From contig NZ_JAFEJA010000001.1 in the NCBI RefSeq assembly GCF_016919245.1, positions 682,001-746,000 of the forward strand: 64,000 bases of DNA, given 5' to 3'. The stretch is from Streptomyces zhihengii (GTDB lineage: Bacteria; Actinomycetota; Actinomycetes; Streptomycetales; Streptomycetaceae). The notes under the pieces are model-generated. The model saw nothing but the letters and a program-made list of their open reading frames with translations. It was not told the origin of the DNA and made no database searches. The position numbers and the translations under genes were made by a program. Positions 1 through 64,000 of the stretch are shown here, piece by piece. Within the stretch, counting starts at the first letter, position 1. Each line of letters begins with the position of its first letter.

Positions 1-147
1 GATGTGCACCAGGTCGACGTCGGCGATGCTGAGGACGAGGTCGCCGGTGAGCACCGCCCCGCCGTTCAGCAGCCGGTCCAGCAGGTCGATCAGCGCGATC
101 TGCGGCCCAGGCACGGGCTCCGTCCCGTCTCCGCCGTACACGGTCAT
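1..147 (-). CDS. gvpS: Gas vesicle protein GvpS (GvpA/J family), 5' part only
   Basis: Only the first 49 codons are inside the window; the gene continues past the left edge. The protein starts MTVYGGDGTEPVPGPQIALI and continues into LLDRLLNGGAVLTGDLVLSI, the amphipathic core of the GvpA/GvpJ/GvpM/GvpS family, which forms or nucleates the gas-vesicle wall. The ATG (145-147) overlaps the gvpL stop as ATGA, so the two genes are translationally coupled. The position after gvpJ and gvpL matches the gvpJ-L-S-K order of streptomycete clusters, so GvpS is the preferred name. The next gene beyond the edge is expected to be gvpK (inference). Confidence 0.85.
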   Translation of the reverse strand, partial: MTVYGGDGTEPVPGPQIALIDLLDRLLNGGAVLTGDLVLSIADVDLVHI

Positions 148-941
148 ACCGCCGCCCCGCCCGTGGCCGCCTCGGTCGCGAAGGAGTACGGGGCCCACGG
201 CCCCGTCACCTCCAGGGCGACACCGGGTGTGTCCCCCGCGAGGGCGCCCACCTCCGCGCGGAACCGCTCCGCCTCGGAACGCGGCACCAGATAGGCCTCG
301 TTGGCCACGTTCTCGCCCCGGCCGCCGGACCACTCGCCCTGCTGGGGCCGGTGGACGCTGCGGGCCGACGCGATCGCGCTCGCCAGCCGCGCCGCGGCCT
401 CCGCCGTGGCGGCCGCGGCGCGGTAGCTGTCCTGGGTGGAGCGCCGCGCGGCCCGGCGCCGTTGCAGATAGGCGCGGCCGGGGCTGCCGGCCTCCCCCTC
501 CGGGGGCTCCGCCGGCGCCGGTGCCGCCTGCGGCACCGCGTACACCTTGACGCCCAGTTCGACGTGTCCGTCGAGCATGCGCAGCAACGCGTCGAAGGCG
601 GCGTGGCGTTCCTCCAGCACGGCGGCGACGCGTGCCTCGTCCCGGTACACCGTGGCCAGCCGCATCGGCAGCACGGTGGTCTCGGCGAAGGCGGTGTCCA
701 CCACCGTGTGGTGGGCCCGGGCGACGGCCTCCAGCCTGCCCAGGTCCTCCAGCTGCGCCGCGAGGCCCTCCTCGCCGAACCGCTCCCGCGGGACGGCGGA
801 GACCAGCGCGGTCAGCCCGCGGTGGCTGCTGACCGGCCGCAGGGCACCGCCGTCGACGCCGGCCGTCAGCGACGTCACCCGGTCCAGGGCGTTCCCGTCG
901 AAGCCGACCACGTAGACGTACAGGAGCGGCTCCTCACTCAT
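144..941 (-). CDS. gvpL: Gas vesicle protein GvpL (GvpF/GvpL family)
   Basis: 265 residues of the GvpL/GvpF family, accessory proteins of gas-vesicle assembly thought to contact the GvpA shell protein. Visible family features are the N-terminal strand LYVYVVGFDG, the segment AFAETTVLPMRLATVY and the following helix ending GHVELGVKVYAV. The middle (about 140-205) carries a proline- and arginine-rich insertion. The C-terminus ends with the usual VTGPWAPYSF motif shared with gvpF, followed by a short alanine/glycine tail. The start overlaps the end of gvpJ by 8 bp and its stop overlaps gvpS, placing it firmly in the operon. Confidence 0.9.
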   Translation of the reverse strand: MSEEPLLYVYVVGFDGNALDRVTSLTAGVDGGALRPVSSHRGLTALVSAVPRERFGEEGLAAQLEDLGRLEAVARAHHTVVDTAFAETTVLPMRLATVYRDEARVAAVLEERHAAFDALLRMLDGHVELGVKVYAVPQAAPAPAEPPEGEAGSPGRAYLQRRRAARRSTQDSYRAAAATAEAAARLASAIASARSVHRPQQGEWSGGRGENVANEAYLVPRSEAERFRAEVGALAGDTPGVALEVTGPWAPYSFATEAATGGAAV

Positions 942-1401
942 CGCCGCTCCTCTCCCGCGACCCGCGGGACGCCGTGCCCGGGGCGGACTCCGCCGGCGCG
1001 GCCTCCCGCGGGGCGCCCGCGTCGGCGTCCGCCGGCGGCAGCCCGGCCGTCTCCCGCAGCCGGGCTATCTCGGCCCGCAGCCGCTCGTTCTCCTCGCCGA
1101 GCGAGCTGTCGGCGGCGGGGGCGCGCCCCGGCGGAACGGCGCGCGACGACAGGGAGGGATCGTGCTCCCACCAGTCGATGCCCATCTCCTTCGCCTTGTC
1201 GACGGAGGCCACCAGGAGGCGGAGCTTGATGGTCAGCAACTCGATGTCGAGCAGGTTGATCTGGATGTCGCCCGCGATCACGATGCCCTTGTCGAGGACC
1301 CGCTCCAGGATGTCGGCCAGGTTCGCCGTGGATCCCTGGCCGCCGTAGGACGGCGCGGTGCGCGGAGGGGCCGGCATACGACCGGCGAGTGAATCGGACA
1401 C
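934..1401 (-). CDS. gvpJ: Gas vesicle protein GvpJ (GvpA family)
   Basis: 155 residues with a GvpA-family core at about 26-80 (ADILERVLDKGIVIAGDIQI, then LLDIELLTIKLRLLVASVDK). A WW pair follows (GIDWWEHDP), and the C-terminal half is a glutamate/alanine/arginine-rich extension with a coiled-coil-like stretch (EENERLRAEIARLRE). Minor GvpA paralogues of this kind are thought to shape or nucleate the vesicle ends. The start codon is GTG. The 5' leader between gvpZ and this start contains four perfect 9-bp repeats whose minus-strand copies each carry GGAAG. The end overlaps gvpL by 8 bp. Confidence 0.9.
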   Translation of the reverse strand: MSDSLAGRMPAPPRTAPSYGGQGSTANLADILERVLDKGIVIAGDIQINLLDIELLTIKLRLLVASVDKAKEMGIDWWEHDPSLSSRAVPPGRAPAADSSLGEENERLRAEIARLRETAGLPPADADAGAPREAAPAESAPGTASRGSRERSGDE

Positions 1402-1413
1402 GTTGTCATCCCT

Positions 1414-1449
1414 GTCTTCCGGGTCTTCCGGGTCTTCCGGGTCTTCCGG
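1414..1449. repeat. Four perfect 9-bp tandem repeats in the gvpZ-gvpJ gap
   Basis: GTCTTCCGG is repeated four times head to tail with no mismatch in the 60-bp gap between the gvpZ stop and the gvpJ GTG. On the coding (minus) strand each copy reads CCGGAAGAC, so the leader presents several Shine-Dalgarno-like GGAAG sequences just upstream of gvpJ. Perfect short tandem repeats can change copy number by slippage. Confidence 0.9.
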
Positions 1450-1461
1450 CCTGCTCCCGGC

Positions 1462-2760
1462 TCACGCCCGGGCGCGGGCGGTGCGCCGGCGGCGGGAGGA
1501 GCGGGGAGCCGGCTCCTCGTCGGCCTCGTCCTCGGGGGCGTCCTCCTCCGGGGCCTCGTCGGCCTCGTCCTCGGGAGCGTCCTCCTCCGGGACCTCGTCG
1601 GCCTCCTCCTCGGGAGCGCGGTCGTCGTCGGCCGCCTCGGCGTCCTCGTCCTCGTCCTCGTAGGGCTCGTCGGCGTACTCGTCCTCATAGGACTCGTCCG
1701 CCTCGTCGGCCTCCTCGGCCTCGTCGGAGGGCTCCTCGTACTCGTCCTCGACGTCCTCGACGGCCTCTTCGTCCTCGGGCTCGCCGGGCTCCCCGGACTC
1801 GTCGTCCTGCGCCTCGGTCTCGTCCTGCTCGTCGTGCTCGTCGTGCTCGTCGGTGTACTCGCCGGCTTCGTCCTCCGGTCCGTACTCCTCCTCGCCCTCG
1901 GCCTCCGCCTGCTCCCGCTCGACGGCCTCGTCGTGCTCGACGACCACCTCTCCGTCGCGGATCTCGCCGCGCCAGCCGTCGGTGGCCTCACCGCGCATCA
2001 TGATGAACTTGCGGTAGAGCTTGAGGTCCAGCCGGGCCCGGCGGCCCTGGGCGCGCCAGATGTTGCCGGTCTTCTCGAAGAGCCCCTTCGGGAAGTACTC
2101 CAGCACCAGCAGGACCCGGGTGAGGTCGTCCGTGACGGCGTGGAAGGTCACGACGCCCTTGACCGTCCCCTTGGCGCCCTCGGTCGTCCAGGTGATGCGC
2201 TCGTCGGGGACCTGCTCGGTGACGTTCGCCTTCCAGCTCCGGGTGGACTTGGCGACCTTCACCTTCCAGTTGCTGGTGGTGTCGTCCGCCTTCTCGACGC
2301 TCACCACGCCCTTGGCGAACGTGGAGAACTCCTGGAACTGCGTCCACTGGTCGTACGCCTCGCGCACCGGCACGCCGACGTCGATGTCCTCGACGATGGT
2401 GACGCTCTTGGACTTGCCGCCGCCCGACTTCCGGCCCTTGCCGAACAGGCCCTTGACCTTGTCCTTCATGGTGTCCTTGACGTGGGAGGCCGCCGCGCTC
2501 ATGGCGGCCTGGGCGGGGGACTTCCCCTCCGAGAGCGCCTGGCCGCCCTTGGTGAGGCTCTTGAGGGCGCCGCCGGCGCCGTCGCCGGGCTGGGCGAGCT
2601 TGCTGACGCCCTCTCCCAGGCGGTGCCCCAGCCGGGTGACCGTGTGTTCGGCGCGGGCCCGGAGGTAGTTCTGGAGCTCGTCCTTCAGGCGGTCGGCGGC
2701 CGGGCTGCCCAGCACGTCGTTCCTGACCTTGCCCAGTGCGGAATCAGGCATTGCCGTCAC
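1462..2760 (-). CDS. gvpZ: GvpZ: SRPBCC-domain gas vesicle cluster protein with long acidic tail
   Basis: 432 residues. Residues 1-110 are a helical, lysine-containing region; about 119-255 form an SRPBCC (START/polyketide-cyclase-like) domain recognisable from EDIDVGVPVREAYDQWTQFQ and the central strand pattern. About 275-417 is almost pure Glu/Asp with Ala/Pro, including a 13-residue repeat APEDEADEAPEED (39-bp period in DNA around 1515-1600). The last dozen residues switch to arginine-rich (SSRRRRTARARA). It corresponds to the SRPBCC gene found between gvpY and gvpJ in streptomycete clusters. The start overlaps gvpY by 17 bp; an ATG three codons in (2751) is an alternative. The ligand and role in vesicles are unknown. 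Confidence 0.8.
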   Translation of the reverse strand: MTAMPDSALGKVRNDVLGSPAADRLKDELQNYLRARAEHTVTRLGHRLGEGVSKLAQPGDGAGGALKSLTKGGQALSEGKSPAQAAMSAAASHVKDTMKDKVKGLFGKGRKSGGGKSKSVTIVEDIDVGVPVREAYDQWTQFQEFSTFAKGVVSVEKADDTTSNWKVKVAKSTRSWKANVTEQVPDERITWTTEGAKGTVKGVVTFHAVTDDLTRVLLVLEYFPKGLFEKTGNIWRAQGRRARLDLKLYRKFIMMRGEATDGWRGEIRDGEVVVEHDEAVEREQAEAEGEEEYGPEDEAGEYTDEHDEHDEQDETEAQDDESGEPGEPEDEEAVEDVEDEYEEPSDEAEEADEADESYEDEYADEPYEDEDEDAEAADDDRAPEEEADEVPEEDAPEDEADEAPEEDAPEDEADEEPAPRSSRRRRTARARA

Positions 2761-3388
2761 CGCTCTTCTTCCGGGCCGGCGCCGTCCGCTTCTTCGCGGT
2801 GCCGGCGCGCGAGGAGGCCGACTTGGCGGCGCCCGACGCGGCGGAGCCCGTCCGCTTGCGGGCGGGGGCGGAGGCCTTGCGGGCGCCGTCCGAGCCGGAG
2901 CGGGCCTGCTTGGCGGGGGCGCGCCGGGCCCCGGAGGACGCGGCGCGCTTCTTGGCGGCGCTCGCCCGTGCCGGTGTCCGGCCGCCGCCGTCGCCCGCGT
3001 CGTCCCCGCGGTCCTCGGCGTCCTCGGCGTCCCTGACGTCTTCGGCCCGGTCCGCCTCCTCGGGCTCCTCGGCCTCGTCGCGGCGGTCGTCCGGCGCGTC
3101 GAGCGCCTTGGTGCGCTGCGCCAGGGAGTCCGCCAGGCCGGTGGCGCGCTGGGTGAGCGCCTGCGTGGCCGCCGACTTGGTCGCCTCCACCAGCTCCTTG
3201 CGGACCTGGTCGCTCAGGCCGCCCAGGGCGGGCGTCTCGGCGATCAGCTTGCCGATCCGCCGGGGATCGAGGTCGAGCTTCTTGCCGGCCAGGAACATGC
3301 CCAGCCCGATGGCCATCTTGGCCTTCTTCGTACGCCCCAGCAGGTATCCGCCCACCAGAGCCACGGCTATCTTCGCGTTCTTCGTCAT
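2744..3388 (-). CDS. gvpY: GvpY: gas vesicle cluster protein with basic Lys/Ala tail
   Basis: 214 residues. The N-terminus (MTKNAKIAVALVGGYLLGRT, then KKAKMAIGLGMFLAGKKL) has a short glycine-rich hydrophobic segment. Residues 40-95 look helical, about 97-120 is acidic (DDRRDEAEE...), and from about 135 to the end it is a strongly basic, histone-H1-like Ala/Lys/Arg/Ser tail ending KKRTAPARKKSGDGNA. It matches the gene before the SRPBCC gene in streptomycete gvp clusters. Its end overlaps gvpZ, so the basic-tailed and acidic-tailed proteins are made together. Biochemical function is not known. Confidence 0.75.
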   Translation of the reverse strand: MTKNAKIAVALVGGYLLGRTKKAKMAIGLGMFLAGKKLDLDPRRIGKLIAETPALGGLSDQVRKELVEATKSAATQALTQRATGLADSLAQRTKALDAPDDRRDEAEEPEEADRAEDVRDAEDAEDRGDDAGDGGGRTPARASAAKKRAASSGARRAPAKQARSGSDGARKASAPARKRTGSAASGAAKSASSRAGTAKKRTAPARKKSGDGNA

Positions 3389-3434
3389 GCTGTGTGCACC
3401 TCGGTCTCTCCCCGCCGTCGGTCGCTGTGCTCGG

Positions 3435-3692
3435 TCATGTGGTGCCGCCGCTCCCCTGCCGGTGGTTCTCGATCTCCTCCAGCCGGTCGAGCAGCTCGTC
3501 CTCCCGGCGGTCGTACTCCTCCTCCGAGATCCGGCCGCTCGTCAGCTCGCGTTCGAGTGCGGCCAGTTCCCGCATCACGGGCTCCGGGTCGTAGTACTCC
3601 TGCTCCGCCGCCGTCAGCACCTGGTCGACGACCCAGGCGGTCCCTCGGACGGGGGCCAGCGGGAAGGTCACGATGCTGGTGATGAGGCCCAT
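3435..3692 (-). CDS. gvpG: Gas vesicle protein GvpG
   Basis: 85 residues beginning MGLITSIVTFPLAPVRGTAW, the conserved GvpG opening. The short helix following it is rich in acidic residues and ends with the GvpG-type segment GRISEEEYDRREDELLDRLE. GvpG is a small accessory protein needed for vesicle assembly and is believed to act with GvpF/L. It lies 75 bp downstream of gvpF and 46 bp upstream of gvpY, in the usual order. Length is normal for the family. Confidence 0.9.
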   Translation of the reverse strand: MGLITSIVTFPLAPVRGTAWVVDQVLTAAEQEYYDPEPVMRELAALERELTSGRISEEEYDRREDELLDRLEEIENHRQGSGGTT

Positions 3693-3767
3693 GGCTCTCC
3701 CTTCCGCCGGGAGCGTGCCGGCGTGCCGCCGGTGCTCGCGGGCGTGTGGACTCCCGGAGGCCGCGCG

Positions 3768-4481
3768 TCAGACGAAGCTGTACGGCGGCAGCGGTCCGGT
3801 GAGGGTGAACGTGTAGGCGTCCCCGCGCAGGTCGGCCTCGCGCTGGACGGCGCGGGCGAAGGCCTGCGCGTCCTTCTCGGGGACGAGGAACGACAGGCTG
3901 GCGATGTGGTTCGCCGCGGCCTCGCCGACCGACACCCGCTTCGCCGACGGCGCCAGGGCCGCGGTCAGCAGCTCGGCCTCGGCGCTGCGGCGCGCGGACA
4001 CCTCGTGCGAGATGACCTCGCCGAGCGCCACGCGCTCGTCGTGGGCGCCCGGGTCCGCGATCGTCCGCTCGCGGAGTTCGCGCACCTGCTGGGACTCGGT
4101 CACGATCTCGCGCAGCAGGTCGTCCTCGTCGCGGGCGACCTTGACGTTGTACTCGACGTGGCCGTCGAGGTCCGCCAGGCGGGCGCGGTAGGTGTCGTCC
4201 CCCGCGTCCAGGGCGGTGGCGACCTGGTCGTCGTCGGGGGCGAGGAGCCCGAACCGCATGGGAAGGGTGGCGCCGTCGGCCATCAGGGCCTCCAGCACGC
4301 CCTGGTGGGCCCGGACGTCGCGGCGCTTGGCCCGCAGGCCCTCGGGCGCGTCGCTGACGACGGCGGTCAGGGAGCCGGTGCGGACCGCGCGCAGCGGTGC
4401 GGCGGGCTCGCCGACCCCGTGGACGCCGTCGAGGCGCAGGGGGTGGTCGGCGGCGGTGATGCCGTAGACGTAGGTGGACAC
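3768..4481 (-). CDS. gvpF: Gas vesicle protein GvpF
   Basis: 237 residues of the GvpF/GvpL family. The N-terminus reads STYVYGITAADHP, with GATLPMRFGLL and DLDGHVEYNVKV in the middle and the terminal TGPLPPYSFV, all family landmarks. GvpF is reported in other bacteria to lie at the gas-facing shell or to chaperone GvpA. It starts 3 bp after the gvpA stop, so the pair is probably cotranslated. It is shorter than GvpL from the same cluster and lacks the Pro/Arg insertion seen there. Confidence 0.92.
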   Translation of the reverse strand: MSTYVYGITAADHPLRLDGVHGVGEPAAPLRAVRTGSLTAVVSDAPEGLRAKRRDVRAHQGVLEALMADGATLPMRFGLLAPDDDQVATALDAGDDTYRARLADLDGHVEYNVKVARDEDDLLREIVTESQQVRELRERTIADPGAHDERVALGEVISHEVSARRSAEAELLTAALAPSAKRVSVGEAAANHIASLSFLVPEKDAQAFARAVQREADLRGDAYTFTLTGPLPPYSFV

Positions 4482-4484
4482 GGG

Positions 4485-4934
4485 CTACTCCTCGCGACGC
4501 TGGGCGGACTGACGGCTGGAGGTCGACTTGCGGGCCGTGCGCTTGCGCGGCTGCTCCTCCTCGGGCTCCTCGCGCTTGCCCTGGAGGGAGTCGGTGAACG
4601 CCTCGACGGCGCCGGTCAGCGCTCCTTTCGACTTCCCTTTGGCACCGCTCTCGGTCATGTCGCCGACGAGGTCGGTGAGCTGGCTGGGCGCCTTGCGCCC
4701 AGCCTCCAGGTCGAGGCGGTTGCACGCCTCGGCGAAGCGCAGGTAGGTGTCCACGCTGGCGACGACGACCCGGATGTCGATCTTGAGTATCTCGATGCCC
4801 ACCAGGGAGACGCGGACGAAGGCGTCGATGACGAGTCCGCGGTCGAGGATGAGTTCGAGGACGTCGTAGAGGTTTCCGCCACCGCCACCACCCGTGCGGG
4901 AGGGGGCGGCGCTGCTCTGCTGGACGATGGTCAT
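4485..4934 (-). CDS. gvpA: Gas vesicle structural protein GvpA
   Basis: 149 residues. After a glycine-rich start ([20 protein letters not shown]) comes the highly conserved GvpA core [20 protein letters not shown] then [17 protein letters not shown] (about 20-70), the ribbed wall unit of the vesicle. As in other actinobacteria it has a long C-terminal extension (about 80-149) that is lysine/arginine/serine-rich and is absent from classical cyanobacterial GvpA (about 70 residues). Whether such proteins build true floating vesicles in streptomycetes is debated. An ATG start with a GAAAGAG upstream element fits. Confidence 0.93.
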
Positions 4935-5001
4935 GATGAGCTCTTTCCGTTGATCCGTTCCGGGCGCCCGGTCCCGTGGGGGCCTCGGGCGCCCGCCTGA
5001 T

Positions 5002-5313
5002 TCAGCGGCGGTCTATCTGGCCCCTGGCGTATCGGCGCACGCGTTCATAGGCGACGAGTGAGCCTTCCGAGTCCAGTTCCACGTGGTAGGAGGCCATGAC
5101 GCTCATGGTGTCCGGAACCCTTTCGAGTTCGAGCACTTCCACGTCGGCGGACCACCCGTTCTCGTTGGCTTTGATGGCGGAAACCGCACCCACTTCGCAT
5201 TGCACCAGATCGGCGAGTTGTTCACTTGCCTGCCGCATCACGGCCGGAAGACTCAGGCGTTTTCCGGAGCCTTCCCGGCCGTTGCTTTCTCTGCTGTCAT
5301 CGCTTGTGCTCAT
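5002..5313 (-). CDS. gvpO: Gas vesicle protein GvpO
   Basis: 103 residues. The C-terminal two thirds, from [20 protein letters not shown] through [16 protein letters not shown] to the end ([15 protein letters not shown]), is the compact GvpO domain. GvpO heads the streptomycete gvp operon and is a small soluble accessory or regulatory protein. The start ATG has a GGCGGAG element just upstream. It is the most upstream gene of the minus-strand operon, so the promoter should lie in 5320-5500. Base composition here is slightly less GC-rich than the neighbouring genes. Confidence 0.88.
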
Positions 5314-5754
5314 GATCTCCGCCCGTCACGCCGGAATTCCCTGAGAAAATTTCTTCGTCCGTCATCGACGGCTGCGCTTCGCCTGCCCGAGGGGCCGGGA
5401 CGTATGCATGGACGCCGTAATCCGGCAAGGGCGTTGTGATCGGCCTTTCTTGAGCGCCGCGCCACCGGCTCTTGAGCGCCGCGACACCGGGCGGATCCCG
5501 TCGCGGCGCCGCCGGCAGGGCGGGATCCGCACGCGGGGCACGCACGTGGGCTCCTGCCGCGACGGGGGAGACACGGCAGGAGCCCTGCCATCCGTCTGCC
5601 CCGGCCGTCGCGGCTCACACCCCCGATCCGCGCCGGGTTCCGACGCGTTCCCCTCGGCCTCCCGCCGGCTTGCCGCCGCCGGCCGGCGGCGCTGGATCGG
5701 GCGGTGGCGGGTAGGCGGTAGGAAGAAGAGACCGGACGGCCGGAAGCAGGCGGT
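5314..5754. other. Intergenic region with the presumed gvp promoter
   Basis: 441 bp between divergent gvpO and ybdK. It has a locally AT-rich stretch around 5336-5360 (GAATTCCCTGAGAAAATTTC), compatible with a promoter for the gvp operon on the minus strand, but no clear -35/-10 pair could be assigned. A near-perfect direct repeat CTTGAGCGCCGCG.CACC occurs twice at about 5448-5490. No coding sequence is supported. Confidence 0.5.
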
Positions 5755-6882
5755 ATGCGAAGCGTGGGTGTGGAAGAGGAGCTGCTGCTGGTGGACGCGG
5801 ACAGCGGCGCGCCTCTGGCGGTCTCGGGAGCCGTGCTGGCCGCGGCCGACCGGAAGTCCTGGCAGCCCGGCGGGCCGGGTGTGCAGGATCACCGGTTCGA
5901 GTCCGAACTCCACAAGGAGCAGCTGGAGTTCGCGACCCGACCGGTGACGGAGATGGGCCGGCTCCAGGAGGAGATCAGCCGCAGCCGCCGGGAGGCGGCC
6001 CGGCACGCGGACACCGTCGGCGCCCGGGTGGCCGCGCTGGCCACCTCCCCGCTGCCCGTGCAGCCGTCGCTGAACACCGGTACGCGCTACCGCTGGCTGG
6101 GCGAGCAGTTCGGCTTGACCACACAGGAGCAGCTCACCTGCGGCTGCCATGTGCACGTGTCGGTGGACTCGGACGAGGAGGGGGTGGCCGTCCTCGACCG
6201 GATGCGGCCCTGGCTGTCCGTGCTGACGGCGATGAGCGCCAACTCCCCCTTCTGGCAGGGCCAGGACAGCGAGTACGCGAGTTACCGCAGCCGGGTGTGG
6301 AACCGGTGGCCGTCGGCCGGGCCGGTCGACGTCTTCGGCTCCGCCGACCGGTACCACGAGCAGGTGGACGCGATGGTGGCGACCGGCGTCCTGCGCGACG
6401 AGGGGATGATCTACTTCGACGCCCGGCTCTCCGCCGCCTACCCCACCGTGGAGGTCCGGGTCGCGGACGTGTGCCTGGACGCCTCGACCCCGGTCCTGCT
6501 GGCCGCGCTCGTCCGCGGCCTGGTCGAGACGTCGTCCCGCGCCTGGCAGGAGGGGGTGCCGCCGGCCAGGGTCGGCACCGGGCTGCTGCGCCTCGCCTCC
6601 TGGCGGGCCGGCCGCTCGGGACTCGACGGCCCCCTGCTGCACCCGGAGACCATGCGCGAGACCTCCGCCGCCGACGCCGTCCGGGCGCTGTGCCGGCACG
6701 TCGGCGACGCGGTGGCCGACCACGGCGACGACGAGCTCGTCCGGGAGGGCGTGGCACGCCTCCTGGAGACCGGCAACGGCGCCCGCGTCCAGCGCCGCCT
6801 GCTGGCGGAGGAGGGGAGCCTCGGCCGGGTGGTGACCCGCTGCGCCCTGATGACGACGGGTGGCCTCCACCAGCCCCGCTGA
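5755..6882 (+). CDS. ybdK: YbdK-family carboxylate-amine ligase (glutamate-cysteine ligase type 2)
   Basis: 375 residues, normal length for the YbdK/GCS2 family of ATP-grasp-like ligases. It begins with the hallmark VGVEEELLLVD, followed by ESELHKEQLEFATRP, the metal- and nucleotide-binding segment CGCHVHVSVD and the late motif FDARLSAAYPTVEVRVADVC. Family members have weak glutamate-cysteine ligase activity in vitro; the true substrate in actinobacteria is uncertain because these organisms use mycothiol. It is a single gene, divergent from the gvp operon, with no obvious partner gene. The start ATG is right before the conserved motif, as usual in the family. Confidence 0.88.
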   Translation: MRSVGVEEELLLVDADSGAPLAVSGAVLAAADRKSWQPGGPGVQDHRFESELHKEQLEFATRPVTEMGRLQEEISRSRREAARHADTVGARVAALATSPLPVQPSLNTGTRYRWLGEQFGLTTQEQLTCGCHVHVSVDSDEEGVAVLDRMRPWLSVLTAMSANSPFWQGQDSEYASYRSRVWNRWPSAGPVDVFGSADRYHEQVDAMVATGVLRDEGMIYFDARLSAAYPTVEVRVADVCLDASTPVLLAALVRGLVETSSRAWQEGVPPARVGTGLLRLASWRAGRSGLDGPLLHPETMRETSAADAVRALCRHVGDAVADHGDDELVREGVARLLETGNGARVQRRLLAEEGSLGRVVTRCALMTTGGLHQPR

Positions 6883-7145
6883 CACCGGTCCCGGGGCGCG
6901 GCGGTCTCCGGCGCCCGCCCCCACGGCCCCTCCGGCGGTGGCGTCCGGCGTGCCGGGCGTGAAAGTTACCGGCGCGTCCGGCCGTCTTCGCAGCTCCGGG
7001 GAGACGCCAGAGGTCTGTACCGGCGGGAGTTCCTGGAAGCCCTTTACGCCTCGCACGGCCCATGCGTTACTCGTGACGTGTCCATGACCCGACGCGGTCG
7101 GCCGGGCACCCCCTCACGTCCCCCCACCCCCAGCCGGAGGCAGCC

Positions 7146-8021
7146 ATGTCCTTACCCCGCCGCGCATCCGTCCGCCGTGCAGGGACGAGGGCGCTCACGC
7201 TCCTGGGCGCCCTGTCCGCGACCACCGCACTCCTCCTGACGGGCGCGGGCACGGCCGCGGCCGCCCCGCCGCCCGCCGGCGAGACCGTCAGACCGGGCCA
7301 GGCCTGGATGGGCGCGGGCACCCGCATCGAACAGCCCGCCGCGGGCCGCGCGGCCGTGACCCCCCTCGACACCAGCGGCGTCCAGGGCATCGACGTCTCG
7401 CACTGGCAGGGCGCCATCAACTGGAACTCGGTCAAGGGCGCCGGCATCGACTTCGCCTACATCAAGGCGACCGAGGGCACCACCTTCAAGGACTCCCGCT
7501 TCAGCGCGAACTACCTCGGTTCCTACAACGCCGGGCTGGTCCGCGGCGCCTACCACTTCGCCCGGCCGAACGCCTCCAACGGCGCCACCCAGGCCAACTG
7601 GTTCGCCTCCAACGGCGGGGCCTGGTCCCGGGACAACCAGACGCTGCCCGGCGTCCTCGACATCGAGCACAACCCCTCGGGGGCGATGTGCTACGGACTG
7701 TCGTCGGCCCAGATGCGCACCTGGATCAACGACTTCCACGCCACCTACAAGGCGCGCACCGGCCGTGACGTCGTCATCTACACGACCGCGAGCTGGTGGA
7801 ACTCCTGCACCGGGAGCTGGACGGGCATGGCCGCCAAGGCGCCGCTGTGGATCGCCCACTGGGGTGTCAGCAGCCCCAGCATCCCCGCCGGGTTCCCCAC
7901 GTGGACCATCTGGCAGTACACGGCCACCGGCCGCGTCGCCGGTGTCTCCGGGGACGTCGACCGCAACAAGTTCAACGGCTCGATGAGCCGTCTGCTGGCG
8001 CTGGCGAACAACACCGCCTGA
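7146..8021 (+). CDS. Secreted GH25 lysozyme (muramidase)
   Basis: 291 residues. A Sec signal peptide occupies about 1-40 (arginine-rich start, hydrophobic core, cleavage near GTAAAA). The mature part is a GH25 (Chalaropsis-type, cellosyl-like) catalytic domain: GIDVSHWQGAINW carries the first active-site Asp, FAYIKATEG is conserved, and GVLDIEHN carries the DxE catalytic pair. GH25 enzymes hydrolyse the MurNAc-GlcNAc bond of peptidoglycan. No separate cell-wall-binding domain is present. The start is an ATG after the purine-rich AGCCGGAGGCAGCC. The single gene stands between ybdK and a HAD phosphatase. Confidence 0.92.
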   Translation: MSLPRRASVRRAGTRALTLLGALSATTALLLTGAGTAAAAPPPAGETVRPGQAWMGAGTRIEQPAAGRAAVTPLDTSGVQGIDVSHWQGAINWNSVKGAGIDFAYIKATEGTTFKDSRFSANYLGSYNAGLVRGAYHFARPNASNGATQANWFASNGGAWSRDNQTLPGVLDIEHNPSGAMCYGLSSAQMRTWINDFHATYKARTGRDVVIYTTASWWNSCTGSWTGMAAKAPLWIAHWGVSSPSIPAGFPTWTIWQYTATGRVAGVSGDVDRNKFNGSMSRLLALANNTA

Positions 8022-8119
8022 CCGGCTGCCCGTGCCCGTGTGGTCCGGCCCGTGCCGGGTACCCGGCACGCGGCGCCCGCTCTTCGGGGCGCCGCCATCG
8101 GACCGGAGGTGACGGGCAC

Positions 8120-8821
8120 ATGGAACAGGGCAGCGTGATGGACACACCGGCGGCCGGGGGCCCGCACGGGCGGGCCGCGGTGTTCGACGTGGACGGAAGC
8201 CTCGTCGACACCAATCATCTGCACGTGGTCACCTGGTGGGAGGCGTTCCGGCAGGCCGGCCACCGGGTGTCCACCCACGCGATCCACCGCGCGATCGGAC
8301 TCGCCTCGGGCGATCTCGTCGCGCATCTGCTCGGCGGGGAACGGGCGCGCGAGGAGGCGGACGCCGTCTCCGCGGCCCACAAGGCCCTCTACGGCCAGTA
8401 CCTGGAGCGCCTGGCCCCGATGCCGCACGCCGGGCGGCTGCTGCGGCGGCTGGCCGGCGACGGCTGGAAGGTCGTCCTCGCCACCTCGGCGGGCGGCCAC
8501 GAGCTGTCGGCGCTGCGCCGGGCCATCGACGCGGACGACGCCATCGCCGGGACGGCGAGCGCCGACGACGTCTCCGAGGGGAAGCCCGCGGCCGAACCGG
8601 TCGAGCGGGCGCTGGAGCTCGTGGGCGTCGCCGCGGAACACGCCGTGTTCGTGGGGGACACGGTGTGGGACATGCGGGCGGGCCGCAACGCCGGGGTGCG
8701 GTGCGTGGGCCTGCTCTGCGGGGGCATCCCCCGGGCCGACCTGGAGGACGCGGGCGCGGACTCCGTCTTCGACGACCCCGCGCACCTGCTCGCCTCCCTG
8801 ACCCGGGACCCGGCGGGGTGA
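8120..8821 (+). CDS. HAD-family hydrolase (phosphatase/phosphoglucomutase-like)
   Basis: 233 residues. The HAD motifs are complete: FDVDGSLVDT with the nucleophile Asp, the Thr/Ser motif VVLATSAGG, a lysine in SEGKPAAEP and the acidic motif VFVGDTVWDM. The cap between motifs I and II is helical, as in the beta-phosphoglucomutase/phosphoglycolate phosphatase subclass. The substrate cannot be deduced. The start was set at the ATG at 8120 because GGAGGT lies 9 bases upstream; an ATG six codons further on is possible. A strong hairpin follows the gene. Confidence 0.85.
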   Translation: MEQGSVMDTPAAGGPHGRAAVFDVDGSLVDTNHLHVVTWWEAFRQAGHRVSTHAIHRAIGLASGDLVAHLLGGERAREEADAVSAAHKALYGQYLERLAPMPHAGRLLRRLAGDGWKVVLATSAGGHELSALRRAIDADDAIAGTASADDVSEGKPAAEPVERALELVGVAAEHAVFVGDTVWDMRAGRNAGVRCVGLLCGGIPRADLEDAGADSVFDDPAHLLASLTRDPAG

Positions 8822-8881
8822 ACCGGGACCCGTACGCGGCACACGGCCACCCCGGCGGAGTGAGCCCGGACCCGTAGGTGA

Positions 8882-8925
8882 CACACGGCCGCCCGCCCCT
8901 CGGTCGAGGGGCGGGCGGCCGTGTG
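8882..8925. terminator. Bidirectional terminator hairpin
   Basis: A perfect 20-bp stem (8882-8901 with 8906-8925, arm beginning CACACGGCCGCCCGCCCCTC) closed by a GGTC loop lies between two convergent genes (HAD hydrolase ending at 8821 and DUF3618 protein ending at 8958). No U-tract is needed for such terminators in streptomycetes. Confidence 0.85.
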
Positions 8926-8957
8926 GCGCGGTTCCCGCCGGGAAGCGGGCACGGGTG

Positions 8958-9371
8958 TCAGCAGAACCGGCCCCGTGACCTGCGGGAGGCGCGTGACCTG
9001 CGACCCAGCAGCAGGGCCAGCGCGAGCACGGCGACGCCCGCGCCGACGACCACCGGCTTCCGGTTGCGGTTCGCCGCGGACACCGCGTGGGACGCCGTCT
9101 CGCGCACGGGCTCGGGCGTGCCGTCCCTGGCGGAGCGCAGCAGGACGGCCGCCTTGTCCTGCGCGCGGTGGGCGGCGTCGGCCGCCTTCTCCTTGGCCGC
9201 GGCCGCCTTCTCCTGGGCCTGGGCCTTCACGTCGGCCTTCGCCGCCAGCGCCTCGACCGTGCGCCCGAGCTCCTCGCGCGTCCCCTCGATCCGCTGCCGC
9301 AGCTCCTCGGGGGTGGCGTCGTGCCCGTCGTCCCCCGGAGTCTGCGGCGGCTGTCCCGTCTGCCCTGTCAT
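8958..9371 (-). CDS. DUF3618 domain protein (membrane anchored)
   Basis: 137 residues. The N-terminal half contains the DUF3618 signature ATPEELRQRIEGTREELGRT followed by a long alanine/lysine-rich amphipathic helix (KADVKAQAQEKAAAAKEKA). The C-terminal part has one membrane span (VVVGAGVAVLALALLLG) and ends with a very basic RRSRASRRSRGRFC. It overlaps the upstream holin-family gene by ATGA, a pairing common in streptomycetes. It is probably an inner-membrane protein of envelope stress or membrane organisation; function unknown. Confidence 0.85.
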   Translation of the reverse strand: MTGQTGQPPQTPGDDGHDATPEELRQRIEGTREELGRTVEALAAKADVKAQAQEKAAAAKEKAADAAHRAQDKAAVLLRSARDGTPEPVRETASHAVSAANRNRKPVVVGAGVAVLALALLLGRRSRASRRSRGRFC

Positions 9372-9781
9372 CGGTGCGCACTCTCCTTGATCTGTGCGAT
9401 GTCCGCCTGGACACCACGGACGGCCTGCTGGGGAGCCATGGGCGTGGCCGCGCCGACCTCCTTCCTGCCCAGCGCCGCGAGGACGCCCGCGACGACGAAC
9501 AGGACGGCGGTGACCACCAGGGCGGACAGCCACAGCGGCCACACCAGGGCGAGGGCGATCACCGCGGTGGCGACCAGCGCCTGGAGCGCGATGATCCCGA
9601 TCAGGCCCGCGCCGCCGAAGAGCCCGCCACCCCTGCCGAACCGCTTGCCCTTCTGCTTCATCTCGGCCTGTGCCAGCGCCAGCTCCTCGCGCAGCAGTCT
9701 CGATATCTGCTCGGACGCCTGCTTCACCAGCTCGCCCACCGGCTCCTGGTGTTCGGACGTCCTGGGGTGGGATGAGTCCAT
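9368..9781 (-). CDS. Phage holin family (Holin_3_6) membrane protein
   Basis: 137 residues of the chromosomal putative Actinobacteriophage-holin-superfamily group. A cytoplasmic N-terminal helix (VGELVKQASEQISRLLREEL) precedes two adjacent membrane spans (about 60-110: GLIGIIALQALVATAVIALA and LWLSALVVTAVLFVVAGVLA). Despite the family name there is no phage context; such genes are usual chromosomal partners of DUF3618 proteins. The start ATG has AAGGGAG upstream. The end overlaps the DUF3618 gene by 4 bp. Confidence 0.85.
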   Translation of the reverse strand: MDSSHPRTSEHQEPVGELVKQASEQISRLLREELALAQAEMKQKGKRFGRGGGLFGGAGLIGIIALQALVATAVIALALVWPLWLSALVVTAVLFVVAGVLAALGRKEVGAATPMAPQQAVRGVQADIAQIKESAHR

Positions 9782-10040
9782 CGCTCCGCTCCCTTTCCGG
9801 CCTTCGTGGCGTCGTGGCCTGTTGGGGCGCGAGTACCCGAGGTCGCCCGTGACATGCGTCGCGTGACCGCGCGCCGGGGCTCTCCGGGCCGCCCCGGCCG
9901 CCCCGGCCGCCCCTCACGGCGGTCCGGGAGGCAGCCGGAGGCAGGCGGGGGCAGGCGGGGGGCTGCTCTGATCGTGCGCCGCGGCAGCGCGTCACGGCGG
10001 CCTCGGACACCGCGGCGGCGGCCCTCCGTATGATCCGGCC

Positions 10041-10286
10041 ATGGCTGAGCGATCTTCCCCTCCCCCCGACGACCTGGTGCGGCTCCAGCGCGACGCGGAC
10101 GCCGCCCGGCACGAGGCGGAACGGCAGGGCCACGCCCCGGAGGCCCGGCGGGTGTGGCAGGAGGCGACGGCGGTGGTGAAGAACGCCGTGGCGGAGCACG
10201 CGGCGGCCGGGAACCTGGACCCCGTGGAGCTGGAACGGGACGTGCAGCGGGCCGCGCGCGAGGCGGACGGGAGCGGCGGGGACTGA
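10041..10286 (+). CDS. Small hypothetical protein
   Basis: 81 residues, mostly helical and charged (VRLQRDADAARHEAERQGHA ... RRVWQEATAVVKNAVAEHAA). No membrane span or cysteine motif. The codon pattern shows the strong GC third-position bias expected of a real gene, and no larger ORF competes convincingly. Its family is not recognised. It is divergent from the holin/DUF3618 pair and convergent with the phosphatase gene at 10327. Confidence 0.6.
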   Translation: MAERSSPPPDDLVRLQRDADAARHEAERQGHAPEARRVWQEATAVVKNAVAEHAAAGNLDPVELERDVQRAAREADGSGGD

Positions 10287-10326
10287 CGGCGGCCGGCCGC
10301 GCGCCGCCCGCGGCGGAGCGGGGACG

Positions 10327-11556
10327 TCAGAGCAGACCGGGGACGGTCGGCTCCGGGTCGTGCGGGGGACGCCACTCCACCAGCAGGATCGTCGCGTCGT
10401 CGGTGAGCTGGTGGTCGTGGTGCTCCAGGATCGCGTGCATCAGCCGGCGCAGGGCCTCGTAGGCGGGCTCGCCCGCGGCGGTCGCGCGGATCAGGAACTC
10501 GGTGAAGGTCTCCAGGCCGAACCGGGTCCCGGCCCGGGTGCGCGCGTCGGTGACGCCGTCGGTGTAGAGCAGGACCCGGTCGCCGGGCCTGAGCTGCTCG
10601 TGGTGGACGGTGGGCACCTGGCCGGACAGCCGGGCCAGCCCGAGCGGGAGCTGCACCGGACGCTCCAGGGCGTCGGGCAGGATGCGGTGGCCCCGGATGA
10701 GCAGCGGGGGCGGATGTCCGCAGTTCGTCCAGGTCAGCTCCCCGCTCTCCAGGTCGAGGTGCAGGAAGACACCGGTGCAGTACCGGTCCGGGAACGCGTC
10801 GGCGATGGCGTGGTCGACCAGCGTGGTCAGATGGCTGAGCCCGGCACCGGTGCGCCGGGCGTTGCGGCACCCGGCGAGCGCCACCGACGAGGTGAGCCCT
10901 GCGGGCAGGTCGTGGCCCATGGCGTCGAGGACGGCCGCGTGCAGCGTGCGGTCGAACAGGGTGTGGTCGAAGGCGTCGCCGCCGACCTGGTACGCCGGCT
11001 CCAGCACGGCCGACGAGGTCACCTCCGGCGCCCGCAGGGTGCGCGGCGGGAGGAACGCCCACACCAGCTCGGCGGGGAGGTCCATCGGCCGGGCGCGCTG
11101 GACACGGGTGTAGCTGTCGCTGTGGGCGCCCTTGGTCAGCACGATCAGTGTGAGCAGCGCGGCCAGGGAGCGGCAGAACCGGAGCAGCGCGGCGTCGAGC
11201 CGGTCGCAGGAGAGGCCGAGGACGCCGACGCGCTCGATGCCGTCCTGGAGCGGCAGCCACACCGCCATCCCGCCGTCGTCCGCCTCCGCGACCCGCAGGG
11301 AGCTGGTGCGGTACGCCCACCCCGGCAGGCTGTGGTCGATCGGCCACACCGGCTGCTCGGGGGTGCTCGTGTCCGGCAGCGGTACCAGGACCTCCTGCTG
11401 GACGTCGGCGAGGTACAGCGTCACGCTGCGCAGGCCGAGGGACAGGGTCACCTCGTTGACCAGTTCCGGGAGGCGGGCCGGGTCCACCGTCTCGGCCCGG
11501 CGGAGGATCTCCTCCAGCGCCTGCTGCCCGGCGGTGCTCATCTCGTCCACGGCCAC
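10327..11556 (-). CDS. GAF-PP2C (SpoIIE/RsbU-type) serine phosphatase
   Basis: 409 residues. About 15-150 is a GAF-like sensor domain; from about 175 onward is the PP2C-SpoIIE phosphatase: GGDAFDHTLFDRTLHAAVLD with the metal Asp, DAMGHDLPAGL, FLHLDLESGELTWTNCGHPP and the late LLYTDGVTDAR. Such enzymes dephosphorylate anti-sigma-factor antagonists (STAS proteins) in the many streptomycete partner-switch pathways. No anti-sigma or STAS gene is adjacent. The start is given at MAVDEMST; the inner ATG at 11541 is equally possible. Confidence 0.88.
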   Translation of the reverse strand: MAVDEMSTAGQQALEEILRRAETVDPARLPELVNEVTLSLGLRSVTLYLADVQQEVLVPLPDTSTPEQPVWPIDHSLPGWAYRTSSLRVAEADDGGMAVWLPLQDGIERVGVLGLSCDRLDAALLRFCRSLAALLTLIVLTKGAHSDSYTRVQRARPMDLPAELVWAFLPPRTLRAPEVTSSAVLEPAYQVGGDAFDHTLFDRTLHAAVLDAMGHDLPAGLTSSVALAGCRNARRTGAGLSHLTTLVDHAIADAFPDRYCTGVFLHLDLESGELTWTNCGHPPPLLIRGHRILPDALERPVQLPLGLARLSGQVPTVHHEQLRPGDRVLLYTDGVTDARTRAGTRFGLETFTEFLIRATAAGEPAYEALRRLMHAILEHHDHQLTDDATILLVEWRPPHDPEPTVPGLL

Positions 11557-11750
11557 TCCCCCACGGGGACCCGGAGGCGTCCGGGGGCGACGGTGCCGCC
11601 GGGAGCCGCCACGGGGCTGACGGGCCGGAACGGACGGGGCATGCGCACACCTCCACCGTGATCGCCGGGCACAGCCAGCCTACGAGCGCGGGTGTCCGTC
11701 GGCACCCGGCGCACACCCGCCCCGCGCCCCGGGCGCGGTCCGGTGTCCTG

Positions 11751-11872
11751 CGCGGGTGTCCGGCGGGACTGCGTGCAGGATCCCCGGCGGGTTCGCGCGC
11801 GGGGGTGTCCCGAGGGCTCGCGTAAGGGGGGTGCCCGGCCGGTTCACGTGCGCGGGTGTCCCGGGGGCTCAT
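11751..11872. repeat. Degenerate 25-bp tandem repeat in the gap upstream of the PP2C gene
   Basis: In the 312-bp gap between the PP2C gene and the 151-residue protein, a pattern like CGCGGGTGTCCCG.GGG.TC recurs at about 11751, 11776, 11801, 11826 and 11851, i.e. a 25-bp period with several mismatches per copy. It ends inside the stop of the downstream 151-residue gene. No gene is supported in the gap. Confidence 0.6.
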
Positions 11873-12324
11873 CCGGGGTGGTCGTCCGGGGGCAGGGCCG
11901 TGTGGTCGGGGTGGTTCCTGGTGCGGCGGGCCTCCTTCATCCCGGCCTCGTACAGATGGTCGCGGCCGTCGGCCAGTTCCCCGCGGATGTCCGCCTCCAG
12001 CTCCTGGAAGGGCCGGTAGTAGGTCGCGTTGTACGCCTCGACGATCTGGAAGGTCCAGTGGCCGGGGATGACGTTGCGACCGAGGATCTCCCGTTCGACG
12101 CGCTCCGCCTGTTCGTGGTGGCCGGCTTCGCGGAGCAGGCGGACGGCGTCGTCCAGGGTGAGGTCGGCGCCGCCGGTGAGCTGGTGGAAGGTGTAGAGCG
12201 CGCCGCGGGCCCGCTCGACCGTCTCCAGGGCCTCGGAGAGCGCCCCCAGGGCGCGGACCGTTGCGTCGGACACGCCCTCCGGACGCCGGTGTGCCTCGTC
12301 GGGCGGCTGCGGGTCGGATGTCAT
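11869..12324 (-). CDS. Conserved hypothetical helical protein
   Basis: 151 residues. The sequence is helical and charged: TVRALGALSEALETVERARG, LYTFHQLTGGADLTLDDAVR, then EILGRNVIPGHWTFQIVEAY and a C-terminal EADIRGELADGRDHLYEAGM. No membrane span or cysteine is visible. The pattern resembles uncharacterised proteins common in actinobacteria, but no named domain is recognised. The start was set at the ATG at 12324 because the upstream in-frame part lacks a ribosome site and shows poor codon structure. Its stop lies in the repeat region. Confidence 0.7.
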   Translation of the reverse strand: MTSDPQPPDEAHRRPEGVSDATVRALGALSEALETVERARGALYTFHQLTGGADLTLDDAVRLLREAGHHEQAERVEREILGRNVIPGHWTFQIVEAYNATYYRPFQELEADIRGELADGRDHLYEAGMKEARRTRNHPDHTALPPDDHPG

Positions 12325-12504
12325 GCCTGCTTCTGTTCCCCCGGACACCGGTCCGCAGACTGCGGCATCCGGGTCGGCGCGCGCCCGGCCCGCGGACCGG
12401 GCGTCCGCGTCGCCGACGGCCGTTCCGCCGACCGGCGGATCCGGTCGCCGCGGAGCCGGATCGCGCCGACAGGCGTAGCCCGCCGTGGCGCGGGAAAACC
12501 TCAA

Positions 12505-12519
12505 CTGCCCACCGGGCAG
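12505..12519. promoter_or_regulatory. Short inverted repeat upstream of the snapalysin gene
   Basis: CTGCCC-ACC-GGGCAG, a 6-bp inverted repeat 80 bp before the protease start, in the region that should hold its promoter. It could be an operator or chance; no regulator gene is adjacent (snapalysin genes are often next to a LysR gene, which is absent here). Confidence 0.3.
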
Positions 12520-12599
12520 CATGAGTTCACCGACATGCTCCCTCCCACGCGCCCGGATCCGCATCGGACCCGGGTCCCCCCACCAGCGAAGGGACAGCA

Positions 12600-13172
12600 A
12601 TGCCGAACCGCACATGGACGACGTGGACCGGCGCCGCGGCGGCGATCGTGCTCGCCGTGGCACCGGCCGCGGACGTCGCGGCCGCGCCACAGCAGGAGCA
12701 GAACGCCGCGGCCGTCGTGACCTTGCGCTACGACGACAGCCGCGCGGCGGGCTGGGAGGCGGCGATAGCCGCCGGAGTCGCCAACTGGAACGCCTCCGTC
12801 AGCACCGTCCGCCTGGTCGAGGCCGCGCCCGGCACCACGGCCGAGATACAGATCGTGGCCACCACCGGCTGGCCGCAGGCCACCCTCGGCCCGGTCCGCC
12901 CCGGCGGGCGGGCCCGGGTGGAGCTCGGCAGCCAGGCCGTCACCGACGGGCACGACAAGACCCGGATCGCCGCCCACGAGATCGGCCACAACCTGGGGCT
13001 GCCGGACACCAAGCCGGGGCCGTGCTCCCAGCTCATGTCGGGCTCCAGCGCGGGCACTTCCTGCCGCAACGCGGTGCCGAACGCGACCGAACGGGCCCGC
13101 GTGGCGGCGTTCTACGCCCAGAGCCTCGCACGGACACCGGCCGACGGACGCCTGCTGGTGGACGCGCCGTAG
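12600..13172 (+). CDS. snpA: Snapalysin-family small neutral metalloprotease (M7)
   Basis: 190 residues. A signal peptide (about 1-29, ending DVAAA) precedes a compact zinc protease domain. The zinc site HEIGHNLGLPD (HExxHxxGxxD, about 125-135) and the later Met-turn-like SQLMSG identify the M7 snapalysin family, in which the third ligand is Asp. Two cysteines before and after the Met-turn (GPCSQ, TSCRN) probably form a disulfide. Snapalysins are secreted milk-hydrolysing proteases of streptomycetes. The start ATG follows GAAGGGACAGCA. The gene is monocistronic with a hairpin after it. Confidence 0.9.
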   Translation: MPNRTWTTWTGAAAAIVLAVAPAADVAAAPQQEQNAAAVVTLRYDDSRAAGWEAAIAAGVANWNASVSTVRLVEAAPGTTAEIQIVATTGWPQATLGPVRPGGRARVELGSQAVTDGHDKTRIAAHEIGHNLGLPDTKPGPCSQLMSGSSAGTSCRNAVPNATERARVAAFYAQSLARTPADGRLLVDAP

Positions 13173-13187
13173 GCCCGTGGCGCACCC

Positions 13188-13223
13188 GGCCGGCCGCCGT
13201 CCGCACACGGGCGGCGGCCGGCC
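13188..13223 (+). terminator. Terminator hairpin after snapalysin
   Basis: A 15-bp stem (13188-13202 with 13209-13223, one G-T pair) and a GCACAC loop lies 16 bp after the protease stop. Confidence 0.7.
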
Positions 13224-13307
13224 TCCGTCCTTCCACGGCGGCCCGCCGCCACGGGAGTTCACGGCCCCGTCACACCCGCCTCTTGCCGCCCGCTCGGGCG
13301 GTCGTTC

Positions 13308-14747
13308 ATGATCTGCGCCATGTCAGCAGACGCCCCGGCCGCTTCCCCCCGGCCCGTGCCCGTGCCCCTGCCGCGCCGGGTGCGGATCGGGTACGGCCTG
13401 GGATCCCTGTGCACCGGCACGTTCGCCACCGTGCCCGGGCTCATCCTGCTCTACTACCTGACCGATGTGCTGGCCGTCCCCGCGGCCGTCGCCGGCTTCG
13501 CCGTCTTCCTGCCCAAGGCGTGGGACGTGCTGGTCAACCCGCTCGTGGGGGCGCTCTCCGACCGCAGCAGGCTGCGCGGCGGGCCGCGCCGGCCGTTCCT
13601 GCTCGCCGGGGCCTGCACCCTGCCGCCGCTGTTCGCGCTGATCTTCGCCGCGCCCCCGCTGCGCGGAGCGGCCGCGGCCGGGTACGTGGCGGTGCTGTTC
13701 CTGCTCGCGGCCACCGCGTACGCCGTCTTCCAGGTGCCGTACGTGACGATGCCCGCGGAGATGACCGAGGACCCGGCCGAACGGGGCCGGGTGCTCGGCT
13801 GGCGGGTCGGCTTCCTCGGGGTCGCGATCCTGCTCTCCGGCGCGCTCGCGCCGGCGATCGCCCACGCCGACGGCGGCGGGCCCGGCGGCTACCGGCTGAT
13901 GGGGGCCGCCGTCGCCGTGCTGCTGGCCGTGGGCATGTTCGGCGCCTGGTTCACCACCCGGTGGGCCCCGGCGGTCGCCCGCAGCGAGGCCGAGCCCTCG
14001 CTCCGCGCGCAGCTCGCCGCGGCCCGCTCGAACCGGCCCTTCCTCTTCCTCGCCGGCATGTGGACCCTCCAGGCGCTCGCCGTGGGCGTGATGCTCGCCG
14101 GGGTCCAGTACTTCGCCACGTACACTCTGGGCTCGCCCGCCGCGGTCACCCCGCTGTTCGCCTGTCTGATCGGCCCGCTCGTCCTGGTGATGCCGCTGTG
14201 GCACCGGCTCGCGGACCGGCTCGGGGTGAAGGGGGCCCAGTGGTGCGCCTCGCTGCTCTTCCTCGCCGGTGCGCTGCTCCTCGCGCTCACCCGGACCGCC
14301 GGTCCCGTCGTGGGCTACGCCGCCGTCGTGCTGATCGGCGTCGCCTACGCGGGGCTCCAGCTCCTGCCGCTGACCATGCTCGCGGACACCCTCGCCGCCG
14401 ACGTGGTCCGCACCGGGCGGCGGCGGGCCGCCACCTTCACCGGGCTGTGGACCGCCGCCGAGACACTGGCGTTCGCCCTGGGGGCGGGGGTGTTCGCGGC
14501 GGTGCTGGCCGCGACCGGGTTCCGCTCGTCGGACGCGGAGCACCGGGTGGCGCAGCCCGCGGCGGCCCTGGACGGCATCGCGGCGGGCATGAGCCTGCTG
14601 CCGGCCGCGCTGGCCGCGGCGAGCCTGTGGCTGCTGCACCGTTACCGCGAGGACGGCGGCGGGCCGGGAGCCGGCGGCTCATCCGTACCGGCCGTGCCGC
14701 ACCAGGCGGCACGGCGGCAGGAACCGAAGGGCGACCATGCCGACTGA
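13308..14747 (+). CDS. MFS transporter of the GPH (MelB-like) family
   Basis: 479 residues with about twelve hydrophobic segments. The N-terminal GYGLGSLCTGTFATVPGLIL then LYYLTDVLAV and the loop DVLVNPLVGALSDRSRLRGG are the signature of glycoside-pentoside-hexuronide cation symporters, whose D-x-x-x-x-P-x-x-G-x-x-x-D segment binds the coupling cation. The substrate is not predictable; GPH members carry sugars, but some carry other compounds. The start could be either 13308 or MSADAP at 13320; neither has a strong ribosome site. The end overlaps the following PLP-enzyme gene by 11 bp, so the two are cotranslated and probably share a substrate. Confidence 0.85.
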   Translation: MICAMSADAPAASPRPVPVPLPRRVRIGYGLGSLCTGTFATVPGLILLYYLTDVLAVPAAVAGFAVFLPKAWDVLVNPLVGALSDRSRLRGGPRRPFLLAGACTLPPLFALIFAAPPLRGAAAAGYVAVLFLLAATAYAVFQVPYVTMPAEMTEDPAERGRVLGWRVGFLGVAILLSGALAPAIAHADGGGPGGYRLMGAAVAVLLAVGMFGAWFTTRWAPAVARSEAEPSLRAQLAAARSNRPFLFLAGMWTLQALAVGVMLAGVQYFATYTLGSPAAVTPLFACLIGPLVLVMPLWHRLADRLGVKGAQWCASLLFLAGALLLALTRTAGPVVGYAAVVLIGVAYAGLQLLPLTMLADTLAADVVRTGRRRAATFTGLWTAAETLAFALGAGVFAAVLAATGFRSSDAEHRVAQPAAALDGIAAGMSLLPAALAAASLWLLHRYREDGGGPGAGGSSVPAVPHQAARRQEPKGDHAD

Positions 14748-16224
14748 ACCCACCCGCGCCCCGGGCGCCGGGCAGAGCGCCGACGCGATCCTCGCCGAGC
14801 TGCGCGGACTGCGGGAGGCCGACGCCCCCACCCGGGGCGGGCGGACCTTCGCCTACGTCTACGACGCCGGACTGGACGGGCTCGACGAGCTGGCCGCCGC
14901 CGCCTACACGGCGTTCGCCACGGTCAACGGCCTGGACCCGACCGTCTTCCCGAGCGTGGCCAGGCTGGAGAACGACGTGGTGGGCGCCGTCGCCGCGCTG
15001 CTCGGCGCGCCCGGCGCGCAGGGCACGTTCACCAGCGGCGGCACGGAGAGCATCCTGCTGGCCGTCAAGACCGCCCGTGACCACGCCCGGGCCGAACGCG
15101 GCGTGCGGGCACCGGAGCTGGTCCTGCCGTCGACCGCGCACGCGGCGTTCCACAAGGCCGCCCACTACCTGGGCCTGGAGACGGTCGTGGTCCCCGTCGA
15201 CCCGCTCACCTTCCGCGCCGACGCGGCGGCGATGGCCGCCGCGATCACCGACGACACCGCGCTCGTGGTCGCCTCGGCCCCCTCCTACGCGCACGGGGTG
15301 ATCGACCCGGTGGCGGCGATCGCCGCGGCCGCCGCCGCCCGCGGGGTGCTCTGCCATGTCGACGCGTGCATCGGCGGCTGGCTCCTCCCCCATCTGCGGC
15401 GGGCCGGACGCGCGATCGAGCCCTTCGGTCTGTCGGTGCCCGGCGTCACCTCGGTCTCCGTCGACCTCCACAAGTACGGGTACGCCGACAAGGGCGCGTC
15501 CGTGGTGCTGTACCGGGACGCCGGGCTGCGGCGCCACCAGTACTTCGCGCACGCGGGCTGGCCCGGGTACCCGGTGGTCAACCCCACCGTCCAGGGCACC
15601 AAGCCGGGCGGGCTGCTGGCGCAGGCGTGGGCCGTGCTCCGGTACGTCGGCGACGACGGCTACGCGGCGCTGGCCGCCCGGGTCGCCGAGGCCTCGGACC
15701 GGCTGCTGGCCGGGCTGGGGACGATCGGCGGCCTGCGGGTGCTGGGCGACCCGGTCCCCGGGCTGGTCGCCGTCACCGCCGTAGGCGGGACGGGGGCGGA
15801 CGGGGGCGGCGAGCCGGATCTGAGCCTGCTGCTGCACCTCGCGGACGAGATGCGCGAACGCGGCTGGTACCTCCAGCCCCAGCTCTCCTTCGACGGCCTG
15901 CCGCCCAATCTCCATCTGACGCTCACCCCGGCCACCGCGGACCGGGTGGACGACCTGCTGGCGGACCTCCGGGCGGCGCTCGGCTCGGCCCGCGCGCTGC
16001 CGCCGGTGTCCGTCGATCCGGGCCTGGCCGAACTCGCCGCCGGACTCGACCCGGACACCCTCGGCCCGGACGAGGTCGCCGCCGTGCTGGCCTTCGCCGG
16101 ACTCGGCGGCGACGGCGGCCTGCCGGCCCGTACGGCCCCCGTGCTGGCGCTGCTCGACGCCCTGCCCCGGGCGCTGAAGGAGCGGCTGCTGACGGAGTTC
16201 ATCGGCTCGGTCTTCCGCATCTGA
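14737..16224 (+). CDS. PLP-dependent lyase/decarboxylase resembling sphingosine-1-phosphate lyase
   Basis: 495 residues, fold-type I PLP enzyme. TFTSGGTESILLAVKTARDH is the cofactor phosphate-binding region. HVDACIGGWLLPHL contains the Asp that contacts the pyridine nitrogen. SVDLHKYGYADKGASVVLYR has the Schiff-base lysine in the HKYGYA(D/P)KG form characteristic of the S1P lyase group rather than glutamate decarboxylase. The last 100 residues are an extra helical region. S1P lyases cleave phosphorylated long-chain bases to an aldehyde and ethanolamine phosphate; bacterial homologues may act on other amines. It is translationally coupled to a GPH transporter. Confidence 0.8.
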   Translation: MPTEPTRAPGAGQSADAILAELRGLREADAPTRGGRTFAYVYDAGLDGLDELAAAAYTAFATVNGLDPTVFPSVARLENDVVGAVAALLGAPGAQGTFTSGGTESILLAVKTARDHARAERGVRAPELVLPSTAHAAFHKAAHYLGLETVVVPVDPLTFRADAAAMAAAITDDTALVVASAPSYAHGVIDPVAAIAAAAAARGVLCHVDACIGGWLLPHLRRAGRAIEPFGLSVPGVTSVSVDLHKYGYADKGASVVLYRDAGLRRHQYFAHAGWPGYPVVNPTVQGTKPGGLLAQAWAVLRYVGDDGYAALAARVAEASDRLLAGLGTIGGLRVLGDPVPGLVAVTAVGGTGADGGGEPDLSLLLHLADEMRERGWYLQPQLSFDGLPPNLHLTLTPATADRVDDLLADLRAALGSARALPPVSVDPGLAELAAGLDPDTLGPDEVAAVLAFAGLGGDGGLPARTAPVLALLDALPRALKERLLTEFIGSVFRI

Positions 16225-16229
16225 GGCCG

Positions 16230-16324
16230 GTCCGCGCGGGTGCGGCAGGTCCGCGCGGGTGCGGCAGGTCCGCGCGGGTGCGGCAGGTCCGCGCGGGTGC
16301 GGCAGGTCCGCGCGGGTGCGGCAG
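16230..16324. repeat. Five perfect 19-bp tandem repeats after the PLP lyase gene
   Basis: GTCCGCGCGGGTGCGGCAG occurs five times head to tail without a mismatch, starting 6 bp after the stop of the PLP lyase gene. The last copy forms the left arm of the hairpin at 16314-16346. The unit has no dyad of its own and no spacer, so it is not CRISPR. Confidence 0.95.
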
Positions 16325-16346
16325 GCCGGGCCGGCCTGCCGCACCC
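16314..16346. terminator. Hairpin joined to the 19-bp repeats
   Basis: GGGTGCGGCAGGCCGG (16314-16329) and its exact complement (16331-16346) flank a single G: a 16-bp inverted repeat. It follows the GPH transporter/PLP-lyase operon and is probably its terminator. Because each repeat copy contains GGGTGCGGCAG, any of the five copies can pair with the right arm. Confidence 0.75.
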
Positions 16347-16589
16347 GCACCCGCACCCCGACGCCCCACACCCGGCGCCGCACCCGCGCACGCCCGCACG
16401 CGCTCGCGCGCCACCACCTCGCCTCCGCACGGCCGCCCGGACATCGGGGACCTCGACGCGCCCTGATGTCGGGGGTGTTGCAGTCGTACGGCGAACCCCG
16501 CGCGAGGGCTCCTCGCCGGGCCCGCGGGCCACTACTCTTCCCGCGCCCCCCACGGTCCGTTCCGGTATCCCTTCGTCGAAGAGGCCACG

Positions 16590-19500
16590 GTGACCCCTCC
16601 CCCCGTACCACCCCCGCCACGCCGCCGCCGGGCGAGGCTCCGCTCGGCGCTGGTGAGCGTGCTCGCGGCGTCCGCCCTGCTGGCCCCGGCGGGCGTCGCG
16701 GCCCCCGCGCACGCCGCCGCGGGCACCGATCCCGTGCCGGCGGCGGGCGACCCCTGCCTCGGCCAGTGCCAGGACATCCTCCCGGCGGGCCAGAACGGCC
16801 ACGCCACGCTCGCCGGCATCCTGCTGCACCAGACGGTCGGCACCCGCCCCAAGCACTCGGCCGACCAGATCGAGCCGTACGACAACCTGCTGCACGACTA
16901 CTCCGGGCTGACGCCCGATCAGCTCGCCGACTACTTCAACGACGCCTCCCTGGGCGTGCCCGCCGGGCAGGCGGAGAGCACCGTGTCCCCGCGCGCGGAC
17001 GTCACCATCACCCGCGACAAGGCCACCGGCACCCCGCACGTCAAGGGCACCACCCGCGCGGGGACCGAGTTCGGCGCCGGATACGCCGCCGGCCAGGACA
17101 AGCTGTGGCTGATGGACGTCCTGCGGCACGTGGGGCGCGGCGAGCTGTCGTCGTTCGCGGGCGGCGCGGCGGGCAACCGGGCGCTGGAGCAGAGTCTGTG
17201 GGCGGTGGCCCCGTACACCGAGGCCGATCTGACCGCCCAGCTCGACCGGGTCCGCGCCTCGGGCCCGAAGGGCGCGCAGGCGTACCGGGACATCGGGGAC
17301 TACGTCGCCGGCATCAACGCGTGGATCGACGACACCCTCGCGGCGGGCTCCTACCCGGGCGAGTACGAACTGACCGGCCACGGACGGGCGATCGAGGACT
17401 TCACCGCGACGGACGTGGTGGCCATCGCCTCGGTCGTCGGCGCCATCTTCGGCGGGGGCGGCGGGGGCGAGGTCGAGAACGCGCTGGTGAAGCTGGAGTT
17501 CCGGCAGCGCTACGGCGCCGCCGCCGGTGACGCCGCGTACACCGCGTGGCGGGCGCAGGACGACACCGAGGCGGTCACGACCCAGCACAGCGGGACGTTC
17601 CCGTACGCCAACACCCCCGCCTCCCCCTCGGGTACCGCGCTTCCGGACCGCGGCTCGGTGCGGGCCTTCGCCCATGCCCGCAACGGGACCGGCACCGGCG
17701 CGACCGGCTCCGCGACCGCCGCCTCGACCGCCGCCGAAAGGGCCGAAAAGGCCGACGGCGTGCTGCCCGGTGACCTGATCACCGCCAGGAAGGGCATGTC
17801 CAACGCCCTGGTGGTGTCGGGCGAGCACACCGCCTCGGGCCACCCCGTCGCCGTCTACGGGCCCCAGACCGGGTACTACGCCCCCCAGCTCCTGATGCTC
17901 CAGGAGCTGGACGGCCCCGGCCTGCGCGCCCGCGGGGCCTCGTTCCCCGGGCTGAGCTTCTACGTGGAGATCGGCCGCGGCCTCGACTACTCCTGGAGCC
18001 CCACCTCGGCCAACCAGGACATCACCGACACCTTCGCGACCGAGCTGTGCGAGCCGTCGGGCGCGACGCCGACCACCGCGTCGGACCACTATCTGCTGCG
18101 CGGGGTGTGCACCCCCTTCGAGACGCTCACCCGGCACAACTCCTGGCAGCCCACCACGGCCGACTCCACGGCGGCCGGATCGTACGACCTCGTCACCCGG
18201 CGCGGCGCGTACGGACTCGTCACCCACACGGGCACGGTGGGCGGCAGGCCGGTCGCGTACAGCGCGCTGCGCTCGACCTACCACCACGAGCTGGACTCGG
18301 TGATCGGCTTCCAGCAGTTCAACGACCCGGCCGAGATCACGTCCGCGCGGTCGTTCCAGGCCGCGGCTCAGAACGTCGGCTACACCTTCAACTGGTTCTA
18401 CGCCGACGCCGACCACACCGCGTACTACAACTCCGGGACCAACCCCGTGCGGGCCGCCGGGACGGATCCGGACCAGCCGGTCTGGGCGCGCCCCGCGCAC
18501 GAGTGGCGGAACTGGGACCCGGCCGCCAACACCTCGGACGTGACCCCGCCCGCCGCGCATCCGCAGTCGGTCGACCAGGACTACTACATCAGCTGGAACA
18601 ACAAGCAGGCGAAGGGGTTCGCCTCGGACTGGGGCAACGGGGCGGTCCACCGGGCGGACATCCTCGACACCCGGGTCGCCGCCCTGGTGGCGGCCGGCGA
18701 CGTCACCCGCACCGGGCTGGTGAAGGTCATGGAGGAGGCCGCGACCGTCGACCTGCGCGCCGACACGGTGCTGCCGGTCCTGCTCGACGTCATCGGCACC
18801 GCCGAGGTGACCGATCCCGCGCAGGCCGCGGCGGTGGCGAAGCTGCGCGCCTGGCTGTCCGACGGGCCCGTCCGCCGGGAGACCGCGAAGGGCTCACGGG
18901 TCTACGCCCACGCGGACGCGATCCGCGTCCTGGACGCCTGGTGGCCGCTGCTGGTCGAGGGCTCGTTCACGCCCGCGCTCGGCGACGACCTCTACCGGGC
19001 CCTGACGGCCGTCGCGCCGATCAACGAGTCCCCCTCGGGCGGCCAGAACGGCAGCGGGGCGGCCGGCTCCGGCATCGCGGCGGGCGAGGCGCACAAGGGG
19101 TCGGCGTTCCAGCACGGCTGGTGGGCCCAGGTCCACAAGGACCTCCGGTCCGTGCTCGGCCGGCCGGTGAGCAGCCCGCTCGACCGGACGTACTGCGGCG
19201 GCGGCTCGCTCGCCGAGTGCCGCCGGATCCTGCTCACCACCCTGGCCGCCGCCGCGGCGACGCCCGCGAGCGCCGTCTACCCGTCCGACAAGCACTGCGG
19301 CGCGGGCGAGCAGGTCTGCGCCGACTCGATCGTGCACCGGGCGATGGGCGGCATCACCGTGCCGCGCATCGCGTGGCAGAACCGCCCCACCTACCAGCAG
19401 GTGGTCGAGTTCCCCGCCCGCCGCACCGACGACCTCACCGACCTCGCCGCCGGCGCGAGGGCCACGGCCTCCGACCACCAGGACGCCGTCGTCGTCTCCT

Positions 19501-19832
19501 ATCCGCCGCGCAACGCGGTGGACGGCGATCCGTCCACGCGCTGGGCGAGCAGGACGGTCGCCACCGCGTGGATCTCCCTCGACCTCGGGGCGGTCCGCCG
19601 GGTGGGCCGGGTGACGCTCCGCTGGTCGGACCAGTACGCGCGGAGGTACCGCGTCGAGGTGTCGTCGGACAACGCGGTCTGGCGGACGGTGCACACGACC
19701 ACGGCGGGCCGGGGAGGTGTGGAGAACCGCGCCTTCGATCCGGTCGACGCCCGCCATGTACGGATCGTCTGCCTCGAACGCGGCACCGAGAACCGGTACT
19801 CGCTGAGCGAGATCGGGGTCTTCGGGCGCTGA
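16590..19832 (+). CDS. Secreted penicillin-acylase-family hydrolase with C-terminal F5/8 type C domain
   Basis: 1080 residues. A basic, proline-rich leader and signal peptide (to about 43, AHAAAG) precede an Ntn-hydrolase of the penicillin acylase family. The alpha-chain part includes VTITRDKATGTPHVKGTT and GAGYAAGQDKLWLMDVLRHV; the propeptide is followed by KGM/SNALVVSGEHTASG, where Ser404 (codon 17799-17801) should become the N-terminal nucleophile of the beta chain after self-cleavage. The last 130 residues (LAAGARATASDHQ ... NAVDGDPSTRWAS ... YSLSEIGVFGR) are a discoidin-type (F5/8C, CBM32-like) domain, probably carbohydrate- or surface-binding. The start is GTG. Substrate could be beta-lactams or acyl-homoserine lactones; not deducible. 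Confidence 0.88.
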   Translation: MTPPPVPPPPRRRRARLRSALVSVLAASALLAPAGVAAPAHAAAGTDPVPAAGDPCLGQCQDILPAGQNGHATLAGILLHQTVGTRPKHSADQIEPYDNLLHDYSGLTPDQLADYFNDASLGVPAGQAESTVSPRADVTITRDKATGTPHVKGTTRAGTEFGAGYAAGQDKLWLMDVLRHVGRGELSSFAGGAAGNRALEQSLWAVAPYTEADLTAQLDRVRASGPKGAQAYRDIGDYVAGINAWIDDTLAAGSYPGEYELTGHGRAIEDFTATDVVAIASVVGAIFGGGGGGEVENALVKLEFRQRYGAAAGDAAYTAWRAQDDTEAVTTQHSGTFPYANTPASPSGTALPDRGSVRAFAHARNGTGTGATGSATAASTAAERAEKADGVLPGDLITARKGMSNALVVSGEHTASGHPVAVYGPQTGYYAPQLLMLQELDGPGLRARGASFPGLSFYVEIGRGLDYSWSPTSANQDITDTFATELCEPSGATPTTASDHYLLRGVCTPFETLTRHNSWQPTTADSTAAGSYDLVTRRGAYGLVTHTGTVGGRPVAYSALRSTYHHELDSVIGFQQFNDPAEITSARSFQAAAQNVGYTFNWFYADADHTAYYNSGTNPVRAAGTDPDQPVWARPAHEWRNWDPAANTSDVTPPAAHPQSVDQDYYISWNNKQAKGFASDWGNGAVHRADILDTRVAALVAAGDVTRTGLVKVMEEAATVDLRADTVLPVLLDVIGTAEVTDPAQAAAVAKLRAWLSDGPVRRETAKGSRVYAHADAIRVLDAWWPLLVEGSFTPALGDDLYRALTAVAPINESPSGGQNGSGAAGSGIAAGEAHKGSAFQHGWWAQVHKDLRSVLGRPVSSPLDRTYCGGGSLAECRRILLTTLAAAAATPASAVYPSDKHCGAGEQVCADSIVHRAMGGITVPRIAWQNRPTYQQVVEFPARRTDDLTDLAAGARATASDHQDAVVVSYPPRNAVDGDPSTRWASRTVATAWISLDLGAVRRVGRVTLRWSDQYARRYRVEVSSDNAVWRTVHTTTAGRGGVENRAFDPVDARHVRIVCLERGTENRYSLSEIGVFGR

Positions 19833-20023
19833 CCGCGCCGCGGGTCGCCGGGGTGGCGCGGGCGTACGGCGTGTCCGGCGCCGCCCGTGCCGCACCCGGA
19901 CGTGCGGGGTGCGCGGCCGCCGGCCGCCGGGCCCCCGTACGCTCGGTGCGGCGACATGGAGTGCCGGTGGGTGTGCGCCGCGGGGCGCGCTCCGCCGGCC
20001 GCGGTGCGAGCGGGAGAACGACG

Positions 20024-20653
20024 ATGACCGAGCCGTCCGGGCACGGGGCGGGTCCGTACGCGGGCCCCGGTGCGGACACCGAGCGGCGCGCCGCGACGAC
20101 CCGGGTCTTCATCGCCCTCGCCCCGCCCGACGAGGCCAAGGACGAACTGGCGCGGGCGCTGGCCCCCGCCTGTGCGGCGTACCCGAACATGCGCTGGAAC
20201 CGCATCGAGGACTGGCACATCACCCTGGCGTTCCTCGGGGAGCTCCCGACGGCCGCCGTGCCGTCGCTGCGCCCGCCGCTCGCGGAGCTGGCGGCGGCGC
20301 GCCCGCCGCTGGAGCTGTCCCTGCGCGGCAGCGGCCACTTCGACGACCGGGTGCTGTGGAGCGGCGTCGACGGGGACCTCGACGGGCTGCGGCTGCTCGC
20401 CGCCGAGGTCCGCGCCGCGGTGGAGGACGGCGGCGTCCCCTACGCCGGCCGGCCGATGCGCCCCCATCTCACGCTCGCCCGCGCGCGCCGCGCCGACACG
20501 GCCGCCGTGCCGGACGCGGCGGCCGGCCTCGCCGCCTTCACCGGCGGCACCTGGCGGGCCGCCCGCCTTCACCTGGTCGGCAGCGACTTCGGCCGCGGCC
20601 CGGGGCCGATACGGTACGGCGACATCGCGTCGTGGCCGTTCGAGGGCGCCTGA
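20024..20653 (+). CDS. thpR: RNA 2',3'-cyclic phosphodiesterase ThpR (2H family)
   Basis: 209 residues. Two HxT motifs of the 2H phosphoesterase superfamily are visible: WHITLAFLG (about residue 65) and PHLTLARAR (about 147), spaced as in LigT/ThpR. The enzyme opens 2',3'-cyclic phosphates at RNA ends, with reversible 2'-5' ligase activity in vitro. An N-terminal tail of about 25 residues precedes RVFIALAPPDEAK, the usual start of the domain. The start at 20024 is supported by GGGAGA upstream. Single gene. Confidence 0.88.
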   Translation: MTEPSGHGAGPYAGPGADTERRAATTRVFIALAPPDEAKDELARALAPACAAYPNMRWNRIEDWHITLAFLGELPTAAVPSLRPPLAELAAARPPLELSLRGSGHFDDRVLWSGVDGDLDGLRLLAAEVRAAVEDGGVPYAGRPMRPHLTLARARRADTAAVPDAAAGLAAFTGGTWRAARLHLVGSDFGRGPGPIRYGDIASWPFEGA

Positions 20654-20761
20654 CGCCGGCGCCCTCGGCGCCCCTCCGCCGCCTTCCACGGCACGGAACG
20701 CGGATGTCCGCATGATGGACCGCTGTTGTCGGTGCGGTGGCACCGCCGTCAGGATGCGGGC

Positions 20762-20857
20762 ATGCGCCCCGAGCTCGTCCGCCGCCGCCCTGTGGACCTC
20801 ATGCGTGTCGCGGGGATGCTCTGTCGGTCCGGCCGCCCGCACGCCGTCTGCCGCTGA
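20762..20857 (+). CDS. Cysteine-containing leader peptide upstream of the SsuD-like gene
   Basis: A 31-codon ORF begins MRPELVRRRPVDLMRVAGML and continues CRSG...VCR, then stops; it was not long enough for standard gene calling. It has the RR-x-VDL-x-RV-x-x-x-LCR pattern of the small leader peptides that precede sulfur-assimilation and monooxygenase genes in many streptomycetes. It sits 114 bp upstream of the monooxygenase start. By analogy the Cys codons near the end may allow attenuation by cysteinyl-tRNA supply (inference). No further gene is visible in the 20654-20971 gap. Confidence 0.7.
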   Translation: MRPELVRRRPVDLMRVAGMLCRSGRPHAVCR

Positions 20858-20971
20858 CCTTCCGCGCCCCGCCGGGCCGGCCCCCGGACACCGGTTCCGC
20901 CGTCCGGGACGGCCGCCCGCGCCGCGGTGGTCACCCCGCCGTGTCCCGACTCCCGTGAGGTGGCTCCCCGC

Positions 20972-22150
20972 ATGCCCTCGTCCGCCGCGCCCGTACTGCA
21001 CTGGTTCCTGCCGACCGGCGGGGACGGCCGCGACCCCGGCGGTGTCACCGCCGTGCAGGGACGCACCGCCGCCGCCACCCGGCGCCGGGCCGATGTCGGC
21101 TATCTCGCCCAGGTCGCGCGGGCGGCCGAACGGGCCGGGTTCGACAAGCTGCTGACGCCGGTCGGGCTGGGCTGCGTCGACCCCTGGGTGCTGACCCCGG
21201 CGCTGGCCGCGCAGACCGAGCGGATCGGTTTCCTCGTGGCCTTCCGCGCCGGGCTGTCCCAGCCCACCCTGATCGCCCAGCAGGCCGACACGTTCCGGCG
21301 TCTGTTCGGCGACCGGATCGCCCTCAACATCGTCACCGGCGGCGACCCGGCCGAGCAGCGCGCCTACGGCGACCTGCTGCCGAAGGACGAGCGGTACACG
21401 CGCAGCGGTGAACTGATGCACGTGGTCAGGGAGTTGCTGGCGGGCCGGCAGGTGGACCTGGCGGGCCGTCATGTGCGGGTGGAGAACGCCCGGCTGCACG
21501 AACCTGCCCTCGACGCGCCCGTCCCGCTGTACTTCGGCGGCGCGTCACCCGCCGCCGAGGAGGTCGCGTCCCGGCACGCGGACGTGCAGCTCCTGTGGGG
21601 CGAGCCGCCGGCCGCCGTGGCCGAGCGGATCGGCAGACTGCGCGAGAAGGCGGCCCGCCACGGCCGTGCGCCGCGCTTCGGGCTGCGCCTGCACGTCATC
21701 AGCCGTGACACGGCCGAGGACGCCTGGCGGGAGACCGAGCGCATCCTCGCCGGACTGGACCCCGAGGCGGTGCGCGCCTCCCAGGAGCGCTTCGCCCGGA
21801 TGGAGTCCACCGGACAGGCCAGGATGACGGCGCTGCACGGCGGCTCGGCCGGCCGGCTGACCGTCGCGCCGAACCTGTGGGCGGGGATCGGCCTGGTCCG
21901 CGAGGGGGCCGGCACCGCGCTGGTCGGCTCGCACGACGAGGTCGCCGCACGGCTGTGGGAGTACCGCAATCTGGGCGTCGAGGAGTTCGTGCTGTCCGGC
22001 TATCCGCATCTGGAGGAGGCCTACCGGGTCGGCGAGGAGGTCGCGCCCCGGCTGCGCGCCCTGGCCGCGGCCGCCGCGTCCGTCCCCGCGTCCGCATCCG
22101 CTTCCGGTCCCGTCCCCGGACCCGCATCCCCCGCGGCATCCGCCCTCTGA
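20972..22150 (+). CDS. SsuD-like LLM-class flavin-dependent monooxygenase
   Basis: 392 residues with the bacterial-luciferase-like TIM barrel of FMNH2-dependent alkanesulfonate monooxygenases: LHWFLPTGGDGRD at the start, AERAGFDKLLTPVG, ERIGFLVAFRAGLSQPTLIA, ALNIVTGGDPAEQRAYGD and VPLYFGGASPAAEEVA are all SsuD-type segments. Such enzymes release sulfite from organosulfonates. The C-terminus has a low-complexity Ala/Ser/Pro/Val tail (about 370-392). The ATG at 20972 has GAGGTG upstream; an earlier in-frame GTG at 20927 is less likely. The upstream leader peptide and following AraC regulator fit a regulated sulfur-scavenging gene. No ssuABC transporter is in the window. Confidence 0.87.
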   Translation: MPSSAAPVLHWFLPTGGDGRDPGGVTAVQGRTAAATRRRADVGYLAQVARAAERAGFDKLLTPVGLGCVDPWVLTPALAAQTERIGFLVAFRAGLSQPTLIAQQADTFRRLFGDRIALNIVTGGDPAEQRAYGDLLPKDERYTRSGELMHVVRELLAGRQVDLAGRHVRVENARLHEPALDAPVPLYFGGASPAAEEVASRHADVQLLWGEPPAAVAERIGRLREKAARHGRAPRFGLRLHVISRDTAEDAWRETERILAGLDPEAVRASQERFARMESTGQARMTALHGGSAGRLTVAPNLWAGIGLVREGAGTALVGSHDEVAARLWEYRNLGVEEFVLSGYPHLEEAYRVGEEVAPRLRALAAAAASVPASASASGPVPGPASPAASAL

Positions 22151-22265
22151 ACTGCCCGTTCGTCCCTTCCGTTCCCTTGACGGAGATTTCCCGTCCGGGC
22201 CCGGGAGGCGTACCGTCTGGTCGGACGGGGGTGTCCGAGTGCACTGGGCGAACAGGGGGAGCACC

Positions 22266-23222
22266 GTGATCGAGACACTCGCCTTCCACAGCAATCGGCT
22301 GGACGTGACGGAGGACTTCCTCTGCCGCGCGTACACGCCCATGCGGATCGGCGGCCGGCCGCGGAAGACCGGGGCGCGGATCGAGCGGAGCGCGGCCGAC
22401 GGGCTGCTGGTCGACAAGCTGGACTTCGACTACACCCTGTCGTACGACGCGGGGCCGCTGGACAAGATCTGTCTGATCACCATGCACCGCGGCGTCGTCC
22501 GGGACACCACCGGCGGCCGCGACGAGCTGCACGGCCCCGGTGACACCTTCATGGTCGCGCTGCCGGACCGGGCGTACGCGGGCGAGGTGCGCGCCGCCCG
22601 GTACACGATCACGATGTTCGACACCGCGCTGCTGGACGAGGTCGCGGGCACCGCCGGCGGGCACGACGTCCCCGTCCGGTTCACCGGGCAGAGACCCGTG
22701 GACGCCGAGGCGGGCCGGCGCCTGGGCAGAACGGTGGCCTTCCTGCGCGACACCGTGCTCGGCGGTCCCGCGCCGGCGGTCGACGGCCTGGTGGTGTCCA
22801 CCGCCGCGCGGCACCTGGCGGCGGTCGCCCTCGCCGCCCTGCCCAGCACGCTGCGGGACGACGGGCCGCGGCCTGCGGACAGCCGGGACGCGGGGACGGC
22901 GACGCTGCGCCGGGCGATGGCCTTCATCGAGGAGAACGCGCACCGGGACATCGGCCTCGCCGACATCGCCACGGCCGTGTGCGTGACCCCCCGCGCGGTC
23001 CAGTACGCGTTCCGGCGGCACGCGTCCACCACTCCGCTCGGCCATCTGCGCCGGGTGCGCATGGCCCTCGCCCACGGCGACCTCAGGGCGTCCGCGGCGG
23101 ACGCGTCGAGCGTCCAGGGCATCGCCACCCGGTGGGGCTTCGCCCACCGGGGGCGTTTCGCGGCCGCCTACCGGGACGTCTACGGGGTGTCGCCGTCCGA
23201 CACCCTCCGCACGTACCCCTGA
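22266..23222 (+). CDS. AraC-family transcriptional regulator
   Basis: 318 residues. The C-terminal 100 residues carry the two helix-turn-helix motifs of the AraC family (DIGLADIATAVCVTPRAVQY and SSVQGIATRWGFAHRGRFAA, ending YRDVYGVSPSDTLR). The N-terminal part resembles the AraC-binding-like domain found in regulators such as FeaR/OruR types. The GTG at 22266 is preferred because GGGGGA lies just upstream; another GTG at 22239 would add nine residues. It follows the SsuD-like gene by 115 bp in the same direction and may regulate it. Confidence 0.85.
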   Translation: MIETLAFHSNRLDVTEDFLCRAYTPMRIGGRPRKTGARIERSAADGLLVDKLDFDYTLSYDAGPLDKICLITMHRGVVRDTTGGRDELHGPGDTFMVALPDRAYAGEVRAARYTITMFDTALLDEVAGTAGGHDVPVRFTGQRPVDAEAGRRLGRTVAFLRDTVLGGPAPAVDGLVVSTAARHLAAVALAALPSTLRDDGPRPADSRDAGTATLRRAMAFIEENAHRDIGLADIATAVCVTPRAVQYAFRRHASTTPLGHLRRVRMALAHGDLRASAADASSVQGIATRWGFAHRGRFAAAYRDVYGVSPSDTLRTYP

Positions 23223-23356
23223 CCTGCCGGGTCGCGGGGCGGCGGCATGCGTGGCGCCGGGCCCCGGGGGTACCCGCTGTCATCGGACGGGGCCGTGGCA
23301 CCGCGGGGTCCGCGGGTGTGCGGCCGGCACGCGACGGCACAGACGGCGGTACGGGC

Positions 23357-24289
23357 ATGAGCACCGAGAAGCGCATCCGCGCGGGGCGGCGCACGGTGGC
23401 CGTCAGCCGTCCGGACAAGATCCTCTTCCCCGACGACGGGATCACCAAGGCCGGGCTGGCGGAGTACTACCGGCGGGTGGCCGGTGCGATGGTCCCCCAC
23501 CTCGCCGGGCGCCCGCTGATGCTGGAGCGCCGCCCCGACGGTGTCACGGGGCAGGTGTTCATGCAGAAGGAGGTGCCGGCGTACTTCCCCGAGTGGTTCC
23601 ACCGCGTCGAGCTGCCGAAGGAGGGCGGCACGGTGGTGTACCCGGTGTGCGACGACGCGCCCTCGCTGGTCTACCTCGCCGGGCAGGCCTGCATCACCCC
23701 GCACCGCTTCCTCTCCCGGGCGGACCGCCCCGACCACCCCGACCGCATGGTCTTCGACCTCGATCCGGCGGACGAGGGGTTCGGCCCCGTCCGCGTCACC
23801 GCGCTCCGGCTGCGGGAACTCCTGGACGGCATCGGCCTGCCCTCGGCCGTGATGACCACCGGGTCGCGGGGCCTGCACGTCGTCGTCCCGCTGGACCGGC
23901 GCGCCCCGTTCGACGAGGTGCGGCGGCTGGCACGGGCGGCGTCCGAGGTGCTCGTCGCGCGCCATCCGGACGAGCTGACCACCGCCGCCCGCAAGGAGGC
24001 CCGCGGAGACCGGCTCTATCTCGACGTCCAGCGCAACGCCTACGCCCAGACGGCGGTGGCCCCGTACGCCGTGCGCGCCCTCGACGGCGCGCCGGTGGCG
24101 GCGCCGCTGCGGTGGGCGGAGGTGGCGGACGGCGGGATCGACGCCCGCAGCTTCACGATGTCGGGCGTCCTCGACCGGCTGGACGACGGCCCCTGGCGGG
24201 GCGCCTTCCGGCGTCCCCGTTCCGCGCGCGCCGCGCTGGGGCGGCTGGAGCGTCGTGAGCCGTCCGCGCGGGACGACGGCGGCCGGTGA
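23357..24289 (+). CDS. LigD-type polymerase domain protein (archaeo-eukaryotic primase family)
   Basis: 310 residues, corresponding to the stand-alone LigD polymerase (PolDom) module of bacterial non-homologous end joining. It starts TVAVSRPDKILFPDDGITKA, then FMQKEVPAYFPEW, the metal-binding MVFDLDPADEGFGPVR (two Asp residues), and GSRGLHVVVPLDRR. The ligase and nuclease modules of full LigD are absent, and no Ku or ligase gene is in the window, so partners must be encoded elsewhere. Streptomycetes typically have several such modules. The ATG at 23357 is preceded by a weak GGCGGTACGGGC ribosome site. Confidence 0.88.
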   Translation: MSTEKRIRAGRRTVAVSRPDKILFPDDGITKAGLAEYYRRVAGAMVPHLAGRPLMLERRPDGVTGQVFMQKEVPAYFPEWFHRVELPKEGGTVVYPVCDDAPSLVYLAGQACITPHRFLSRADRPDHPDRMVFDLDPADEGFGPVRVTALRLRELLDGIGLPSAVMTTGSRGLHVVVPLDRRAPFDEVRRLARAASEVLVARHPDELTTAARKEARGDRLYLDVQRNAYAQTAVAPYAVRALDGAPVAAPLRWAEVADGGIDARSFTMSGVLDRLDDGPWRGAFRRPRSARAALGRLERREPSARDDGGR

Positions 24290-24298
24290 CCGGGCGCG

Positions 24299-24338
24299 CC
24301 GCCCCCGGACCGCCCGCCCGCCGGCCGGGCCGGGGGCG
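24299..24338. terminator. Possible hairpin between convergent genes
   Basis: About 9-10 bp of complementary GC-rich arms (CGCCCCCGG at about 24300-24308, CCGGGGGCG at 24330-24338) lie between the convergent LigD-like and SsgA-like genes. The loop is itself GC-rich and can fold, so this is tentative. Confidence 0.4.
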
Positions 24339-24352
24339 GACCGGGCGGGCCG

Positions 24353-24778
24353 TCACGAGGCCAGGGCGTCCGTCACCGGGGACCAGTCGAGGTGGGCGCT
24401 CTCGCCGCCGAGGTCGACCAGGGCGTACGTCTCCCTGAGCAGTCGCACCAGCGGGCCGCGTTCCATCATGATCAGCGCCAGGTGCCCGTCCCGTTCGAGG
24501 CTCAGCAGGACGTGGTCGGCGTGCGCCGGGGAGACCCGGACGTCCCCCGTTCCGGCGGGCGCGTCGACGCCCGCGTGCAGCATGCCCCGGTCGACGTACC
24601 AGACGACGTCCATGCCCCGTGCGACGTGGAAGGTGAACTCGATCGCGTACGGGTCGCGGGTGTCGTAGCGGAGCGTGGTGGACACCGGGATCCGGCGGCC
24701 CTCCCGGACCTGATGGGCCATCACCCGCCGGGCGACCCACCGGCGGTCCGGCAGCACGCCGTCGCTGAACGTTGTCAT
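24353..24778 (-). CDS. SsgA-like sporulation/cell division regulator (SALP)
   Basis: 141 residues of the SsgA family, which is confined to sporulating actinobacteria and recruits or positions division and cell-wall proteins during sporulation. Diagnostic stretches are IPVSTTLRYDTRDPYAIEFT, FHVARGMDVVWYVDRGML and a central DHVLLSLERDGHLALIMME. Which SsgA-G subtype it represents cannot be told. The start at 24778 has GGGAGAG upstream; an in-frame extension to 25093 runs through repetitive DNA and is not credible. It supports a Streptomyces-like host. Confidence 0.9.
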   Translation of the reverse strand: MTTFSDGVLPDRRWVARRVMAHQVREGRRIPVSTTLRYDTRDPYAIEFTFHVARGMDVVWYVDRGMLHAGVDAPAGTGDVRVSPAHADHVLLSLERDGHLALIMMERGPLVRLLRETYALVDLGGESAHLDWSPVTDALAS

Positions 24779-24909
24779 ATGGCTCTCCCTCGACGGTGGA
24801 TCACAACGGCTGTCGGCCCGTCCCCCGGTCTCCTCACCCTGAATCCCCGCGGCACACCTGCTGTTCGTCCAGCGGCCTGCCGGGGCCCGCGGTGCGGTCC
24901 GGGCGGCCG

Positions 24910-25105
24910 CGGAACGAAACACGGAACGAAACACGGGACGGAGCACGGAACGAACGCCGCGGCGTCGACGGCGCGGTGGCACGTTCGGCGGGGACGGTGC
25001 GGCGGGAGGGCACGGCGGCACCCGGCGGGGCAGGGGACGCACGTCGCGACCGGGCACCCGGCGGGGCGGGGGAAGCGCGGCGCGACCGGGCACCGCAGGG
25101 GCCCG
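24910..25105. repeat. Two short tandem repeat arrays between the SsgA-like and TOPRIM genes
   Basis: In the 371-bp divergent gap are four 12-bp units of CGGAACGAAACA (24910-24957; copies 1 and 2 identical, 3 and 4 variant), then after 60 bp a 36-bp unit beginning GCACCCGGCGGGGC repeated 2.4 times (25018, 25054, 25090). The first array is unusually A-rich for this DNA. Nothing coding is supported in the gap; it must hold the promoters of both flanking genes. Confidence 0.85.
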
Positions 25106-25149
25106 GAAATCCCGGTGACGTGCCGCGGGCGAGGGTGCAGACTCGCCCC

Positions 25150-25788
25150 ATGGCTGATGTGCGCGCGTTCCGGGACGCGGTCACCGAGTGGGCGGCGGCC
25201 GGTACGGCCCCGCGGGCCGCGGAGTGCGCCGCGCGGGCTCGTGAACTGGCGGCGCGCCTGCGGGTGCGGACGGTGGTGCTCCTGGAGGGGCCGAGCGACT
25301 TCGCGGCCGTGGAGACGCTGGCCCGGCGGCGGGGGCGCGACCTCGGGGCCGAAGGGGTGTGCGTGCTGTCCATGGGCGGGGCGATGAGCGTGGGCCGCTA
25401 CGCGGACATCCTCGGGCCTGCCGGACTGGACCTGCGCCTGACCGGGCTGTGCGACGAGAACGAGCGCCCGTACTACGGCCGCGCCCTGGAGCGGGCCCGT
25501 GCCCCGCGCCGGGACGTGTTCGTGTGCGCGAAGGACCTGGAGGACGAACTCATCCGCGCGCTGGGCACGGCCCGGGTCGAGGAGATCGTCCGGACCGAGG
25601 GCGATCTGCGCCCCTGGCTGACCTTCACCCGGCAGTCGGCCCAGCAGGGCCGGCCCGTGCACGAGCAGCTCCGGCGCTTCCTGGGCACGAAGAAGGGCCG
25701 CAAGATCCGCTACGGCCACCTCCTGGTGGACGCCCTCGGCCCGGGGCCGGTCCCCGCACCGCTCGACGAGCTGTTCGCTCGCGTGTGA
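25150..25788 (+). CDS. Stand-alone TOPRIM domain protein (OLD-type)
   Basis: 212 residues. TVVLLEGPSDFAAVETLARR is a TOPRIM start (catalytic Glu in EGPSD), followed by a Gly-rich turn VLSMGGAMSVGRY, then LTGLCDENERPYY with the acidic cluster and FVCAKDLEDELI with a second acidic patch, as in the TOPRIM of OLD-family nucleases. The ATPase half of OLD proteins is missing; single-domain versions like this are common in actinobacteria. It may be a nuclease or nucleotidyl-transfer protein; function unproven. The ATG start follows a gap rich in tandem repeats. Confidence 0.75.
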   Translation: MADVRAFRDAVTEWAAAGTAPRAAECAARARELAARLRVRTVVLLEGPSDFAAVETLARRRGRDLGAEGVCVLSMGGAMSVGRYADILGPAGLDLRLTGLCDENERPYYGRALERARAPRRDVFVCAKDLEDELIRALGTARVEEIVRTEGDLRPWLTFTRQSAQQGRPVHEQLRRFLGTKKGRKIRYGHLLVDALGPGPVPAPLDELFARV

Positions 25789-25842
25789 CGTACGGGCAGC
25801 GGCCCCGCGGGGCTCGTATTCGGGCCGCGCGCGGCGGGCGGC

Positions 25843-26289
25843 TCACCCCCTGAGTGCGTGCTCCCGCACGGCGATCCTGGCCAGCTTGGTCAGCATCATG
25901 CCGTTGCGGATGGCGACGAGGTAGTCCACGGGCAGGCCGTGCATCCGGGTGCCGGGGCCGCGGAGCGCGTGCCAGTCGAGGGTGAAGAGGGTGTTCCCGC
26001 CCCAGGGGAGCAGGCGCATGGCGATGCGGGCGGCCCCGAAGGGGTCGGCCTTCGCCTCCAGTTCGAGCCGCCGCTCCGGCTCGCTGATGCGCACCACGCA
26101 GGTGTCGTCCAGTGTCAGCGGCCCGACGCCCACCCGTACGCTCAGCCGCGCACCGACGTCCGGCCAGTGCGGGTCCGCGCGCGTCACCTGGCGGGTGCCG
26201 GTGACCCACTCGCCGTAGCGGTGGCCGTCGGAGAGCAGACGCCAGACCTCGGCGGGCGTGCTGAGGATCAGACGGCGGGTACGGGCCAT
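25843..26289 (-). CDS. SRPBCC family protein
   Basis: 148 residues fitting a single START/Bet v1-like (SRPBCC) domain: ILSTPAEVWRLLSDGHRYGE at the N-terminus, ERRLELEAKADPFGAARIAM with a central beta region, and a C-terminal long helix VDYLVAIRNGMMLTKLARIA. These proteins bind small hydrophobic ligands; the ligand here is unknown. The ATG at 26289 has AAGGAGCGTGA upstream. It is convergent with the TOPRIM gene and separated by 166 bp from the ABC exporter on the same strand. Confidence 0.8.
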   Translation of the reverse strand: MARTRRLILSTPAEVWRLLSDGHRYGEWVTGTRQVTRADPHWPDVGARLSVRVGVGPLTLDDTCVVRISEPERRLELEAKADPFGAARIAMRLLPWGGNTLFTLDWHALRGPGTRMHGLPVDYLVAIRNGMMLTKLARIAVREHALRG

Positions 26290-26455
26290 GCCGCTCACGC
26301 TCCTTGCGGGGACGGGGGCTCGGACGGCGGCGCCGCGCACGGCGCACCGGGTGCGCCGGCCGCTCCGGCATCCGCCTCGGTGCCCTTGGCACCCTACGCA
26401 CCGCCGTTCCCGCCCCGGCCGCGACACCCCGGGCCGGGGCGGCGGGGCGGTGGCT

Positions 26456-28444
26456 TCAGGAGCGGGGTGCGTCGCGGCTGCCGGACCAGGCGCGCCAGAG
26501 CGTCGCGTACGGACCGTCCGCCGCGCGCAGTTCGTCGTGGGTGCCGCTCTCGACGACGCGGCCCGCCTCCATGACGACGATCCGGTCCGCGGCGGCGGCC
26601 TGGGTCAGCCGGTGGGCGACGACGAGGGCGGTGCGGCCGGCCAGGGCCGCGGCGGCCGAGCGCTCCAGGTGGCGGGCGCCCGCGCTGCCCGCCTCGGCGG
26701 TCGCCTCGTCGAGCACGGCGACCTCGGGGTCGGCCAGGACGAGGCGGGCGAGGGCGAGTTGCTGGGCGCGCGCCGGGTCGAGGCGGTGGCCCCCCTCGCC
26801 GACGGCGGTGGCGAGCCCCCCGGGCAGGGCCTCGGCCCAGGCGAGGGCGTCCACCGTGGCGAGCGCGGCCCGCAGTTCGGCGTCGGTGGCGCCGGGGCGG
26901 GCGAGCCGGAGGTCGTCGGCGAGCGTGCCGGTGAACACATGGACCTCCTGCGTCACCAGCGCGACGGAGGCGGCGCCCGCGGTGCCGGCGGTGACGGTGC
27001 CCGAGGTGGGCCGCTGCACGCCCGCGACGAGCCGGGCGAGTGTGGACTTCCCGGCGCCGCTGGTGCCGACCAGGGCCACGTGCTCCCCGGCGGCGAGGGT
27101 GAGGGAGACGTCGTGCAGCACGGGGCGGCCCGCGCCGTACGCGTGGCCGACGGCGTCCACGGTGACGGCCACGGACCGGGGCGCGGGTTCGGAACCGGGA
27201 GCGGCCGCGGACCGGGGCGCGGGCCCGGGAGCGGACGCCGCCTCGGGTCCGGGGCCGGTGCGCTGCGCGGGGACGGCGGCGGGGGCCGGGCCGTCGCCCG
27301 GGGCAGAACCCTCACCCGGGGCCGAGCCATCAGCCGGCGCGGAGCAGCCACCCGGGGCAGCGCCGTCCCCGGCGGCCCGGCCCAGGTCGGTGACGCCGAC
27401 CAGGCGGGCGAGGCAGGCGGCGGCCGACTGCGCGTCGTCCAGGAGCACCAGCGCCGCGTTGACGGGGCCGAAGAGGCTGTGGAAGTACAGGGCCGCGGCC
27501 GTCGCCGTGCCCACCGAGACGGCTCCGTCGCCGACCAGGAGGTATCCGGTGACGAGCACGGCGGCGAGACCGATGTACTCGGCGACGTGCAGACGGCCGT
27601 AGAAGCCGAGCACCAGGTTCACGCTGCGCATGGTGAGGCCGACGGCCGTGCGCGAGCGCGCGGCGCTCCGCTCGGTGTGCTCGTCCTCCAGCCGGTGGCC
27701 GCGAACGGTGGCGGCGCCGCCGATGGTCTCCAGCAGTTGCTGCTGCTGGGCTCCGTTGGCGACGCGCTGGTCCGCGTAGAGGGTCAGGGCCCGGCGCACG
27801 TACCAGCGGGCGGTGAGGAGCTGGACGGGCACGGCGAGGAGCGCGGCGAGCAGGAAGCGGACGTCCAGCAGGGCCATCGCCACCAGGGTGAGGACGATGG
27901 TGAGGACGGAGCGCGCCATCTCGGGGAGGGCGGAGCGGACGGCTTCGGCGACACGGGCGACGTCCCCGGTGACACGGGCGGTCAGATCGCCCGCTCCGGC
28001 GCGTTCGAGCCGGTCCGCGGGCAGGTGCAGGGCGCGTTCGACGAACTGCTCGCGCAGCCGGGCGAGGACGGTCTCGCCGAGGCGGGCGACCTGGGTCAGC
28101 CCGTAGGTGGTGGTCGCGCCCTGGGCGACGGCCACCAGCAGCAGGAGCACCACCGGGAGGGTGAGCGCGGCGGCGGGCCGGCCGTCCGCGACGATGTCGA
28201 CGACGCGGCCCAGCAGCGGCTGGACGAGCAGGCCGACCGCGGTGGCCGCGACCAGCACGCCGAGGCCGGCGGCGGCGCGTGCGCGGTCCGGCCGGACGAG
28301 GTCGCGCAGCGCCGCCCGGGTGCGGGCGGCCGTGGCGACGGGCAGCAGTTCCCTGCCCTCGCCGGCGGGCGTGTCCTCGGCGGTGGGCGGACCTCCGGCG
28401 CCGGGGGCGTCGGAGGCGTCCGGTATGCCGGAGACCGTGGTCAT
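26456..28444 (-). CDS. ABC exporter half-transporter, subunit with intact Walker motifs
   Basis: 662 residues: N-terminal extension, six-helix exporter membrane domain (about 60-340), a 70-residue Pro/Ala/Gly/Ser linker (about 355-425) and an ATPase domain. Walker A is canonical ([13 protein letters not shown]) and Walker B is [11 protein letters not shown], with an H-loop in VVAHRLTQ. The ABC signature is lost: LSGGQ is replaced by [10 protein letters not shown]. It pairs with the upstream gene, which has the reverse defects, so each heterodimer has one good ATP site. It overlaps the upstream subunit by 4 bp. An iron box precedes the pair, so the cargo may be iron or siderophore related (inference). 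Confidence 0.88.
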
Positions 28445-30180
28445 GTGAGCACCGCCGCGCGGTAGACGGGATGGGAGCGGACGAGTTCCTGGTGGGGGGC
28501 ATCGGCCGTGACGGTGCCGCCGTCGATCAGGACCACCCGGTCCGTGGCGGCGAGCAGCGCCGGGCTGCTGGTGACCAGGACGGTGGTGCGTTCGGCCCGG
28601 GCGCGGCGGATGCCGGCGGCGATCCGTGCCTCGGTGGCGGCGTCCACCGCGGTGGTCGGGTCGTGGACCACCAGGACGCCGCGGTCGGCGGCCAGGGCGC
28701 GGGCCAGGGCGACCCGCTGGCGCTGGCCGCCGGAGAGGGAGCTGCCGCGCTCGCCGATCTGTGCCGCGGTGCCGCCGGGGAGCGCGGCGGCGACCTCGTC
28801 GACGGCCGCGGCCTCCATGGCGGGCCGCGGGTCGGTGTCCGGCGGCGCGGCGGCGGTCACGTTCTCGGCGAGGGTGCCGGCGAAGAGCTGGGCGTCGTGC
28901 TCGGCCACCAGCAGGACGGACCGCAGGGCCTCGGGGGCGAGCCGGGTGAGCGGTACGCCGTCGAGCTCGACGCTGCCCCGGTCCGGGTCGCTGCGCCGGG
29001 CCAGGCAGTGCAGCAGGGCGGCGGCGTGGGCGGGGTCGGTGACGACCACGCCGAGGTGTTCGCCGGGCCGCACGGTGAGGTCGACGGCGTCGAGCCCTCC
29101 GTGGCCGAGCCCGCGCAGGCGCAGTTCGCCGGCGGCGGGGGTGACGGGCCGGCCGGTGCCGCCGCCGGTCTCGCCGGGCGAGGCGAGCACGTCGGCGATC
29201 CGCGCGGCGGAGGCGCGGCCCCTGGCGAACTCGGCGCCGACGCGGGCGAGCACGCTGATCGGGCCGGGCAGGAAGAGCGCGAGGCCGACGGCCGACACCA
29301 GGGCGCCCAGGCCGATGGAGCCGCTCAGCACGAGCCGTCCGCCGACGAGGGCGACCAGGGCGATGAAGGCGCCGGTCAGGGTGAGCATCAGGCCGGTCTG
29401 GAGGGCCTCGGCGCGGGCGGCGCGCACGTTCGCGTCCCGCGAGGCCCGGCTGGTGGCCCGGTAGCGGCCGACGGCGGTGGCCTCGGCCCGCAGGCCCTTC
29501 AGCACCCGGACGCCGGCGACCAGGTCGGCGGCGACGCCGGAGGCGTGCGCGGCGCGTTCCTGCTCGGCCTCGCTGCGGTGCTCCAGCGGACGGGCCAGCA
29601 GGTGCCCGAGGGCCATCAGCACCGGGGCGCCCACCAGCACCAGCAGTCCGAGCGGGAGGGAGGCCCGGAGCAGCAGCACGGCTCCCGCGACGACGCCGAC
29701 GACGGCGGAGATGCCGAGGGTGAGGGCCATGTTGAGCGAGCCCACCCGGCGGGCGTCCTCGGTCGCCACGTTCACCAGGGCGCCGGGCGGGCGGCCGGTC
29801 TCGGCGCCGGCGTGCGGTGCGAGGACCCGGCCGACGACGTCCATGCGCAGCCGGTGGGCGGCCTGTTCGGCGGCGCGTTCGCCGGCCCGGGCACCGAAGC
29901 GGAAGCCGAACGACAGCATGGCGTAGACGACGGCGAGCACCACGAGCCAGCCGGCGAGGGCCGCCCCGTCGGGCCGGATCACGGCCCGGTCGACGATCAG
30001 GCCGATGAGGACCGGGACGAGCGCCTCGCCGATCTGGTGCGCCGCGCCGAGCACCGATCCGACGGCGACGTCGCGGCGCTGTCCGGCGACGGCGCGGCGG
30101 ATGACGCCGCGCCCGGACCTGTCAGCCTCAGCCTGCACGGCCGGCCCCCCGAAACGGTGTGGACGAATGGCTTCGGCCAC
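28441..30180 (-). CDS. ABC exporter half-transporter, subunit with degenerate Walker motifs
   Basis: 579 residues: six-helix membrane domain (about 35-320) and ATPase domain. The signature [15 protein letters not shown] is intact, but Walker A reads [14 protein letters not shown] without the GKS/T triplet and Walker B reads [12 protein letters not shown], with the catalytic Glu changed to Asp and the preceding Asp to His. This subunit probably cannot hydrolyse ATP in its own site. The annotated start is GTG at 30180, with GGAGGG too close to it; GTG at 30138 with GGGGGG upstream is a good alternative. It is first gene of a two-gene operon behind an iron box. Confidence 0.85.
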
Positions 30181-30195
30181 CCCTCCGACCGAAAC

Positions 30196-30214
30196 GAAGG
30201 CAAGGCTAACCTAA
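30196..30214 (-). promoter_or_regulatory. Iron box (DmdR/IdeR-type operator)
   Basis: On the minus strand the sequence reads TTAGGTTAGCCTTGCCTTC, matching the actinobacterial iron-box palindrome TTAGGTTAGGCTAACCTAA at 14 of 19 positions, with the left half perfect. It is 16-34 bp upstream of the GTG of the ABC exporter operon, where an iron-loaded DmdR/IdeR repressor would block transcription. Confidence 0.75.
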
Positions 30215-30258
30215 TTCGGCGATCACGGGGGCGCCGCCCGCCGCCGCGCCCCCGCGCC

Positions 30259-30484
30259 GGCGGGCTACCAGCGGTGGTGCACCCCGGCGCGGATGCGGCG
30301 GTCGTACAGGTCCCGCACGGCGTCCAGCGTCTCCCCGGGCAGCGGCGGCGCCGCGGCGGCGGCCGCGTTGGCGGGCTACCAGCGGTGGTGCACCCCGGCG
30401 CGGATGCGGCGGTCGTACAGGTCCCGCACGGCGTCCAGCGTCTCCCCGGGCAGCGGCGGCGCCGCGGCGGCGGCCGCGTTGGCG
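30259..30484. repeat. Perfect tandem duplication of the aldo/keto reductase 3' end
   Basis: 115 bp at 30259-30373 are identical to 30370-30484 with an offset of exactly 111 bp (37 codons). The repeated segment encodes the last 37 codons and TAG stop of the aldo/keto reductase plus a few flanking bases. The gene reads through the upstream copy only; the second copy lies beyond the stop as a relic. Confidence 0.95.
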
Positions 30485-31359
30485 CGGGCCTGGTCGGCGG
30501 ACCGGGCGCCGGGGATCACGCTGGTCACGCCCGGCTGCTGGACGATCCAGCGCAGCGCGGCGGCCGCCGGCGCCCGCTCGGGGCCGGTGATCTCCGCGAA
30601 CTCGGCCGCCGCAGCGACACCGGTGGCGAAGTCCACGCCGGAGAACGTCTCCCCCTGGTCGAACGCCTCGCCGTGGCGGTTGTACGTCCGGTGGTCGTCG
30701 GCCGCGAAGACGGTGTCCACGGTGTACCTGCCCGACAGCAGACCGGAGGCGAGCGGCACCCGCGCGATGATGCCGACACCGGCGTCGGCGGCCGCCGGCA
30801 GCACCTCGTCGAGCGGCTTCAGCCGGAACGGGTTGAGGATGATCTGCACGGAGGCGGTACCCGGCCTGGCGATCGCGGCGAGCGCCTCCGCGCAGGTCTC
30901 CACACTGACGCCGTACGCCGCGATCCGGTCCTCCGCGACCAGCGTGTCCAGCGCGTCGAAGACCTCGTCCGACGAGTACACGGCGGTCGGCGGGCAGTGG
31001 AGCTGCACCAGGTCGAGCCGGTCCACACCGAGGTTCGCGCGCGAACGGTCGTTCCAGGCGCGGAAGTTGTCCAGGACGTAGTTCTCCGGGACCTGGTCGG
31101 CGCGCCGGCCCATCTTGGTGGCGACGAACACCCCCGCGTCGGGGCGCTCGCGGAGATAGCGGCCGATGAACTGCTCGCTGCGTCCGTCGCCGTAGACGTC
31201 GGCGGTGTCGAAGAAGGTGACACCCGCCTCGACCGCCGCGTCGAGGACGCCGAGCGCGTCGCCCTCGGCGACGTCACCCCAGTCGGCGCCCAACTGCCAT
31301 GTGCCGAGCCCGACGACGGAGACGTCGCGGCCGGTCCTGCCGAGTACCCGCTGTTCCAT
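30376..31359 (-). CDS. Aldo/keto reductase
   Basis: 327 residues of the NADPH-dependent aldo/keto reductase superfamily (YajO/Tas-like group). The opening LGRTGRDVSVVGLGTWQLGA, the catalytic-site pieces FFDTADVYGDGRSE (Asp, Tyr) and FVATKMGRR (Lys), LDLVQLHCPP (His) and the cofactor loop VTSVIPGARSADQ are all in place. The typical ending PGETLDAVRDLYD is present. The physiological substrate is unknown. A perfect copy of the last 37 codons follows directly after the stop. It is in the same direction as the iron-box-controlled ABC genes but has its own start and is 196 bp away. Confidence 0.9.
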   Translation of the reverse strand: MEQRVLGRTGRDVSVVGLGTWQLGADWGDVAEGDALGVLDAAVEAGVTFFDTADVYGDGRSEQFIGRYLRERPDAGVFVATKMGRRADQVPENYVLDNFRAWNDRSRANLGVDRLDLVQLHCPPTAVYSSDEVFDALDTLVAEDRIAAYGVSVETCAEALAAIARPGTASVQIILNPFRLKPLDEVLPAAADAGVGIIARVPLASGLLSGRYTVDTVFAADDHRTYNRHGEAFDQGETFSGVDFATGVAAAAEFAEITGPERAPAAAALRWIVQQPGVTSVIPGARSADQARANAAAAAAPPLPGETLDAVRDLYDRRIRAGVHHRW

Positions 31360-31465
31360 GCGCGCATCCTATGCGGCCCGCCGCCGCCCGACCGGGCCCG
31401 GGTCGCGCGCGTCGCCGCACGTCACACGGGGTCGACGCCGCTCCGCGGACGGCCCCGCGCACGGC

Positions 31466-32479
31466 TCAGCGGCGCATCGGCAGCTCCGTCAGTCCGGCGA
31501 GTTCGGCGTCGGTCGCCGGGCGCAGCAGCGACAGGATGCGGCGGGCGGCGGCGAGGTCCGCCCCGGGGCCGTCGAGCGTCACCGTGTGGACCAGACCGCC
31601 CGCGTCCAGGCGCAGTTCGCGGTACGGCCGGTCGCCTCCCCAGGCCACCAGCAGGCGTCCTCCGCCGTCGTCGGTGCAGACGACCGGGTCGCCGAGGGGG
31701 ACGGGGCAGCCCGCCGCGTCGGCGCGGCGGTGGTCCTGCCCCGCGCGGGCCACACCGAGGTGGAGCCGTGGCGAGCCGGCCCGCTCGTAGTCGGCGCCGA
31801 AGCCGTCCTCGCTCGCGCCCAGCACCTGCACGGTCCAGCCCGGCGGCGGGTCCCCGAGCCGCAGCATCGCCCGGTCCACGCCGTTGGCGGCGATCCACTC
31901 GTCGAGGGTGGGCGGCCGGGTGGCGTCCAGGGCCGCCCAGCCGCCGCCCGCGGCGAGCGCGGCGGCCGTCCCGAGGGCGCCCAGCCGGACGCGCGCCCCG
32001 GGGACGAAGAGCGCGGCGGCCACCGCGTAGCAGGCGCCGCCGGCCAGGTGGACGGGCAGTGCGGTCTCCAGGTGGTCGACGCGGTACCCGACCACCACCG
32101 CGGCCGCGCCGAGGGTGCCCAGCGCCCAGACGCCCGCCGCCCAGGCCCAGAGCCCGGCCCGGCCCGCCGTGAGCGGCACCCCCGCGCGGACACGGGCGCC
32201 TGGGGCGTCTTGCGCAAGTCCCTCCCGGCCCGCCGCAGGCCCAGCCCTTCGGGCGGACGGAGCTACGTTCGCCACACGCCCCAGCAGTGCCAGCAGGGCC
32301 ACCGCCAGGGCGGCGACCACCGCGAGGAGACCGGCGGCCCACGGCAGGCTCCCGGCGAACAGGCCGACGAGCACGGCCTGCGACTGGACGGCGCTCAGGG
32401 CGCAGCCGGCCAGCCAGACGGCGACGAGATGGACGGCGACGGGCACGGTGTCGTTCCTGCGGGTCACGGAAACGATCAC
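31466..32479 (-). CDS. Hypothetical membrane protein
   Basis: About 337 residues. Four or five hydrophobic segments occupy the first 180 residues (VPVAVHLVAVWLAGCALSAV, LPWAAGLLAVVAALAVALLA, LWAWAAGVWALGTLGAAAVV, LAGGACYAVAAALFV). The C-terminal 150 residues look like a soluble beta-rich domain (GWTVQVLGASEDGFGADYER, RLLVAWGGDRPYRELRLDAG). No known domain is recognised. The start is uncertain: the longest frame begins with TTG at 32539; GTG at 32479 is listed because it sits just before the first membrane span, without a strong ribosome site. Confidence 0.6.
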   Translation of the reverse strand: MIVSVTRRNDTVPVAVHLVAVWLAGCALSAVQSQAVLVGLFAGSLPWAAGLLAVVAALAVALLALLGRVANVAPSARRAGPAAGREGLAQDAPGARVRAGVPLTAGRAGLWAWAAGVWALGTLGAAAVVVGYRVDHLETALPVHLAGGACYAVAAALFVPGARVRLGALGTAAALAAGGGWAALDATRPPTLDEWIAANGVDRAMLRLGDPPPGWTVQVLGASEDGFGADYERAGSPRLHLGVARAGQDHRRADAAGCPVPLGDPVVCTDDGGGRLLVAWGGDRPYRELRLDAGGLVHTVTLDGPGADLAAARRILSLLRPATDAELAGLTELPMRR

Positions 32480-32620
32480 GCCGCCCCGGCCGTCCCGGTT
32501 CCGGCGGGGGCGCCGGCGCCCGCATGAGGTGTGCCACAACCGCGGGCCGCGCCTGTCGTGCGCGCCGCCCGCTCTGGTACATCTGGCAGAACCCGTTCGA
32601 TTTCACCCGGAAGCACCGCC

Positions 32621-32872
32621 ATGAACCAGCGCCCCGACCCCGACCACCTGACCTTCACCGTCGACCTCACCGTGGAGGAGGCCCGCAGGCGGGCCGAGGT
32701 GGTCGCGGCGCTCGGACCCGACTGGGACCCGGTGGCCGTGCTCCGCGCGGAGCAGGAGGCGCACGCCCTGCTCTACTCGGGGCTCGACGCGGAGCAGCGG
32801 CGGATCCACTCGATGCTGGTGGCGGCGGGTGTGCTGCCCGGACAGGAGCCCGGCCGTGCGGCTTCCCATTGA
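32621..32872 (+). CDS. Small hypothetical protein
   Basis: 83 residues, acidic and helical: HLTFTVDLTVEEARRRAEVV, ALGPDWDPVAVLRAEQEAHA, then LDAEQRRIHSMLVAAGVLP. No membrane span or cysteine. The ATG is preceded by a weak GGAAG (CCGGAAGCACCGCC). Its last codons overlap the start of the following zinc-ribbon gene by 17 bp, so the two are cotranslated. Comparable small proteins exist in streptomycetes, but no function is known. Confidence 0.65.
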   Translation: MNQRPDPDHLTFTVDLTVEEARRRAEVVAALGPDWDPVAVLRAEQEAHALLYSGLDAEQRRIHSMLVAAGVLPGQEPGRAASH

Positions 32873-33077
32873 TCCGCACGCCGACCGGGCCCGCCGCGCC
32901 TGGGTGGCGTGTCCCGGGTGCGACGACACCCGTGGCTGCGAGCCGTGCGAGCAGCGGCGCAACTGCCCGGAGCACTGGCGCTACCTGATCTCCAACCAGG
33001 GGCCGAGGGTCCATCTGCAGTGCCCGAACTGCACCCACACCTGGACCCTCGACACCGGCCGCGGCGCCTGGGGCTGA
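32856..33077 (+). CDS. Small zinc-ribbon-like protein
   Basis: 73 residues from a GTG start inside the end of the preceding gene. It has many paired cysteines: ACPGCDDTRGCEPCEQRRNC then QCPNCTHTWTLDTG. The first CxxC and the last CxxC (about 15-18 and 55-58) look like the halves of a zinc ribbon; the extra CEPC and C may bind a second metal or be a linker. It ends 3 bp before the convergent hypE stop. It may be a nucleic-acid or protein-binding adaptor; function unknown. Confidence 0.6.
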   Translation: MRLPIDPHADRARRAWVACPGCDDTRGCEPCEQRRNCPEHWRYLISNQGPRVHLQCPNCTHTWTLDTGRGAWG

Positions 33078-33080
33078 CGC

Positions 33081-34158
33081 TCAGCAGATCCGCGGGAGCT
33101 GCTCGCCGAGCGGCATGTCCACCACCCGGGTGCCGCCGAGCGCGGTCCGCGCGACGACCATCCCCGGGTGGGCCTCGACCGCCTCCCCGATCACCGCGGC
33201 ACCCGCGCCCAGCGGGTGGGCCCGCATGGCCGCCAGGACGGCGTCGGCGTGCTCGCGCGGGACGAAGGCGACGAGCTTGCCCTCGTTGGCCACGTACATC
33301 GGGTCGAGGCCGAGGACCGCGCACGCCCCGGCCACGGGTGCGGGGACGGGCACGGCGCGCTCCTGGACGACGACTCCGGTGCCCGAGGCGGCGGCGATCT
33401 CGTTGAGCGCGGCGGCCAGCCCGCCGCGGGTGGGGTCGCGCAGCACATGGAGGTCCGGCGTCACCGCGAGCATCGCCCCGACCAGGTCGCCGAGCGCCGC
33501 GCAGTCGCTCTCGACGGCGGTCCCGAACTCCAGGCCCTCGCGCACGCTCATGATCGCGACGCCGTGCACGCCGATGTCGCCGCTGACGATCACCACGTCA
33601 CCGGGGACGACGCGCTCGGGGCGCAGGTCGACGCCGTCGGGGATCAGCCCGATCCCGGAGGTGTTGATGTAGACGCCGTCCCCGTGCCCGGCCTCGACGA
33701 CCTTGGTGTCGCCGGTGACGACCCGGACCCCGGCGGTGCGGGCCGCCGCGCCGAGGGCGTCGGCCACCCGGGCGACCGTCTCGATGCCGACGCCCTCCTC
33801 CAGGATGAAGCCGCAGGAGAGGTAGGCGGCGCGGGCCCCGCTCATGGCGAGGTCGTTGACGGTGCCGTTGACGGCGAGGTCGCCGATGCTGCCGCCGGGG
33901 AAGAACAGCGGGCGCACCACGAAGGAGTCGGTGGAGAACGCCAGCCGGGCGCCGCCGAGTTCGAGGGCGGCCGCGTCGGTGGTGGCGCTCAGCCCGGGCC
34001 CGCCGTAGGCGGGCGCGAAGACCTGCTCGATCAGTTCGGCGGACAGGGCCCCGCCGCCGCCGTGGCCCATGACCACCCGCTGCTGGTCCCTCAGGGGCGC
34101 CGGGCAGGTCCAGGAGAGCATGTCGGGCGCCTGGGGGCGCACGGCGGCTCCGGTGGTG

Positions 34159-34166
<8 letters not shown>
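33081..34166 (-). CDS. hypE: Hydrogenase maturation protein HypE
   Basis: 361 residues. HypE is a PurM-like ATPase that dehydrates the carbamoyl group on its C-terminal cysteine to thiocyanate, the source of the CN ligands of the [NiFe] centre. The glycine-rich [20 protein letters not shown] at the start, [20 protein letters not shown] and the strict C-terminal PRIC with the acceptor cysteine are present. It is the last gene of the hypABFCDE series and overlaps hypD by 8 bp. Confidence 0.96.
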
Positions 34167-35399
<1,233 letters not shown>

Positions 35400-35403
<4 letters not shown>

Positions 35404-35720
35404 CGCTGCACCTCTCCGGCGGTGCCGTCGGGCACCTGCCGCTCGAACCCGTCCTCCCCGGCGGCCGCCTCCCACGGGTCGCCGAACTCCTCCTGGAGCA
35501 TGCCGAGGGTCTCGAACAGCTCCAGCGTCCTGCGGGCCGACTCCTCGTCCAGGCGCTGGAGCGCGAACCCGACGTGGACGACGGCGTACTCACCGGGCTT
35601 CAGGTCCGGCAGGTACTCCAGGCAGACCTCCTTGACCACTCCGCCGAAGTCGACGGTGGCCATCCGGGTGCCGTCCCGGTCCTCCACCTCCAGGACCCTT
35701 CCGGGTACCGCAAGGCACAT
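35400..35720 (-). CDS. hypC: Hydrogenase assembly chaperone HypC
   Basis: 106 residues. The obligatory N-terminal [13 protein letters not shown] with Cys2, which binds iron and the large subunit precursor, is present, followed by [20 protein letters not shown] and [20 protein letters not shown]. The last 25 residues are a longer, acidic extension than in classical HypC (about 80 residues). GGAGAG precedes the ATG by 4 bases. It is coupled to hypD by a GTGA overlap and starts 10 bp after hypF. Confidence 0.96.
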
Positions 35721-35730
35721 GCGTCTCTCC

Positions 35731-38136
35731 TCACTGTCGCTCCGCGGCTCCCGGGGCGGGGGCCGTCCGGGCCGTGGTGCGGGCGGCGACGACGAGCTGC
35801 CCGAGTGCGAGTCCCCCGTCGCCCGGCGGCACCAGGCGGTGGCGCAGCACACGGAAGCCGTCCTGCCGCAGACCGCGGGCGCAGGCCGAGGAGAGCACGG
35901 TGTTGGCGAACACGCCCCCGGTCAGCGCCACGGTCCCGGCACCGGTGGCCTCGCGGGCGGCGGCGCACACGGTCCGCACCAGCCGGGCGAGGGCGTGGTG
36001 GAAGCGGGCCGCGACCACGGCCGCCGGGGTGCCGCCGAGCACGTCGTCGAGGACGGCGGCGAGCAGCGGGGCCGGGTCCGCGGTGTACGGGCCGCCGTTA
36101 TCGGGCCGGTCCAGGCGGAAGGTGTAGCGGCCGTCCTCGCCCGCGTCCGGCGCACGCAGGGCCGCGGCCTCCAGTTCGATCGCGGCCTGTGCCTCGTAGC
36201 CGGCGTGGTGGCAGATCCCGGCGAGCGAGGAGACGGCGTCGAAGAGGCGTCCCGCGCTGGAGGTGGGCGCGCAGTTCAGGCCCCGGTCCATCTGCCGCCC
36301 GATCAGGCGCAGTTCGCCGGGCGGACAGGCCCGGACGCAGCTCAGCCGGGGGTCGGCGGGCAGGCCGGCGGCGCGCAGATGGGCGAGGGCCATCCGGTAG
36401 GGCCGCCGTACGGCCGCGTCGCCGCCGGGCAGGGGCACGTAGGCGAGGTGGGCGAAGCGCGCGAAGCCGGTGTAGTCGGCGAGCAGGAACTCGCCGCCCC
36501 ACACGGCGCCGTCGGTGCCGTGGCCGGTGCCGTCGAAGGCGACGCCGAGCACGGGGGTGCTGCCGTCGAGGCCGTGTTCGGCCATGGCGGAGGCGATGTG
36601 CGCGTGGTGGTGCTGGACGGGGACGACCGGCCGGCCGGCCGCGTGGCGGCGGGCCCAGTGCGCGGAGCGGTAGCCGGGGTGGCCGTCGGCGGCGAGCAGC
36701 GCGGGCCGTACGCCGGTGATCGATTCGAGCTGCCGCTCGGCGGAGGCGAAGGCCTGCTGGGTGGCGAGGTCGTCCATGTCGCCGATGTGGGCGGAAAGCC
36801 AGGCGGTGCGTCCCTCGCCGAGGCAGAAGGCGTTCTTCAGGTCGCCGCCGACGGCGAGCGCCGGGCCGACGTCGAAGGGGAGCCTCACGGGCAGCGGGGC
36901 GTACCCGCGCGAGCGGCGCAGCACGAGCGGCTCGCCGTCGCAGACGCGGACGACGGAGTCGTCGCAGGGCACATGGATGGGTCGGTCGTGCAGCAGCCAG
37001 GCGTCGGCGAGGCCGGCGAGCCGGGTGAGCGCCTCGGCGTCGTCGGTGACGATCGGTTCGCCGGAGAGGTTGCCGCTGGTCATGACCAGCAGCCGGGGGC
37101 CGCGTCCGGCCGGTGCGCCCAGGCCGAGGAGCAGATGGTGGACGGGCGTGTAGGGCAGCATCACGCCGAGGTCGGGGCTGCCGGGGGCGACGGCCGGGGC
37201 GGGCACGGGGCCGGAATGCGGCCCGGGGTCGTCGCGGCGGCGCAGCAGGACGACGGGCCGGACGGTGCCGGTGAGCAGCTCGCGCTCCTCGGGGCCGAGG
37301 TGCACCAGGGGTTCGACGTCGGCGGGGGCGGCCGCCATGACCGCGAACGGCTTGTCGCCGCGGGCCTTGCGGCGGCGCAGTCCGGCGACGGCCCGGGCGT
37401 CGGTCGCGTCGCAGGCGAGGTGGTAGCCGCCGAGGCCCTTGACGGCGACGACCGCCCCGGCGGCGAGCATCCGGCGCGCGGCGGCCACCGGATCCTCGCC
37501 GGGCCCGGGGGGCGGGCAGGGCCCGCCCGGCGCGGTGACCAGGCGCAGCCGGGGGCCGCAGCGCGGGCAGGCGACGGGCTGCGCGTGGAAGCGCCGGTCC
37601 GCCGGGTCCTCGTACTCCCGCGCGCAGTCGGGGCACAGCGGGAAGCCGGCCATCGTCGTGTGGGCCCGGTCGTACGGGAGCGAGGTGACGATGGTGAACC
37701 GGGGGCCGCAGTGGGTGCAGGTGACGAAGGGGTGGAGATGGCGGCGGTCGGCGGGGTCCGCGAGCTCGGCGAGACAGGCCGCGCAGGTGGCGGTGTCGGG
37801 CGGGACGAGGGTGCGGCCGGAGCCGCCCTCCCGGGAGGGCACGATGGTGAAGCCGCTGCCGCCGGTGACGGCCAGATCGGCCGCCTCGACGGAGTCCACC
37901 CGGGCCAGCGGCGGCGCGCCGGGGGCGAGGCCGGCGCAGAAGGCGGCCACGTCCGCCGGGTCGCCCTCGACCTCGGCGACGACGCCGTCGGCGGTGTTGG
38001 TGACATGGCCGGACAGGCGCAGCCCGGTGGCGAGGGCGTAGACGTGGGGCCGGAACCCGACGCCCTGGACGACGCCCCGGACGACCACCCGGCTGCGCCG
38101 GACGGCCGTCCCGGCGGCGGGCCGCGCTGCGCTCAC
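35731..38136 (-). CDS. hypF: Carbamoyltransferase HypF
   Basis: 801 residues, with the four HypF modules in order: acylphosphatase (VVRGVVQGVGFRPHVY, about 15-100); two zinc fingers (CAACLAEL...CTHCGP and CPDCAREY...CPRCGP, about 120-195); the YrdC/Sua5-like domain (about 210-400, including MTSGNLSGEPIV); and the Kae1/carbamoyltransferase domain (VQHHHAHIASAMAEH, GVAFDGTGHGTDGAVWGGE). HypF activates carbamoyl phosphate and transfers the carbamoyl group to HypE. The GTG start at 38136 overlaps the hypB stop; longer frames upstream lie inside hypB and are not real. Confidence 0.96.
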   Translation of the reverse strand: MSAARPAAGTAVRRSRVVVRGVVQGVGFRPHVYALATGLRLSGHVTNTADGVVAEVEGDPADVAAFCAGLAPGAPPLARVDSVEAADLAVTGGSGFTIVPSREGGSGRTLVPPDTATCAACLAELADPADRRHLHPFVTCTHCGPRFTIVTSLPYDRAHTTMAGFPLCPDCAREYEDPADRRFHAQPVACPRCGPRLRLVTAPGGPCPPPGPGEDPVAAARRMLAAGAVVAVKGLGGYHLACDATDARAVAGLRRRKARGDKPFAVMAAAPADVEPLVHLGPEERELLTGTVRPVVLLRRRDDPGPHSGPVPAPAVAPGSPDLGVMLPYTPVHHLLLGLGAPAGRGPRLLVMTSGNLSGEPIVTDDAEALTRLAGLADAWLLHDRPIHVPCDDSVVRVCDGEPLVLRRSRGYAPLPVRLPFDVGPALAVGGDLKNAFCLGEGRTAWLSAHIGDMDDLATQQAFASAERQLESITGVRPALLAADGHPGYRSAHWARRHAAGRPVVPVQHHHAHIASAMAEHGLDGSTPVLGVAFDGTGHGTDGAVWGGEFLLADYTGFARFAHLAYVPLPGGDAAVRRPYRMALAHLRAAGLPADPRLSCVRACPPGELRLIGRQMDRGLNCAPTSSAGRLFDAVSSLAGICHHAGYEAQAAIELEAAALRAPDAGEDGRYTFRLDRPDNGGPYTADPAPLLAAVLDDVLGGTPAAVVAARFHHALARLVRTVCAAAREATGAGTVALTGGVFANTVLSSACARGLRQDGFRVLRHRLVPPGDGGLALGQLVVAARTTARTAPAPGAAERQ

Positions 38137-38825
38137 GCGCCGGCCCGGGCCATCACCGGGGCGTGGGCCGAGCCGCCGGCCGCGGCCAGGGCGCGGTCCA
38201 GCAGGACGCCGGCGCCGGTGCCGTCGCGCACCGAGCTGAGGACGACCTCGACGCCGGGGTTGACCTGTTGGACGTTGGCCCGGAAGGCGGCCTCGTCGAA
38301 CTCGGCGGCCCGGGCGAGGTCGGTCTTGGTGACGACGACGAGCTGGGCGAGCCCGAAGGCGGTGGGGTACTTCAGCGGCTTGTCCTCGCCCTCGGTGACG
38401 GAGGCGAGGACGACGCGCAGCGTTTCGCCGAGGTCGTAGCCGGCGGGGCAGACGAGGTTGCCGACGTTCTCGACGAAGAGCAGCCGGGTGGCGTCGGGCA
38501 GCCAGTCGTGGAGGTGCCGGGCCACCATGTCGGCCTCCAGGTGGCACAGTCCGTCGGTGTGGACCTGCTTGACGGGGAGGCCGGAGCGGGCGAGGCGCCG
38601 GGCGTCGTTCTCGGTGGCCAGGTCGGCGGTGAGCGCGGCGGCGGTGACGTCCCGTTCGGCGGCCAGCCGCAGTTCGCGCTCCAGCAGGGCGGTCTTGCCG
38701 CTGCCGGGGCTGGAGAGCAGATTGACCACGGTGGTGCCGCGGGCGGTGAGTTCGGTGCGCAGGATGTCCGCCGCGGCCTCGTTCTTGGCGAGGACGGCAC
38801 GCTGGAGATCGACGGCTCGGCACAT
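38133..38825 (-). CDS. hypB: Hydrogenase nickel incorporation GTPase HypB
   Basis: 230 residues of the SIMIBI GTPase HypB, which works with HypA to insert nickel into the large subunit. The P-loop NLLSSPGSGKTALLERELRL, the metal-site region GLCHLEADMVARHL, FVENVGNLVCPAGYDLGE and the base-recognition VVTKTDLA are clear. The N-terminal histidine-rich nickel-storage stretch of some HypBs is absent, so storage must be elsewhere. The ATG at 38825 is 2 bp from the hypA stop and its end overlaps hypF by 4 bp. Confidence 0.96.
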   Translation of the reverse strand: MCRAVDLQRAVLAKNEAAADILRTELTARGTTVVNLLSSPGSGKTALLERELRLAAERDVTAAALTADLATENDARRLARSGLPVKQVHTDGLCHLEADMVARHLHDWLPDATRLLFVENVGNLVCPAGYDLGETLRVVLASVTEGEDKPLKYPTAFGLAQLVVVTKTDLARAAEFDEAAFRANVQQVNPGVEVVLSSVRDGTGAGVLLDRALAAAGGSAHAPVMARAGA

Positions 38826-38827
38826 GC

Positions 38828-39226
38828 TCAGTTCTCCTCGGTGATCGGTTGGGGCCGGCGTGGTCCGCCGGCCGCGGCGGGGCCGGCCCAGCGGACCTCG
38901 CGGATCAGCAGTTCGCGGCCGGAGACGAGCTCGACGGCGGCGGCTCCGCAGCGGGGGCAGAGCAGTTGGGGCGGCATGCCGACGTCCCAGTCCCCGGCGC
39001 ACGGTTCGCAGCGCGCGGTGCCGGGGACGGTGCGGGTGATCAGTTCGGCGCCCTCGACGACGGTGCCGGCGCAGGCGAGTTCGAAGCAGAAGGCGAGCGA
39101 TTCGGCGACGACGCCCGCCAGTTCGCCGACGTCGAGGCGGACGCTGAGCACGCCCGGGGCCCGTCGGCCGCGCGCGGCCGTCTCGACCTGGTCCACGACG
39201 GCCAGCGCGAGGGACATCTCGTGCAT
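38828..39226 (-). CDS. hypA: Hydrogenase nickel chaperone HypA
   Basis: 132 residues. The N-terminal MHEMSLALAVVDQVE includes the nickel-binding His2, and the zinc site is CEPCAGDWDV...LLCPRCGAAA, a two-CxxC rubredoxin-like finger. The C-terminal 25 residues are an extended Gly/Pro/Arg tail. HypA is first gene of the hypA-B-F-C-D-E series; a 200-bp gap with a hairpin separates it from the upstream structural operon, so it probably has its own promoter in about 39240-39390. Confidence 0.95.
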   Translation of the reverse strand: MHEMSLALAVVDQVETAARGRRAPGVLSVRLDVGELAGVVAESLAFCFELACAGTVVEGAELITRTVPGTARCEPCAGDWDVGMPPQLLCPRCGAAAVELVSGRELLIREVRWAGPAAAGGPRRPQPITEEN

Positions 39227-39393
39227 CGGTCTCCGTCCGTGCGCGGGGGGTGGTCATCGCCCCGGGCGCGTGTTCCGCCGCCGTCGCCCCGATGGCCCGG
39301 GGCGGCTTTCCGGCCGCCATTGAAGGACGGGCGCGGGGCGGGGGGCGGCCCGGCACGCCGGGGGGCCGGACGGAGTCGTCCGTTCGGTGCAGC

Positions 39394-39420
39394 CGCGCCC
39401 ACCGGGGGCCGGTGGGCGCG
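39394..39420 (-). terminator. Hairpin between the hydrogenase structural and hyp genes
   Basis: CGCGCCCACCGG (39394-39405) and its exact complement (39409-39420) with a GGG loop, located 8 bp past the stop of the 39-residue peptide gene on the minus strand. It may end or weaken transcription before hypA. Confidence 0.7.
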
Positions 39421-39427
39421 GGCGGGG

Positions 39428-39547
39428 TCACATCCTGCTGATGCGCAGATAGCGCCGCACGTCGGGGAGGACGGCCACGACGACGGCGACGGCGGCGACC
39501 GCGGTGAGGGCGGCGCAAGCGGTGGCGAGGGTGCTCTTGTTCTTCAC
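39428..39547 (-). CDS. 39-residue single-span membrane peptide in the hydrogenase operon
   Basis: MKNKSTLATACAALTAVAAV begins the peptide, followed by AVVVAVLPDVRRYLRISRM. It has a short basic start, one membrane span and a basic C-terminal RRYLRISRM, resembling the DUF6893 family of small actinobacterial proteins (recognition from memory, not verified). The GTG start overlaps the protease stop as GTGA, and GGAGAA lies 6 bases upstream, so translation is very likely. Its place directly after the hydrogenase maturation protease suggests a role in anchoring or stabilising the enzyme at the membrane (inference). Confidence 0.7.
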   Translation of the reverse strand: MKNKSTLATACAALTAVAAVAVVVAVLPDVRRYLRISRM

Positions 39548-40080
39548 GGTGTTCTCCGTATCGGGCTTGGGAGGGCGGATTCCCGGTCGACCAGTTCGGT
39601 CACCATGCGGACCGCGCCGGGCACCGCGGCGGCGACCTGCGGGCTGAGGCCGATGCCCTCGTCGAGACAGGCCGGTTCGCAGCCGACGAGGGCGATCCGC
39701 CGCGGCGGCGTGGCGCCCGTCCCGGCGCACAGGGTGTCCAGCAGGGCGAGGACGGCGTCGGGGGTCATCCGGTGGCCGTCGAGCGGTACGCCCGCCCCGC
39801 CGGGCAGCGCGCGGTCGGCGGTGGCGTCGATCAGATGGAGCGTCCCGGGCGCGGCACCCCGGCCGACGGCGTCGACGAGGACGAGAACGTCCCAGCCGTC
39901 GAGGACCTGGTAGGCGAGGTGGACGCCGCGGACGCCGATGTCGGCCACCTCGACGTGCGGCGGCAGGTCCTCGCCGGCGAGGCGCCGCACGGTCTCGACG
40001 CCGAAGCCGTCGTCGCCGAGGAAGATGTTGCCGATGCCGGCCACCAGGATGCGGGCGGCTCCGTCGCCGTTCCCGCTCAC
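39544..40080 (-). CDS. Hydrogenase maturation protease (HybD/HycI family)
   Basis: 178 residues. The start ILVAGIGNIFLGDDGFGVET is the classic nickel-dependent endopeptidase opening with the conserved Asp (GDDGFG); the other nickel ligands lie in IGVRGVHLAYQVLDG and VDAVGRGAAPG...GHRMTPDAVLALL. The enzyme removes the C-terminal tail of the large subunit after nickel insertion, presumably here the 23 residues after CGVH in the large subunit. The GTG start at 40080 overlaps the 477-residue gene, and the stop overlaps the 39-residue peptide gene. Confidence 0.92.
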   Translation of the reverse strand: MSGNGDGAARILVAGIGNIFLGDDGFGVETVRRLAGEDLPPHVEVADIGVRGVHLAYQVLDGWDVLVLVDAVGRGAAPGTLHLIDATADRALPGGAGVPLDGHRMTPDAVLALLDTLCAGTGATPPRRIALVGCEPACLDEGIGLSPQVAAAVPGAVRMVTELVDRESALPSPIRRTP

Positions 40081-41510
40081 GCGTCCTCCGTCACGCCGGC
40101 CGCGCCGGCCCGGTCGGGCCCCGCGTCGACCTCGTCGGGCTGGAAGTAGAGGAACCTGCCCTGCTCCCGGCGGATGTCGGCGCCGGGGTCGTCGTCGACG
40201 GTGACGGCGATGTGCACACCGCCGTCGACGTCGTGCAGCACGGCCTCGACGAGGGCGCTGCGCCCGTCGAGGAACAGGTCCTGTGCGTCGGTGCGGCGCA
40301 GCCGGGGCCGCAGTACGACGCGGCTTCCGGCGCGCACCGGGTGCCCGCCGACCAGGACGTGGTCCGTCGCCGGGTCCACGCCGGTGTCGCCGCCCGGGTC
40401 CCACCAGGGGGTGTCCGGCAGGGGGCAGGGGCCGGGCCCGGCCGGCTCCTCGGGGCCGGTGACCTCCCGCAGGCCGCGCACCGCGCCGTGCAGCCGCTCC
40501 AGGACCTCGGGCGGCATGGTGTCGGCCAGTTCGATGACGGCGGCGGCGCGGGCGTCGGTGCCCCGGGCCTCGCGCTTCTCCTCGTCGGTGAGGGCCGCGG
40601 TGCGCAGGGCGAGGATCTCGTCGATCTCGGTGGCGTCGTAGAGGGCGCCGGGGCTCTCCGGTGCGATGGCCGGGTGGTCCTCCAGGATGATCGGCGAGGA
40701 CAGCACCAGGTCGCCGCGTCCCGCCTCGCCGGCGAGGACGGGCCAGGTGTGGAGGTTGCGGCAGTCCGCGACGGCGCCCCGGGCCCACTCGGGCGGGTCG
40801 GTCATCGACAGGAACGCACCGGCGTCCAGGCGCAGCAGGGTGTGGGTGGCGACCAGCGAGTACGGCAGCGCCGCGTGCCGGTCCGCGCCGGGCGGCGGCG
40901 TCCAGGCGCTGGTGTTCTCCACGGTGACGGTCAGCCGGCGCACCCGGTACGGGCCGTCGAGCTCGGCGGCCGAGATCCGCAGCACCCCGCTGATCTCCTC
41001 GCGGCGGCGCAGCAGCCGCCCGACGACGGCGCCGTCGGCTCCGGTGACCTGCTCGGTCTCCTCGGCCGCCGGGCGGGTGAAGGGGAACTCCACGCCGTCG
41101 CCGTCGAGTCCGGCGACCGGGACGGCCAGGGTGACGGTCTCCTCGACGCCCTCGTCCCAGGCGACCAGCACCCGGTCGGGCAGGCGCAGTTCGGCGGCGG
41201 GCGTGAACGCGCCGTCCTCGCCGCGCCGTTCGACGGTGCGCCGCCGGGCGCGCAGGAAGCGCACCTCGACGGCGAGTTCGGCGCCGGCCCGCGGTTCCAT
41301 CAGGCATTCGGTGTGCTGGAAGTCGTGCTCCTCGGCGGCGGCGCTCCACGAGGGGGGCACCAGGACGCCGAACTGCCAGCGGAGCCGGTTCTTGGCGGCC
41401 GACGCCCGGTACGGGTAGAGGACGTAGCCCTCGAAGAGGACGGCGTCGGCGACCTGCCGGGCGACGGCGAGGCGCTCCTCGGTCCCGGGGCCGAAGGCGG
41501 CGGCGGTCAC
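40077..41510 (-). CDS. Conserved hydrogenase-locus protein of unknown function
   Basis: 477 residues. It starts with LAVARQVADAVLFEGYVLYP then YRASAAKNRLRWQFGVLVP, a very conserved-looking region, and later WARGAVADCRNLHTWPVLAG and LSSPIILEDHPAIAPESPGA. There is no membrane span, no cysteine cluster and no recognised catalytic motif; the predicted make-up is mostly beta strands in the first 300 residues and a small beta domain at the end (ILF-YFQPDEVD like). It overlaps both neighbours by 4 bp (GTGA), so it is an integral part of the structural operon. It could be an assembly factor or scaffold. Confidence 0.8.
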   Translation of the reverse strand: MTAAAFGPGTEERLAVARQVADAVLFEGYVLYPYRASAAKNRLRWQFGVLVPPSWSAAAEEHDFQHTECLMEPRAGAELAVEVRFLRARRRTVERRGEDGAFTPAAELRLPDRVLVAWDEGVEETVTLAVPVAGLDGDGVEFPFTRPAAEETEQVTGADGAVVGRLLRRREEISGVLRISAAELDGPYRVRRLTVTVENTSAWTPPPGADRHAALPYSLVATHTLLRLDAGAFLSMTDPPEWARGAVADCRNLHTWPVLAGEAGRGDLVLSSPIILEDHPAIAPESPGALYDATEIDEILALRTAALTDEEKREARGTDARAAAVIELADTMPPEVLERLHGAVRGLREVTGPEEPAGPGPCPLPDTPWWDPGGDTGVDPATDHVLVGGHPVRAGSRVVLRPRLRRTDAQDLFLDGRSALVEAVLHDVDGGVHIAVTVDDDPGADIRREQGRFLYFQPDEVDAGPDRAGAAGVTEDA

Positions 41511-42145
41511 CGGGCCCCCTCCCCCGCCTCGTCGAGCAGCCGCTCGACGGTTGCCTGCCAGGACGGGAGGGCGTGGCGGGACCGGTAGGCGAGCAGGGCG
41601 TCCATGGCGTCGCCGGGGAGCCTGATCCACCCGCAGCCGGGGAAGTGCTGGTCGATCATCTCCCGCCAGGTCTTCACGGGCATCCGGTGGGAGATCTCCT
41701 TGTCCCAGGGCACCGGTTCGACGTGGAAGCCGGCGGCGCCGGTGAACGCGGTCCCCGAGAACAGCAGCAGCAGGGGGACGTCGCCGCCGGTGAGGGCGCG
41801 GAAGTAGCGGGAGGCGGCGATGTCGGTGTCGTAGGTGCAGGGCACGGCGAGGTCGGTCTCGATCTCGCCGGTGAAACCGGGGACCATCACGGACACCTGG
41901 GCGAACTGCACGGGGTTGAGGCTGCTGCCCCAGCGGGAGCGTTCGCCGAACAGGTCGCCGAGGGCGGCGGCCTCCTCGTCGTCGTATCCGCGCCGGGCCG
42001 GTTCGATCCGGATCTGGCAGCGCAGGGCGAGGGCGTGCACCCGGGTGCCGGGGGAGGCGGTGATCCGCAGCCGGAACACCAGGGTCGGTCCCGCCGCGTA
42101 GGCGTCGGCACGGACGCCCAGGCAGCTGAAGGAGAATTCGGTCAC
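41507..42145 (-). CDS. DUF6084-type hydrogenase-locus protein
   Basis: 212 residues. The N-terminal EFSFSCLGVRADAYAAGPTL then VFRLRITASPGTRVHALALR and CQIRIEPARRGYDDEEAAAL is a beta-sandwich-like opening; the middle has VPCTYDTDIAASRYFRALTG and LLLLFSGTAFT. It appears to be the DUF6084 family known from actinobacterial hydrogenase loci (assignment from memory). It is coupled to its neighbours by GTGA overlaps on both sides. Function unknown. Confidence 0.8.
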   Translation of the reverse strand: MTEFSFSCLGVRADAYAAGPTLVFRLRITASPGTRVHALALRCQIRIEPARRGYDDEEAAALGDLFGERSRWGSSLNPVQFAQVSVMVPGFTGEIETDLAVPCTYDTDIAASRYFRALTGGDVPLLLLFSGTAFTGAAGFHVEPVPWDKEISHRMPVKTWREMIDQHFPGCGWIRLPGDAMDALLAYRSRHALPSWQATVERLLDEAGEGAR

Positions 42146-42825
42146 GGCAGGCTCCCCTCGGGTTCGCGTGCCCGGTCGCGCACCCGGGCGAAGAAGTCGT
42201 CGAGGCCGGCGCGGGCCTCCGCCCCGCCGTCGAAGCCCTGCCAGCGCAGCCGCATCCGGCCGACCAGTTCGTAGCAGAGGTCGACGGGCACCAGGAAGCA
42301 CTCGCTGCGGCCGTCGTGGCGGCGCATCAGCAGCGCTTCGGTGTCGGGTTCGAGGAGGCCGGCGAGACGGGTCGCGTCGGTCACGGTGTGCCAGGCCGGC
42401 TCGTCGAGTTCGCTCTCGGTCGCCCCGGCGGGGCTCGGGTAGAGGGCGACGGGGCGGCCGAGGGCGGAGTTGCGGAAGAAGAACGCGACGGAGACGGGGA
42501 CCCGCAGCGCCTCCCACACCCGGTCGTCGACCCGGTGGCGGGTGTCGGTGAGGACGCGTCCGGGGACGGTGCGGAAACGGCCCCGCGGTCCCGGGTCGCG
42601 GTCCATGACCGGGTCGCGGTCCATGAGCTGCGCGCAGGGGCCGCAGGCGCAGACCAGGGCCCGCTGCTCGGTGTCGACCAGGTGGCGGTGGTCCTCGCCG
42701 GCGAGCCGCGCCCCGCACAGTTCGCAGCGCTCCTCGCGCGGCGGGCGCGGTGCGGTGAAGCGGCGCAGGCCGGTGAGGGCCCCAGCGCCCGGCGGGCGGC
42801 CCGCGGCGGGCGGCCGCGCGCTCAC
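42142..42825 (-). CDS. DUF5947-type hydrogenase-locus protein with zinc-like cysteines
   Basis: 227 residues. Two cysteine pairs, RCELCGARLAGEDHRHLVDT and ALVCACGPCAQLM, with histidines between them, suggest a zinc or iron site at about 30-70. The rest is FRTVPGRVLTDTRHRVDDRV ... VSVAFFFRNSALGRPVALYP, then CYELVGRMRLRWQGFDGGAE. The pattern fits DUF5947 (from memory). It starts from GTG overlapping the NifU-like stop, and ends overlapping the DUF6084 gene. It could help metal delivery or redox contact; unproven. Confidence 0.8.
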   Translation of the reverse strand: MSARPPAAGRPPGAGALTGLRRFTAPRPPREERCELCGARLAGEDHRHLVDTEQRALVCACGPCAQLMDRDPVMDRDPGPRGRFRTVPGRVLTDTRHRVDDRVWEALRVPVSVAFFFRNSALGRPVALYPSPAGATESELDEPAWHTVTDATRLAGLLEPDTEALLMRRHDGRSECFLVPVDLCYELVGRMRLRWQGFDGGAEARAGLDDFFARVRDRAREPEGSLP

Positions 42826-43379
42826 GGGGCGGTGGCCGGCGAGCGGCCGCCGGAGCCGGCGAGCGGCGGGCGGGTGCCGATCTGGAGCAGCGCGGGCTCG
42901 CGGGGGCCGGGCGGCTCCACCTCGACGCCCGTCACCTCGGGCGCGAAGCACGCGAGCGCGTCGGCCGCCGCCCGCCGGACGGACTCCGGGTCGCCGGAGC
43001 AGCCGCAGCCGGACCCGGCGGACTGACGCAGCGTCAGCACGCCGCCGGCCGGGTCGAAACCGGCGTTCTCCACGGGCTGCGGCAGAGTGGCCAGGGCGCG
43101 TGCGATGCGGGTGGGCGCGTCCTCGGGGTGGAGCCCGTGCAGGGTCAGCAGGCTCGCGACGAGTTCGTCCCCGAGGAGCGGCTCCAGCGGGTCGGCGGGC
43201 GGCCGGGCGCCGGGGCGGCCGAGGAGTTCGACGACGCGGGCCAGCCCGCCGCCGTAGAACTCCATCAGGGCGCGCACGATCTCCTCGGCAGCGGCGCGGG
43301 CTTCGGCGTCCGCGGGGCCGTCCAGCCGGGCGAGGACCTCCTCGACCCGCCGGCCGGCCTGTTCGGCGGCGGCGCTCAT
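42822..43379 (-). CDS. NifU-like domain protein of the hydrogenase operon
   Basis: 185 residues. The N-terminal half is helical (VEEVLARLDGPADAEARAAA, EEIVRALMEFYGGGLARVVE). The C-terminal half, with GGVLTLRQSAGSGCGCSGDP then VRRAAADALACFAPEVTGVE and VEPP, resembles a NifU C-terminal (Nfu) domain; cysteines sit in GCGCSG and LACFAP. NifU-like proteins deliver or carry Fe-S clusters, and a protein of this type is a regular companion of actinobacterial group 1h hydrogenases, where it may act as electron acceptor or cluster donor. It overlaps the large subunit gene by ATGA. Confidence 0.8.
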   Translation of the reverse strand: MSAAAEQAGRRVEEVLARLDGPADAEARAAAEEIVRALMEFYGGGLARVVELLGRPGARPPADPLEPLLGDELVASLLTLHGLHPEDAPTRIARALATLPQPVENAGFDPAGGVLTLRQSAGSGCGCSGDPESVRRAAADALACFAPEVTGVEVEPPGPREPALLQIGTRPPLAGSGGRSPATAP

Positions 43380-45160
43380 CCGCCCAGTCCGCTCAGGCCG
43401 GTGGGCACGTGCATCGACTTCACGGTCCGGCCGTTGCCGGTGTACATGTGGACGCCGCACGGCAGGCAGGGGTCGAAGCTGCGCACGGCGCGCATGATGT
43501 CGATGCCCTTGAAGTTCTCCGGGGTGTTCTCCTCGAAGATCGGGGTGTTCTGCACCGCGTCCTCGTAGGGGCCCGGGGTGCCGAAGGTGTCGCGGGTGGA
43601 GGCGTTCCACGGGGTGGGCGGGTACGGGTGGTAGTTGGCGATCTTGCCGTCCCGGATGACCATGTGGTGGGAGAGGACGCCGCGGACGGCCTCGGTGAAG
43701 CCGACGCCGATGGACTCCTCGGGCACCTCGAACTTCTCCCAGGTCTGGGTGCGTCCGGCACGGACCTCCTCCAGGCCCTTCTCGGCGCAGTGCAGGGCGA
43801 CGGCCGCCGCGTACGCCTGGAAGTAGGTGCGGGCGCGGTTGCGCTCCAGGGCGTTGCTCCACTGCGGGATCTTCCACTCGAAGGTGGTCTCCGGCTTGGT
43901 CATCGTGCGGGGCAGGTTGATGACCACGCTGTGGCCGGTGGCCTTGACGTAGCCGATGTCGACGAGGCCGGACAGGGCGGTGGACCACAGGCGGGCGATG
44001 GGGCCGCCGCCGGTGTCCAGCGCCAGGTGGTCCTTGCCGTCGAACCAGCGCGGGGACATGACCCAGCTGTACTTGTCGTCGAAGTTCCGCTTCTGCGGGG
44101 CCGGGATGGTGTGCTGGTTCCACGGGTGGCGCGGGTCGACCGGGTTGCCCAGCGGGTCGTGGGTGACGAACTGCTCCTGGCCCTGCCAGTCCTCGTAGTA
44201 GGAGCTGCCGAGCAGGATGCGGATGCCGAGGTTGATCTCGGTCAGGTCGTTGGTGACGAGCTTGCCGTCGACGACGACGCCGGGGGTGACGAACATCCGC
44301 CGGCCCCAGTCGGTCATGTTGGCGTAGGTGAAGTCGCAGTACTCGGGGTCGTTGAGGGCTCCCCAGCAGCCGAGCAGCACCCGGCGGCGGCCGACCTCCT
44401 CGTAGCCCGGGAGGGCCTCGTAGAAGAAGTCGAAGAGGTCGTCGTGGAGCGGGACGACCCGCTTCATGAACTCGACGTAGCGCATCAGGCGGCTGAGGTA
44501 GTCGGTGAAGAGCTGCACCGAGGCTACGGTGCCGACGCCGCCGGGGTAGAGGGTGGAGGGGTGCACGTGGCGGCCCTCCATCAGGCAGAACATCTCCCGG
44601 GTGTAGCGGCTGACCTGGAGCGCCTCGCGGTAGAACTCGCCCTCCAGCGGGTTCAGCGAGCGCATGATGTCGGCGATGGTGCGGTAGCCGTGCTCCCCGG
44701 CGTGCGGGGCCTCGGTGCGCTCGGCGAGCTCCAGGACCCCGGGGTTGGTCTCGCGGACCATCTTCTCGCAGTAGTCGACCCCGACCAGGTTCTCCTGGAA
44801 GATGTTGTGGTCGAACATGTACTCGGCGGACTCGCCGAGGTTGATGACCCACTCGCCGAGGTGCGGCGGCTTCACGCCGTACGCCATGTTCTGCGCGTAC
44901 ACCGAACACGTGGCGTGGTTGTCGCCGCAGATGCCGCAGATGCGGCTGGTGATGAAGTGCGCGTCGCGGGGGTCCTTGCCCCGCATGAAGACGCTGTAGC
45001 CGCGGAAGACGGAGGACGTGCTGTAGCACTCCGCGACGCGCTTCTGCTTGAAATCGATCTTGGTGTGGATGCCGAGACTGCCCACGATCCGGGTGATGGG
45101 GTCCCACGCCATCTCCACCAGACCAGTGCCGTCACCTGTCGTCTTCGCCGGAGATGCCAT
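43376..45160 (-). CDS. hhyL: Group 1h-type high-affinity [NiFe] hydrogenase large subunit
   Basis: 594 residues. The N-terminal nickel motif is SRICGICGDNHATCSVYAQN (the L1 RxCGxC) and the C-terminal one SFDPCLPCGVHMYTGNG (the L2 DPCxxC). MAWDPITRIVGSLGIHTKID opens the family domain. These four cysteines hold the Ni-Fe centre that oxidises H2. A 23-residue tail follows the L2 His and is the expected protease product. This group oxidises atmospheric hydrogen during starvation and sporulation in actinobacteria. The ATG is 75 bp after the small subunit stop without a strong ribosome site. Confidence 0.95.
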   Translation of the reverse strand: MASPAKTTGDGTGLVEMAWDPITRIVGSLGIHTKIDFKQKRVAECYSTSSVFRGYSVFMRGKDPRDAHFITSRICGICGDNHATCSVYAQNMAYGVKPPHLGEWVINLGESAEYMFDHNIFQENLVGVDYCEKMVRETNPGVLELAERTEAPHAGEHGYRTIADIMRSLNPLEGEFYREALQVSRYTREMFCLMEGRHVHPSTLYPGGVGTVASVQLFTDYLSRLMRYVEFMKRVVPLHDDLFDFFYEALPGYEEVGRRRVLLGCWGALNDPEYCDFTYANMTDWGRRMFVTPGVVVDGKLVTNDLTEINLGIRILLGSSYYEDWQGQEQFVTHDPLGNPVDPRHPWNQHTIPAPQKRNFDDKYSWVMSPRWFDGKDHLALDTGGGPIARLWSTALSGLVDIGYVKATGHSVVINLPRTMTKPETTFEWKIPQWSNALERNRARTYFQAYAAAVALHCAEKGLEEVRAGRTQTWEKFEVPEESIGVGFTEAVRGVLSHHMVIRDGKIANYHPYPPTPWNASTRDTFGTPGPYEDAVQNTPIFEENTPENFKGIDIMRAVRSFDPCLPCGVHMYTGNGRTVKSMHVPTGLSGLGG

Positions 45161-45235
45161 GGTGTGTTCGGTGCCCTTCGTCGACTCGTGGACTGTGTGC
45201 GGTGGAGGAGGGAGGGTGGTGCGGGGCGGGCCCGG

Positions 45236-46318
45236 TCACCAGGGGGGCCGGTAGCCGGTGGTGATGCTCTCGCCGGTGTGCCGCCACTTCGGCTCCTTGT
45301 CCACGGTCCGCGCGGTGATGTCGCGGAGCCTGCGGATGACCGAGCCGTACACACCGCTCGCGGTGCTGGAGACCTTGCCGCCGGGGGGCTCGTCCATGAA
45401 CGGCATGAACTTGTCCGGGAAGCCGGGCATGGTGCACGCGATGCAGATGCCGCCGACGTTGGGACAGCCGCCGATGCCGTTCATCCAGCCGCGCTTGGGG
45501 ACGTTGCACTTGACGACCGGTCCCCAGCAGCCCAGCTTCACCAGGCACTTGGGCGAGTCGTAGGTCTCGGCGAACTGGCCCTGCTCGTAGTAGCCGGCCC
45601 GGTCGCAGCCCTCGTGGACCGTCGCCCCGAACAGCCAGGTGGGGCGGAGCTTGTCGTCCAGCGGTATCATCGGCGCCGATCCGGCGGCCTGGTACAGCAG
45701 ATAGGTCAGCGTCTCGGCGAAGTTGTCCGGCTGGATGGGGCAGCCGGGCACGCAGACGATCGGGATGCCGGCCTTGGACTTCCAGTCCCAGCCCAGGTAG
45801 TCCGGCACGCCCATGGCGCCGGTGGGGTTCCCGGCCATGGCGTGGATGCCGCCGTAGGTGGCGCAGGTGCCGATCGCGACGACGGCGAGGGCCTTGGGCG
45901 CCAGCCGGTCGATCCACTCGCTGGTGGTGATGGGCTGGCCGGTCTCCGGGTTGTCGCCGAAGCCGCACCAGTACCCCTCCTGCTTGATCGCCTCGTTGGG
46001 GATCGAGCCCTCGACGACCAGCACGAACGGGTCGATCTCACCGCGCTCGCCCTTGAAGAACCACTCGATGAACGTGTCGGCGCCGCCCACCGGCCCGCAC
46101 TCGAAGTCGATCAGCGGCCAGTGGACCGCGATCCTGGGGAGCCCCGGCAGACCGGCCAGGGCGATCTCCTCGATGCTGGGCTGCATGGCGGCGGTCAGCG
46201 CGACCGAGTCGCCGTCACAGCTCAGTCCCGCGTTGATCCAGAGGATGTGGATCGGCTTCTCTTCGCTGCCGGGGGCGGCGCCCTGTTCCTCGACAGGGGC
46301 CGGCGTCGCTGCGTTCAT
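45236..46318 (-). CDS. hhyS: Group 1h-type high-affinity [NiFe] hydrogenase small subunit
   Basis: 360 residues. The Fe-S electron-transfer subunit: HILWINAGLSCDGDSVALTA holds the proximal cluster site, where the second cysteine of the usual CxxC is replaced by Asp (CDGD). VEGSIPNEAI, IGTCATYGGIHAM, VPGCPIQPDNF and the C-terminal cluster cysteines (GCDRAGYYEQGQF, KLGCWGPVVKCN, GGCPNVGGICIACTMPGFPD) are present. There is no Tat signal peptide, so the enzyme faces the cytoplasm. The ATG has a good AGGAGGCGACC ribosome site. It is 55 bp after hypX. Confidence 0.95.
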   Translation of the reverse strand: MNAATPAPVEEQGAAPGSEEKPIHILWINAGLSCDGDSVALTAAMQPSIEEIALAGLPGLPRIAVHWPLIDFECGPVGGADTFIEWFFKGERGEIDPFVLVVEGSIPNEAIKQEGYWCGFGDNPETGQPITTSEWIDRLAPKALAVVAIGTCATYGGIHAMAGNPTGAMGVPDYLGWDWKSKAGIPIVCVPGCPIQPDNFAETLTYLLYQAAGSAPMIPLDDKLRPTWLFGATVHEGCDRAGYYEQGQFAETYDSPKCLVKLGCWGPVVKCNVPKRGWMNGIGGCPNVGGICIACTMPGFPDKFMPFMDEPPGGKVSSTASGVYGSVIRRLRDITARTVDKEPKWRHTGESITTGYRPPW

Positions 46319-46373
46319 GGGGTCGCCTCCTGGGGAGGGTGCGGCGGGGCCGTCGTTCGGGCCTTCGTTCTTG

Positions 46374-48071
46374 CTAACAGTCGGCCGGAGCGGTCGCCCC
46401 CGCACCTGGGCCGTCCGGGGACCCCGCCCGGGGGGCCTCCTTGCGCGCGAACGCGCGGCGCAGCGCGTGGTACGGCGCCTCGGGGTCGCAGAACGTGCGC
46501 CGCATCCGGGAGAGCTCCTGCTCCCGGTAGGAGGCCAGCGGGGTCCGGGCCTCTCGGCGCTCGTACTCGGCCTTCTTCGCGGCGATCCTGGTGCGGGCGG
46601 CCGGGTGGGAGGCCAGCCGTGCGGCCAATCGGGTGACCTCCGCGGTGAACGCGCCGGGGGCGCAGTCGACCACCCGGTCGGCCAGTCCCATGCCCAGCGC
46701 TGCGGCGGCCGAGACGGGCCGGGCCTCGTCGGTGAGCCGTACCGCCATGTCGGCGCCCACCTTGCGGGGCAGGGTGTACGTCCAGTACTCGGAGCCGTAG
46801 AGGCCCATGCGCCGGTAGTGGGGGTTGAGGACGGAGCCGGAGCGGCACCAGACCTCGTCGGCGGCGAGGGCCAGCATGACGCCGCCGGCCGCCGCGTTGC
46901 CGCCGATCGCGCTGACGACGAGCCGGTCGGTCGTGCCGACGACCGCCTCGACGAGGTCGTTCATCGCGTTGATGTTGGCCCAGGACTCGGCGGCCGGGTC
47001 GGCGGCGGCCTCGATGACGTTCAGATGGATGCCGTTGGAGAAGAAGTCGCGCTGCCCGCCGAGCACCAGCACCGAGGTGGGCCGGGTGCAGGCCGTCCGC
47101 CAGGCGTCCAGCAGCCGGCGGCAGTGGGCGGTGCTCATCGCGCCGCCGGGGAACGTGAACGACAGCACCCCGACCGGGCCCTGCTCCCGGTAGCGGATGT
47201 CGGACCAGGTCCGGACGCCCGGGACGGGTGGCGGCGCGGGCACCTCCGGGAGCAGCGGCAGCCGGCCGGCGAGCGCCAGGGCGGCGGGGAGCTTGCAGGC
47301 GCGGGCCTCGCCGGGGGCCGTCCGGGCGCGGATCTCGGGGATCCAGACCGCGCCGTCCGCCGTGGCCCGGCAGACCGCGCCCGCGCGGGTGGCCAGCAGC
47401 TCGCCGGGGCGGCCGCGCAGGACGTCCTCGGGGTGGCCGCCGTGGAGGAACCACTCGCCGCCGAGCAGCCGGTCGCGCACACCGGGCTGGGAGTCGGCGG
47501 CCCGCAGGGTGCGCACGACCCGCTCGGTGGTGTCCTCCTCCCAGACGATCCGGCGGTTCTCCTGCCGGCAGGGCGGCCGGGTGCCGGCCGGGCCGGTCTG
47601 CGGGACGGGGGCCTCGCCGGCGGCGACCCGCTCGACGGCGAGGTGCACGGCGGCCACGGCGGCGTCGGCCAGCTCGTTGCGGTAGAGGTCGCTCTTGCCC
47701 GTCTCCGGGAGGTGGAACGCGGCGGTGGCCCAGACGTCGCCCGCGTCCATCTCCTCGTCGGCCTGGAGGACGGTGACGCCCCACTCGCCGGCGCCCTCCT
47801 GGACGGCCCAGTCCAGCGAGGACGGCCCGCGGTCGCCGACCGGTCCGGGGTGCACGATCAGGCAGTGGTAGGCCGTCCACACGTCCTTCGGGACGACGGC
47901 TCTGAGCAGCGGGGCGACGACCAGGTCGGGCCGGTGGCGCCCGACGGCCTCGCGTACGGCCGGGGTGTCGGGCGTGATCTCCACGGGGACGGTGTGCCCG
48001 CGGTCCCGCAGCTCGGCGCGGACCCGCTGGGTGAGGCTGTTGTAGCTGCTGGCGATGAGCAGAATGCGCAT
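46374..48071 (-). CDS. hypX: HypX (HoxX): formyl-transferase/crotonase fusion for CO ligand supply
   Basis: 565 residues. The N-terminal half is a formyl-tetrahydrofolate hydrolase/transferase-like domain, including VHPGPVGDRGPSSLDWAVQE. The C-terminal half (about 290-500) is a crotonase fold: GQRDFFSNGIHLNVIEAAAD, then INAMNDLVEAVVGTTDRLVV and AAAGGVMLALAADEVWCRSG. HypX makes CO for the Fe(CN)2CO centre from a formyl group under aerobic conditions, so it fits an aerobic hydrogenase. The ATG at 48071 has GGAAGGG upstream. It is the first gene of the structural operon; a separate promoter for hhyS in the 55-bp gap is possible. Confidence 0.93.
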   Translation of the reverse strand: MRILLIASSYNSLTQRVRAELRDRGHTVPVEITPDTPAVREAVGRHRPDLVVAPLLRAVVPKDVWTAYHCLIVHPGPVGDRGPSSLDWAVQEGAGEWGVTVLQADEEMDAGDVWATAAFHLPETGKSDLYRNELADAAVAAVHLAVERVAAGEAPVPQTGPAGTRPPCRQENRRIVWEEDTTERVVRTLRAADSQPGVRDRLLGGEWFLHGGHPEDVLRGRPGELLATRAGAVCRATADGAVWIPEIRARTAPGEARACKLPAALALAGRLPLLPEVPAPPPVPGVRTWSDIRYREQGPVGVLSFTFPGGAMSTAHCRRLLDAWRTACTRPTSVLVLGGQRDFFSNGIHLNVIEAAADPAAESWANINAMNDLVEAVVGTTDRLVVSAIGGNAAAGGVMLALAADEVWCRSGSVLNPHYRRMGLYGSEYWTYTLPRKVGADMAVRLTDEARPVSAAAALGMGLADRVVDCAPGAFTAEVTRLAARLASHPAARTRIAAKKAEYERREARTPLASYREQELSRMRRTFCDPEAPYHALRRAFARKEAPRAGSPDGPGAGATAPADC

Positions 48072-48524
48072 GGCGGCCCTTCCGGGGTTGCTGTGGAATC
48101 CGCCCTCGGGGCGGTCCACCCGGCCGCCAGCGATCGTGGCCGCGCCACCGCCCCGGGCACCGGCGGCGCAGCGCTCACCTCACCCGATCGGGGCGCGTTT
48201 GACACCACTTGGCGGCCATCCGGGCGGGGGCCCGGCGAGGTCCGGCCGCCGGGCCTCGCGACTGGGGCCGCCGGGGCGCGCGGAGCGGCCCGCTCCCCGG
48301 GGCCGTCCCGGCGCGCGCGGCGCGGACGCGCATGGGGCGCGGACGCGCGGCGCGGCCACGCACGGAGCAAGGCGGCGCGCACGGGGCGCGGGACAAGGCG
48401 GCGCGCTCGCCGCTCCGGCGGCCGCCCGGGGCGATCCGGCAGGCCACGCGGGCAGCCGTCCCGCCAGGGGGCGCGGCGCTCCGGGCGGGCCGACCCGCTG
48501 TGCCGGTTGGCCGTGACGGGACTG

Positions 48525-48540
48525 TGTACATCGATGTAAA
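48525..48540. promoter_or_regulatory. LacI-family operator upstream of the secreted hydrolase
   Basis: TGTACATCGATGTAAA, a palindrome centred on ATCGAT, identical (in reverse orientation) to the operator at 55782-55797. It overlaps the -35 element of the predicted promoter, so bound repressor would exclude RNA polymerase. Confidence 0.8.
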
Positions 48541-48553
48541 CCCGCCCTACTCT
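48525..48553 (+). promoter_or_regulatory. Predicted sigma-70-type promoter of the secreted hydrolase
   Basis: TGTACA (-35, 4/6 match) at 48525-48530, 17-bp spacer and TACTCT (-10) at 48548-48553. Transcription would start near 48560, about 95 bp before the ATG. Confidence 0.55.
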
Positions 48554-48655
48554 GATGCTCGCCGAACGGCCGGACACCTCGCCGTGGGCCTTCGCCTGCC
48601 CGGGGACAGCGGCCGTCGTCCTTCAGCGCGTCCGTGACTGCGGAGAGGAACCCCC

Positions 48656-50401
48656 ATGCCCGCGCGCCGCCCAGCGACTCCCCCGGCTCCGGCCGGCACC
48701 CCCGCCCCGTCCTTACCCGGTCCGGTACGCCCGCCGGCCCCGGCCCGGCGCACCGCGCGGCACGCGGTGCTCGCCGTGCTGGCCATGGCCGCGGCGGCCG
48801 TGCTCGGTCTCGCGGCCCCGCCGCCCGCCGCCGCCGTGCCCGGGGCCGCACCGGCTCCGGTGGCCGCCGCCGCCACGGGCACCCCGCTGGGCCAGGGCAC
48901 GGGTCTGTACCCGCGCGCCGTCCGGCTCGCGCACAACGGCGCGGCCAACGGGCGGGTGCTGGCGAGCACGGTCACCTTCGGCGGCAGCAACGGCCTGGGC
49001 GCGATCCACGAGAGCACCGACGGCGGCGCCTCGTTCCGGCAGGTGGGCACGGTCGCCGATCCCGAGTCGGCCGGCGGCCAGGGACTGTGCTGCGCCACGC
49101 TCTTCGAACTCCCCTCCCGGGTGGGGAACCTGCCGGCGGGCACCCTGCTGTGGGCCTCGTCCGCCGGCCAGGACGAGGCGGGCCGGCGGATGGCGCTGCG
49201 GGTCTGGCGCAGCAACGACGTGGGACGGTCCTGGTCCTACCTCTCCTCGTGCGCCACGGCGGGCAACACGGGCGGCCTGTGGGAACCGGAGTTCTCCGTC
49301 GCCGCGGACGGGGCGCTGGTGTGCACCTACGCGGACGAGACCGATCCGGGGCACAGCCAGAAGCTGTCGTCGGCGCGCAGCTACGACGGGGTGCGCTGGC
49401 AGGACCACCGGGACACGGTGGCGAGCACCTGGTCCGCGGACCGGCCGGGCATGCCGGTGGTGCGCAGGCTGCCGAACGGCACGTACATGATGAGCTTCGA
49501 GATCTGCAATCCCGGCGGCCAGTACCAGTGCGTGGTGCACTACCGGACCTCGGCCGACGGCTGGAACTGGGGCGACCCGGCCTTCCTCGGGTACCGGCCG
49601 CAGACCGTGGACGGCAAGTACTTCCGGGCCGCGCCGACCCTCGCCTGGGCGCCCGCGCCGGACGGCGGCCCGAACGGCAGGCTGCTGCTCGTCGGGCAGC
49701 AGCTCCTCAACCGCGACGGCACCCCGGCCGCGGACAGCGGCCGCACCCTGCTCGCCAACACCGAGAACGGCACGGGCCCCTGGTACGAGGTCGAGGCGCC
49801 GGTGCGGGTGCCGGGCCCGACGGCCAACTACTGCCAGAACTACAGCTCCCCGCTGCTGCCGTCGGCCGACGGCCGTCAGGTGCTCCAGATCGCCACGGAC
49901 TGGGACGGCGGCGTGTGCCGCCCCTATGTCGGCACCGGCCTGGTCACCGGCACCGCGGACGCGGCGGGTGTCGTGGACGGCGGCCGCTACCGGCTGCTGA
50001 ACGCGAACAGCGCCCACTGCCTGGACGTCGCCGGTGACTCGCGGGTGCCGGGCGGCGCGGTCCAGCAGTGGACGTGCAACGGCCTCGGCCCGCAGGAGTG
50101 GATCCTGCGGGCCCGCGGGGAGGGCCGCTTCACCCTCACCGGCCGCAACAGCGGCCACTGCCTGGATCTGGAGAACGGTTCCTCCGTGCCGGGCGCCGAC
50201 GTCCGGCAGTGGGGCTGCAACGGTGCGCCCGCGCAGGACTGGCGGCTGGTGAACGCCGGCCGGAACGCGTACCGGCTGGTGTCCGCCGCGAGCGGGCAGT
50301 GCCTGGACGTGTCCGGGGGCTCGCGGGAGCCGGGCGCGGACGTGCGGCAGTGGACCTGCAACGGTCTTCAGCCGCAGCTCTGGGTGCTGCAACGGCTCTG
50401 A
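48656..50401 (+). CDS. Secreted sialidase-fold glycoside hydrolase with ricin-type lectin (CBM13) domain
   Basis: 581 residues. The signal region is long, Pro/Ala-rich, cleaved perhaps near AAAVPG (about 61). The catalytic part (about 75-440) is a six-bladed propeller type with Asp-box/BNR signs (HESTDGGASFRQVG, WRSNDVGRSWSYL) and the segments TYADETDPGHSQKL, RPGMPVVRRLPNGTYMMSFE; this best fits GH93-like exo-arabinanases or related sialidase-fold enzymes. The last 137 residues are three ricin-B repeats with QxW motifs (CLDVAGDSRVPGGAVQQW, CLDLENGSSVPGADVRQW, CLDVSGGSREPGADVRQW). It is preceded by the same operator as the ABC operon, so both act on one glycan. The substrate is not proved; arabinan or arabinogalactan is a guess. 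Confidence 0.8.
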   Translation: MPARRPATPPAPAGTPAPSLPGPVRPPAPARRTARHAVLAVLAMAAAAVLGLAAPPPAAAVPGAAPAPVAAAATGTPLGQGTGLYPRAVRLAHNGAANGRVLASTVTFGGSNGLGAIHESTDGGASFRQVGTVADPESAGGQGLCCATLFELPSRVGNLPAGTLLWASSAGQDEAGRRMALRVWRSNDVGRSWSYLSSCATAGNTGGLWEPEFSVAADGALVCTYADETDPGHSQKLSSARSYDGVRWQDHRDTVASTWSADRPGMPVVRRLPNGTYMMSFEICNPGGQYQCVVHYRTSADGWNWGDPAFLGYRPQTVDGKYFRAAPTLAWAPAPDGGPNGRLLLVGQQLLNRDGTPAADSGRTLLANTENGTGPWYEVEAPVRVPGPTANYCQNYSSPLLPSADGRQVLQIATDWDGGVCRPYVGTGLVTGTADAAGVVDGGRYRLLNANSAHCLDVAGDSRVPGGAVQQWTCNGLGPQEWILRARGEGRFTLTGRNSGHCLDLENGSSVPGADVRQWGCNGAPAQDWRLVNAGRNAYRLVSAASGQCLDVSGGSREPGADVRQWTCNGLQPQLWVLQRL

Positions 50402-50466
50402 GCGGCGCCGGCGTCGGGACGGTGGTCGCCGGCGCAGAGGATGCCGGTCCTCCGGCGGTGTCCGCC

Positions 50467-50504
50467 GTGTGCGGAACGCCCCCCGGCGGGGGCGTTCCGC
50501 ACAC
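50467..50504. terminator. Bidirectional terminator between the two sugar-regulon arms
   Basis: GTGTGCGGAACGCCCCC (50467-50483) and its exact complement (50488-50504) with a CGGC loop; a 17-bp perfect stem between convergent hydrolase and GH2 genes. Confidence 0.85.
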
Positions 50505-50514
50505 GGGACGGCGG

Positions 50515-52338
50515 TCAGCCGGCCGGCGGACGCTCGATGGCCGCGGGCCGGGACTGGGCCTCGCGCAGCCGCGCGATGTCGAGCTTGGTGCCGCGGTCGA
50601 AGCGGTACACGCCGTTCTGTTCCTGGAACACGTCGGTGAGCTGGGTGTAGCAGTAGCCGAACATGTCCGGGTCGTCGAGCAGGACGCCGACGAGCCCGGC
50701 GAAGCGCTCGTGGAACTCGTCCTCGTCGCGCACCCGGTCGCCGTAGCCCCAGGAGGCCGTGCGGTCCGCGCCGGACTGGCCGGCCGCGGCCTCCGGGTCC
50801 CACCAGATGCCGCCGAACTCGCTGACGAAGTAAGGCTGTCCGCGGTACGGCTGGGAGTAGGCGGCGCCGTTCTCGTGGGTGTTGGCGAACGGCTCGCCCT
50901 TCGCGAGGCCGGACATGAGCTGCCGGAAGGCGGCCGGGTCCTGCTCGTAGCTGTGCGCGTCCCAGACGTCGGTCTCCAGGACGCGGTGGGAGTAGCCGGA
51001 GGCGTCGACGACGGGCCGGGTGGTGTCCAGGGCCTTGGTGGCGAGGAACATCGCCCGGGTCACGTCGTCGAGCACGGTGATCCGGTCGTGGAGCTTCTGG
51101 TAGGTCTCGTTGAGCGGGCACCAGCCGATGACCGAGGGGTGGGAGTAGTCGCGTTCGACGGCCTCCAGCCACTGGGCGACGTAGGAGGCGTCCGGGCGCT
51201 GGTTGTCACCGGACGAGCCGCCCGTCTCGCAGCCCCAGTCGCCGAACTCGCCCCAGACCAGGTAGCCGAGGCGGTCGGCGTGGTGGAGGAAGCGCTCCTC
51301 GAAGACCTTCTGGTGCAGCCGCGCCCCGTTGAAGCCGGCTGCCATGGACAGTTCGATGTCGCGGATCAGGGCCTCGTCGCTGGGCGCGGTCATCAGCCCG
51401 TCGGCGTACCAGCCCTGGTCGAGCACCAGGCGCTGGAAGCGGGCCCGTCCGTTGAGGGTGACGGCCTTCCCGCGGATGCCGACGGCCCGAAGCCCGGCGT
51501 AGCTCTCGTAGGAGTCGCTCACCGTGCCGTCGGCGGCGACGAGTTCGATCAGCAGGTCGTAGAGGAAGGGGTCCTCCGGGCTCCATTCGCGGCGGCGGTC
51601 GCCGGGCAGGGCGAGATGGAGGCGCGGGGCGAGGTCGAGGTCGGCGCGCGACTCGGCGCGGCAGACCTCTCCCGCGCCGTCGCGCAGCACGGCGCGCACC
51701 CGGTGGCCGGGACGGTTCCCGGACAGCGGCAGTTCGAGGTGGAAGGCGCCGCCCGCCAGGTCGGGGGTGATGCGCGGGCGGCGCAGATGGACCTCCGGCA
51801 CCGGTTCGGCCCAGACGGTCTGCCAGATGCCCGTGGTGCGGGTGTAGTTGCAGTCGTGGTTGGCGTACCGGACGGCCTGCTTGCCCCTGGCCTGGGGTCC
51901 GGAGCGCGGGTCGCGGGCGCGGACGGTGATCTCGACCTCGCCGCCCGCCGCGGCGACGTCGCCGAGGTCGGCCGTGAAGGGGGTGAAGCCGCCGCGGTGG
52001 CGGACGGCCTCGGTGCCGTCGACCCACACCGTCGTGTCGTGGTCGACGGCGCCGAAGTGGAGCAGCACCCGGCGGCCGGCCCACTCGGCGGGCGGGGTGA
52101 AGCGGCGCCGGTACCAGACGGCTTCGAGGAAGTCGGTGACGCCGACGCCCGACAGCTCGGACTCGGGGGCGAAGGGGACGAGGATCTCCCCGGACAGGTC
52201 GCGCCCGAGCAGTCCGCGGTCGAGTCCGCTGTCCCCCTGGTCGGTCTCGAACTGCCAGACGCCGTTCAGGTTGAGCCAGTCGCGGCGCACGAACTGCGGG
52301 CGCGGGTACTCCGGACGGGGAACGGAGGGGGTGTGCAC
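50515..52338 (-). CDS. GH2 family glycosidase (beta-galactosidase/glucuronidase-like)
   Basis: 607 residues without a signal peptide, so cytoplasmic. The GH2 jelly-roll domain (LNLNGVWQFETDQGDSGLDR...WYRRRFTPPAEWAGRRVLLH) is followed by an Ig-like domain and the TIM barrel. The acid/base Glu is in WCPLNETY (Glu411) and the nucleophile Glu in FVSEFGG (Glu507), both retained. GH2 enzymes are retaining exo-glycosidases of galactose, glucuronic acid, mannose or related units. It is the last gene of the SBP-permease-permease-GH2 operon and should cleave the imported oligosaccharide. Confidence 0.88.
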   Translation of the reverse strand: MHTPSVPRPEYPRPQFVRRDWLNLNGVWQFETDQGDSGLDRGLLGRDLSGEILVPFAPESELSGVGVTDFLEAVWYRRRFTPPAEWAGRRVLLHFGAVDHDTTVWVDGTEAVRHRGGFTPFTADLGDVAAAGGEVEITVRARDPRSGPQARGKQAVRYANHDCNYTRTTGIWQTVWAEPVPEVHLRRPRITPDLAGGAFHLELPLSGNRPGHRVRAVLRDGAGEVCRAESRADLDLAPRLHLALPGDRRREWSPEDPFLYDLLIELVAADGTVSDSYESYAGLRAVGIRGKAVTLNGRARFQRLVLDQGWYADGLMTAPSDEALIRDIELSMAAGFNGARLHQKVFEERFLHHADRLGYLVWGEFGDWGCETGGSSGDNQRPDASYVAQWLEAVERDYSHPSVIGWCPLNETYQKLHDRITVLDDVTRAMFLATKALDTTRPVVDASGYSHRVLETDVWDAHSYEQDPAAFRQLMSGLAKGEPFANTHENGAAYSQPYRGQPYFVSEFGGIWWDPEAAAGQSGADRTASWGYGDRVRDEDEFHERFAGLVGVLLDDPDMFGYCYTQLTDVFQEQNGVYRFDRGTKLDIARLREAQSRPAAIERPPAG

Positions 52339-52423
52339 GAGAGCTCCAGTCAGGTGGTGGTGGCGCGGCCGGCGCGGTCGCCGGGCGCGTCGGGACGCGG
52401 TGGCGCGGTGGACGCCCCGCAGG

Positions 52424-53323
52424 TCAGCTGCCGCCGAGGCCGGTGGTGGCGACCGAGGCGACGATGCGCCGCTGGAAGACGAGGAAGACGACGATCAGCG
52501 GGAGCGCGGCCAGCAGCGCGGACGCCATGGACTGGGCGTACTGGATGCCGTAGGCGTCCTTGACGGTGGCCAGTCCCACCGGGAGCGTCATCAGACCGGG
52601 GTCGTTGGTGACGACGAAGGGCCACAGGAAGTTGTTCCAGGCCCCGATGAAGACGAAGATCGCGACGGCCGACACGATCGGCCGGGAGAGCGGCAGCACG
52701 ACGGAGAGGAAGACCCGGGTCTCCGAGGCGCCGTCGATCCGGGCCGCGTCCTCCAGCTCGCGGGGGATGCCGTCGAAGAAGCGCTTGAGGATGAAGACCA
52801 TCATGGGCGCCACGACCTGGGGCAGGATGATGGCCGCGTAGGTGTCGACCATGCCGAACATCAGCATCTGGTCGAACAGCGGCACGACGAGGAGCTGCGG
52901 CGGCACCATGATCGCGGCGACGGTGACGGCGAGCAGCGCGCGCCTGCCGCGGAAGGTGCCCCGCGAGAAGCCGTAGGCGGCGAGCGTGGACACGGCGACC
53001 GTGATCAGGGTGACGAGCCCGGCGACGAGGAGGCTGTTGAACGCCCAGGCGGGCACGTTCCCCCGCTCCAGGATCTGACGGTAGGCGGCGAACGTGAGCG
53101 CCCCCTTGACCGGGGACAGCCCCGACGAGGAGACGTCCTGCTCGCTCTGGAGCGAGGTGAGGACGGCCCACAGGAACGGCAGCAGCCACAGGGCCGCGAG
53201 GACGGTCAGCGCGGTGCCGGTGAGGAGGCGGGGCAGCCGTCCGTGGCCGAGCAGCAGCGGGGATCCGGCCTCCCGGTGCCGCGGGCGGCGCCGGGGGCGG
53301 ACGGCGGTTGCGGTGGCGGACAC
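52424..53323 (-). CDS. ABC sugar transporter permease (MalG type)
   Basis: 299 residues with six membrane spans. The EAA loop, which contacts the ATPase, is ELEDAARIDGASETRVFLSV then VLPLSRPIV. MalG-type end positions and the LLPFLWAVLTSLQSEQD opening are typical of carbohydrate importers (CUT1). The GTG start at 53323 has AGGAGGA upstream. It starts 2 bp after the partner permease. The ATPase is not in this operon; streptomycetes share one MsiK-type ATPase between many sugar transporters. Confidence 0.9.
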   Translation of the reverse strand: MSATATAVRPRRRPRHREAGSPLLLGHGRLPRLLTGTALTVLAALWLLPFLWAVLTSLQSEQDVSSSGLSPVKGALTFAAYRQILERGNVPAWAFNSLLVAGLVTLITVAVSTLAAYGFSRGTFRGRRALLAVTVAAIMVPPQLLVVPLFDQMLMFGMVDTYAAIILPQVVAPMMVFILKRFFDGIPRELEDAARIDGASETRVFLSVVLPLSRPIVSAVAIFVFIGAWNNFLWPFVVTNDPGLMTLPVGLATVKDAYGIQYAQSMASALLAALPLIVVFLVFQRRIVASVATTGLGGS

Positions 53324-53325
53324 GG

Positions 53326-54264
53326 TCAGTCCTCCTGGCGGAACAGGCGCAGTTGCGCGACGGAGACGACGATGACGATCGCGAAGAAGACGTAGGAGAC
53401 CGCGGAGGCGTAGCCGAGCCGGTAGCCGGTGAACCCGACGTCGTAGACGTACTCCAGGATCGGCCGGGTCGATCCGTTCGGGCCGCCCTTGGTGAGGATG
53501 TAGATCTGGTCGAAGACCTTCAGCGAGGCGAGCACCTGGAGCATCGCGACCAGCGCGGTGGTCCGGCGGAGCTGGGGCAGGGTGACGGACCACAGCCGCC
53601 GCCAGGCGCCGGCGCCGTCGAGGGCGGCGGCCTCGTCGTAGGTGGCGGGCAGCGACTGGAGGGCGGCCAGGTAGAGCAGGAAGTTGAAGCCGACCGTCCA
53701 CCAGACGGTGAGCGCGGCGACGGACCACATGGCGACGGACTCGTCCGACAGCCAGCCGACGGGCTCCATGCCGAGGGCGCCCAGCAGTTGGTTGCCGAAG
53801 CCCAGATCGGGCTGGTAGAGCCAGGTCCAGATCAGTGTCACCACGGTGACGGGCAGCAGGTACGGCGCGAAGTAGGCCAGGCGCCACACCCACTGGCCGG
53901 CGAGGCCGCTGTGCACCAGAAGGGCCATGGCGAGGGCGATCAGCACGAGCGGCACGGACGAGATCGCGGTGAAGAAGAAGGTGTTGCCGAGGCTGCTCCA
54001 GACGTCCGGGTCCCCGAACGCCTCGGCGTAGTTGGCGAATCCGACGAACCGGGTCTCGCGCAGGGTGAGCGAGGCGTCGGTCAGGCTCATCCAGAGGCCC
54101 TGGACGACGGGCCACACCAGGAACAGCCCGAACAGCGTCAGGAACGGCAGGACGAAGAGTCCGCCGTTGCCGGCGCCCCGCGCGGGGCGCCGGCGGGGCG
54201 GCGCGGGCGGGGAGGGCTCGGGGGGCGCCGGGGCGGCTGCGCCGGCGGGCACGGTGGTGGTCAC
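53326..54264 (-). CDS. ABC sugar transporter permease (MalF type)
   Basis: 312 residues with six membrane spans and an N-terminal Pro/Ala-rich cytoplasmic leader. Landmarks are FVLPFLTLFGLFLVWPVVQG, the loop MSLTDASLTL, and the EAA motif TYDEAAALDGAGAWRRLWSV then TLPQLRRTT. It forms the channel with the downstream permease. The GTG at 54264 has GAAGGAG upstream and lies 23 bp after the binding-protein stop. Confidence 0.9.
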   Translation of the reverse strand: MTTTVPAGAAAPAPPEPSPPAPPRRRPARGAGNGGLFVLPFLTLFGLFLVWPVVQGLWMSLTDASLTLRETRFVGFANYAEAFGDPDVWSSLGNTFFFTAISSVPLVLIALAMALLVHSGLAGQWVWRLAYFAPYLLPVTVVTLIWTWLYQPDLGFGNQLLGALGMEPVGWLSDESVAMWSVAALTVWWTVGFNFLLYLAALQSLPATYDEAAALDGAGAWRRLWSVTLPQLRRTTALVAMLQVLASLKVFDQIYILTKGGPNGSTRPILEYVYDVGFTGYRLGYASAVSYVFFAIVIVVSVAQLRLFRQED

Positions 54265-54287
54265 GGTGGCGGCTCCTTCGGCTGTCG

Positions 54288-55658
54288 TCAGGCGACCGGG
54301 TTCGGCCGGCGCAGCAGGCTGTCCGCTTCCCGGATCATCTGCCTCACCGCCTTCTCGGCGGAGGTGTTGCCCAGCAGCGCCGACTGGAGCGGCTGGCACA
54401 TGCGGTTCTGGAAGTTCGACCCGGCCCCGGCGAACCAGTTGGGCGGGTCGAGCACGGCCGCCTCGCCGGCGGCGGCGTACGACGACTGCGGTGCGAGCGC
54501 GCGGTACTCGGGACGGTCCAGCACCGGCCGGTAGGCCGGAATGTGGCCGGCCCCGGCCCAGGTGAGGCTCTCCTTCACGATCCGCGCCACGTACCGGTGC
54601 GCCTCGCGGCGGCGGGCCGGATCGGGGTCGTCCTGGTGGGGCAGCACGAAGCTGTGCGAGTCGGTGTAGACGGCGGGACGGCCGAAGACCTGCGGGAACG
54701 GGGCCGCGCCGAGGTCGATGCCGGAGGCGCGGAGCGTGGGCAGTTCCCACTCCCCCAGCATCACCATGCCGCCGCGGCCGTCCATGAAGGCGGCCATCGC
54801 GCCGTTGTAGTCGAGGTTGTTCGGGTTGGTCCGGCCGTCGAACAGCCGCTGCATGAAGGTCACGACCTCGACGGCGGCGTCGGTGTCGATCTGCGGCGGC
54901 CCGCCGTCGGGCAGGGTGAAGGCGGCGCCGGTCTGCGCGTACAGGGCGGCGAACTGCCGCCAGCTCTGGGCGGTGTCGGTGACGTGCCCGAAGAGGACGC
55001 CCGCGTGGCCGGTCGCCCCGGCGAGCGCCCGCCCCGCGTCGAGGAACGCCTCGGGAGAGCCCATCGGGGCCAGTTCGCCGCCGGCGTCGAGGAGTCCGGC
55101 GCGGTCCGCGGCGCCCCGGTCGTAGAAGACGATGAACGGGTGGACGTCCAGCGGGATCGCGTAGACCGTGCCCCGGTGGCGGGTGCGCTGCCAGACGGCG
55201 GGCGCGAAGTCGCGTTCGGTGACGCCGAACTCGGCGAGCAGATCGAGGTCGAAGGGGTCGAGCAGGCCGCCGGGGGCGTAGCCGGCGAGCCGGGACAGGT
55301 GGAGCACGGCGACGTCCGACGCGCGGCCGCCCGCCGCCGACATGGCCAGCTTGGTGTAGTAGGAGGGGCCCCAGTCCAGGATGGTGCGCTCCACGTCGAA
55401 GCCGTCCGGCCCCCGGGAGACGGCCGCGATCATCTCGTCCATCAGCAGCCCGTCACCGCCCTGGAAGAGGTCCCAGACGCTGAGGGACGAGGGCTCGCCG
55501 GCCCGCGCCGGTGAGGCGCAGCCGGTCAGCGGGCCGGCCGCCAGCACCGAGGCCGCCCCTGCCGTGCCGCAGCGCAGCAGCCGCCGGCGGCTGACACCCG
55601 GCGCCCAGGCCGCGGCGCGGGGGCGGGGTGACCCGCGGAAGGAGGACGCAGAACCCAT
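54288..55658 (-). CDS. ABC sugar-binding lipoprotein (Tat-exported)
   Basis: 456 residues. The twin-arginine stretch [20 protein letters not shown] ends at a lipobox-like LTGC, so it is probably Tat-exported and lipid-anchored at Cys about 48. The mature part is an extracellular solute-binding protein family 1 fold (SLSVWDLFQGGDGLLMDEMI, then YAIPLDVHPFIVFYDRGAAD and FMDGRGGMVMLGEWELP). First gene of the operon, 115 bp downstream of a strong operator-containing promoter. The ligand should be the oligosaccharide released by the secreted hydrolase. Confidence 0.88.
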   Translation of the reverse strand: MGSASSFRGSPRPRAAAWAPGVSRRRLLRCGTAGAASVLAAGPLTGCASPARAGEPSSLSVWDLFQGGDGLLMDEMIAAVSRGPDGFDVERTILDWGPSYYTKLAMSAAGGRASDVAVLHLSRLAGYAPGGLLDPFDLDLLAEFGVTERDFAPAVWQRTRHRGTVYAIPLDVHPFIVFYDRGAADRAGLLDAGGELAPMGSPEAFLDAGRALAGATGHAGVLFGHVTDTAQSWRQFAALYAQTGAAFTLPDGGPPQIDTDAAVEVVTFMQRLFDGRTNPNNLDYNGAMAAFMDGRGGMVMLGEWELPTLRASGIDLGAAPFPQVFGRPAVYTDSHSFVLPHQDDPDPARRREAHRYVARIVKESLTWAGAGHIPAYRPVLDRPEYRALAPQSSYAAAGEAAVLDPPNWFAGAGSNFQNRMCQPLQSALLGNTSAEKAVRQMIREADSLLRRPNPVA

Positions 55659-55779
55659 CGGGGACCTTTCTCAGCCGGGGCCGACATGCCGGCGGACAGC
55701 GTCCACCGGCGGGGCGGCGGGGGCCGTCCCGTGCACATCGGGAGTGGTCCGCACCGGTCCCGCCGGTGCGGTGACCCTG

Positions 55780-55808
55780 TTTTTACATCGATGTACATTG
55801 GCTGTAAA
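55780..55808 (-). promoter_or_regulatory. Predicted promoter of the sugar ABC operon
   Basis: On the minus strand, TTTACA (-35, RC of 55803-55808; 5/6 match), 17-bp spacer and TAAAAA (-10, RC of 55780-55785; 4/6). The spacer and -10 are covered by the operator. Confidence 0.65.
55782..55797. promoter_or_regulatory. LacI-family operator of the sugar ABC operon and regulator
   Basis: TTTACATCGATGTACA, the same palindrome as at 48525-48540. It lies between the divergent binding-protein and lacI-type genes and covers the spacer and -10 of the operon promoter; it may also control the regulator itself. Confidence 0.85.
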
Positions 55809-55971
55809 GAGGTGCGGCACGGCGTCCGTCCTCCCGGTCCCCCGCGCGGCGGGCACGGGCCCCCCGGCACCGCCGGGGGGCCGGACGGCCGTGCCCCGGC
55901 GGGCCGTTGCCCACGGCCCGCCGCAGCTCACGGCATAGACTCGCCGCACGCGAGGGGCAGGGGAGGAACCG

Positions 55972-57024
55972 GTGGCACGCCCAACGATCAAGGACGTCGC
56001 CCGGCACGCCGGGGTGTCGGAGAAGACGGTGTCCAACGTCCTCAACGACTACGTCCACGTCTCGGACCGGACGCGCCGCACCGTGCGCGAGGCGATCGAC
56101 GACCTCGGCTACCGGGTCAACCTCGCCGGGCGCCATCTGCGCAGCGGCCGCACGGGGATCATCGCCCTGGTCGTGCCGGAGCTGGAGGTGCCGTACTTCG
56201 CGGAGCTCGCCGGGCATGTCGTCGAGGAGGCCGAACGGCGCTCGCTGACGGTGCTGATCCACCAGTCCGGGGCCGACCGCGAACGGGAGCGGGCGGCGCT
56301 GGCCGGCTTCGGTTCGGACTTCGTGGACGGGGTCATCCTCAGCCCGCTCGCGCTGGCGCCCGAGGACCTGCGCGCGCACACCGGGATGCCGCCGACCGTG
56401 CTGCTGGGCGAGCTGCTCACGGACGGCGCGGACCATGTGGCGATCGACAACGAACGGGCGGCCCGCGAGGCGGCGGAGCACCTGCTCGGGCTCGGCCGCC
56501 GCCGGATCCTCACGGTGGGCGGGCAGGACGGTCCCGGTGTGGGCACCGCCCAGGCCCGTACCCGGGGGATCCGGTCCGCGCTGGCCGCCGCGGGGATCGC
56601 GCTCGACCCGTCCTGGCTGCTGCCGGTCGGGGCGTTCCACATGGCCGACGGGGCGGCCGCGGTGGGCCGGGCGCTCGGCGGGGGCCTGCGCCCCGACGCG
56701 CTGCTCTGCCTCAACGACCAGCTCGCGCTGGGGGCGTTGCGCGCACTGCACGAGCACGGTGCGCGGGTGCCCGAGGACGTCGCCGTCATCGGCTTCGACG
56801 ACGTGGAGGCGGGCCGCTTCAGCGTGCCGACGCTGAGCACGGTGGCCCCCGACAAGCGGGCGGTGGCGACGGTGGCGCTGGACATGCTCCAGCACCGGAT
56901 CGGCGAGACGTCCCGCGCCGGGACGGCCGCCGCGCCGTCGGGCGCGGTCCCGCGCGACCGGATCGTGGCGCACCGCCTGGTGATCCGCGAGAGCACCGGG
57001 GGCGCGCCGGACCGCGTCTCCTGA
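55972..57024 (+). CDS. LacI-family transcriptional regulator of the sugar regulon
   Basis: 350 residues. The helix-turn-helix ARPTIKDVARHAGVSEKTVS continues NVLNDYVHVSDRTR and the hinge helix region GYRVNLAGRHLRSGRTG; the sensor domain follows (IIALVVPELEVPYFAELAGH, then PDALLCLNDQLALGALRALH, and AVIGFDDVEAGRFSVPTLST). The GTG start at 55972 has GGGGAGGAACC upstream. Its recognition sequence is expected to be the TTTACATCGATGTACA palindrome found at both promoters of the regulon (inference from location and symmetry). The inducer is unknown. Confidence 0.92.
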   Translation: MARPTIKDVARHAGVSEKTVSNVLNDYVHVSDRTRRTVREAIDDLGYRVNLAGRHLRSGRTGIIALVVPELEVPYFAELAGHVVEEAERRSLTVLIHQSGADRERERAALAGFGSDFVDGVILSPLALAPEDLRAHTGMPPTVLLGELLTDGADHVAIDNERAAREAAEHLLGLGRRRILTVGGQDGPGVGTAQARTRGIRSALAAAGIALDPSWLLPVGAFHMADGAAAVGRALGGGLRPDALLCLNDQLALGALRALHEHGARVPEDVAVIGFDDVEAGRFSVPTLSTVAPDKRAVATVALDMLQHRIGETSRAGTAAAPSGAVPRDRIVAHRLVIRESTGGAPDRVS

Positions 57025-57162
57025 CACCCCCCGGGCGGGGCGGGGCACGGACGCGCGCGCCCGGGGCGCCCGGCGACGGCTTTCGGGCCGGGGCCGCCGG
57101 GCCCCGGCCACAGCCGGTCTCGCCGCCGCTGCGGGGCAGGGCGCACCCGGGACCCGCGGGCT

Positions 57163-57188
57163 CGTGCCCGGCGGACCTGCCGGGCACG
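57163..57188. terminator. Hairpin between the LacI-type and YhhN-like genes
   Basis: CGTGCCCGGC (57163-57172) and GCCGGGCACG (57179-57188) with a GGACCT loop; a 10-bp perfect stem between convergent genes. Nothing else is seen in 57025-57272. Confidence 0.65.
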
Positions 57189-57272
57189 GGCCACCGCGCC
57201 CGGGCCGGGCGAGACTCTCACCGGGCGGGCTCGCGACGGCCCGGGGCCGGTACCCGGGGCCGCCGCGGAGGG

Positions 57273-57998
57273 TCAGGCGCCCGCGGCGCCGACGGCTTCG
57301 TCGCCGAGCGCCGGGGTGGGCGCGCTCGGCGGGCGGGGCCGGGACCGGGCGAAGGCGGTGGTCAGGAGGGCGAGGGCCGCCGTGTAGGTGGCCATCACCA
57401 GGACCGGGCGGCCGGGGAAGTCCGCTCCCGCGGCGCCCGCGCCGATCAGCGCGTCGGAGACGACGAACACCGCGCCGCCCCAGGCGGCCCGGCGGCCCAG
57501 GGCATGGGCCGTCAGCGCCATCACCACCAGGGCCAGGCTGTACACCCCGATCGCCACCGCCATCGGCGGACCGAGGAGCGGGGCGAGCACCGCGTTGGCG
57601 GCGGCCCACACACCGAGCCAGAGGGCGCACAGCGGGCGGTGCGCGCGCAGATGGGCCACGGCACCCGCCCGGACGAAGGCCGACGTCCAGCAGAGCTGCG
57701 CCCCGAGGAAGAAGCCGATGCCCACCGCGAACGCCACCGCCCCCGGCACCAGCAGGGTCACGTCACCGGCCGTGGCGAAGCCGAGGCCGGCGAGGACGCG
57801 GGCGTGCCGGGTGCCGGTCGTCCGCCACAGGTACGCCGCCAGCACCGGGGCCAGCAGCGGCTTGGTCGCCCACTCCAGCGGCAGCGCACCGGTGCCCACC
57901 GCCACCACGTTCACAGTCGCCAGCAGGGCGAACACCCCGAGCAGCGGCGGCACTCCGGCCGGTCCTCCGACGCGCGGCGTCGTCGCGCGGGCGCTCAC
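57273..57998 (-). CDS. YhhN/TMEM86-family membrane protein (lysoplasmalogenase-like)
   Basis: 241 residues, about eight membrane spans. WATKPLLAPVLAAYLWRTTG, ARVLAGLGFATAGDVTLLVP and FFLGAQLCWTSAFVRAGAVA match the YhhN family; the conserved Asp/Lys in TKPLL and GDVTLL and the late SDALIGAG fit its active-site pattern. Family members hydrolyse the vinyl-ether bond of lysoplasmalogens. The GTG start at 57998 overlaps the AGMO-like gene (GTGA), making them one operon. Activity on bacterial ether lipids is an inference. Confidence 0.82.
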   Translation of the reverse strand: MSARATTPRVGGPAGVPPLLGVFALLATVNVVAVGTGALPLEWATKPLLAPVLAAYLWRTTGTRHARVLAGLGFATAGDVTLLVPGAVAFAVGIGFFLGAQLCWTSAFVRAGAVAHLRAHRPLCALWLGVWAAANAVLAPLLGPPMAVAIGVYSLALVVMALTAHALGRRAAWGGAVFVVSDALIGAGAAGADFPGRPVLVMATYTAALALLTTAFARSRPRPPSAPTPALGDEAVGAAGA

Positions 57999-58831
57999 CG
58001 GGCCCCGGCCTTCGGGGTCCAGCCGGGCGGGCCGACGAGATGTCCGGCCCGGTCCCGCCACGTCCGGGCGGCGCGGACGTCACGCCAGACGGCCGCGTAC
58101 TCGTGGAAGGCGACCCGCAGGGGGTTGTACGTCGCGATGTTCTTCGTCAGGCCGTAGACGACCCGCTCCCCCTCCGGCTCGAAGGTGCCGCCGAGCCGGT
58201 CCCAGACGATCAGGATGCCGCCGTAGTTCTTGTCCAGGTAGCGGTTGTTGGAGCCGTGGTGGACCCGGTGGTGCGAAGGCGTGTTGAAGATCCACTCGAC
58301 GGGCCGCCAGAGGGTGCCGACCCGCTCGGTGTGCAGGAAGAACTGGTAGACCAGACTGAAGGACTGCTGGAGCAGGATCATCCACGGCGGGATCCCGAGC
58401 AGCGCCAGCGGCAGCCAGAACGGCAGGGTGGTCATCGGCGTCCAGCTCTGCCGCAGGGCGGTGGAGAGGTTGAAGCGGACGCTGGAGTGGTGCACCACAT
58501 GGCTCGCCCACAGCACGCGCACCCGGTGGTGCGCCCGGTGGAAGACGTAGTACGCCAGGTCGTCGGCGAAGAACAGCAGCACCCAGGTCCACACCGACGA
58601 CGGGGAGAGCTGCCACGGCGAGAGGGTGTAGACACCGGCGTACGCCAGCACGGCGAACACCTTCCAGGGCAGGCCCACGACCTGGCTGCCGGCGCCCATG
58701 GACATGCTGGTGACGGTGTCGCGCAGCTCGTAGCCCTGCTCCTCGTCGTCCGGGAGGAAGCGGTACGAGAGCGCCTCGACGACGACGAGCAGCACGAACG
58801 CGGGTATCGCGTACACGATGGCGGGGATCAT
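57995..58831 (-). CDS. Fatty acid hydroxylase superfamily enzyme resembling alkylglycerol monooxygenase
   Basis: 278 residues with four or more membrane spans and the full set of histidine diiron motifs: FHRAHH, then WASHVVHHSS with NLSTALRQS, and SHHRVHHGSNNRYLDKNYGG. The pattern NLSTALRQ right after HHSS, and the segment NYGGILIVWDRLGGTFEPE, are more like alkylglycerol monooxygenase (AGMO, ether-lipid cleaving) than sterol desaturases. The gene starts 1 bp after the regulator stop and overlaps yhhN by 4 bp. Expected reaction: oxygen-dependent cleavage of an alkyl ether to a fatty aldehyde and glycerol derivative. Confidence 0.82.
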   Translation of the reverse strand: MIPAIVYAIPAFVLLVVVEALSYRFLPDDEEQGYELRDTVTSMSMGAGSQVVGLPWKVFAVLAYAGVYTLSPWQLSPSSVWTWVLLFFADDLAYYVFHRAHHRVRVLWASHVVHHSSVRFNLSTALRQSWTPMTTLPFWLPLALLGIPPWMILLQQSFSLVYQFFLHTERVGTLWRPVEWIFNTPSHHRVHHGSNNRYLDKNYGGILIVWDRLGGTFEPEGERVVYGLTKNIATYNPLRVAFHEYAAVWRDVRAARTWRDRAGHLVGPPGWTPKAGAR

Positions 58832-58832
58832 C

Positions 58833-59546
58833 TCAGCGCACCGCCCTGTCCGCGGCGGCGGGCACACTGCGGCTGAGCAGCGTCCGGGCCAGTCGCTCCG
58901 CGGCCTCGGGCTCGCGGCCCGCGATGTGCGCCGCGAGCCGCACATGGGCGTCCACGTCGAGGAGTTCGGCGGTGCGCAGGTCCATGGGGACGTCGGCGAC
59001 CGGGAGCGCGCCGTTCACCAGGGTGTTGAAGCTCAGCAGGTACGCGAGGTTCCCCGAGCCCTCCACGATCAGCCGCCACCAGGCGACGTCGGCGGCGCCG
59101 AGCGCGGCGAGGTCCGGGCCGGCCTGCGCGTAGCAGCCGGCGGCCTCCACGATCGCCGCGGCGGTCCGCGCGGAGCGGCGCTCGGCGCACAGCCGCGCGG
59201 CGTCGGCGCCGATGCAGGCCCGCATCTCCATCGCGTCGCGGGTGAGTCCGTCGACGGTGAGTCCGGCGTCGGCGCCGACGATGCCGACGGCGAGGTCCAG
59301 TCCGGCGGTGAGCCGCCAGTCGAGGACCGCGGTCCGGCCGCCGTGGCTCACCTCCACCAGCCGTGCCTGCTGGAGGCGTTTGACCGCCTCGCGGACGGCG
59401 TGCCGGTTGACGCCGAACTCGGTGGCGAGTTCGCGTTCGGGGGTGAGCGCGTCGCCGGCGGCGAGGTCGCCGCCGAGGATCCGGTCGCGCAGGGCGGCGT
59501 AGACCTGGTCGGAGACCGCCTCGCGCCGGATGGGCTGTCCTGTCAT
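58833..59546 (-). CDS. GntR/FadR-family transcriptional regulator
   Basis: 237 residues. The winged helix YAALRDRILGGDLAAGDALT continues PERELATEFGVNRHAVREAV and KRLQQARLVEV. The C-terminal FCD ligand-binding domain is all helical, with the acidic/His metal-site pattern of the FadR subfamily less obvious (one His in DVDAHVRLAAHIAGR). The ATG at 59546 fits the family; the frame extends to 59582 without a ribosome site. It heads the AGMO-like/YhhN-like operon and has a FadR-type palindrome 38 bp upstream of its start, so it is likely autoregulatory. Confidence 0.87.
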   Translation of the reverse strand: MTGQPIRREAVSDQVYAALRDRILGGDLAAGDALTPERELATEFGVNRHAVREAVKRLQQARLVEVSHGGRTAVLDWRLTAGLDLAVGIVGADAGLTVDGLTRDAMEMRACIGADAARLCAERRSARTAAAIVEAAGCYAQAGPDLAALGAADVAWWRLIVEGSGNLAYLLSFNTLVNGALPVADVPMDLRTAELLDVDAHVRLAAHIAGREPEAAERLARTLLSRSVPAAADRAVR

Positions 59547-59583
59547 GGCGATCAGAGTGGGCCCCGGAGCGCCACTGGTCAAC

Positions 59584-59594
59584 TGGTTGGACCA
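59584..59594. promoter_or_regulatory. FadR-type operator upstream of the GntR gene
   Basis: TGGTTGGACCA fits the FadR-subfamily consensus TNGTNNNACNA exactly and is embedded in a longer inverted repeat CTGGTC...GACCAG (59575-59595). Located 38 bp upstream of the regulator start. Confidence 0.7.
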
Positions 59595-59615
59595 GATGAA
59601 TTCGCCGGGACGCGC

Positions 59616-59649
59616 ACCGGCCCGGCGCCGCCGATGGCGCCGGGCCGGT
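59616..59649 (-). terminator. Terminator of the DUF4397 gene
   Basis: ACCGGCCCGGCGCC (59616-59629) and its exact complement (59636-59649) with a GCCGAT loop; a 14-bp stem 72 bp past the DUF4397 stop, just before the GntR promoter region. Confidence 0.75.
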
Positions 59650-59721
59650 CGTGGTGCCGGTGTCGCGGGCGCGGGAGACGCCGGAGCCGGACGCCCGCGA
59701 CACCGGGCTTCGGGAGGACGG

Positions 59722-60531
59722 TCAGCCGTCCCACTTCATGCCGCCGCGGACCGCGAGGGCCCCGGCCGCGGCGATCAGTCCCGCGCCGGCCCAGGCGTAC
59801 CAGGGACCGGCGGCGATGCCGGCGCTGTCGGCGTTGGGGCTGGCCTTCGCCAGCGCGACGGACTGCGTCGCGAGCTTCAGGTTGTTGTCGTCGGCACTGC
59901 CCCAGGCGTAGACGACCGTGCCGGTACCGGACTTCAGGTCCAGGTCGGCGGGGCCGATCGCGACGGTGTCGGTGCCGGCGAGCACCACATCGGCGGAGAC
60001 GGTGCCCGCGTCGACCTCGGTGGTGGCCTCCTTCGGGTTCACGAGATCGCTGACGATCGGCGTCCCGCCGGCGCGTACGTCCACGGCCGGGGCGGCGGCG
60101 ACATGACGGACCGTCAGCCGCGCCTTGCCGGAGTCGGTGGCGGAGGTGTCGTTGGTGTAGGCGGTCAGCTCCGGTGTGCCGTCGGCCGACAGATGGGCGG
60201 CGACGGTCGCGTTGCCGCCGGCGGGCACCTCTATCTTCCTCTCGATCGCGGGAGTGCCGTTCGGGTCGCTGCCCGCCTTGAACACCTGGATGTCGTAGGT
60301 GCCGGCGTCGAGTTCCTGCGGTTCGGTCACGGTGCCCGGCTTGAAGTCGCCGAGCAGCTCGTCGCCGTTGGCGTAGACGTCCACGTCCAGCCCCGGCACT
60401 CCGTGGAACAGCGACACCATGGCCTTGTCCTGCTGCGCCTGGGGGGCCGCGACGGCCGGGGCCGCGGTGCCGAGTCCGATGGCGCAGACTCCGGCGGCGG
60501 CGGCCACGGCGAGAGGGGTCCGAGAGGTCAT
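59722..60531 (-). CDS. Secreted DUF4397-domain surface protein
   Basis: 269 residues. A signal peptide (about 1-28, AAPAVAA) precedes a DUF4397 domain (AMVSLFHGVPGLDVDVYANG then ELLGDFKPGTVTEPQELDAG), followed by a second related half (LTVRHVAAAPAVDVRAGGTP). A membrane span near the end (WYAWAGAGLIAAAGALAVRG) with a short basic tail suggests attachment to the membrane. DUF4397 proteins are surface-exposed with unknown role. The ATG has AAGGACTGATCACC upstream. Monocistronic with a strong terminator. Confidence 0.87.
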   Translation of the reverse strand: MTSRTPLAVAAAAGVCAIGLGTAAPAVAAPQAQQDKAMVSLFHGVPGLDVDVYANGDELLGDFKPGTVTEPQELDAGTYDIQVFKAGSDPNGTPAIERKIEVPAGGNATVAAHLSADGTPELTAYTNDTSATDSGKARLTVRHVAAAPAVDVRAGGTPIVSDLVNPKEATTEVDAGTVSADVVLAGTDTVAIGPADLDLKSGTGTVVYAWGSADDNNLKLATQSVALAKASPNADSAGIAAGPWYAWAGAGLIAAAGALAVRGGMKWDG

Positions 60532-60730
60532 GGTGATCAGTCCTTCGGGGGTACCTCCGCCCGGTGCGGGGTCTCACCGGCTCTTCGCCGCCGGGGGCCG
60601 TCCCGGATGCGGCGCGGCCCCGGGCGGTGTGGTCGGGGCGGTGTGCCGCGGGGGTGCGCCGGGGGTGCGCCGGGGGCGGTGTGCCGCACGCGGGCGTTGT
60701 GCTCGGGGCGGTGTGCTCGGATCGTTGTGT

Positions 60731-62224
60731 TCAGGGCGGTGTGTCGCCCCGGGCGTGCTCCTGCCGGCGTACCTCGGCGAGGTCGGCGATGCGGTCCAGT
60801 CCGCGCACCACCGCGCCGGTGCGGTGGTTGTGCGAGAGGCGCGTCCGGTGGCGGTCGAGGAAGGTCCAGTAGCCCGCGGTGTACGGGCAGGCGTGCTCGC
60901 CGGTCCGGTCGCCGGGGCGATAGCGGCAGGGGCCGCACAGGTCGCTCATCCGGTTCACGTAGGCGCCCCCGGAGGTGTAGGGCTTCGTCGTCATCCGGCC
61001 GCCGTCGGCGTACTGGGACATGCCGACGACGTTGGGCAGCATGACCCAGTCGTAGCCGTCCACGAAGCAGCGGTGGAACCAGTCGGTGACCTGCGCCGGG
61101 TCCCAGCCTCGCTGGAGGGCCCAGCTCCCGAGGATCATCAGCCGGGGGATGTGGTGGGTCCACCCGGTGTCGCGGACCTGCGCGAGCACCGTGTGCAGAC
61201 AGCGGGCGCGCACGTCGTCCGCGGCCAGCTCGTTCCACCAGTCGGGCAGCGGTTCGGTGTGGCGCAGCACGTTGGAGTGCCGGTAGTCCTCGCCGAAGTA
61301 CCAGTAGAGCTGCCACGCGTACTCGCGCCAGCCGGCGATCTGCCGGACGAACCCCTCGACGCTGTTCAGCGGGGCGTCTCCGGCGCGCCAGGCCTCCTCG
61401 GCGCGGGCCACGCACTCGGCCGGGTCCAGCAGGCCGAGGTTGAGGGACGACGACAGCAGGCTGTGGCTCATCACGGGGTCGGCGGCCAGCACGGCGTCCT
61501 CGTACGGGCCGAAGGAGGACAGCCGCCGCTCCACGAAGCGCCCCAGCGCGGCGCGGGCCTCGGCGCGGGAGGCGGGGAAGAGGCGGGGCCCGTCGCGCCC
61601 GACGAAGGACACGTCGCCGTCGCGCTCCCAGCGGTCGAGGTCGTGGCGGACCTCGTCGTCGATCTCGTCCTCGCGCGGCCGGTACGGGCGGGGGACGTCG
61701 AGGGTGGGGGTGCGCGGCGGCGGCTGCCGGTTGTCGTGGTCGAGGTTCCAGGTGCCCCCGGCCGGGCGGTCGGCGTCCATGAGGAGGTCGTGGCCGCGCC
61801 GGACCCAGCGGTAGAAGTCCTCCTGCCGCAGCCGGGCGCCGTCGCGCCGGTCGGCCCAGGCCGCGAAGTCCTCCTGCGGCACCAGGAATCCGCGGGCAGG
61901 TCCCACGGTCACCTGCGGCAGGGACCGGACCAGGCCGAGCGCGGCGCGGGAGGTCGGGTGGTGCACGGTGACCGGCCGGGAGCCGGCCGCCTCGGCCAGC
62001 CCCTCGCGGTAGGTGCCGGCGCGGACATAGGTGACCCGGTCGCCGAGTTCCGCGGCCCGGTGGCGCATCGCGGAGAGCACCAGATGGGCCTTGGCGCGGT
62101 GGAACCGGCGGCGCCGGAAGACCGCGCGGGACTCGATCATCAGCAGCGGTTCGGAGCGGGAGGGGCCGTCCTCGCCGGGGGTGAGGAAGTGCGGCCCGAG
62201 CTGGTCGCCGAAGAGCCAGTGCAC
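60731..62224 (-). CDS. FeS-type photolyase/cryptochrome (FeS-BCP)
   Basis: 497 residues. N-terminal Rossmann-like antenna domain (VHWLFGDQLGPHFL, AELGDRVTYVRAGTYREGLA) and helical FAD domain (WREYAWQLYWYFGEDYRHSN, THHIPRLMILGSWALQRGWD). CGPCRYRPGDRTGEHAC has cysteines spaced as in the [4Fe-4S]-containing bacterial photolyase/cryptochrome B group (CxxC then a third Cys 13 residues later), with another in DVRARCLHTVLAQ. The group repairs (6-4) photoproducts or senses light. The GTG start at 62224 has GGAGGAG upstream. Confidence 0.88.
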   Translation of the reverse strand: MHWLFGDQLGPHFLTPGEDGPSRSEPLLMIESRAVFRRRRFHRAKAHLVLSAMRHRAAELGDRVTYVRAGTYREGLAEAAGSRPVTVHHPTSRAALGLVRSLPQVTVGPARGFLVPQEDFAAWADRRDGARLRQEDFYRWVRRGHDLLMDADRPAGGTWNLDHDNRQPPPRTPTLDVPRPYRPREDEIDDEVRHDLDRWERDGDVSFVGRDGPRLFPASRAEARAALGRFVERRLSSFGPYEDAVLAADPVMSHSLLSSSLNLGLLDPAECVARAEEAWRAGDAPLNSVEGFVRQIAGWREYAWQLYWYFGEDYRHSNVLRHTEPLPDWWNELAADDVRARCLHTVLAQVRDTGWTHHIPRLMILGSWALQRGWDPAQVTDWFHRCFVDGYDWVMLPNVVGMSQYADGGRMTTKPYTSGGAYVNRMSDLCGPCRYRPGDRTGEHACPYTAGYWTFLDRHRTRLSHNHRTGAVVRGLDRIADLAEVRRQEHARGDTPP

Positions 62225-62410
62225 GCGAGGGTCTCCTCCGTGGTGGGCGGCCGGGACGCGGGCCGGCCCGGTGGCGGGGAGTCGCTCCCCGCCACCGGGA
62301 CCGGCCCACCGCGCCCACCGTAGGCGCGGGCGCCCACGGCGCCCGGCGCGGCGCGCCGGGGTGCGCGGCGCGGGGGTGCGCGGCGCGGGGGCGGTGGGGG
62401 TGCGCCCGCG

Positions 62411-62500
62411 CGCGCCCGGTGGTCCGCGGTGACACCGCGGACCACCGGGCGCGGACCCGCGCGGAGCGTGTCCGCGGTGTGCACCGCGGACGCGCTCCGC
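62411..62500. repeat. Two large adjacent hairpins
   Basis: Hairpin 1 has a 20-bp perfect stem (62411-62430 with 62434-62453, loop GAC). Hairpin 2 has an 18-bp stem (62461-62478 with 62483-62500, one G-T pair, loop GTGC). Both share the apex TCCGCGGTG...CACCGCGGA, so they are themselves related. They lie between MMPL (minus, ends 62831) and the photolyase start, and may act as terminators. Confidence 0.85.
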
Positions 62501-62512
62501 AGGCACGGGCCA

Positions 62513-62806
62513 AAGCGGCGTCCGGCAGCGCCCCCGGCGGCGGCACCGCGACGGCGGGCTCACCGCCGCTCCCGGCGGCGGCACCGCGACGGGGACCGTC
62601 TCCGCCACCTCTCGACGTGCACCATGCCCGGCGGGCGCGGACCCGAAGCGGCGTCCGGCAGCGCCCCCGGCGGCTGCACCGCGACGGCGAGCTCACCGCC
62701 GCTCCCGGCGGCTGCACCGCGACGGGGACCGTCTCCGCCACCTCTCGACGTGCACCGTGCCCGGCGGGCGCGGACCCGAAGCGGCGTCCGGCAGCGCCCC
62801 CGGCGG
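62513..62806. repeat. 133-bp tandem repeat, two full copies and a partial third
   Basis: A unit beginning AAGCGGCGTCCGGCAG repeats at 62513, 62646 and 62779 (period 133) with only scattered mismatches (e.g. GGCGGCA/GGCTGCA). Each unit carries an internal repeat of CACCGCGACGG. The whole 62225-62830 gap (606 bp) has no supported gene and includes the adjacent twin hairpins. Confidence 0.88.
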
Positions 62807-62830
62807 GCCCGCCCCGCCCGCCCCCGGCGG

Positions 62831-64000
62831 CTACACCGCGGCGGGAGCCTTCTCCGCCTCCTCGCGGTGGGACTCGCGGGCCAGCCTGCTCGGCCACCAC
62901 GCCTTCGGGCCGATGTCGACGACCAGCGCCGGCACCAGCAGCGACCGGACGACGAGGGTGTCGAGCAGGACGCCGAAGGCGACGATGAACGCGATCTGCA
63001 CCAGGAAGGCCAGCGGGATCACCATCAGTGCGGCGAAGGTGGCGGCGAGGACGACGCCCGCGGAGGTGATGACCCCGCCGGTGGTGGTCAGCCCGCGCAG
63101 CACACCCAGCCGGGTGCCGTGGGTGAGGGTCTCCTCGCGGACCCGGGACATCAGGAAGATGTTGTAGTCGACGCCGAGGGCCACCAGGAAGACGAATCCG
63201 TAGAGCGGGACGGAGGCGTCCGTGCCGCTGAAGCCGAGCAGATGCTCGAAGACCAGGGCCGACACCCCCAGCGTGGCGAGGAAGTTGAGGGCGACCGTGG
63301 CCACGAGCAGCACCGGTACCAGCAGGGAGCGCAGCAGCATCACGAGGATCAGCAGGATGATCGCGAGCACGACGGGCACGATGATCGTCCGGTCGCGTGC
63401 CGCGGTCTGCTGGGTGTCGTACTGCTGGGCCGTGTAGCCGCCGACGATCGCGCCCGCGTCCGGTACGGCGTGCACCTGCTCGCGCAGCCGCTCCACGGTG
63501 TCCTTGGCCGCGTCGCTGTCGGCCGCCGCCTCCAGCGTGGCGTCGATGCGCACCCGGCCGTCAACGACCAGCGGGTCGCCGGTGCCGGGGCGCCCGGCGG
63601 CGGAGACCGCGGCGGCCGACGCGACACCGTCGGTGCCCTCGGCCGCGGCGGTGACCTGCTCGGCCCGGTCGGCGGAGGCGATGATCACGGCGGGGTTGCC
63701 CGAGCCGCCGGGGAAGTGCTTGCCGAGGGTCTCCTGCGCGGCCACCGAGGGGGCGTCGTTGACGAAGATCTCGTCCAGGGGCACGCCCTTGGAGGAGAGC
63801 GCCGGGGAGAAGGCGGCGAAGGCGGTCAGGACGAGCGCGGTGGACACCCACACCTTGCGCGGCGCGCGGTCGACGACCGCGGCGACCCGGCGCCACACGC
63901 CGTGCCCCTCGGCGGTGGCGTCCGAGGGCTTCGGCTTGGCGGGCCAGTACGCGGCCCGGCCGAGCAGGGCCAGCACGGCGGGCAGGAAGGTCAGGGTGGA
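62831..64000 (-). CDS. MMPL-family transporter, C-terminal part
   Basis: 389 residues in the window; the 5' part lies beyond the right edge. The RND/MMPL architecture is seen from one span before a periplasmic domain (SSKGVPLDEIFVNDAPSVAA to QQYDTQQTAARDRT), then at least five spans (RTIIVPVVLAIILLILVMLL, LLVPVLLVATVALNFLATLG, LYGFVFLVALGVDYNIFLMS with the proton-relay DYN motif, ITSAGVVLAATFAALMVIPL, QIAFIVAFGVLLDTLVVRSL). MMPL proteins export lipids or drugs. The C-terminus is short and charged. Confidence 0.9.
   Translation of the reverse strand, partial: STLTFLPAVLALLGRAAYWPAKPKPSDATAEGHGVWRRVAAVVDRAPRKVWVSTALVLTAFAAFSPALSSKGVPLDEIFVNDAPSVAAQETLGKHFPGGSGNPAVIIASADRAEQVTAAAEGTDGVASAAAVSAAGRPGTGDPLVVDGRVRIDATLEAAADSDAAKDTVERLREQVHAVPDAGAIVGGYTAQQYDTQQTAARDRTIIVPVVLAIILLILVMLLRSLLVPVLLVATVALNFLATLGVSALVFEHLLGFSGTDASVPLYGFVFLVALGVDYNIFLMSRVREETLTHGTRLGVLRGLTTTGGVITSAGVVLAATFAALMVIPLAFLVQIAFIVAFGVLLDTLVVRSLLVPALVVDIGPKAWWPSRLARESHREEAEKAPAAV

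Follow-up and report, generated by a model that had tools for sequence, protein, structure and literature searches.

A Streptomyces group-1h hydrogenase operon with three conserved proteins as a candidate assembly kit

Between the NifU-like gene and the maturation protease of a hydrogenase operon in Streptomyces zhihengii lie three genes, encoding a DUF5947 protein, a DUF6084 protein and a 477-residue protein. The trio looks like a kit devoted to assembling the hydrogenase, not like components of the mature enzyme. Specifically, we favor a soluble, group-1h-specific assembly module for HhySL, a reading that we consider about as likely as not. H2-scavenging aerobic bacteria are described as the primary sink of the hydrogen cycle (in the part of PMC6883350 drawn on here), and the anatomy of the operon separates testable roles for group-1h maturation in air, membrane attachment and electron transfer. 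It also points to an unstudied DUF6893 microprotein as a possible anchor, and part of DrmA may be tied to a non-defense protein, i.e. the 477-residue one.

Composition of the operon

The window (the whole stretch of DNA that was analyzed) comprises 64,000 nucleotides. The operon features the following genes; for hypB, hypF, hypC and hypD, the extent is that of the HMM match.

45236..46318, minus strand: hhyS, small subunit, 360 aa (HMM match of 704 bits and N-terminal sequence)
43376..45160, minus strand: hhyL, group-1h large subunit, 594 aa (PF00374, E 3e-61)
42822..43379, minus strand: hhyE, HhyE/NifU-like, 185 aa (alignment and motif counts)
42142..42825, minus strand: DUF5947 protein, 227 aa (PF19372, E 1.1e-67, 227.6 bits; curated cut-off 25)
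41507..42145, minus strand: DUF6084 protein, 212 aa (PF19562, E 5.2e-95, 317.4 bits; curated cut-off 25)
40077..41510, minus strand: 477-aa protein (no Pfam or NCBIfam match)
39544..40080, minus strand: hydrogenase maturation protease, 178 aa (TIGR00072, E 1.9e-34; PF01750, E 7e-12)
39428..39547, minus strand: DUF6893 microprotein, 39 aa (PF21833, E 1.2e-11, 44.8 bits; curated cut-off 24.6)
38828..39226, minus strand: hypA (PF01155, E 5.6e-31)
38142..38825, minus strand: hypB (363 bits)
35749..38118, minus strand: hypF (1120 bits)
35460..35720, minus strand: hypC (126 bits)
34276..35403, minus strand: hypD (698 bits)

Overlaps of 4 bp (ATGA or GTGA) were found at six successive junctions: HhyL/HhyE, HhyE/DUF5947, DUF5947/DUF6084, DUF6084/477, 477/protease and protease/DUF6893. 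The coordinates and junctions thus agree with the earlier note, in which the trio was placed between the NifU-like gene and the protease with 4-bp overlaps. That note named the right families in calling two of the proteins “DUF6084-like” and “DUF5947-like”, but the suffix was too weak, as both are clear members by Pfam score.

HhyL carries the motifs L1 (TSRICGICGDNH) and L2 (SFDPCLPCGVH), which are those given for group 1h in the cited part of PMC5364354. It is 74–94% identical to four named homologues and 77% identical to C. necator HofG, and a search of the PDB with the group-1h profile returned HofG (5aa5) at 1286.7 bits. By these sequence comparisons, the hydrogenase of the window is assigned to group 1h.

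Co-occurrence and gene order across genomes

In a survey of 296 Actinomycetota genomes, 24 contained a near-full-length group-1h HhyL (a match of at least 1000 bits, a cut that was picked after the scores were seen, with at most four candidates scored per genome). DUF5947 was found in 23 of these 24, DUF6084 in 22 and the 477-aa protein in 23; none of the three was found in nine genomes having a full-length match to a non-1h hydrogenase (493–560 bits). This distribution bears out the claim that the trio is dedicated to the hydrogenase. Eight further genomes were not counted among the 24. In G028 and G270, trio genes are present but HhyL is a fragment at the end of a contig; G184 has a deletion and G107 retains remnants; the contig of G227 breaks off within hhyL, and none of the trio was found there; in G189, G216 and G290, trio genes lie next to contig ends and no group-1h HhyL was matched.

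The full order (hhyS, hhyL, hhyE, DUF5947, DUF6084, 477, protease) was present in 15 of 34 fetched regions (L174–L207) and in 71 of the 80 loci that were found through DUF6084, nearly all of which are from Streptomyces. The same order recurs in C. necator, Methylocystis and a Mycobacterium plasmid, and the fixed gene order claimed for the trio is upheld. Among the 80 loci, the 4-bp overlap was counted at L/E in 73/78, at E/5947 in 76/78, at 5947/6084 in 80/80, at 6084/477 in 79/80 and at 477/protease in 79/79; the corresponding counts in diverse loci were 1/24, 17/24, 14/27, 18/29 and 11/25. Hence, the order is widespread, and the exact 4-bp coupling is common, not universal.

Departures from the order were also observed. 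No DUF6084 match was found in a Streptomyces-related lineage (G128, G171 and the S. cattleyicolor locus L007), in which the 477 gene lies upstream of hhyS. In G042, HhyE runs into DUF6084 with no DUF5947 between them, at a contig end, and L195 and L203 lack both the protease and the 477 C-domain. These absences of DUF6084, DUF5947, the protease and the 477 C-domain count against an assembly module. A PDB sequence search with the three families gave no significant chain (best E 0.3), although the group-1h structure 5aa5 is included in that database. The “fixed stoichiometric role” of the earlier note is not supported as stated, given this result and the lineage with 477 moved and DUF6084 missing. 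Crystals lose weak partners, a point that also counts against the assembly module.

The PDB result and the lineage with 477 moved and DUF6084 missing also weigh against a role of the trio within the mature complex, be it as stoichiometric subunits or as a scaffold comparable to HucM in Huc. This idea draws on the conserved order and coupling, on domains that are scaffold-like in the predicted models, and on the precedent of HucM, whose scaffold was observed when the complex was studied in its native form (according to the portion of PMC10017518 used); on balance, we consider it unlikely.

Folds, metal site and electron transfer

The DUF6084 model (pLDDT 82.5) comprises an Ig-like β-sandwich (residues 1–164) followed by C-terminal helices, as judged with Foldseek and VIA. 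A SecB-like chaperone, suggested by one motif seen by eye, was set aside once the model looked Ig-like and hhalign gave a probability of 0.1 against E. coli SecB; SecB does not appear among the 50 fold matches listed by Foldseek and VIA, lists too short to dismiss it. The model of the 477-aa protein (pLDDT 77.4) has an N-domain (ca. 1–345) and an SH3-like C-domain (ca. 382–465; Foldseek, VIA), which are separate ORFs in some lineages. Hydropathy maxima in the trio were 0.88–1.32, with no membrane segment in any of the three proteins. PDB sequence searches with queries A1, A2, A3, A8 and A9 gave no significant match, and viral contigs searched with A2 and A3 contained no relative.

The 477 N-domain appears to resemble part of the N-terminal half of DrmA (Foldseek, VIA and the PADLOC DrmA profile). 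Identity to DrmA of DISARM (7s9v, 7s9w) is 10%, and the two structures superpose poorly in Foldseek itself (TM 0.22). The protein has neither the helicase domains nor the defense context of DrmA, shows no Pfam match, and matches the DrmA profile only within positions 76–348 of 1018; its identification as a DrmA was accordingly dismissed, and the link is at most a shared domain. A genuine DrmA was sought in 79 class genomes and 296 phylum genomes (the latter at E 1e-8). The best matches reached no more than 38 bits and fell in the helicase part, so no clear DISARM DrmA was seen in these genomes. In the reverse direction, the 477 N-profile had no match at E 10 among the ORFs of nine such helicase regions, and hhalign probabilities against the nine helicases (at most 1.7) were as low as those of five shuffled controls (up to 0.9). 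As these helicases are not DrmA proper, the negative result counts weakly against the link. Outside its helicase domains, DrmA has no significant structural homology according to the excerpted text of PMC9142583.

In DUF5947, the “two Cys pairs” noted earlier were corrected to five Cys and two His residues (C34-x2-C37, H46-x-H48, C59-x-C61-x2-C64), and the alignment shows all seven putative ligands to be invariant. The motif may resemble treble-clef/HNH sites.

Under the assembly-module reading, the conserved C2/HxH/C3 site of DUF5947 would hold a metal, and the protein would help to load or protect the iron-sulfur clusters or the metal site in air, by analogy with the rubredoxin-related factor of the group-1d enzyme. 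DUF6084, with its Ig-like sandwich, and the 477-aa protein, with its DrmA-chassis-like and SH3-like domains, may form a scaffold that keeps immature HhyS/HhyL until the next-encoded protease cuts HhyL. The location of the trio directly before that protease was counted in favor of this proposal, and so were the co-occurrence with group-1h HhyL, the recurring gene order, the PDB result, the low hydropathy of the trio, the invariant DUF5947 ligands and the absence of HybE/HupJ, HupH_C and HyaE/HupG described below.

In M. smegmatis, the NifU-like gene that belongs to this series of genes is essential, and a role as an electron acceptor has been argued for it (PMC6883350, in the section consulted); position alone therefore cannot separate assembly from electron transfer. 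HhyE of the window retains a CxC but no NifU CxxC and, unlike longer HhyE proteins, has no C-terminal domain with two CxxC motifs. The CxxC motifs are missing in 9 of 31 HhyE rows, and neither the NifU CxxC nor the two tail CxxC motifs occurred in any of 78 HhyE proteins of Streptomyces-type loci. Because so many lack these motifs, HhyE is, by its sequences, unlikely to be a general electron carrier. DUF5947 itself could instead be the direct acceptor, with electrons passing from HhyS to its iron center and on to quinone or another carrier, while DUF6084 and the 477-aa protein dock it. The five Cys and two His persist even where HhyE lacks CxxC, the same part of PMC6883350 terms PHG067 the proposed acceptor, and the folds closest to the 477 C-domain include PetP of cytochrome b6f. 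Yet a structural zinc site would account equally well for CxxC...CxCxxC with His, most of the weak, non-significant Pfam look-alikes of DUF5947 belong to zinc-finger or unknown families, and G042, at a contig end, shows no DUF5947 between HhyE and DUF6084. SH3-like folds, including PetP and other accessory domains, are common, and no sequence support for PetP was found in the PDB search. The acceptor role is judged improbable, and the “electron-transfer bridge” suggested earlier is plausible for DUF5947 only, DUF6084 and the 477-aa protein having no invariant cysteine.

DUF6893 and comparison with known systems

The DUF6893 microprotein has one hydrophobic helix (mean hydropathy 2.54 over 19 residues) and the C-terminal sequence LPDVRRYLRISRM, and it occurs within the operon in two phyla. 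It may tie the hydrogenase to the membrane, i.e. serve as an anchor. The earlier note, in which it went unmentioned, ranked the trio as the best candidates for an overlooked component; we judge DUF6893 the better one. As reported in the available part of PMC7174314, the group-1h subunits of Methylacidiphilum have no transmembrane helix or signal peptide, and activity was higher in the membrane than in the soluble fraction, possibly via a currently unknown partner. That membrane association could also suit a trio that regulates or localizes the enzyme (e.g. spore or membrane targeting) with no part in assembly or electron flow. Against this, the trio contains no membrane segment, the clear hydrophobic helix of the operon being that of DUF6893, and the cassette is shared by Cupriavidus and Methylocystis. 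Neither genus is known to make Streptomyces-type spores, and we regard such a role as very unlikely.

A broader version of the kit is tentative and rather unlikely as a whole. DUF6893, with its single helix and C-terminal DIxRYLxIxxM, would anchor HhySL and link it to quinone, the cytoplasmic HhySL would work on the membrane in air, the soluble trio would assemble it, and the scaffold domain of the 477-aa protein would share ancestry with the DrmA chassis.

The group-1d auxiliary set (HyaE/HupG, HupH, HoxR/HupI and HybE/HupJ) consists of small proteins needed for assembly in air. The trio is like this set in being small proteins beside the structural genes. Unlike it, the trio had no match to HybE/HupJ, HupH_C or HyaE/HupG in Pfam scans, and none of the 16 group-1h genomes searched for these three families contained a member, while the E. 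coli control was positive for each family. HupG/H/J partly serve Tat export, which HhyS, whose N-terminus has no twin-arginine signal as judged by eye, seems not to need; their absence may therefore require no replacement. HucM (by description) and HucE of Huc (group 2a) are likewise extra proteins serving a high-affinity hydrogenase; HucE, a NifU-Rieske protein, is related to HhyE and not to the trio.

The short HhyE of the window, without CxxC, is like that of C. necator and unlike the Mycobacterium plasmid copy (L006). In M. smegmatis, the hhy operon includes MSMEG_2718 and MSMEG_2717, the latter named a homologue of PHG067 (PMC6883350, same part). The earlier note is right that none of the three has a known function, but the trio is not entirely undescribed: PHG066–069 are already in print as four ORFs of unknown function (in the portion of PMC4377017 used here), and the hofKG/PHG064-070 operon on pHG1 of Cupriavidus necator H16 contains the same families in the same order as the window.

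Operon organization and conservation

The hydrogenase operon lies on the minus strand of a 9.73-Mb genome. By its sequence, HhyL is assigned to group 1h, because the L1 and L2 motifs of that group are present and the protein is 77% identical to that of C. necator.

Features of the hydrogenase operon in the window
45236-46318, minus: hhyS, small subunit
43376-45160, minus: hhyL, large subunit
42822-43379, minus: hhyE, NifU-like
42142-42825, minus: DUF5947 (PF19372)
41507-42145, minus: DUF6084 (PF19562)
40077-41510, minus: 477-aa protein
39544-40080, minus: maturation protease
39428-39547, minus: DUF6893 (PF21833), 39 aa
same operon region, minus: hypA, hypB, hypF, hypC, hypD

The earlier note had placed three overlapping genes (the trio: DUF5947, DUF6084 and the 477-aa gene) between the NifU-like gene and the protease; gene calls and junctions agreed with this, and 4-bp overlaps were found at six consecutive junctions, from hhyL through DUF6893. 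The nearest relatives of the trio proteins were from Streptomyces, with DUF6084 95% identical to an S. zhihengii protein.

One set of 296 Actinomycetota genomes was searched with every family. DUF6084 was detected in 27, DUF5947 in 26 and the 477-aa protein in 28; HhyL profile scores of at least 1000 bits, a cut-off picked post hoc at a gap seen in the scores, were obtained in 24. Within these 24, DUF5947 occurred in 23 (in the exception, G042, HhyE adjoins DUF6084 with nothing in between, and the contig ends there), the 477-aa protein in 23 (again except G042, whose contig ends within DUF6084) and DUF6084 in 22 (except G128 and G171). Outside the 24, trio genes shared a contig with an HhyL fragment in G028 and G270 or stood beside a contig end in G189, G216 and G290. 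Nine genomes whose full-length match scored 493-560 bits and was not of the 1h type (G130, G141, G076, G081, G114, G289, G111, G200 and G236) contained none of the three families.

Gene order was read by HMM in 34 fetched regions (L174-L207). The complete series from hhyS, hhyL and hhyE through the trio to the protease was present in 15, and ten were collinear up to the contig ends that cut them (L177, L191, L193, L196-L202). L176 was without DUF5947, L195 and L203 were without the protease and the C-terminal part of the 477-aa gene, L174 and L175 contained rearranged operons, L204 and L207 were decayed, and L205 and L206 encoded different hydrogenases. Among the loci retrieved via DUF6084, almost all of which carry Streptomyces names, 80 of 80 showed the trio order, and in 71 each part was called once; this set was selected by DUF6084 and is therefore no test of its presence. 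The order is identical in Cupriavidus necator (pHG1), Methylocystis and a Mycobacterium plasmid. Deletions affect structural or accessory genes or the protease in the group-1h operons of L204 (G107), L242 (G150), L248 (G184), L195 (G182) and L016; in G150, where hhyS and the 477-aa gene survive as remnants, the adjacent DUF6893, protease and hyp genes are kept.

Probable role of the trio

Hydropathy analysis revealed no membrane segment in any trio protein, and the trio genes directly precede the maturation protease. A sequence search of the PDB, in which HofG, the large subunit of the solved group-1h enzyme, is present as 5aa5, returned no significant match for the trio; that the three are stoichiometric subunits seems improbable. 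The auxiliary families HybE/HupJ, HupH_C and HyaE/HupG were absent from all 16 group-1h genomes, with the E. coli control positive each time. On these four grounds, all of them drawn from sequence, a dedicated assembly module is preferred, at about even probability.

Electron transfer via DUF5947 is the other, rather unlikely, alternative. C34, C37, H46, H48, C59, C61 and C64 were invariant in the 31 alignment rows covering this region (in a 32nd, L177, a contig end removes the first four ligand positions), and all seven were kept in 80 of 80 Streptomyces-type loci. DUF5947 could thus carry electrons, or its ligand site may hold structural zinc. In PMC6883350, HhyE of M. smegmatis is argued to be an electron acceptor and MSMEG_2717/PHG067 is a proposed acceptor; two CxxC motifs in the C-terminal domain of HhyE have been proposed to bind clusters in mycobacteria. 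The NifU-type CxxC was present in 22 of 31 HhyE rows, and the other nine, including the window (which retains a CxC), C. necator and Methylocystis, had neither it nor the tail CxxC; neither the NifU CxxC nor two tail CxxC occurred in any of 78 Streptomyces-type HhyE proteins. Because many HhyE proteins are without CxxC while the DUF5947 ligands persist, HhyE is unlikely to be the carrier in all group-1h bacteria.

PHG066-069 (pHG1 ORFs) are given as unknown in PMC4377017. In the open-access literature searched, the term DUF5947 or DUF6084 appeared in a single paper, on aurodox; among the matches listed for PHG068, PHG069, MSMEG_2715-2717 and HhyE, the only functional study of this operon, judged by title and abstract, was PMC6883350. 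Deletions of these genes may already have been published.

A lineage lacking DUF6084

The gene order of G128, G171 and S. cattleyicolor (Streptomyces-related; loci L174, L175 and L007) is 477-aa gene, hhyS, hhyL, hhyE, DUF5947, and DUF6084 was found neither in the two genomes nor in the 18-kb S. cattleyicolor locus. The trio is therefore separable, not one inseparable unit. In L174 and L007, DUF5947 is followed by genes for a small conserved protein and for a microprotein of divergent sequence. One further small protein (ca. 65-80 aa, motif RVGKPxxKxDxPxHxxGIxxGN), which lies after DUF5947 in these two loci (L174 about 9990-10180, L007 about 9540-9740), is also encoded ahead of DUF6084 in L200 (1-240) and, with another ORF intervening, in L202 (1-130). 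It may fill the 250-340-bp DUF5947/DUF6084 gap of related loci.

The DUF6893 microprotein

Seven products of the operon, from HhyL to DUF6893, were tested, and of these DUF6893 alone had a clear hydrophobic helix. The window copy (39428-39547, minus) has one such helix and the C-terminus LPDVRRYLRISRM, and its gene overlaps that of the protease by 4 bp. PF21833 was detected in 26 of 296 genomes, beside the trio in 20. In G214, G262 and G269 the matches probably arose by chance or at contig edges; those in G150 and G195 lie near hyp genes and a protease (in G150 also near the hhyS and 477-aa gene remnants), and that in G152 is on a separate contig. By C-terminal motif and hydropathy, a DUF6893-type peptide was present in 100 of 120 loci, a raw count that may include chance matches. 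By eye, three further peptides (L006, L181, L203) were recognized, as were two divergent forms (L174, L007). None was found in L175, L190, L192 and L195, or in L191 and L193, which end ahead of the protease. L186 (G140) encodes two, flanking the protease on each side, and additional PF21833 copies lie outside the main operon in L243, L247 (G189) and L246 (G205), the last directly upstream of hypC.

No mention of DUF6893 was found in the open-access literature searched. Such peptides occur in group-1h operons of two phyla, and pHG1 carries an unannotated ORF of this type (L004, about 12246-12348), counted among the 100 and missing from the pHG1 table. According to PMC7174314, group-1h activity in Methylacidiphilum is membrane-associated, its subunits are without a transmembrane helix and an unknown partner was proposed, which makes DUF6893 a natural candidate for a membrane anchor. 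Against this, that paper describes the enzyme of C. necator, which also has the peptide, as cytoplasmic and low-affinity.
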